IMG/VR virus record: IMGVR_UViG_3300006924_000171
Location: 1-24,452 of that record
Source: a virus
Strand: one strand, 5' to 3'
DNA length: 24,452 bases
The position numbers and the translations under genes were made by a program. Below are positions 1 through 24,452 of this stretch, one piece after another. How positions within the stretch are numbered: the first letter of the stretch is position 1; the number at the start of each line of letters is the position of its first letter. A model generated the notes under the pieces. The model was not told the origin of the DNA. It saw only the letters and a program-made list of their open reading frames with translations, and searched no databases.

Positions 1-1
1 C

Positions 2-700
2 ATCAATGGTAAACCTACTGTGTTTTATGAAACTGCAAAAGAAGCATACGAGCATAGACAGAATGTTGACAGTTTAAAGACAGCATTGGCAAATAAACAA
101 GATGAAACTGATCCTTATCAAACACAAATTGACGAATTAAACAATAGTGCTATACAAGAAATTAATTGGAATGTAGTAAACGAGTTAACCAGCTACAAAG
201 ATCATCAAGAGTTCTTGTTAAAACTATTGACAAACAAAGATAGTTTTATTCGTAAGAAGATTATTGAACAAAACTTAGCATACTTAAACAACAGGCTTAC
301 ATATTACTTAGACAAAATAGGTTTACCACATACTGTAGTGTTTAAAAATGACCTAACAGTTGAAATACAACAACTAGGACAGGACTTAGACTTTGATAAC
401 TTGAGTAGAGGTGAACGTAATAGACTTATACTTGGTATGAGTTGGTCGTTCCGTGATGTATGGGAAAGTTTATATCAGAACATTAACTTACTATTCATTG
501 ATGAGCTTATTGATAGTGGTATGGACACAGCAGGTGTTGAAAGTTCTATTAGTATTCTTAAGAAAATGGCTAGAGAGCGTGGTAAAAACGTATACCTAAT
601 TTCACACAAAGACGAACTAATGGGTAGAGTTACAAATGTACTTAAAGTTATAAAAGAAAACGGCTTTACTAGTTATGACAACGATATAGAAATACAATAA
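2..700 (+). CDS. 46: gp46-like recombination endonuclease subunit (SbcC/Rad50-type ATPase), 3' part
   Basis: This is the C-terminal part of a Rad50/SbcC-type ABC ATPase; the frame is open to the left edge, so the N-terminal Walker A half lies outside the window. The visible part starts in a charged coiled-coil stretch and then shows an ABC signature (LSRGERNRLILG), a Walker B (NLLFIDELIDSG) and the H-loop histidine (LISHKDE). In T4, gp46 pairs with gp47 nuclease to process DNA ends for recombination-dependent replication and host DNA breakdown. The length from the coiled coil to the stop fits the family. The stop codon overlaps the next start (TAATG), so the two are translationally coupled. 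Seen: motifs and overlap. Family knowledge: the gp46/47 role. Confidence 0.9.
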   Translation: MNGKPTVFYETAKEAYEHRQNVDSLKTALANKQDETDPYQTQIDELNNSAIQEINWNVVNELTSYKDHQEFLLKLLTNKDSFIRKKIIEQNLAYLNNRLTYYLDKIGLPHTVVFKNDLTVEIQQLGQDLDFDNLSRGERNRLILGMSWSFRDVWESLYQNINLLFIDELIDSGMDTAGVESSISILKKMARERGKNVYLISHKDELMGRVTNVLKVIKENGFTSYDNDIEIQ

Positions 701-912
701 TGACAGACGATACGCATGATCTACTTACAAAGGCTTATATGCAATACTATAAAGCCAATGAAGCGTTTGAAATTCGCAAAAGCGAACGTACTAAACGTGA
801 AGCACGTAGGTGGTTAAGCGAAATTCGTCGTTTGTGTTCTACACGCAGAGTAGAAATCATGGACGACTTCACATCTAACAAGAAGAACCAGAATCAAGGA
901 CAAGATACATAG
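700..912 (+). CDS. Small basic hypothetical protein (70 aa)
   Basis: This short ORF is coupled to gp46 by a one-base TAATG overlap. The product is highly charged and predicted helical, with an Arg/Lys-rich middle (EIRKSERTKREARRWLSEIR) and a polar Lys/Asn/Gln tail. There is no signal peptide, membrane segment or recognisable catalytic motif. The basic helix could bind nucleic acid or a partner of the gp46/47 complex, but that rests only on its position and charge. Coding status is supported by the overlap, the consistent codon use and the absence of any competing ORF. I do not recognise a family. Confidence 0.7.
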   Translation: MTDDTHDLLTKAYMQYYKANEAFEIRKSERTKREARRWLSEIRRLCSTRRVEIMDDFTSNKKNQNQGQDT

Positions 913-931
913 GCACAATGTAAGTAAGTTC

Positions 932-1354
932 ATGCAGTGGACTTATAAAGGTAAGAAAATAGACGAACTTCCAGAGGATTGCGAAGCATTTGTTTATCTA
1001 ATCACTAACATCACTGATAATCGTAAGTACGTAGGCAAGAAACTAGCTAAGTTTAAGACAACTAAGCCACCACTCAAAGGCAGAAAAAACAAAAGGCGTG
1101 GAACTAAAGAATCAGATTGGAGAGACTATTGGGGCTCCAGTGATAACTTATTAAGAGACGTTGAAGAATTAGGCCCAAAGAAATTCACCAGAGAAATATT
1201 ATATTACTGCAAAAGCAGAGGCTTAGCAAGTTACTTAGAGGCTAAAGAACAGTTTGACCGTAGAGTACTAGAAACAGACGAGTATTATAACGGAATTATT
1301 AATGTACGGGTTGGCGGTTCTAAAATTCTAAAAGAAGAATTACGCAAATTATAG
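932..1354 (+). CDS. SegE-like GIY-YIG endonuclease-domain protein (140 aa)
   Basis: The first GIY-YIG element appears as VYLITN (residues 21-26) and the second as KYVGKK (32-37), with the expected spacing. A basic loop follows (about 41-60), then a WGSS turn, a helix with Glu103 in SYLEAKE as the likely metal-binding glutamate, and YYNGIIN (118-124) as the Asn-containing end of the fold. This matches the SegE-type GIY-YIG domain found in T4-like phages, in which stand-alone proteins nick or cut DNA and may home. No DNA-binding extension (zinc finger, NUMOD) is visible, so it may be a housekeeping phage nuclease rather than a homing enzyme. The ribosome site is weak. It sits directly upstream of a long structured non-coding region. 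Confidence 0.75.
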   Translation: MQWTYKGKKIDELPEDCEAFVYLITNITDNRKYVGKKLAKFKTTKPPLKGRKNKRRGTKESDWRDYWGSSDNLLRDVEELGPKKFTREILYYCKSRGLASYLEAKEQFDRRVLETDEYYNGIINVRVGGSKILKEELRKL

Positions 1355-1355
1355 G

Positions 1356-1853
1356 CAAACATAGCAACATTGTTTGGTCGAGGTAGCTCGACTCGCTATG
1401 AACTTGTGGGAAATCCACCGGTGGATCTAGTGTGTTGCAAGGACAATACTAACTTAGGTATAAAAGATTGTGGCTCTGAGAAAAAGCAACCACAGAGTAA
1501 GTGATTTCGACTATTAGGGATTAACTGCTTTCCGCGTATTATGCGAATGCTGAAGTAGGGGGTATGCGGTACGCCGCCTCCGTGTAATTATATTACAATC
1601 TTCTTTAATAGATTGTGGCGATGCTCACTCAGATAATGTAGGAGTAGTCATTTTTTTTAATTCGTCCGGCAACGGGCGAATTGTGGCTCAACTATCTAGA
1701 TAATGCTAAAGTGCTTCGCACTTATATTCATATTATTACTTCTTTATAATATTAAAAGATATAAGTGTTTGAGCGACAGCGAAAAACAACAAGTACGAAG
1801 TACTTGTTCTAAACAATTCATAACTATCGAACAACGAATCCACGCAAACACTT
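1356..1853 (+). ncRNA. Candidate large structured non-coding RNA (about 500 nt)
   Basis: No credible gene lies between 1355 and 1874, but stems are dense. Perfect or near-perfect helices: 1360-1365/1395-1400 enclosing 1377-1382/1387-1392; 1403-1406/1438-1441 enclosing 1413-1418/1421-1426; 1474-1478/1493-1497; 1566-1569/1574-1577 with a UACG loop, extended by 1559-1562/1578-1581; 1595-1600/1611-1616; 1659-1668/1673-1682 with a GCAA (GNRA) loop; 1709-1714/1718-1723; and a 9-bp long-range stem 1763-1771/1845-1853 enclosing a 9-bp hairpin 1788-1796/1800-1808. A sigma70-like promoter (TTGCAA, 18-nt spacer, TATAAA) lies at 1435-1464. ATTGTGGC recurs at 1467, 1612 and 1680. Boundaries and strand are inferred; stems alone do not fix the strand, but GNRA and UNCG loops read correctly on plus. 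I cannot assign a known class. Confidence 0.6.
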
Positions 1854-1874
1854 GGAACAATTCAGATCGTAACT

Positions 1875-2057
1875 CTAATGTAGATCAGGATCACGTCCGA
1901 ATCCAGGCTTGACACTACTAACTTCGATTATCTCTATATCAAAATCACTGTGTGGGGACTGCATACGGAACATCTCAACGGCTTGGGTCGCTTCTTCCAT
2001 GCTATTAAGCCTAGCTACCTCTTTACCGTTAGACATTATAGTATAATGTGTAACCAT
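1875..2057 (-). CDS. Small hypothetical protein (60 aa), probably leaderless
   Basis: This minus-strand ORF has a plausible globular composition, starting MVTHYTIMSNGKEVARL and followed by a helix (SMEEATQAVEMFRMQ) and a strand (DFDIEIIEV). The beta-alpha-beta pattern looks like a small domain, but I do not recognise a family. There is no Shine-Dalgarno sequence ahead of the start. Instead a late-promoter-like ATTAAATA (2071-2064 on minus) lies immediately upstream and would place transcription start about one base before the ATG. Its 3' end faces the structured RNA region. Coding status rests on composition and promoter fit. Confidence 0.6.
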   Translation of the reverse strand: MVTHYTIMSNGKEVARLNSMEEATQAVEMFRMQSPHSDFDIEIIEVSSVKPGFGRDPDLH

Positions 2058-2063
2058 ATCGAA

Positions 2064-2071
2064 TATTTAAT
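2064..2071 (-). promoter_or_regulatory. T4-type late promoter, minus strand (ATTAAATA)
   Basis: ATTAAATA reads toward the 60-aa gene. With T4 spacing (last A at -6) the start would be near 2058, next to the ATG at 2057. One base departs from the usual TATAAATA. Confidence 0.45.
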
Positions 2072-2092
2072 GAGAGTTTGGGACTAATTAAG

Positions 2093-2100
2093 TATAAATA
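2093..2100 (+). promoter_or_regulatory. T4-type late promoter (TATAAATA)
   Basis: This is an exact match to the T4 late consensus. The predicted start is near 2106, followed by a strong AGGAG at 2111-2115 and the ATG at 2122. It would drive the 2122-4941 block. Confidence 0.8.
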
Positions 2101-2121
2101 TATTATACAAAGGAGTTTACT

Positions 2122-2637
2122 ATGAAAATCACACAAATAGTTACAGAAACAACAGTATCTGAAGCTCCTGGCGGAAGTGCTATAGGGAACCTAGCAAGAA
2201 AAGCTGGCGCAAAAGTTGCAGGCGCCGTTGGCGCTAAAGGCACAGCGGCTGGCATGACCGGTAAAGTAGACCAAAACGCCAGAGCAAAAGAAATATTCAC
2301 ACAATACAGAGGCTATATGGGTCAAACTGGTGGTAATCCAAAACAACCAACAGCAGATCAAGTTATGGACTTCCTACAAAAACAAAAACTTCCAACAAAG
2401 CGTATGCAGGGTGTACAAGGGCAAATGACTCCTAAACAAGTAGACGATTTGTTACAAGGAATTGCACAGGATTCGTTTAAAGGTCAAGCAGGCCAGGCGG
2501 CAACTGCAAGTAGTCCAGCTAGTTTAGGTGATAAGTTTGGATCAGCAAGTGCCCAAGGTGGTATACCAGCTGATTTGCAGAAAGAAATTGATGCACTAAG
2601 TCCACAGGACAAAGCAGAACTAGCGAAATTACTATAA
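2122..2637 (+). CDS. Probable virion/internal head protein with capsid-targeting-like N-terminus (171 aa)
   Basis: Late promoter and a strong AGGAG mark this as a late gene. The N-terminus MKITQIVTETTVSEA resembles T4 internal-protein targeting peptides (MK-x-hydrophobic ... ending in hydrophobic-x-Glu before Ala/Gly) that are cut by gp21; the candidate cut is after Glu14. A Gly/Ala/Lys-rich segment follows (about 17-50), then a folded-looking middle with two helix-turn elements (TADQVMDFLQKQKLP and TPKQVDDLLQGIAQD), a Ser/Ala/Gly linker and an acidic helical C-terminus (LSPQDKAELAKLL). No catalytic motif is visible. It precedes a second gene with the same kind of N-terminus by 10 bases. A head-internal, DNA-associated or injected role is inferred. 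Confidence 0.65.
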   Translation: MKITQIVTETTVSEAPGGSAIGNLARKAGAKVAGAVGAKGTAAGMTGKVDQNARAKEIFTQYRGYMGQTGGNPKQPTADQVMDFLQKQKLPTKRMQGVQGQMTPKQVDDLLQGIAQDSFKGQAGQAATASSPASLGDKFGSASAQGGIPADLQKEIDALSPQDKAELAKLL

Positions 2638-2647
2638 GGATCATTAG

Positions 2648-4789
2648 ATGAAACTCAACGAAGTAATCACAAGCAAAACCCAAACAATTTTAAATGAGGG
2701 TTGGCAAGATCTTAACGAAGCACAACAAAATTACTTAACACGTTTTGAATTAGAGCTTTGGCCACTAGTTGAGTCGTATGCAAAATTAGCAGAAGCAGAA
2801 TTAACACCAGATCAAATACAAGCAATCTTTAAAGGCGCTGAAGAAACAGCAATGGCCAGTGGAGATAATAAAACTGCACTTGGTAAAGCAGGTTCGGCAG
2901 TTGGAGCGGCGGCTAAATTACCCGTTGACCTAGCTAAAAAAGTTGATGCAAAGATTAATGAACTGGGCAAACTAGCACAGAACGCAGGACCAATTAAAAA
3001 TGCTGATGCAAAGTTTGAAGAACTTAAAAAGAAAATTGGAACAGGCGACAGTAAAGTTGTTGCAGGTGTAAAAGTAGTTAGTGATTGGGCAAAAGCAAAT
3101 CCTGGCAAGGCAAGTTTAGCAGTAGGTATATTAACAACTGTTGCGGCATTTGCAGGCGGACCATTAGGTGGTGCGGCCGCAGGTTTAGTACTACGTTCAA
3201 CAAAAGATTTATTACAAGGTGAAAAACTTTCAGGCGCAGTTGGTAAGTCACTTAAAACAGCGGCATATGGTGCTCTTGCTGGTGCAACATTCAAATATAT
3301 TTCAAGCGAGATTGTTGACAACATTGCAACTGCACAAGTATCAGAACTCAATGCTATGGAAGCGGCAATGAAATCAGAAAACTTTGCAACTGCCAAAGAA
3401 GCTGTGTTTGCAGACTTGGGTGTAGACGTTAATGCACTTGATGGTGCAGTAAGAATGAAGATTGACGGAAGCCTTAACGCATTTAACTACAGCTACGACA
3501 CAGTTATTCCAGGCGATATGATGGCACAGTACACAGCATTAGAAGCCGCGGTTGACGGAGCCAAAGACTTTAGTCCTGAACACTATAAAGCGTTTGGTGA
3601 GTTTCATGACTTTATGGCTAATTTGGTTAGATCAGAAAATGCAAAAGACCTAACAGCGGTATGGGACGCACTAAAACAAGTTCCAAGAGATGCTTTAACT
3701 ATGGATCAGTTACAAGAACTTGTAGCAACTGCTGAAAGTGGTGATGTAATTCTTGACAACTTAACAGAACTAGGCGGAGCAGTAGCGGCGGCGGCACAAG
3801 GTGCAATGCAAACAGTTGATGATACTGCTAAAGATGCACAAAATTCAAAACCTATTCCACCTGAAGAGAAAGAACAACTTGAATTAGATCTCAAAGGCGG
3901 AAGTGATGCAACACCAGTAGACAAAAACTTTGACAAGAGTCAAAAACTTTCTGACTTTGGAGCAGTAGGCGACAAAGCAGAATCAATTGATTACGATGAT
4001 GCATTTAACGAATACTTACAAGAAGCAGATCCGGTACAACAAGAACTACCATTAGACAATCCTAACTCACTAGGTGCTAAATTAAAACGTGGCGCAGGCA
4101 AAGTTGCAAGTAAGGCCGCAGGAGCAGTTAAGCAAGGTGCTAAAAGTGCAGTTGGTGCAGTTAAGCAAGGTGCTAAAGATGTAAGTAACAAAGTTACTGC
4201 TAACAAACTTAATAAAGATTGGAAGAAGATGGGTGAACCAACTGATTCCGGTAGCATTGTAAATATATTATCAGGTGCAGGGTTAACTAATGATCAAATA
4301 AGCAGTATTGCAGGATCAACACAAGCACCTATTAGTCCAGACGAAGCTAAACCAAGCACAGACGGTGCCGCAGACGCAACACAAGCGTCAACAGCAAGTG
4401 ATAATACAAAAGACACACAAACACCAGCTAAACCAACTAAAGCACCAGCAGAACCAGCTAAAGCTGAGCCTACAGATACAGGTGCAAAGAATTTAGACAG
4501 TACAAATACTAAAGGCGCTCCAACTAAACCAGGCAAACAAGAACCATCTAGTAAACCAACAACGCCTAAAAAACCGGGTAGCAACACAGCTACACCTACA
4601 CAGAGCAATGTTAAAACACTAGCACAAAAAATTAAACAGTCTGGTGCAAACACAGACAGTATTAAACGAGACCTAGCAGGTGGCAGTACTACATCGCAAG
4701 GTAGCACGGTTGACTTATCAGATTTAGCAAATAGGATTGCAAAAGCAGGCGTGCAGAAACAAGTACGACAAATGTTAATTGCAAAATGA
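2648..4789 (+). CDS. Large probable virion protein with hydrophobic segment and Lys/Ala repeats (713 aa)
   Basis: The start is MKLNEVITSKTQTILNEG, again like a gp21-cleavable targeting peptide, with LNE/G (after Glu17) as candidate cut. A helical domain follows, then a Gly/Ala-rich hydrophobic stretch (about 153-187, with AAFAGGPLGGAAAGLVL) that could insert in a membrane, and a second helical region to about residue 390. The C-terminal half is low complexity: a Lys/Ala amphipathic repeat (SAVGAVKQGAKD) near 480-515, and a Thr/Pro/Lys-rich linker (about 560-660). The ORF ends with a small helical domain. I recognise no enzyme. Its architecture (targeting peptide, hydrophobic hairpin, amphipathic repeats) suits a packaged protein ejected with DNA, which is inference. 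The 51-aa gene begins within its stop (ATGA). Confidence 0.65.
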   Translation: MKLNEVITSKTQTILNEGWQDLNEAQQNYLTRFELELWPLVESYAKLAEAELTPDQIQAIFKGAEETAMASGDNKTALGKAGSAVGAAAKLPVDLAKKVDAKINELGKLAQNAGPIKNADAKFEELKKKIGTGDSKVVAGVKVVSDWAKANPGKASLAVGILTTVAAFAGGPLGGAAAGLVLRSTKDLLQGEKLSGAVGKSLKTAAYGALAGATFKYISSEIVDNIATAQVSELNAMEAAMKSENFATAKEAVFADLGVDVNALDGAVRMKIDGSLNAFNYSYDTVIPGDMMAQYTALEAAVDGAKDFSPEHYKAFGEFHDFMANLVRSENAKDLTAVWDALKQVPRDALTMDQLQELVATAESGDVILDNLTELGGAVAAAAQGAMQTVDDTAKDAQNSKPIPPEEKEQLELDLKGGSDATPVDKNFDKSQKLSDFGAVGDKAESIDYDDAFNEYLQEADPVQQELPLDNPNSLGAKLKRGAGKVASKAAGAVKQGAKSAVGAVKQGAKDVSNKVTANKLNKDWKKMGEPTDSGSIVNILSGAGLTNDQISSIAGSTQAPISPDEAKPSTDGAADATQASTASDNTKDTQTPAKPTKAPAEPAKAEPTDTGAKNLDSTNTKGAPTKPGKQEPSSKPTTPKKPGSNTATPTQSNVKTLAQKIKQSGANTDSIKRDLAGGSTTSQGSTVDLSDLANRIAKAGVQKQVRQMLIAK
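4124..4177 (+). repeat. Direct repeat inside the 713-aa protein gene
   Basis: A 21-nt segment at 4124-4144 is repeated exactly at 4157-4177 (33-nt period). It encodes AVKQGAK twice within an amphipathic Lys/Ala helix. It is probably an intragenic duplication of a helical unit. Confidence 0.8.
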
Positions 4790-4941
4790 AACAGTATTAT
4801 AAAACAATAATTGACTGGCACGAAAAACATATTACATCTTTTCAAAGATGTGCAAATCTATCTAACTATCAAATGATGTGGACAGCTTTCGCTAAAGGTG
4901 TTTTAGTTTCGTGGGTTATATTTTATTTGGTTATCTGCTAG
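4786..4941 (+). CDS. Small membrane protein (51 aa)
   Basis: The ATG overlaps the TGA of the previous gene (ATGA), so it would be translated by coupling; there is no separate Shine-Dalgarno. The product begins MKQYYKTIIDWHEKHITSF, a charged aromatic N-terminal helix, and ends with a hydrophobic segment (about 34-51, AFAKGVLVSWVIFYLVIC) long enough for one transmembrane span. The stop lies three bases from the 3' end of the convergent minus-strand gene. Size and topology are those of small phage membrane proteins (holin-, antiholin- or superinfection-type), but nothing specific supports one of these. Confidence 0.6.
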   Translation: MKQYYKTIIDWHEKHITSFQRCANLSNYQMMWTAFAKGVLVSWVIFYLVIC

Positions 4942-4944
4942 ATC

Positions 4945-5175
4945 TTACCAGAACGGTTGTCCAGTCTTTTTAGCAGTTTCAAGATTTTCTTTAATTAGTT
5001 TAGAAAATATCTCTCTATCTTCAGGACCTACTTGATATATTTCTTCAAGACTAATCCCACCACGCATGTACCAGACCAATCGGGCAAGTTCCATCTTGAT
5101 GTTCTTTGTCTCGTTTTCTAGGTCGTCGACTAATCTTAGGATATCCTCTAGAGACTTAGAAGCTATCCTTATACG
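4945..5175 (-). CDS. 51: gp51-like hub assembly ORF, probably translated by -1 frameshift from gp26
   Basis: This is a 76-residue open extension in the -1 frame of the gp26-like gene, ending ...TAKKTGQPFW. It contains a helix (SLEDILRLVDDLENETKNIK), then ELARLVWYMRGG and PEDREIFSKLIKENLE, which resemble the small protein that follows gp26 in marine T4-like phages. No ATG, GTG or TTG lies between the frame's upstream TGA (5191-5193) and the ATG at 5094, so the N-terminal half has no canonical start. The ATG at 5094 would give only 49 residues and has no Shine-Dalgarno. A slippery run ends at 5175, just before the gp26 stop. An ATA/ATC start or the short 49-aa form are alternatives. In T4, gp51 is needed for hub assembly but is not part of the virion. 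Confidence 0.65.
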   Translation of the reverse strand, partial: RIRIASKSLEDILRLVDDLENETKNIKMELARLVWYMRGGISLEEIYQVGPEDREIFSKLIKENLETAKKTGQPFW

Positions 5176-5184
5176 AAAAAATTT
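5138..5184 (-). promoter_or_regulatory. Candidate -1 programmed frameshift site and downstream hairpin
   Basis: On the minus strand the end of gp26 reads AAATTTTTTC (5184-5175). In the gp26 frame this offers U UUU UUC and also A AAU UUU, both of the X XXY YYZ form. The gp26 stop follows after one codon. Five bases after the run, AGGATA (5169-5164) can pair with TATCCT (5143-5138) across a 20-nt loop, a possible stimulator. A -1 slip joins gp26 to the gp51-like frame. Confidence 0.55.
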
Positions 5185-6032
5185 GATTGATCAAACGCAA
5201 CTGGCATATCCCATTTAGCAGGAGCACCGGCTTCTTTTTCTTCGTCTGTTGCATCAACTGTGATTGGCTCTAAAGTAAACTTTTTCTTTTGAGCTTCCAT
5301 ACTGTCAACAACAGAAGAATAAAACTTCTTGTCTGCGTTTTGTATAAACTGTTGAATATGTAATTTGTCAGTTACAATTTGATCACCAGTTTGGATTGAT
5401 ACAATGCCTTGTTGTACCATATCAATTGTGATACCTGTTAAACGCATAAACGCTTGATTAAAGATTTCTAATTTTTGCTCTTCTGTCATATCATCTTCTT
5501 GTATAACTGAAGCAATACGCTGTTCTTCAAAAGTTTTAGTTGCAACTTTTGTAAACTCACGGTACGTTTGTGGTCTTATTGTAAGAGTAAGATCATCTAT
5601 TGTAATTATATCTTCAAACGAAACATTTTGAAACTTGTCAAGTACTACTCTTAAGTCTAGATCAAATTTACGTTCTAGTTTTGTATTTGGGATCTTAGAA
5701 GTTAATTCTAATTTCTCCCCGTATGTGGCAATTCTAATAGCAACCAATAGTGTGTCAATATCAAGCGTTGGTACGTCCCAAGCGTTTTTGATACTAGGTA
5801 CACAGCTTTGAATAACATCAACTGTAGACTGCCCGTTAAGTAATGCATCAGGAGTTTTAAACATAAGTTCATCTCTTGCCGTCATTGCATAAACAGGAAA
5901 TTCCATATTGTCTGTTACTTCCAAACTTCCATTAGGATACCATTTGCCGTTGCTTGGCAACTTAATGTAGATTTTTGGTTGCCTAAAATATTTCTGTAAC
6001 GGATTGGCTCCGCTTCTCTCTATTTCTGGCAT
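5169..6032 (-). CDS. 26: gp26-like baseplate hub protein / putative tail assembly chaperone (287 aa)
   Basis: The sequence matches the T4 baseplate gp26-type family as found in marine T4-like phages: PLQKYFRQPKIYIKLPSNGK at the N-terminus, then MTARDELMFKTPDALLNG, VIQSCVPSIKNAWDVP and LLVAIRIATYGEKLE. The family's zinc-finger-like region seems replaced here, as no CxxC pair is visible after ATYGEK. The C-terminus is acidic and ends DQSNFFV. A GGAG ribosome site precedes the ATG, and a minus-strand late promoter lies 39 bases upstream. It is transcribed away from the tape measure gene. In T4, genes 26 and 51 lie close to the tape measure gene 29. Near the stop is a slippery run that could extend it to about 362 residues. 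Confidence 0.8.
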   Translation of the reverse strand: MPEIERSGANPLQKYFRQPKIYIKLPSNGKWYPNGSLEVTDNMEFPVYAMTARDELMFKTPDALLNGQSTVDVIQSCVPSIKNAWDVPTLDIDTLLVAIRIATYGEKLELTSKIPNTKLERKFDLDLRVVLDKFQNVSFEDIITIDDLTLTIRPQTYREFTKVATKTFEEQRIASVIQEDDMTEEQKLEIFNQAFMRLTGITIDMVQQGIVSIQTGDQIVTDKLHIQQFIQNADKKFYSSVVDSMEAQKKKFTLEPITVDATDEEKEAGAPAKWDMPVAFDQSNFFV

Positions 6033-6044
6033 GGTTTATCTCCG

Positions 6045-6052
6045 GATAAATA
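6045..6052 (+). promoter_or_regulatory. T4-type late promoter (GATAAATA) for tape measure/portal
   Basis: It lies in the divergent gap between gp26 and the tape measure gene. The predicted start is near 6058, giving a 48-nt leader. Confidence 0.7.
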
Positions 6053-6070
6053 ATAAGTGTTCATATAGTA

Positions 6071-6078
6071 TATTTATG
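6071..6078 (-). promoter_or_regulatory. T4-type late promoter, minus strand (CATAAATA) for gp26/51
   Basis: The plus strand reads TATTTATG. The predicted start is near 6065, with a 33-nt leader carrying GGAG before the gp26 ATG. It faces the plus-strand promoter at 6045-6052, so the two transcripts start within about 8 bases and overlap slightly. Confidence 0.65.
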
Positions 6079-6105
6079 AATCTGAGTTATATAGGTACTT
6101 AATAA

Positions 6106-8739
6106 ATGGCAGAAGTCACATACAGAGGCGGTGGAATGGATGGAGTTACTAGCAATGCGGCTAGTGAAGCTACTCTACAACGTCTAGTCGCACTAATGGA
6201 AAAAGGCTCCAAGGGCGGAGGTGCGGCCACTGAAAAAATGGCAAATGCTGTCAAAACCAAAGGCGTTACTATATCTAAAGCAGATAACAAGGCTACAGCA
6301 GAAGGTACTGAAGCTAAGAAAGAAGCAACTAAAGCACAGAAGAAACTTTCAGAACGAGTTAGAAATACTGCCAAAGCATTTGATAGATACTCATTAGGAC
6401 TATTCAGCGGAATAGGTAATACTATCCAAACATTTGGTGGTCTTGGTAAAGAACTAATTGCTGGCGGCAACCGAATGAGTGATTTCGGACAGCATGTTAC
6501 AGGACTAATACAAAAATTTCCTATTGTAGGTGGCGTGATTGGTCAGTTTGGCCAAACAATGCTGAATATACTTGATAATCAAATTGACATGTACAGATCA
6601 TTGTCTGGAGCAGGTATTGACTTTGGTGATAGTATGTTTGCAATGCAAAGACGTGCCGCTGAAGCAGGATTAAACATGGCTACCTTAGCAGGCACAATAC
6701 AAGAAAATTCACAGATGTTAGCAGTAGCATTTGGTGGTGCAACTAAAGGTGCTGACAGGTTTAGTAAAATCTCAGCGATTGTACAAAGATCACAAACAGA
6801 CTTTTCTAAACTAGGTATGACAATGGAAGATGTAACTGAGTTTACAGCTGACTATATTGACTTACAAAGAATTCAAGGAAGAATGAAAGACCGGTCCGAT
6901 AGAAGTCTTGCCGCAGGCACTACAGCATATATTATGCAACTAGATGCACTTGCTAAAATTACAGGTATGACTAGAAAGCAAGCCGCGGAAGAATTAAAAG
7001 GTCAAAGTACTGATAAGAGATTACAAGCATTGTTCATGACTATGGACGATGGAGTTAAAGAACAGATGAATGCTAGTTTAGCAATGATCAAAGGTGCAAG
7101 TCCAGAGATGGAAGAAGCATTAAAAGAATTGATTGCAACTAACGGTGTTCCATTAAGTGATTTTGCAAAGAGTTTGATACGAACTAATCCACAGTTTGCT
7201 GAGATGGCAAAAGGATTGAGAGATGGTTCTATATCAGCAGATGAGTTTGCGGCACAAACAAATGACCAAGTAACACAAGCACAAGAGTTTGTTAAGAAAA
7301 ATGCATTTGTAATTGCACAAGCACAAGCATTAGGTGATACTACATATGATGCTGTATTACAACTAGCAAAAATGAGTGAAGTTGGTGGACTACTTAGTGA
7401 AGCAGAACAAAAACAATTAGATGCTATTGCGGCCAAAGATAAAACACTTACTGACTTTGATAGTATGATTGAAAAGATACGTAGCACTATCTTAGTTAAA
7501 TTACTTGACTCAGGTATATTTGACAAACTGCAAACAGTGATGTCAGACCTTACAGCATGGTTCCAAAAAGATGAAACACAAGCATCTATACAAGGATTTG
7601 TTGATAGACTAGGAACATTGTTTGACAACCTTGGTACAATGGTTGAAGACTTTAAAAATGATTGGGGCAAGTTAAGCATTGGTGAACTAGTAACCAAGTA
7701 TCTTATTAATCCTATCAAAACATTATTTGGTGCTGATACAGGTCCACCTCCAGGGCATCCAGAGCATAATAAAAATGCAGGTTCAAAATCAAGTGGACTA
7801 ATGGGAGGATTGTTTGAATCATTAGGCCCAATAATTGAAAAATTTGAATCGTGGGGTAAAGCATTAGTGTGGGGCGGTATTGGTGCCGCGGCTGTATTAA
7901 TTGGATTCACAGCGGCTGTTGCGGCTATGGCGGCTCCGTTAGCATTAGCGTCTCCGGGCATTGCGGCAATTGGAGTTGCGTTTGCTGGAGTAGGTGTAGC
8001 AGGATTTGGAATTGCGGCGTTGATAGATTCAATCACCACATCTGTTGACAATGTTGCAGTTGGATTGAAAAAGTTTGAAGACCTTGATTCAGAAAAATTA
8101 GGTGACGTTGGTGGAGCATTAAAACCACTTACAGATAATATTATGGGTCTTGCTAAAGGCGGTGTTGTTGCATCGTTTATGAGTGAAGGCGTATTAGAAA
8201 AAATTGCCGCAGGCGTTAAATCGTTTGAAGGTATTGATTCTAAATCAATGAAGGACATGGGTCCTGCATTAACTAGTTTACAAGCAGGTATTGCGGCATT
8301 TACCGGTGACGGTATTATGGATAGCTTTAGTAAATTCATTGGCGGATTGTTTGGCAATGATGGCGGAATGAAAGATATGGCAAAAGATCTTGAAGCGTTT
8401 GCTAATATTGATGCCGCTGGACTTCAAGGTATTGGAGATGGTTTACAAGGCATTGCGGCATACGTTGACGCTATGGACGGTGCTAACCTTAAACAAGTAA
8501 CTAAAAATTTAAAAGAATTGATTAAACAAATTGGACAATACAACGAAGAATACAAAAATATGGATGCTGAAACCAAAGCATCGTTTACCAAAGTGTTAAA
8601 TGTAAATAATGAGAGTCAAGATAAGACCTCTTCAATGCTAGTTTCGTTAAATAGTACTAACGCACTTATGTTAGAAGAACTCAAAAAACAAACTAAAGGT
8701 GGAAAAGCTATGACAAACGCAATATCAGGAGCGGCATAA
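6106..8739 (+). CDS. Probable tail tape measure protein (877 aa)
   Basis: This long, mostly helical protein has the usual features of a tape measure: a Lys/Ala-rich N-terminal helix (about 40-95), amphipathic segments (GAGIDFGDSMFAMQRRAAEA), a Gly/Ala-rich hydrophobic region (about 588-640, with AAAVLIGFTAAVAAMAAPL), and a C-terminus with repeated LGDVGGALKPL / MKDMGPALTSL / LQGIGDGLQGI units. Tape measures set tail length and are ejected during infection. It is larger than T4 gp29 (590 aa) and shows no motif that proves orthology, so the call rests on architecture and position beside gp26/51. Its stop overlaps the portal start by one base (TAATG). A general large structural protein is the alternative. 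Confidence 0.65.
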   Translation: MAEVTYRGGGMDGVTSNAASEATLQRLVALMEKGSKGGGAATEKMANAVKTKGVTISKADNKATAEGTEAKKEATKAQKKLSERVRNTAKAFDRYSLGLFSGIGNTIQTFGGLGKELIAGGNRMSDFGQHVTGLIQKFPIVGGVIGQFGQTMLNILDNQIDMYRSLSGAGIDFGDSMFAMQRRAAEAGLNMATLAGTIQENSQMLAVAFGGATKGADRFSKISAIVQRSQTDFSKLGMTMEDVTEFTADYIDLQRIQGRMKDRSDRSLAAGTTAYIMQLDALAKITGMTRKQAAEELKGQSTDKRLQALFMTMDDGVKEQMNASLAMIKGASPEMEEALKELIATNGVPLSDFAKSLIRTNPQFAEMAKGLRDGSISADEFAAQTNDQVTQAQEFVKKNAFVIAQAQALGDTTYDAVLQLAKMSEVGGLLSEAEQKQLDAIAAKDKTLTDFDSMIEKIRSTILVKLLDSGIFDKLQTVMSDLTAWFQKDETQASIQGFVDRLGTLFDNLGTMVEDFKNDWGKLSIGELVTKYLINPIKTLFGADTGPPPGHPEHNKNAGSKSSGLMGGLFESLGPIIEKFESWGKALVWGGIGAAAVLIGFTAAVAAMAAPLALASPGIAAIGVAFAGVGVAGFGIAALIDSITTSVDNVAVGLKKFEDLDSEKLGDVGGALKPLTDNIMGLAKGGVVASFMSEGVLEKIAAGVKSFEGIDSKSMKDMGPALTSLQAGIAAFTGDGIMDSFSKFIGGLFGNDGGMKDMAKDLEAFANIDAAGLQGIGDGLQGIAAYVDAMDGANLKQVTKNLKELIKQIGQYNEEYKNMDAETKASFTKVLNVNNESQDKTSSMLVSLNSTNALMLEELKKQTKGGKAMTNAISGAA

Positions 8740-10475
8740 TGAGCTGGAAACGTTATTTTACGCCAGTTCCAACAGGTTCTGCCCAAGACGGCAGTTATAG
8801 CCCACTTGGCGGAAGTACTAACCAAGGTATGGGTCCTGCCCAAGCTAACTACTCAAGTTACTTGCCAGATGTATATGTAGGTTCTCCAAATCGTGTTGAA
8901 AGATACGGACAATACAACACTATGGACAACGATAGTGAAGTAAATGCGGCATTAGACATTTTAGCAGAATTTACAACTCAAAAAAATACTTCAAACAGAA
9001 GTCCGTTCTTAATGGACTTCAAATCAGATGCAACTAATACAGAAGTACAGACACTTAAACTATACTTACAACAGTGGTGTAAAGTACAAAACTTTGAAAC
9101 AAAAATGTTTCGTATTTTACGTAATACTTTTAAGTATGGCGATGCATTTTTTATTAGAGATCCAGAAACTAAAAAATGGCATTACATTGATCCTGCAAAC
9201 GTTACAAAGATTATTGTTAACGAATCAGAAGGCAAAAAGCCTGAGCAGTATGTTATTAAAAATGTAAACTTAAACTTTGTTTCAAGCGTAGCAACTACTC
9301 CATTACAAACAAACGGTAATGTTACAGGTGGTGGCGAAGGTTACATGACTGGTGGTTCACGTGGAATGACAGGTGCACCTAACCAAGCATTGCAAGGTGG
9401 ACGTTTTGCAAAAGGTGAATCAGAGTTTGCAGTTGATGCAGAACACATTGTACACCTAAGTTTATCAGAAGGGTTAGATAATAACTTCCCATTTGGTAAC
9501 AGCTTGTTAGAAAGTATATTTAAAGTATACAAACAAAAAGAATTATTAGAAGATGCTATTATTATTTACAGAGTGCAAAGAGCACCAGAGCGTAGAGTAT
9601 TTTACGTTGACGTAGGTAATATGCCATCACACTTGGCAATGCAATTTGTTGAACGTGTAAAAACAGATATACACCAAAGACGTATTCCAAGTAGCACAGG
9701 TGGAGGAGCGAATGTTATAGACAGTTCATACAATCCTTTATCAATTAACGAAGATTACTTCTTCCCACAAACTGCTGAAGGACGTGGATCTAAAGTTGAA
9801 ACACTACCAGGTGGTACAAACTTAGGAGAGATTGATGACCTTAGATATTTTACTAATAAGCTGGTACGCGGTTTGCGTATTCCTAGTTCTTATCTTCCTA
9901 CAGGGCCTGACGATGGTGCTAGTGCATTCCAAGATGGGCGAGTGGGTACTGCGTACATTCAAGAGTTACGCTTTAACACCTATTGCGAAAGACTACAAGG
10001 ACTTTTAACAGAACAATTTAATCAAGACTTTAAACGCTACCTATTAGAAAAAGGTATTAACATTGACACAGCAATGTTTGACCTAAGGATGCAACCACCA
10101 CAAAACTTTGCAAGTTACAGACAATCAGAACTTGACAATGCAAGAGTTGGAACATTTACTCAAATGGCGGCTATACCTTATGTGTCAAATAGATTTGCAC
10201 TTAAACGTTTCTTAGGACTAAGTGCAGAAGAAGTTGCAGAGAACGAAAAGTTCTGGCGTGAAGAAAATGATGAAAACTTAACTCCAGTTCCAACAGACGC
10301 CGCAGGCGAAATGCGTGGAGCAGGTGTTAGTGCCGCAGGCATGAGTGCAGACCTTAGCGGAATGGAAGATGAAGCAGTTGATCCAGACGCACCGGCACCA
10401 GAAGATGGCGGAGCAGGTACACCACCAGAAACAGTAACAGGTGATGATGCACCTATACCAGGCGCTGAAGGATAA
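8739..10475 (+). CDS. 20: Portal vertex protein gp20 (578 aa)
   Basis: This is the T4-type portal, the 12-subunit ring that nucleates prohead assembly and conducts DNA. Recognisable segments are YGQYNTMDNDSEVNAALDIL, MFRILRNTFKYGDAFFIRDP, FPFGNSLLESIFKVYKQKEL and a strongly conserved central block (IYRVQRAPERRVFYVDVGNM, then ETLPGGTNLGEIDDLRYF and IPSSYLPTGPDDG). The C-terminal tail (about 520-578) is acidic, Ala/Gly/Pro-rich and low complexity, explaining part of the extra length over T4 gp20 (524 aa). It is coupled to the tape measure gene. The last codons overlap a late-promoter sequence at 10471. Confidence 0.95.
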   Translation: MSWKRYFTPVPTGSAQDGSYSPLGGSTNQGMGPAQANYSSYLPDVYVGSPNRVERYGQYNTMDNDSEVNAALDILAEFTTQKNTSNRSPFLMDFKSDATNTEVQTLKLYLQQWCKVQNFETKMFRILRNTFKYGDAFFIRDPETKKWHYIDPANVTKIIVNESEGKKPEQYVIKNVNLNFVSSVATTPLQTNGNVTGGGEGYMTGGSRGMTGAPNQALQGGRFAKGESEFAVDAEHIVHLSLSEGLDNNFPFGNSLLESIFKVYKQKELLEDAIIIYRVQRAPERRVFYVDVGNMPSHLAMQFVERVKTDIHQRRIPSSTGGGANVIDSSYNPLSINEDYFFPQTAEGRGSKVETLPGGTNLGEIDDLRYFTNKLVRGLRIPSSYLPTGPDDGASAFQDGRVGTAYIQELRFNTYCERLQGLLTEQFNQDFKRYLLEKGINIDTAMFDLRMQPPQNFASYRQSELDNARVGTFTQMAAIPYVSNRFALKRFLGLSAEEVAENEKFWREENDENLTPVPTDAAGEMRGAGVSAAGMSADLSGMEDEAVDPDAPAPEDGGAGTPPETVTGDDAPIPGAEG

Positions 10476-10478
10476 ATA
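10471..10478 (+). promoter_or_regulatory. T4-type late promoter (GATAAATA) overlapping gp20 stop
   Basis: With T4 spacing the start is base 10484, the A of the next ATG, predicting a leaderless mRNA. The same arrangement (TAAATATTA, two bases, ATG) recurs at 15828-15841. Confidence 0.6.
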
Positions 10479-10483
10479 TTAAC

Positions 10484-10729
10484 ATGATACTACGTGAACT
10501 ATTTTATTTTGATAAAGAAACTTTGGAGCCAGTTGAGAATAACTCTTACGATCCACAGTCTGATGATTCAATTATGAAACGTGACGACACACGTAAGACA
10601 CGCTTAACACTACGTCAGATAAACAAAATGCGTAAAGCATCTGATTTGCACAAAGAGGAGCAGGACAAGGAATTACATTTCGTAAGACAAATGTATGGAC
10701 TTGCCGCGAATGCAGAACAGGCTGTTTAA
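10484..10729 (+). CDS. Small conserved-type protein after the portal gene (81 aa), leaderless
   Basis: This polar, charged protein starts MILRELFYFDKETLEPVE and contains YDPQSDDSIMKRDDTRKTRL followed by a helix (LRQINKMRKASDLHKEEQ). I recall small proteins of this pattern (KDDTRKTRLTL...) next to gp20 in marine T4-like phages, where function is unknown. In T4 this slot holds gp67, but the acidic tail of gp67 is absent here. There is no ribosome-binding sequence; a late promoter ends six bases before the ATG. It is probably a small core or head-assembly factor, inferred only from location. Confidence 0.75.
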   Translation: MILRELFYFDKETLEPVENNSYDPQSDDSIMKRDDTRKTRLTLRQINKMRKASDLHKEEQDKELHFVRQMYGLAANAEQAV

Positions 10730-10731
10730 AA

Positions 10732-11334
10732 ATGTCAATAGCATTTGTTATTGGTAACGGCACGTCAAGAAAACCTATTCCCCTAGAACCACTTAAAGCA
10801 CACGGAACATTATATGCCTGTAACGCTGTTTACAGATCAGGCTTAAGGCCTGACTATCTTGTTGCTGTAGATACTAAGATGGTTACTGAAATTAACAATT
10901 CAAAGTACCAACATCATAATAATGTGTGGACTAACCCAAACAAATTATACGAAAAATTTCATTGCTTTAACTACTTTGCTGACCCTTTAGGTTGGTCAAG
11001 TGGTCCTACAGCATTGTGGCTAGCATCTTATGGTGCAGATCACCAACACAGCGAAATATACATACTAGGCTTTGACTATGAAGGTATTGAAGGCAAAATT
11101 AATAATCTGTACGCAAACACACAAAATTACAAAAGAAGCGAAGAAGTAGCAACATATCACGGTAACTGGAGTAGGCAAACAGGAATAGTAATTCAAAAAA
11201 ATGTTGGAAAGAGATATATACGTGTAGTAGAGAACGAGGATGATTACTGCCCAGACAATTTAAGACCCTTAGGTAACTTATCCCATATTACAGTAGCTCA
11301 ATTCACTGAAAAATTCGTGAATTTACAATCTTAA
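10732..11334 (+). CDS. DUF115/MptE-like or sialyltransferase-like Rossmann protein (200 aa)
   Basis: The N-terminus has a nucleotide-binding-type loop (FVIGNGTSRKP, residues 5-15), then CNAVY (30-34) and PDYLVAVD (40-47). Later elements are WSSGPTALWLASYGA (88-102) and EIYILGFDYEG (108-118). This order, GNG-S, CN and a late LGFDY, is that of the DUF115/MAF-like fold and of GT42-type sialyltransferases, which use activated sugars or pyrophosphate chemistry. It begins two bases after the previous stop without a clear ribosome site. It lies inside the otherwise conserved head module, so it looks like an inserted accessory gene. Glycan modification of phage or host surface is possible; the substrate cannot be read from the sequence. 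Confidence 0.6.
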   Translation: MSIAFVIGNGTSRKPIPLEPLKAHGTLYACNAVYRSGLRPDYLVAVDTKMVTEINNSKYQHHNNVWTNPNKLYEKFHCFNYFADPLGWSSGPTALWLASYGADHQHSEIYILGFDYEGIEGKINNLYANTQNYKRSEEVATYHGNWSRQTGIVIQKNVGKRYIRVVENEDDYCPDNLRPLGNLSHITVAQFTEKFVNLQS

Positions 11335-11384
11335 TGTAAAATCGGCTCGTTTTGACCGGTTTAACCACCCTTTTAATCATTTTC

Positions 11385-11392
11385 CATAAATA
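11385..11392 (+). promoter_or_regulatory. T4-type late promoter (CATAAATA) of the prohead block
   Basis: The predicted start is near 11398, followed by a strong AGGAGGAGA before the ATG at 11437. It would drive the core protein, gp21, gp22 and gp23 up to the terminator at 15382. Confidence 0.75.
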
Positions 11393-11436
11393 CAACTGAC
11401 AGCTTATCGTATCTAAACAACAGGAGGAGATAAAAA

Positions 11437-12411
11437 ATGGCTAATCAAAATAAATTTGAAGCAATGCTTGAAAAGCTAATTGCTGAAGACAAAGCGGGAG
11501 CAGAAGAATTGTTCCACGAAATCGTAGTTGAGAAATCACGCGATATCTATGAAAACTTATTAAAAGATGACGTAGAAGAAGTTGAAGTAGACGAAGCAAC
11601 AGACGAAGAAGTAGATGAAACTACTGACGAAGAAGTTGATGAGTCAAGCAACGACGAAGAAACTAACGAAGCAACTGACGAAGAAGTTGACGAAGCTACT
11701 GACGAAGAAGTAGACGAAGCAACTGATGAAGAAGTAGACGAAGCTTCAGACGAAGAAGTTGACGAAAACTTTGTAGACGAAATTACACCAGAAGCTGAAG
11801 GTGAAATGGGTGGCGATGCCGCTGATGACATGATGGCAGATATTGCCGCAGACAGCGAAGAAGGTGACAAAGAAGATGACGAAGACATTGAAGACAGAGT
11901 CACTGATTTGGAAGATACATTCGATGACCTAAAAGCTGAATTTGACGCTATGATGAGCGACAAAGAAGGTGACGATGAAGGCGATGCAGAACCAGAAATG
12001 GATATGGACGCTGGAGACGAAGAAGGTGATGACGATGAGGCAGATGAAGCTATTGCTCCAGAAGCCGATCTTGAAGTAGCACCAGCATTTGAAGGCAAAA
12101 AAGATGCCAACACTGAAATGCGTGAGTATGTTGAAAAAGTAACAGCTAATATGGGCGACAACGGTGACAACACCAAATCTCCAGTAGCTAGTGCTAACGA
12201 CATGGGCGGTGAAGCCGGAAATCTAAACCAAGGTGGTGAAGAAACTGGTGGAAAAGCTGACTCGGCTAAAGAAGATAACGCAGGGAACGTTAACGTACCA
12301 GGCGGAAAAGCTTCAAAGTCAATGAGTGCTAACTCAAAAGGCCACGGCGCTGAGAAAAAAGGCGCAGGCGAAAGTGGAACTGATAGTAAAAGTACTATCT
12401 CAGGTTCATAA
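11437..12411 (+). CDS. Acidic prohead core protein, gp67-like (324 aa)
   Basis: The first 45 residues (KFEAMLEKLIAEDKAGAEEL, then FHEIVVEKSRDIYENLL) resemble the helical head of T4 gp67, which also precedes a long acidic tail. Here the tail is far longer: about 7.5 copies of an 8-residue unit (EVDEATDE), more Asp/Glu-rich sequence to residue about 215 with a helix (IEDRVTDLEDTFDDLKAEF), a short conserved-looking helix (TEMREYVEKVTANMG), and a Gly/Ser/Asn-rich end. T4 gp67 (80 aa) is an internal scaffold component cut by gp21. The very strong ribosome site fits a high-copy core protein. Assignment is by the N-terminus, acidity and position upstream of gp21. Confidence 0.65.
   Translation: MANQNKFEAMLEKLIAEDKAGAEELFHEIVVEKSRDIYENLLKDDVEEVEVDEATDEEVDETTDEEVDESSNDEETNEATDEEVDEATDEEVDEATDEEVDEASDEEVDENFVDEITPEAEGEMGGDAADDMMADIAADSEEGDKEDDEDIEDRVTDLEDTFDDLKAEFDAMMSDKEGDDEGDAEPEMDMDAGDEEGDDDEADEAIAPEADLEVAPAFEGKKDANTEMREYVEKVTANMGDNGDNTKSPVASANDMGGEAGNLNQGGEETGGKADSAKEDNAGNVNVPGGKASKSMSANSKGHGAEKKGAGESGTDSKSTISGS
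11584..11766 (+). repeat. 24-nt tandem coding repeat (EVDEATDE units)
   Basis: About 7.5 tandem 24-nt units encode EVDEATDE variants; the third unit carries a one-codon insertion (EVDESSNDE). Third positions differ among units, so protein sequence is kept while DNA drifts. All changes preserve frame. Confidence 0.9.
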
Positions 12412-12429
12412 TAGTTAAGGAACTTATAG

Positions 12430-13062
12430 GTGTTTAATTTAACTGAGACATTGACATTCGACCAAGCAGGTATGGTTGTCGAGACTACTGAAAACAAGAA
12501 TGGAGGCAAAGATCTTTATCTTAAAGGTATTTGTATCCAGGGCGGTGTAAAAAACGCAAACCAGCGAGTTTACCCTGTTACTGAGATAGGTAGAGCTGTC
12601 AAAACTCTCAACGATCAAATCACTGGAGGATATAGTGTTCTTGGAGAAGTTGATCACCCAGAAGGACTTAACATTAACTTAGACCGTGTAAGCCATATGA
12701 TCACAGATATGTGGATGGATGGACCAAACGGTTATGGAAAGTTAAAAGTATTACCGACGCCAATGGGACAACTAGTTCAAACAATGCTGGAAAGCGGAGT
12801 TAAACTAGGTGTTTCATCGCGTGGGTCAGGCAACGTAAGTGAAGACGGTGCCGGCGAAGTAAGTGACTACGAGATTATTACAGTTGATGTTGTAGCACAG
12901 CCAAGTGCTCCGGGTGCATACCCAACCCCAATATATGAGCATTTAATAAACGCCCGTGGGGGGTACAAGGCATTAGAATTAGCAAGAGAAGTCCAAGGCG
13001 ACGCGAAGGCACAAAAATATTTAAAAGAATCTTTGGTGAATATCATCAAGGGTCTAAGGTAA
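12430..13062 (+). CDS. 21: Prohead maturation protease gp21 (210 aa)
   Basis: This is the T4-type serine protease that cleaves scaffold and capsid proteins after Glu in hydrophobic-x-Glu sites. The catalytic His is His76 in LGEVDHPEGL and the nucleophile is in GVSSRGSG (Ser129/Ser130 region), with the supporting DYEIITVDVVAQPSAPGA block at 146-163. Its length is close to T4 gp21 (212 aa). The start is GTG, with AAGGA eight bases upstream; no in-frame ATG precedes the conserved N-terminal fold. It lies 18 bases after the core gene and 12 before gp22. Confidence 0.93.
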   Translation: MFNLTETLTFDQAGMVVETTENKNGGKDLYLKGICIQGGVKNANQRVYPVTEIGRAVKTLNDQITGGYSVLGEVDHPEGLNINLDRVSHMITDMWMDGPNGYGKLKVLPTPMGQLVQTMLESGVKLGVSSRGSGNVSEDGAGEVSDYEIITVDVVAQPSAPGAYPTPIYEHLINARGGYKALELAREVQGDAKAQKYLKESLVNIIKGLR

Positions 13063-13074
13063 TAGGAGACCATA

Positions 13075-14178
13075 ATGTTGGAAGCACTAAAATCACTTTT
13101 TGAAAACAATGTTCTTTCTGAAGAGATTAAAGCTGACATCCAAGAAGCATGGGACAAGCAAGTTAATGAAAATAAACTTACTGTCACTGCTGAACTTCGC
13201 GAAGAGTTTGCTTCAAAATATGAGCATGATAAGGCTCAAATGGTAGAAGCTGTTGATGCATTAGTCAACGATAAACTAAGTGAAGAAATTTCCGAATTTG
13301 CTGAAGATAGAAAAGCATTAGCAGAAGCAAGAGCAAAATACGCTGTTGCAATGCGTGAAAACGCAGGTATGCTAAAAGGCTTTGTATTTGATCAGCTTAA
13401 AAAGGAAGTTGGAGAACTACATGAAGATCAAAAAGTTGTATCAGAGAAATTTGGTGCTCTTGAAGAATTTGTAGTAGAAGCTTTGTCAAAAGAAATTGCA
13501 GAGTTCCATCAAGATAAGAAAGACTTAGCAGAAACAAAAGTACGTTTAGTACGTGAAGCTAAAGATCACTTAGCAAAAGTTAAAGCTAACTTTGTTAAGA
13601 GAAGTGCAGAACTAGTAACTGAAACAGTAAGTAAAGGCCTTAAAAAGGAAATTACTGCACTGAAAGAAGATATTGATTCAGCACGTAAAAACGATTTTGG
13701 TCGCAAGATTTTCGAAACATTTGCAGGTGAGTATACTAACTCATACTTAAATGAAAAATCAGAAACATCTAAGCTAATGAAAGTTGTTGCGTTGAAAGAC
13801 AAAACAGTTGAAGAAGCTAAAGCAGATGTTGTTGAAAAGTCGAAAATTATTGAAACTAAAGAAGCAGAGATTGCTAAATTAGTTGAAGCGACTAAGAGAA
13901 AAGAAGTAATGCACGAGTTAACTGGTCCTTTGAGCAAGGATCAACGTGAGATTATGAATGACTTACTGGAAAGTGTACAAACAGACAAACTGAAAGGTGC
14001 GTTTGACAAGTACATTACTGCCGTTATTGACGGGAAGACTCCGGAGAAGAAGAAGGCGAAATTGACAGAGTCAGAGGCAAAAGAAATCACAGGCAATAGA
14101 AAAACTAACGTTAGTAGTGTAAGCGTCGAATCAACAAATAATATTGTTGACATTAGACGACTTGCAGGATTGAAATAA
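13075..14178 (+). CDS. 22: Prohead core scaffold protein gp22 (367 aa)
   Basis: This highly charged, almost entirely helical protein lies between gp21 and gp23, where the T4 scaffold gene sits. The middle has three related segments, each beginning L-x-x-E-I/V-x-E/A-F/L-x-E/Q-D: LSEEISEFAEDRKALAEAR, LKKEVGELHEDQKVVSEKF and LSKEIAEFHQDKKDLAETK, then LKKEITALKEDIDSARK as a fourth, weaker copy. The C-terminal domain (LTGPLSKDQREIMNDLLESV to the end) is the conserved part. It is longer than T4 gp22 (269 aa), consistent with repeat expansion. It forms the core around which gp23 assembles and is degraded by gp21. The ribosome site is AGGAG. Confidence 0.88.
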   Translation: MLEALKSLFENNVLSEEIKADIQEAWDKQVNENKLTVTAELREEFASKYEHDKAQMVEAVDALVNDKLSEEISEFAEDRKALAEARAKYAVAMRENAGMLKGFVFDQLKKEVGELHEDQKVVSEKFGALEEFVVEALSKEIAEFHQDKKDLAETKVRLVREAKDHLAKVKANFVKRSAELVTETVSKGLKKEITALKEDIDSARKNDFGRKIFETFAGEYTNSYLNEKSETSKLMKVVALKDKTVEEAKADVVEKSKIIETKEAEIAKLVEATKRKEVMHELTGPLSKDQREIMNDLLESVQTDKLKGAFDKYITAVIDGKTPEKKKAKLTESEAKEITGNRKTNVSSVSVESTNNIVDIRRLAGLK

Positions 14179-14188
14179 GGAGAAAATA

Positions 14189-15355
14189 ATGTCAGAACTA
14201 CTAGAAAGTCGCTGGCAGGATACCAAAGTTGCACTTTTAGAAGGCCTTTCAGGCAATAAAAAAGCAACAATGGCAAGCACTCTTGAAAACACACGCAAGT
14301 GGTTGAATGAGACTGCTACAGCTGGTTCTACAAGCGCCGGTAATGTTGCAACTCTAAATAGAGTTATCCTACCAGTAATCAGACGTGTCATGCCAACTGT
14401 AATCGCCAACGAATTAGTCGGTGTACAGCCTATGACAGGTCCAGTGGGTCAAATCCACACATTAAGAGTACGTTACTCAGATTCATCTGATGGTAACGAA
14501 GTAGGTGAAGAAGCACTATCACCATTTAAGATCGCATCAGCTTACTCAGGTAATGCTACAGATGCAACACCAAAAGGATCTGCAACAGCGGCTCTTGAAG
14601 GTGCGGCTGGTAAGAGATTATCAATCCAGATCTTAAAGCAAACTGTCGAAGCAAAAACCAGAAAGCTATCAGCTAGATGGACTTTTGAAGCGGCTCAAGA
14701 TGCTCAAGCACAGCAAGGTATCGATATTGAAGCAGAAATTATGGCGGCATTAGCCCAAGAAATTACTGCAGAGATCGATCAAGAAGTATTAGCTTCTTTA
14801 CGTGCTTTAGCAGGTGCTACAAACCAACAAGCATACGACCAGACTGCTGTAAGCGGTACTGCAACATTCGTAGGTGACGAACATGCGGCTTTAGCTGTAA
14901 TGATCAACCGTGTTGCAAACACTATCGCTCAGCGTACTAGACGTGGTGCTGGTAACTACGCAGTGGTATCGCCACATGCATTAACTGTACTTCAGTCAGC
15001 AACAACTTCAGCGTTCGCAAGAACAACTGAAGGTTCTTTCGAAGCTCCAACTAATACTAAAATGGTTGGTACTTTGAATAGTGCTATGAAAGTATATGTT
15101 GATTCATATGCGGCTGATAACACAGCAGTACTAGTTGGTTACAAAGGTTCTTCAGAGTCAGACGCACCAGCGTTCTACTGCCCATACATTCCATTAATGA
15201 GCAGTGGCGTAGTGTTAGATCCTGAGAGCTTTGAGCCAGTAGTAAGCTTCATGACTAGATACGGATATGTTGAGTTATCAAACACAGCATCGTCTCTAGG
15301 TAACGCGGCAGACTACTTAGGTACAGTTACTATCGCAGGTGTAACATTCTCTTAA
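14189..15355 (+). CDS. 23: Major capsid protein gp23 (388 aa)
   Basis: This is a T4-type HK97-fold capsid protein. The conserved block NRVILPVIRRVMPTVIANEL then VGVQPMTGPVGQIHTLRVRY is typical of the family, as are KTRKLSARWTFEAAQDAQAQ and the C-terminal YCPYIPLMSSGVVLDPESFE. The N-terminal 40 or so residues are the likely propeptide; RKWLNE/T (after Glu41) and VALLEG (after Glu18) fit gp21 cleavage. It is shorter than T4 gp23 (521 aa), lacking the insertion domain, as in marine T4-like phages. It has an AGGAG ribosome site, and a strong terminator follows. No gp24 vertex paralogue follows in this window. Confidence 0.95.
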   Translation: MSELLESRWQDTKVALLEGLSGNKKATMASTLENTRKWLNETATAGSTSAGNVATLNRVILPVIRRVMPTVIANELVGVQPMTGPVGQIHTLRVRYSDSSDGNEVGEEALSPFKIASAYSGNATDATPKGSATAALEGAAGKRLSIQILKQTVEAKTRKLSARWTFEAAQDAQAQQGIDIEAEIMAALAQEITAEIDQEVLASLRALAGATNQQAYDQTAVSGTATFVGDEHAALAVMINRVANTIAQRTRRGAGNYAVVSPHALTVLQSATTSAFARTTEGSFEAPTNTKMVGTLNSAMKVYVDSYAADNTAVLVGYKGSSESDAPAFYCPYIPLMSSGVVLDPESFEPVVSFMTRYGYVELSNTASSLGNAADYLGTVTIAGVTFS

Positions 15356-15381
15356 GACATAGTCTTAATTAGAAGTACTAG

Positions 15382-15413
15382 AAAGGGCGGACTTAATTGT
15401 TCGCCCTTTTTTT
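15382..15413 (+). terminator. Rho-independent terminator after gp23
   Basis: AAAGGGCG plus GAC pairs with GTT plus CGCCCTTT (11 bp with one G-U, 6-nt loop), followed by an unbroken T run to 15413. It ends the head block. Confidence 0.93.
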
Positions 15414-15455
15414 ATGACTAAAATTCCATTTTATATATTTTGGTAAACAAAGTGA

Positions 15456-15484
15456 TTGCTCTTTGTTAATAACAATGTTATATT
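15456..15484 (+). promoter_or_regulatory. Candidate host-type (sigma70) promoter for the second structured RNA
   Basis: TATATT at 15479-15484 is a good -10; TTGCTC at 15456-15461 is a weak -35 at 17-nt spacing. The predicted start falls in the closing stem of the RNA at 15486. It lies just after the gp23 terminator, so the RNA would need its own promoter. Confidence 0.4.
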
Positions 15485-15485
15485 A

Positions 15486-15709
15486 TTAATATAGCAACAA
15501 AAGAGTAATTAGCTTTTGTTTATAGTGCAAGGAAGAGGCCTTTACCAGAAGGGTCGAACTTGACTAGCCAGGGGTGGTACCCAGGTGCTGTAGTAGAAAT
15601 ACGCAGTATCACATCGCAGTCACTAGCGGGGTTAGGTTGTACGTATTAGAATGGTATTCGGGTACGTGCTTGTAGGTGTAACCAAGTCCTACCTATTTTG
15701 CTATATTAA
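15486..15709 (+). ncRNA. Candidate structured non-coding RNA (about 224 nt) closed by a 12-bp long-range stem
   Basis: TTAATATAGCAA (15486-15497) pairs perfectly with TTGCTATATTAA (15698-15709) across about 200 nt. Inside: hairpin 15498-15503/15513-15518; a GGGT/ACCC hairpin near 15575; a two-tier stem 15641-15645/15663-15667 enclosing 15649-15652/15656-15659; and hairpin 15672-15676/15688-15692 whose loop carries TAACC (15679-15683), complementary to GGTTA (15630-15634), a loop pseudoknot. No ORF of significance fits. It lies between the gp23 terminator and the next late gene. I cannot match it to tRNA, tmRNA, RNase P, group I intron or a named riboswitch. Strand is inferred from the upstream promoter. 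Confidence 0.65.
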
Positions 15710-15757
15710 ATTTAGACTCGCAAAAAGACCTATTATAAGCACCTTTTTCGCCGACCT

Positions 15758-15765
15758 GCTAAATA
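15758..15765 (+). promoter_or_regulatory. T4-type late promoter (GCTAAATA) ahead of a near terminator
   Basis: The predicted start is near 15771, only about 40 nt before the terminator ending at 15810. It shares 15 bases (TAAATACATATAACA) with the promoter at 20188. Confidence 0.55.
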
Positions 15766-15788
15766 CATATAACAACTTGTAAACATTG

Positions 15789-15810
15789 ACTGCTTAACGC
15801 AGTTTTTTTT
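15789..15810 (+). terminator. Short Rho-independent terminator
   Basis: ACTGC pairs with GCAGT around TTAAC, followed by eight T. The stem is only 5 bp but the T run is perfect. It would end transcripts from 15771, or from the structured RNA upstream. Confidence 0.7.
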
Positions 15811-15825
15811 GTGGCCAAATTTCCT

Positions 15826-15833
15826 GCTAAATA
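15826..15833 (+). promoter_or_regulatory. T4-type late promoter (GCTAAATA) abutting an ATG
   Basis: T4 spacing places the start at 15839, the A of the ATG, predicting a leaderless mRNA. The arrangement matches 10471-10486 base for base in spacing. Confidence 0.6.
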
Positions 15834-15838
15834 TTAGT

Positions 15839-16246
15839 ATGAAGGACGAATACACAACAGTCTTTTACGACCTTGTCCAAGAGACACAGTCAACTACAGG
15901 TTACGAACTTCCTGTAGAAGTCGAAGCGTATGTGGTAATGCTTCTTGCATCCAAAATAGATAAACCAAATATTATTCCCGTTGAGAGCTTTGCTCAATCT
16001 TACCTTGCACTAAAACAACCTTATAGATTAACAGCTAAAGAATTAGGCGACACATGTCTATTTGTAACAAGCGTATTTCCGTCTTACGGGCGTCGATACG
16101 GTTTAGATAAGCAATACTATAGCAACATAGGAAAGAACAGCTACAGCCTAGTTAAAACAAGTCTAAGCGGCCAACTGTTCGAAGTACTAGAAACACAATT
16201 TGACTTTGTAAGAGATTTCATTTCGTTAACTGTTCGAATTGATTAA
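15839..16246 (+). CDS. Hypothetical protein (135 aa), leaderless
   Basis: The start chosen is the ATG at 15839 (MKDEYTTVFYDLVQ). An in-frame GTG at 15809 would begin in the terminator T run and upstream of the predicted transcription start. The product is helical, with YELPVEVEAYVVMLLASKID near the N-terminus, then LGDTCLFVTSVFPSYGRRYG, YYSNIGKNSYS and a long C-terminal helix. The GD-x-x-LF...FP...R-x-G...YY-x-x-G-x-x-x-Y pattern resembles an uncharacterised bacterial protein family; I know no function. There is no ribosome-binding sequence. It lies directly downstream of gp23 and the structured RNA, at the start of the neck/fibre block. Confidence 0.75.
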   Translation: MKDEYTTVFYDLVQETQSTTGYELPVEVEAYVVMLLASKIDKPNIIPVESFAQSYLALKQPYRLTAKELGDTCLFVTSVFPSYGRRYGLDKQYYSNIGKNSYSLVKTSLSGQLFEVLETQFDFVRDFISLTVRID

Positions 16247-16249
16247 ACA

Positions 16250-16257
16250 GATAAATA
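16250..16257 (+). promoter_or_regulatory. T4-type late promoter (GATAAATA)
   Basis: It lies just after the stop of the 135-aa gene. The predicted start is near 16263, giving a 94-nt structured leader before the ATG at 16357. Confidence 0.7.
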
Positions 16258-16262
16258 CTTGT

Positions 16263-16356
16263 GTCAAATAGTGTGCCGCAAGGCGGACTTATGCTGTTTA
16301 ACCCACAGCGTACCGGATAGAACCCGGATAGGACTACTTTTTATAGGAGAAAACAA
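16263..16356 (+). promoter_or_regulatory. Structured 5' leader of the 153-aa protein gene
   Basis: CCGC/GCGG (16276-16279/16283-16286) and a 7-bp stem 16291-16297/16305-16311 are followed by CCGGATAG twice (16313-16320, 16324-16331, 11-nt period). A TAGGAG ribosome site lies at the end. It may protect the mRNA or tune translation; no known riboswitch is recognised. Confidence 0.45.
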
Positions 16357-16818
16357 ATGGGAAGACCAATAAACAAAAAATACTTTGGCGTAGAAGGCAC
16401 AGGGCCGACAGCTGGAAGTACAGAGATCAAAGTAAACTTTCATAATGGCACAGCCGTTAAAGAAGGTTACATCGTTAAACAACTAGGTTCAAAAAAATTC
16501 CGTTGTGAAGAAATTGAAACAGCAGGAACTTTTGATTGTACACTAACAACTGGCAAATTACCAGCGGCACTAGCGGCAGGTGAAATGTCAATTTCAGTAC
16601 AAGGTGATGACAACGAAACTTACGGTGTTGCAAAAATTACAGGACGTAAAGTTGTTTTAGCACAACCAAGTGCAACTGGTGCTAACGCACTAGACGGTGA
16701 AAGCCTTAAGTGGGCGTTAACTGGTGCCGCGGCATCTGGTACAGTTAGAATGGAAGAAGCTGGTGATGATAACACATTAACTGGTACAGACGACGACGAT
16801 CTAACAGAAGACGCATAA
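16357..16818 (+). CDS. Probable virion structural protein (153 aa)
   Basis: A strong GGAG site and late promoter mark a well-expressed late gene. The product begins MGRPINKKYFGVEGTGPTAG, a start I associate with marine T4-like virion proteins. It continues as a beta-rich domain: STEIKVNFHNGTAVKEGYIV, KKFRCEEIETAGTFDCTL, GEMSISVQGDDNETYGVAKI. It ends in a small domain and an acidic tail (TGTDDDDLTEDA). Two cysteines are present; no membrane segment. It may be a decoration or neck/tail protein. A GCAA-loop hairpin follows its stop. Confidence 0.7.
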   Translation: MGRPINKKYFGVEGTGPTAGSTEIKVNFHNGTAVKEGYIVKQLGSKKFRCEEIETAGTFDCTLTTGKLPAALAAGEMSISVQGDDNETYGVAKITGRKVVLAQPSATGANALDGESLKWALTGAAASGTVRMEEAGDDNTLTGTDDDDLTEDA

Positions 16819-16829
16819 TGAATTAATAG

Positions 16830-16860
16830 TGTAGGGGAGCAATCCCCTACATTGTTTGCT
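16830..16860 (+). terminator. Probable terminator with GCAA tetraloop stem
   Basis: TGTAGGGGA (16830-16838) pairs perfectly with TCCCCTACA (16843-16851) around GCAA, followed by TTGTTTGC. The T tract is imperfect, so partial termination or mRNA 3'-end protection is likely. Confidence 0.6.
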
Positions 16861-16874
16861 CTAGGGAATTATAA

Positions 16875-17843
16875 ATGAGACAATTAGTAACAGATGGTGA
16901 TTATACGTTAAAGGTAGCAAGTGGTGGAACGCTTACTATTGATACCGGTAACCAAATAGGACAGCTATACCTAACAGGTAATTTAGTTGTTAATGGATCA
17001 CAGACAAACGTTACCAGTGCCGATTTAAATATTGACGATAACATTATTGTTCTTAATGCTGGCGAAACAGGAGCAGGCGTTACACTTAATCAATCTGGTT
17101 TTAGAGTTGAAAGAGGTAGCTTACCTGATACACAATTTTTATTCGACGAAAGTATTTCGTGGAATGATCCAGTAACACAAACAATCAAAACAGGTGCATT
17201 TACACTAATAGACGAAGCTGGTGGTAACATTGGATTAAACGTTAGAAGTATTGCAACAGGCGGCGGAGATTTATTTTTAATCAATGCAGGTACAGGTGTT
17301 GTTAGTGTTAGTGGTACAAATAATTACGAAGACCAAGTTACAGACGACGATGACATTCCAAACAAAGCGTATGTTGACGGCGCTGTTGCAACACAGGTTG
17401 CCGCGGCAAACTTTAAAAGACTAAGAACAGGTAGTGCTAGTCTTACAGAGATTGTTGTTTCAGACTTTGAAGACAACGGCTTAGCAAGTAACTTTAAAAT
17501 TACAGTTGATGGTATTAACAATGTTACATACTTCAACAATAGAACAGAATTACACGATTTAAGAATTACCGGTTCAATGATTGAAACTACAGTAAGTAGT
17601 GCAGATCTTGTTTTATCAGCACCTGGAACAGGCTCAGTTGTTGTAGACGACCAATTACATATACTAACAACACCTAGTTCAGATGATGCTAGTATTGATC
17701 CTTCAGCACCAACAGATGGAGCAAAACTTTATGTTAAGTCTCCAGGAGTAGGCAAAACAGGAATATATTATGTAAATAGTAGTAATGTAAACGATGAATT
17801 AGTAAGCAAAAATAGATCATTACTTTTGAGTATGATTTTTTAA
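16875..17843 (+). CDS. Fibre/adhesin-type structural protein (322 aa)
   Basis: This beta-rich protein begins MRQLVTDGDYTLKVASGGTL, then has short strands with Asn/Gly/Asp turns (QIGQLYLTGNLVVNGSQTNV, SADLNIDDNIIVLNAGETG), a pattern typical of trimeric beta-helical phage fibres. A helical patch (DIPNKAYVDGAVATQVAAAN) and more TVSSADLVLSAPGTGSVVV units follow. Those NADL-x-L-x-x-x-GTGSVVV units recur in the proteins at 18720 and 20320, showing common origin. AGGGA serves as ribosome site. It probably forms part of a tail fibre or whisker-like appendage; the exact part is unknown. Confidence 0.7.
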   Translation: MRQLVTDGDYTLKVASGGTLTIDTGNQIGQLYLTGNLVVNGSQTNVTSADLNIDDNIIVLNAGETGAGVTLNQSGFRVERGSLPDTQFLFDESISWNDPVTQTIKTGAFTLIDEAGGNIGLNVRSIATGGGDLFLINAGTGVVSVSGTNNYEDQVTDDDDIPNKAYVDGAVATQVAAANFKRLRTGSASLTEIVVSDFEDNGLASNFKITVDGINNVTYFNNRTELHDLRITGSMIETTVSSADLVLSAPGTGSVVVDDQLHILTTPSSDDASIDPSAPTDGAKLYVKSPGVGKTGIYYVNSSNVNDELVSKNRSLLLSMIF

Positions 17844-17852
17844 GGAAGCAAA

Positions 17853-18185
17853 ATGGCAATAGCACAAGCAACAATAGGCGCAACAGATACAGTAGTACTA
17901 ACAGTACCAGCAAATAAATCATATGCTATTACAACTATTATGGTATGTAATACAGCGGCATACGATGCGGCAGGTACTAATGATACTTCTTTTGATTTGC
18001 ACTTTGTACAGCAATCACAACCTAAGAGTAGTACTAATATGGTTGTTAAAGAGATGCCTGTACCAGGTGGAGAAACTTTTACATTTGATAGTGAAAAAGT
18101 TATCTTATCAGCAGGAGATTCAGTTACACTACTAAGTCAAGCACCTTTGAATTTAAGTGTAACAGTTAGTTATTTGGAAGTTTAA
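17853..18185 (+). CDS. Small beta-sandwich-type structural protein (110 aa), paralogue A
   Basis: The AGGAAG ribosome site lies eight bases before the ATG. The product is nearly all strands: ATDTVVLTVPANKSYAITTI at the start, GGETFTFDSEKVILSAGDSV, and LNLSVTVSYLEV at the end. The 109-aa product at 21807 has the same layout (ITILTVPAASKVTAIGMSIA at the start, GGEKLVLPGNNEVVV, VDVILSYVEIV at the end), so the two are paralogues in the same block. No enzyme motif is visible. A fibre-tip, adaptor or decoration subunit is plausible. Confidence 0.7.
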   Translation: MAIAQATIGATDTVVLTVPANKSYAITTIMVCNTAAYDAAGTNDTSFDLHFVQQSQPKSSTNMVVKEMPVPGGETFTFDSEKVILSAGDSVTLLSQAPLNLSVTVSYLEV

Positions 18186-18186
18186 T

Positions 18187-18690
18187 ATGCGTTTTTTAAA
18201 AGCACAAAGTACAAATGCTAGAGGCATCTACGGTAACAAAGATATTCGTAGAGATATTAATGGCCTAGTTACATTAGACAGTACTAACGCTGTAATGGTA
18301 CCAATTGGTACAACTGCACAGCAACCAGGCAATCCGACCAACGGAATGATGCGTTACAATACTACAACTAACGTATTTGAAAATTATGAAAACAGTTCAT
18401 GGGCACCTGTAAGAAGATTTGCTCCAGCAAACATTGTTGTACAAGCCGCAGGTAATGGCGACGATACAGAAACAAAGTTTGGTCCATTAAATAACGGTGA
18501 CAGTTATAACCCAGCACCAGCGGCCGCACAAAACATACTTGTAATGGTAGAAAACGTTTTACAAATACCTACAACTAACTATGTACTAGAACAAAATCCA
18601 AGTGGTTATGCCGCAGGATGGTATGTAGTATTTGGAACCGCAGTACCAACAGGAAAACCTGTAACAATATTCCACAACTTCGACAAGTAA
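18187..18690 (+). CDS. Structural protein with PxGTTAQ-RYNTTT motif (167 aa)
   Basis: It starts two bases after the preceding stop. Residues 38-75 carry a motif (VPIGTTAQQPGNPTNGMMRY, then NTTTNVFENYENSSWAPV) found twice each in the proteins at 18720 and 20320. Here it lies near the N-terminus, after DINGLVTLDSTNAVM. The second half (NIVVQAAGNGDDTETKFGPL and NILVMVENVLQIPTTNYVLE) is beta-rich and ends PVTIFHNFDK. It is likely a fibre-associated or adaptor subunit sharing a domain with its larger neighbours. Confidence 0.7.
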   Translation: MRFLKAQSTNARGIYGNKDIRRDINGLVTLDSTNAVMVPIGTTAQQPGNPTNGMMRYNTTTNVFENYENSSWAPVRRFAPANIVVQAAGNGDDTETKFGPLNNGDSYNPAPAAAQNILVMVENVLQIPTTNYVLEQNPSGYAAGWYVVFGTAVPTGKPVTIFHNFDK

Positions 18691-18694
18691 TTCC

Positions 18695-18702
18695 TATAAA
18701 TA
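18695..18702 (+). promoter_or_regulatory. T4-type late promoter (TATAAATA)
   Basis: This is an exact consensus. The predicted start near 18708 leaves a 12-nt leader that begins with the AGGAGG ribosome site at 18709. Confidence 0.8.
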
Positions 18703-18719
18703 TAGTATAGGAGGGCACA

Positions 18720-20177
18720 ATGGCCATAGCAAGAATATCCGGTCCGTTACTAGCATCAAACTTAGTACGTACACAATCAGATCTTAAATTTGAAACTGAT
18801 CTTCTTCACATTGGTTCTAGCAACACTCGTATTGGTGTTAGAACAGATTCTCCTACAGACTTATTACAAGTTAATGGCCAAGTTAAAATTATTGACCCTT
18901 ATGCAACACGCTTAACTGGCGGCAATATTGAAATTAATACAAATGGTGCTAGAGCAGTTGTAGGCGATATTAATTTAGACTCACAAGCAAACATTCGTGC
19001 TGAAGAAATTAATACTGAAAAGTTATCTTTCAATTCACGCACAATTAGTAGTTTTACAAACAGCGATATTATATTTGATCCTAACGGTGCAGGTACTACA
19101 CAGTTCTTAAAGAGTGTTGTACAAATAGGTAATATGCACACCGATGGAAATATTACTATTGCAGGTAATGTTAGTACAGGCGGAACATTTAACTTTGGTG
19201 ACGATGCAAGTGATAGTCTTTCATTTGGTAGTGTAGACTTTAGTCAAGATATAACTCCTAGAAGAACTGAAGACTTATTAAACTTAGGTAGTGCTACTAA
19301 GATGTGGAACAATTTTACTGTTGGTAAAGCAGTATTAGGTGACATTGAAATTGACACAGGTGTAATTACAACTAGAAGTTCAGGTAACAATTTAATAATA
19401 CGTGCTAGTGGAACAGGAGCAGTTGTTATTGACAATATGCGTTTTTCTGGTAGCACACTTACAACTACATCAGGTGATTTAGTAATAGAACCAGGTGGAG
19501 AAGATATAGGTATTAGTGCCGCAGGTGCATTAAATGTTCCACATGGTACAGAAGCACAAAGACCTAATACTTACAGAGATGTTAGATATAATGCAACAAC
19601 TAACTTCTTTGAATTATTTTCAAATGCATATACTCCATTAAAAGGTATATGGAGTGAAGATAGACAAACTTATGTGTTAGCAGACAACAGCAACAGATTT
19701 GATTTTTATACTAATGGTGTAACAAATGTTAATATGGGTGTTGACGGATTAACTGCACATAGACTTGTATCACAGGACAGTATTACAATTGACAACGGAA
19801 CTATTAGTTCAGCTGGTACTAACGATGCTATTAATTTAACAGCAAATGGTACAGGTAGTGTTATTACAGCAAACTTTAAGTTCAAAGATAATACTATTAC
19901 TAACACACATGCAACTAATAATCTAGTATTATCTAAAACAGGACAATACGGATATATTAAATTTGACGGTACATATGGAATAAAAATACCATATGGATCA
20001 ACAGCTTCTAGACCCCTAGGATATGTTGGAGCAACACGCTTTAATACTACACTAAACTACCTTGAAACGTATGATGGCGATACCGGCACCTGGGCAAACG
20101 TATCAGGTGCAGGTGATTCTATTAACACCGAGTATATGGAAGAACTAGGCTTTATCTATACGTTAGCACTCGGTTAA
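18720..20177 (+). CDS. Fibre/adhesin-type structural protein (485 aa), tandem paralogue 1
   Basis: The N-terminus MAIARISGPLLASNLVRTQS, then DLKFETDLLHIGSSNTRIGV, is matched almost position for position by the next gene. Long runs of short strands follow. The repeated motif P-x-G-T/S-x-A-x-RP...R-Y/F-N-x-T-x-x-x-x-E appears at residues 273 and 423, and an N-x-x-x-L-x-A-x-GTGSVI unit before each. The shared N-terminus probably attaches to a common site on the virion while the distal repeats differ. An AGGAGG ribosome site and an exact late promoter suggest high expression. The product resembles marine phage tail-fibre proteins, but chaperone or tip domains are not evident. Confidence 0.75.
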   Translation: MAIARISGPLLASNLVRTQSDLKFETDLLHIGSSNTRIGVRTDSPTDLLQVNGQVKIIDPYATRLTGGNIEINTNGARAVVGDINLDSQANIRAEEINTEKLSFNSRTISSFTNSDIIFDPNGAGTTQFLKSVVQIGNMHTDGNITIAGNVSTGGTFNFGDDASDSLSFGSVDFSQDITPRRTEDLLNLGSATKMWNNFTVGKAVLGDIEIDTGVITTRSSGNNLIIRASGTGAVVIDNMRFSGSTLTTTSGDLVIEPGGEDIGISAAGALNVPHGTEAQRPNTYRDVRYNATTNFFELFSNAYTPLKGIWSEDRQTYVLADNSNRFDFYTNGVTNVNMGVDGLTAHRLVSQDSITIDNGTISSAGTNDAINLTANGTGSVITANFKFKDNTITNTHATNNLVLSKTGQYGYIKFDGTYGIKIPYGSTASRPLGYVGATRFNTTLNYLETYDGDTGTWANVSGAGDSINTEYMEELGFIYTLALG

Positions 20178-20187
20178 TTCCAAAATC

Positions 20188-20195
20188 GATAAATA
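20188..20195 (+). promoter_or_regulatory. T4-type late promoter (GATAAATA)
   Basis: The predicted start is near 20201, giving a 119-nt leader to the GTG at 20320. It shares 15 bases with the promoter at 15758. Confidence 0.7.
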
Positions 20196-20200
20196 CATAT

Positions 20201-20319
20201 AACATAGTACAAGACCAGTGAAAGGAGAGATACCGTTCACCGTGCTGTGGGACATTACTGTGGTCAGCCCGCAATGTAAGGTGGCTGGAGGGACAGGATC
20301 CCCGTATTAGGAGAAAAAG
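20201..20319 (+). promoter_or_regulatory. Structured 5' leader with mutually exclusive stems
   Basis: Conformer A: GTGGG (20247-20251) with CCCGC (20268-20272). Conformer B: CACC (20238-20241) with GGTG (20280-20283), plus ACATT (20252-20256) with AATGT (20273-20277). A and B interleave with no linkers, so they cannot form together. CAGCC/GGCTG (20265-20269/20283-20287) is a third option. A GGGA/TCCC hairpin precedes the TAGGAG ribosome site. No known riboswitch class is recognised. Confidence 0.5.
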
Positions 20320-21795
20320 GTGGCTGTAGGTCGTATTACTGGTCCGCTTTTAAAGCAGAATCTTCTTCGTAATGGAGTAGACTTAGCTTTTGAGACGGAT
20401 TTACTTTATCTGGATGTTAACAACACTCGAGTTGGTATCAATACCGCAACTCCTCAATACGATTTAGACATTAACGGAACAGCAAGATCAATAGATTTAA
20501 TTTCATCAGGTACAGCATATGTAGGTGATGTTAGAATTAATGGCAACACAATTAGTACAGTTGCAAATACACTTAATCTTACTACAGTTGGTTCCGACAA
20601 AGTAACAGCATTAAAAACATTAGATGTTGACGATTTGCGTCTTGACACTAATGTAATCAGTACAACAGTTTCAAACGCAGATATAGATATTATTCCAGAC
20701 GGTACAGGTAAAGTAAACGTTACAGGTGACGCACAAGTTACAGGGAATTTAGATGTAACAGGGAATGTTTCAGCAACAGGTGATATTACCATTGGTGGTA
20801 ATGTTACTATTGGTGATGACGAAAACGATACTATCAACATTGTTGCAGGTATTACAAGTGATTTATTACCGTCAGAAACAGCAACATACAACTTAGGAAC
20901 TACAGCTGAAACGTGGAACAGTATACACGCTACAAGTGCATACATTGATGACATACAAATTGATACAGGTGTTATACAAAACACAGTTTCAAATGCTGAT
21001 TTAGAATTAAGATATGCAGGTAACGGTAGTGTTATCATTGACGATTTTGTACTTAAAGGTAGCAGAATTAGTTCAGCAAACGATATTGTTTTTGCACCGT
21101 CAACAGGTGTTGTTGATATTGATGGTACAGGATCTATTAGAATACCAGCAGGTACAACTGCACAAAGACCAAGTGTACCAGCAGTAGGTATGATACGTTA
21201 CAACACAACTACTTCAAAGTTTGAAGGTTACGATGGTAACTGGGTAGTATTAACAGGTGTTTATGATTTAGATGCAGACACATATATTACAGCTGAATTA
21301 ACACCGGGTGCAAATGACGATACTATACGTTTTTATGCTGGTGGAACTGAAATTGCTAGTGTTACACAAACAGAATTTAACGTTGCTAAACTACAAATTG
21401 ACAGTATTAGCATCGACGGACAAACAATTAGCACAACTACAGCTAATACCGACCTTATTTTAGCACCAAACGGTACTGGTGGTGTACAAATAGACAACAT
21501 TAATATTAGTCAAAGTACAATAAATAACACTAGTACAGATGCAGTAACAACGTTAAGTAGCACAGGAACAGGCTTCTTTGAAATTGCAGGCTCAGACGGA
21601 TTTGTTGTACCAGTTGGAACAGGATCAGAAAGACACCCTAGTCCAGTAATTGGTATGATGAGATGGAATACAACTGATGGACGTTTAGAAATTTATGACG
21701 GCACTCAGTGGGATTCAGTAGCAGGTAGTTCAGGATCAGTTTCGCAAACAGACGCACAAAATATTGCATTAGAATTAGTTTTGAGCATGGGATAA
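20320..21795 (+). CDS. Fibre/adhesin-type structural protein (491 aa), tandem paralogue 2
   Basis: The start is GTG with AGGAG upstream, giving M(A)VGRITGPLLKQNLLRNGV, then DLAFETDLLYLDVNNTRVGI, the paralogue of the preceding gene's N-terminus. The middle is a run of strand units (AQVTGNLDVTGNVSATGDIT and GDITIGGNVTIGDDENDTI). The P-x-GT-x-x-x-R motif occurs at residues 275 and 430, each followed by GM-I/M-R-Y/W-NTT and a W. The C-terminus (TDAQNIALELVLSMG) matches the short helical end of paralogue 1 (YMEELGFIYTLALG) in kind. It is probably a second fibre or a partner forming hetero-oligomers with paralogue 1. Late promoter and a structured leader precede it. Confidence 0.75.
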   Translation: MAVGRITGPLLKQNLLRNGVDLAFETDLLYLDVNNTRVGINTATPQYDLDINGTARSIDLISSGTAYVGDVRINGNTISTVANTLNLTTVGSDKVTALKTLDVDDLRLDTNVISTTVSNADIDIIPDGTGKVNVTGDAQVTGNLDVTGNVSATGDITIGGNVTIGDDENDTINIVAGITSDLLPSETATYNLGTTAETWNSIHATSAYIDDIQIDTGVIQNTVSNADLELRYAGNGSVIIDDFVLKGSRISSANDIVFAPSTGVVDIDGTGSIRIPAGTTAQRPSVPAVGMIRYNTTTSKFEGYDGNWVVLTGVYDLDADTYITAELTPGANDDTIRFYAGGTEIASVTQTEFNVAKLQIDSISIDGQTISTTTANTDLILAPNGTGGVQIDNINISQSTINNTSTDAVTTLSSTGTGFFEIAGSDGFVVPVGTGSERHPSPVIGMMRWNTTDGRLEIYDGTQWDSVAGSSGSVSQTDAQNIALELVLSMG

Positions 21796-21806
21796 AGATA
21801 TAAGAT

Positions 21807-22136
21807 ATGGCAACGTTTTTTAAAAATAAAGTAGAAAAAAGTGTAGGGACACAACCTATCACAATACTAACAGTTCCAGCGGCAAGTAAAGTTACCGCTA
21901 TTGGAATGAGTATTGCAAACTTATTAGATGGTAATACTAGAGTTAGTATTCAAGTAAAAGACGATACCAGTGTGTTAGGATATTATATTAAAGATGTAAT
22001 GATTGCACCAAGTGCATCGTTACGTGCAATTAACGGTGGTGAGAAATTAGTTCTCCCAGGAAATAATGAAGTAGTAGTAACAGCAGACCAAGATGATGCT
22101 GTTGATGTAATTTTAAGTTACGTGGAGATTGTATAA
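21807..22136 (+). CDS. Small beta-sandwich-type structural protein (109 aa), paralogue B
   Basis: It lies 11 bases after the 491-aa gene with no clear ribosome site. It begins MATFFKNKVEKSVGTQPITI and is then all strands: VPAASKVTAIGMSIANLL, DTSVLGYYIKDVMIAPSASL, GGEKLVLPGNNEVVVTADQD, ending VILSYVEIV. The strand order matches the 110-aa protein at 17853. Its stop overlaps the next start (TAATG), so it is coupled to the 132-aa gene. A small adaptor or fibre-cap subunit is likely. Confidence 0.7.
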   Translation: MATFFKNKVEKSVGTQPITILTVPAASKVTAIGMSIANLLDGNTRVSIQVKDDTSVLGYYIKDVMIAPSASLRAINGGEKLVLPGNNEVVVTADQDDAVDVILSYVEIV

Positions 22137-22534
22137 TGACACAGTATGTAGGACAAGCACCTTTATCAGGACAAACAGGAGATAGATATTTTTACGCACT
22201 TCGTAGAGACGATGATGGCTCATTGTATGTTGCTAAGGTAGACGTTGCTAGTCCTTCAGATGCAATACAACTAAACAGACCAGGTGGACCAGACGGCAAC
22301 TTTGCTGACTTCCAAACTGGAGAAGATTTCTTTGAAGGAAGAAATCCTAACCATGTACTAGTGTTTGATAACTTAGTATATGAACAAATGAGATGGGACG
22401 AAAAAAACATTTATTATTATGTTAATGACGAAGGTGAACTAGTCCTAAGAATTAATACAAAATATACATACGATGAAAATGCATCACCAGATCATTTACC
22501 GTTTGGAACTAACCCAACAGGATACTCAGGATAA
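22136..22534 (+). CDS. Structural hypothetical protein (132 aa)
   Basis: It is coupled on both sides by TAATG overlaps. The product starts MTQYVGQAPLSGQTGDRYFY and has a beta-rich, aromatic composition with ALRRDDDGSLYVAKVDVASP, an acidic loop (FADFQTGEDFFEGRNPNH) and YEQMRWDEKNIYYYVNDEGE. It has no cysteine, membrane segment or catalytic motif that I recognise. It probably works with the large adhesin that follows, as adaptor or connector; this is inferred from coupling. Confidence 0.7.
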   Translation: MTQYVGQAPLSGQTGDRYFYALRRDDDGSLYVAKVDVASPSDAIQLNRPGGPDGNFADFQTGEDFFEGRNPNHVLVFDNLVYEQMRWDEKNIYYYVNDEGELVLRINTKYTYDENASPDHLPFGTNPTGYSG

Positions 22535-24452
22535 TGGCCGAATTTAATCTAGCACGAATAAGATATACTTGGAAAAACGTTTGGCTGGCGGGTGCAACAT
22601 ATATCAAAGATGATATTGTTAGACATGGTGGTAACAACTATGTTTGTATGGAAGGTCACTTATCAGATCAAACTAGTTTTAACACAGACTTAACTGCGGC
22701 AAAACCAAGATGGTTGTTAATGGCAGACGGTTACCAATGGAAAGGTAACTGGACAGTTGAAACAAGATATAAAGTTAACGACTTAGTAAAATATAACGGT
22801 ATAGTTTATCGTGTAATTGAAGAACACTTATCAGCAACAACACAAGCTGAAGGTATTACTGAAGATACTAATAAGTTTTTACAATTTGCAACAACTGAAG
22901 ATTGGAATGGAGTATGGGCACCCCTACAAAGATATAGAGTAGGTGACATTATACGCTATGGCGCTATTGCTTATAAATGTATTGAAGAACATACATCAAG
23001 TTCTATTACAGCTGGACTTGAACAAGACCAATCAAAATGGTCGCTTGTATTTAAAGGCAATGACTATAAAATTAATTGGGCACCTAACTCAAGATATAAA
23101 ATAGACGATGTTGTAAAATATGGTGCTATCATTTATAGATGTACACAAGGTCATACGTCTGCGGCAACAGCTACACTAGGCTTAGAAGACGATTTAGCTA
23201 AATGGACTATAGTACTAAGTGGTATTGAATATGTAGGCTATTGGCAGGATAACGGAGACTCATCAGGAACAAGATATAAAGTTGGAGACCTAGTAAAATA
23301 CGGTCCAACTGTTTGGAGATGTAAAGAGTATCATTCGTCATTGGCAACATTTGACGAAAACAAATTTGATATTTGGATGCCAGGATTAGGCTTTGAAGCA
23401 GAATGGTCACAGTCAACAAGTTACCAACCAGGTGATATTGTACGTTATGGTGGATATACATATACATCAATGACAAACAACTTAGGTAGTGCTCCTAGTG
23501 TAACAGGTGTGTTCTACGAAGGTGAAAGTTTACAAGGTTTATACGATTGGGAATTATTAATTACCGGTTATAAAATGACAGGTGAATGGGCAGACTCAAC
23601 AAATTATAGAACAGGTGACGTAGTTAGAAATAACGGTTATGTTTATATTGCTGTACAAGATAGTGTTAATGAAAAACCAGATGCATTATCAGTTGAAAGC
23701 CAAGGTTATTACGATCCAGGTGAAACTAGAAGTGCAAACGGCGGATACTCAATGTATTGGCAGTTGGTAATTACTGGTGTTGGATACCAAGGCGAATGGG
23801 TCGTAACTAAAGATTATGTATTAGGTGATATAGTTGTTCAAGCAGGACAAACATGGAAGTGTGTACAAGCACACGAAGCTGATGATTCATCATTAGTTGA
23901 ACCAGCACTAGACACAACAAACAGTTACTGGACAAAACACATTGTAGGTGCTACCGGTAACGTGATGCAATACAAAGGTGATTTAAGAACACATGACGGA
24001 ACTAGTCATGTAAGACGTGCTATTGGTAATCCAGGTGAAGCATTAAAAGTTGTATCAGGTGACAATGCTTGGGAAGCATTAGGTTCAATACCTAAAGTAT
24101 ACTATGTTGCAGGATCAGGACAAGATATTTCAGGTGCAGGATTAACAGCAACTAACCCATTTAAAACAATTAAGTATGCTACACAATATATTTTAGGAGA
24201 CGAAGCTAACAGAGCTCCAGCAACAATTTTTGTTAGCACAGGAATTTTTGAAGAAATTCTTCCTATCAGAGTACCAGCAGGTGTTGCTATTGTTGGAGAC
24301 GAATTAAGAAGTACTACAGTTAAACCAAGAGAAGGTTCAGAAGACCAAGACATGTTCCAAGTTAGAAACGGCTGTGGAATTAGAAACATGACTCTTGAAG
24401 GACTACAAGGTACATTAGGTACACCAGATACTTACGGAGCTCAAGTTCCAAG
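22534..24452 (+). CDS. Large adhesin: eight W/Y modules plus beta-helix start (639+ aa, cut by window end)
   Basis: The ATG overlaps the previous stop (TAATG) and the frame stays open for 639 codons to the window edge. Residues about 11-480 hold eight modules of 45-75 residues, each with W, then Y-x-x-G/D-D-I/V-V-x-Y-G-x-x-Y/W-x-C (for example RYRVGDIIRYGAIAYKC and RYKVGDLVKYGPTVWRC). This spacing is that of small carbohydrate-binding modules of the chitinase (CBM5/12) type. From about 540 a right-handed beta-helix begins: NPFKTIKYATQYI, then FVSTGIFEEILPIRVPAGVA, as in pectate-lyase-like phage depolymerases and tailspikes. The role is probably host glycan binding, perhaps cleavage; no catalytic residues can be judged because the C-terminus is missing. 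Confidence 0.8.
   Translation, partial: MAEFNLARIRYTWKNVWLAGATYIKDDIVRHGGNNYVCMEGHLSDQTSFNTDLTAAKPRWLLMADGYQWKGNWTVETRYKVNDLVKYNGIVYRVIEEHLSATTQAEGITEDTNKFLQFATTEDWNGVWAPLQRYRVGDIIRYGAIAYKCIEEHTSSSITAGLEQDQSKWSLVFKGNDYKINWAPNSRYKIDDVVKYGAIIYRCTQGHTSAATATLGLEDDLAKWTIVLSGIEYVGYWQDNGDSSGTRYKVGDLVKYGPTVWRCKEYHSSLATFDENKFDIWMPGLGFEAEWSQSTSYQPGDIVRYGGYTYTSMTNNLGSAPSVTGVFYEGESLQGLYDWELLITGYKMTGEWADSTNYRTGDVVRNNGYVYIAVQDSVNEKPDALSVESQGYYDPGETRSANGGYSMYWQLVITGVGYQGEWVVTKDYVLGDIVVQAGQTWKCVQAHEADDSSLVEPALDTTNSYWTKHIVGATGNVMQYKGDLRTHDGTSHVRRAIGNPGEALKVVSGDNAWEALGSIPKVYYVAGSGQDISGAGLTATNPFKTIKYATQYILGDEANRAPATIFVSTGIFEEILPIRVPAGVAIVGDELRSTTVKPREGSEDQDMFQVRNGCGIRNMTLEGLQGTLGTPDTYGAQVP

Follow-up and report, generated by a model that had tools for sequence, protein, structure and literature searches.

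A conserved slip run followed by a covarying hairpin points to a programmed −1 frameshift in the gp26-like tail chaperone gene of T4-type phages

The tail chaperone frameshift of phage lambda G/GT was reportedly described by Xu in 2004. The lambda gene is placed before the tape measure gene, and its slip heptamer differs from that of the locus analysed here. In both, the −1 frameshift, proposed here and described for lambda in PMC5009743, falls close to where the short chaperone gene ends. For T4-like phages, gp26/gp51-type chaperone pairs were assigned by Vladimirov, Gautam and Davidson 2022 (Virology 566:9), according to a passage of a citing paper (PMC10885494), and the same work is cited for poly-T signals in the short-form genes of these phages in a passage of PMC12846349. 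Likewise, Vandenendeviridae and Andersonviridae, which are other families, are described in section 3.8.3 of PMC12846349 as having a conserved open −1 frame and the poly-T motif GTTTTT; a hairpin is not mentioned in that section. Chaperone pairs made by frameshifting are thus known from other tailed phages and, according to citing papers, from T4-like phages too. T4 itself resembles the present locus in that PF12322 occurs in both forms, a short form and a long form with a C-terminal addition. However, T4 and phage IME13 use two genes, in T4 on opposite strands (minus for gene 26, plus for gene 51), where the present locus combines a single gene with a −1 slip site. The preliminary description of this locus proposed that a frameshift pair would give gp26 and gp51 a unifying role; the pair is supported by the analysis below, but the role is not new, being by report in print in Vladimirov et al. 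2022 (as cited in passages of PMC10885494 and PMC12846349). What is added here is the spread of the system among related T4-type phages, together with a hairpin that covaries and whose 3′ arm varies in position. In the literature searched, to which Vladimirov et al. 2022 did not belong, neither a hairpin at the slip site of gp26 nor this frameshift in RaK2-like phages was found described.

The window, meaning the whole stretch of DNA that was analysed, is the virus record IMGVR_UViG_3300006924_000171 of 24,452 bases. Its gp26-like gene very probably encodes a tail assembly chaperone and, through −1 programmed ribosomal frameshifting, yields a short/long pair (Table 1). Support for this reading comes from the conserved heptamer, from selection on the extension as coding sequence, from an RNA fold that covaries among relatives, and from the gene's place in the gp26/gp51 family.

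Table 1. Features of the gp26/extension locus, with positions in the window
Feature	Positions	Strand	Basis
Probable ribosome site GGAG, 7 nt before the gp26 ATG	6040..6043	−	Sequence
gp26-like gene, putative short chaperone form, 287 aa	5169..6032	−	PF12322, phrog_150; stop TAA 5171–5169
Putative slippery heptamer T TTT TTC, in-frame NNT TTT TTC	5175..5181	−	Sequence, conservation
Predicted hairpin, starts 5 nt after the heptamer	5138..5169	−	AGGATA/TATCCT (5169–5164 with 5143–5138), CTTCTA/TAGAGG (5162–5157 with 5150–5145)
−1 frame C-terminal extension, 76 codons and stop, all-helical model	4945..5175	−	Frame, selection, model

Both flanks of the locus carry large reading frames on the plus strand, and gp26 itself is on the minus strand. 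On the side of the gp26 start are a gene for an 877 aa structural protein and a portal gene, with protease gp21 and major capsid gp23 farther along; the presence of portal, gp21 and gp23 indicates that the window comes from a T4-type phage. The neighbouring gene at 6106–8739 had been taken for the tape measure. This was not confirmed: the gene is divergent, and 'virion structural protein' (phrog_14121, E 2.7e-9) is the only label it matched. In the RaK2 record the counterpart of this neighbour is labelled as similar to tape measure protein. A SegE-type GIY-YIG endonuclease (PF19835, E 2.3e-33), likely a mobile gene near tail and head genes, is located at 932–1354.

The short form matches PF12322 (E 3.6e-9; 37.1 bits, above the curated cut-off of 24.5) and phrog_150 (E 5.7e-14), and PF12322 is matched by 49 of the 50 aligned family members, the window included. 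An SD-like motif precedes gp26 in 34 of 39 scorable window-clade loci. The gp26 model (pLDDT 81.9) has 45 matches in BFVD at E 0.001 or better, among them 'baseplate hub assembly protein, T4-like' (E 4.5e-23, TM 0.84). Neither the gp26 model nor the extension model had a Foldseek match in the PDB at E 0.001 or better, and PDB sequence searches returned nothing useful for either. The HK97 tail assembly chaperone (2ob9) aligns with the gp26 model over 99 of 107 residues (Z 5.4, rmsd 4.8), at rank 39 and below many unrelated PDB entries. CPxC and CxEC motifs are apparent in the consensus of 50 gp26 relatives, with Pfam zinc ribbons matched by a few members; window gp26 (5172–6032) has IPNT in place of the CPxC motif.

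On the minus strand gp26 ends in TCA AAT TTT TTC GTA TAA, on the slip run as the preliminary description had read it, with the heptamer at 5181–5175. The −1 frame is likewise open from 5190 to 4945, its stop at 4947–4945. Relatives were collected as a window clade, the window and 80 loci kept of 231 gp26-bearing viral-contig relatives (44–100 % identity in the best segment); a further scan of relatives kept 80 of at least 598. TTTTTTC is found in phase near the gp26 stop in 80 of the 81 loci, which answers the earlier call for a check of its conservation. The 81st locus, L041, has TTTTTTC in its DNA, behind a tandem duplication inside gp26 (L041:3715–3900) that places a stop ahead of the otherwise present slip site. 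Distances from heptamer to stop vary within the clade (10, 13, 19 or 25 bases), and extension length counted from the heptamer is 77 or 78 codons in every complete case. The codon ahead of Phe-Phe is one for N, D, S, A, H, R or Y and ends in T wherever the site was found. All 50 distinct gp26 genes have TTTTTTC at the site; they contain 13 further Phe-Phe pairs, none of which is written TTTTTTC, and overall they encode Phe by TTT (78 %) and TTC (22 %). A conserved, correctly phased heptamer of the X XXY YYZ type, as in −1 frameshift chaperone pairs, is therefore present.

The run extends well beyond the clade. When gp26 was clustered at 60 % identity, the heptamer was found in 11/11 window-clade clusters and in 12/12, 2/2 and 4/4 clusters of the other groups. 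Records of 61 named phages were matched by tblastn, of which 14 were opened and scored (RaK2, CBB, XaC1, PBECO4, Kaldavass, 7t3, Vibrio phage 2.275.O, Serratia BF, PA5oct, XacN1, SCTP-2, CM1, Atu_ph07 and Phosso); all 14 have NNT TTT TT(C/T) ahead of the stop. For RaK2-like and other named-phage loci together, with RaK2 counted twice, the run is present in 17/17 (15 TTTTTTC, 2 TTTTTTT). Cyanophages, pelagiphages, phiM9 and KVP40-type phages share NNT TTT TT(C/T/G) and a −1 extension overlapping the stop. The heptamer was found in 81 of 82 cyanophage-type loci, and a T run of the slip kind in all 11 pelagiphage-type loci (TTTTTTT in 10). The junction is T TTT TTC in P-SSM2 and S-PM2, T TTT TTG in phiM9, a longer T run in HTVC008M (eight T in HTVC008M-type loci) and GAT TTT TTC GTA TAA in the KVP40-type phage phi-pp2. 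In these groups the extension measures 60–67 codons from the heptamer, compared with 77–78 in that of the window, and the kinship of the two is only probable. Scoring across groups left out locus L200, which is truncated, and took in L205–L207 from IMG/VR; the T4-type loci L208–L217 stand outside it because gp51 is one gene there. In one cyanophage-type locus (L162:1501–2369) two bases of the slip run differ from a close relative, and gp26 continues into the extension without a change of frame. This is either a natural fused form or an artefact; if real, no short form would be made.

The extension evolves as a protein, and in the −1 frame only. Of the 81 window-clade loci, the 55 with a complete 78-codon extension were compared between relatives differing by 3–30 % in DNA. 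Over 116 pairs, median pN/pS was 0.235 in the −1 frame versus 0.97 and 2.31 in the other frames, with every pair below 1 in the −1 frame. Substitutions by codon position numbered 1498, 618 and 2984, and both other frames are closed across the extension in 55/55 loci scored. The predicted fold is all-helical (pLDDT 90.7).

The extension is probably homologous to the C-terminus of gp51, judging from profile comparison. PF12322 genes occur once each in S-PM2, P-SSM2, HTVC008M and phiM9, and twice in T4. In the first four, phrog_634 ('hub assembly catalyst') lies over the gp26 end in the −1 frame, and in T4 it falls inside the C-terminal part of gene 51. Attempts to place the window extension there by single sequences or by a window-clade profile failed: the −1 frame alone gave E 0.2 against phrog_634, none of 36 members matched phrog_634 at E 0.1, and profile A5 reached a probability of 1 % against A6 and had no match at the C-terminus of T4-type gp51. 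The wider profile A10 matched A6 at the corresponding place (probability 73 %, E 3.1e-5), a value reached by none of 100 column shuffles, of which two reached E 1e-3. Against T4-type gp51, A10 gave a weak match, also at the corresponding place (E 0.028). Because PF12322 is found in both gp26 and gp51, and makes up residues 1–201 of the 249 of T4 gp51, gp51 amounts to a gp26-like domain with the extension in frame. Thus, the frameshift product corresponds to the whole of gp51 and not to 'gp26–gp51'. The fusion of gp26 to a gp51-like protein, as first proposed, holds as regards a frameshift chaperone pair; the extension alone, however, would match only the C-terminal part of gp51 and not gp51 itself.

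In the window the 0 and −1 frames overlap and the second has no start of its own near the junction; starts are present in part of the relatives' loci. The 76-residue product (RIRIASKS...QPFW) has its first ATG, GTG or TTG at residue 28, an ATG at 5094, as had been noted. Early starts were also checked across 49 distinct window-clade loci: the first 20 codons, counted from the heptamer, lack an ATG in 36 and lack ATG, GTG and TTG alike in 24. An ATG does occur in this interval in 13, and in 7 of these it is an ATGA over the stop. In 69 of 70 distinct cyanophage-type loci an ATG is kept five codons in, inside the hairpin, a difference from the window. Given these early ATGs, reinitiation is possible in such loci, where it may add free extension. 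A relative of the P-SSM2 extension is encoded in 571 phage records; four were opened, and three of them either give the extension as a gene of its own starting at an ATG or omit it. The fourth, IME13, resembles T4: its gene 51 is a single gene, and gene 26 stands separately beside it.

The early ATGs and the several records annotated in this way would fit a separate small gene, translated by reinitiation or from an internal ATG (in the window, a 49 aa protein from the ATG at 5094), with the slip run incidental. This is very unlikely. The window has no start before residue 28, the extension of PA5oct has no start anywhere, and an SD-like motif before the first possible extension start was found in only 1/49 window-clade loci and in 0/15, 0/70 and 0/7 distinct loci of the other groups. 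Moreover, the heptamer is retained even where an ATG exists, and T4 gp51 has the extension fused to the gp26-like domain.

The 6 bp stem reported 5 nt past the heptamer is present and is followed, after one unpaired base on each side, by six more pairs. The window's own hairpin is weak when taken alone (helix p 0.39, z −1.7 and −1.9). In most window-clade sequences one long helix is possible, starting mostly 2–6 bases after the heptamer. An uninterrupted-helix scan of the 49 distinct sequences gave 41, 59 and 79 as the commonest registers (20, 12 and 10 sequences), and these share one 5′ arm with three alternative 3′ arms. With the 5′ arm mostly in place and the 3′ arm at three places, selection probably keeps the fold and not the sequence. 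In cyanophage-type loci, which resemble the window clade in having a hairpin after the slip, register 40 is the longest in 65/69.

Covariation was scored in four alignments. A1–A3 were picked by the register of best pairing and hold 45 of the 49 distinct hairpin sequences (23, 11 and 11; L023, L027, L034 and L050 were left out), with Atu_ph07 added to A3; A4 holds 67 distinct full-length cyanophage-type sequences from 82 loci, selected independently of structure. Both sides have changed in 8/13 pairs of A1 (23 sequences), 4/15 of A2 (11), 5/17 of A3 (12) and 3/13 of A4 (67), with 41, 9, 7 and 27 cells, respectively, versus 18.2, 1.7, 3.0 and 8.9 in shuffles. Some measures stayed within the range of the shuffles: in the number of pairs changed on both sides in A1, 76 of 500 shuffles were as high, and in further pair types 254 (A1) and 417 (A4) of 500 were. 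One A4 pair is U-A in 33 sequences, A-U in 14, G-C in 11 and unpaired in 9; the two outermost named pairs of A4 form in 13/67 and 0/67.

Folding of 78 nt was also compared with same-protein recodings, and the natural sequences folded far better, at mean z of −3.38 in the window clade (49 sequences) and −3.41 in the cyanophage-type group (69), figures that, given the kinship among the sequences, are strong indications and not exact probabilities, as are the other hairpin statistics. When the folded segment is slid along, the signal appears only after the slip: mean z right after the slip is −3.61 in the window clade versus −0.80 to +0.10 at five other places, and −3.44 in the cyanophage-type group versus −1.08 to −0.23 elsewhere. 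A helix-length p of 0.05 was reached by 27/49 window-clade and 53/69 cyanophage-type sequences, by 5/15 named-phage sequences (among them Atu_ph07, Phosso, PA5oct and XacN1) and by 2/6 pelagiphage-type or phiM9 sequences. The fold signal is not clear in the RaK2-like and other named phages (mean z −1.25, 15 sequences), nor is the hairpin signal in the six pelagiphage-type and phiM9 sequences. The ATG closest to the extension start lies within the hairpin in L101 (2184–2243) and further cyanophage-type loci; the hairpin might hide a start codon as well as stalling ribosomes.

The hairpin also bears on the possibility that RNA polymerase slips on the T run and yields a mixed mRNA population. Six T, and eight in HTVC008M-type loci, would offer a site for this. 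Six T is short for transcriptional slippage, and the spacing of the hairpin after the run is usual for ribosomal stimulators. In 177 of the 192 loci scored the run is six T and then C, in a fixed codon phase, and a conserved hairpin comes after it in two large groups; on these grounds polymerase slippage is very unlikely. A sequencing or assembly error, or gene decay, at what is after all a homopolymer site in a metagenome contig, is scarcely credible: cultured, named phages have the site as well, every 60 %-identity cluster has it, and purifying selection continues past it.

For programmed ribosomal frameshifting, the sequence of events may be pictured as follows. Most ribosomes would stop at the UAA at 5171–5169 and release the 287 aa short form. 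With the help of the hairpin 5 nt downstream, a minority would slip: both tRNA-Phe would re-pair with U UUU UUC one base further back, and translation would continue in the −1 frame to give a 362 aa long form of residues 1–286 plus 76 new ones; only the final Val of the short form would be lost. A short and a long chaperone would thus come from one gene because some ribosomes slip one base back at six conserved Us ahead of folded RNA. By analogy with lambda G/GT, many short copies might coat the tape measure while a few long ones bring tube subunits. We infer that frameshifting takes place, as we do its rate and the chaperone action of the products.

More broadly, it is likely that one U UUU UUN element ending the short gene sets the chaperone ratio in the sampled T4-type groups, T4 and IME13 excepted, and that a hairpin joins it in at least two large groups. 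In the window's relatives the 5′ arm of the hairpin mostly begins 2–6 nt after the slip, and its 3′ arm would have moved between three places (registers 41, 59 and 79). On the same reckoning, T4 would have fixed both products later, as two genes, through duplication and fusion. The rule of short and long tail chaperones would then extend to a large T4-type group, giant phages included. In records of such phages the extension is a hypothetical protein or is absent, and annotations of free-standing gp51-type genes need to be re-examined. Slip run and hairpin together form a compact RNA element that is open to reporter assay.

Resemblance to the gp26 fold is also apparent in BFVD for 507–686 aa proteins of Erwinia phages Special G and phiEaH2 and Ralstonia phages RSF1 and RP12 (E 3.7e-6 to 1.6e-4), which are candidate tail chaperones in those phages.
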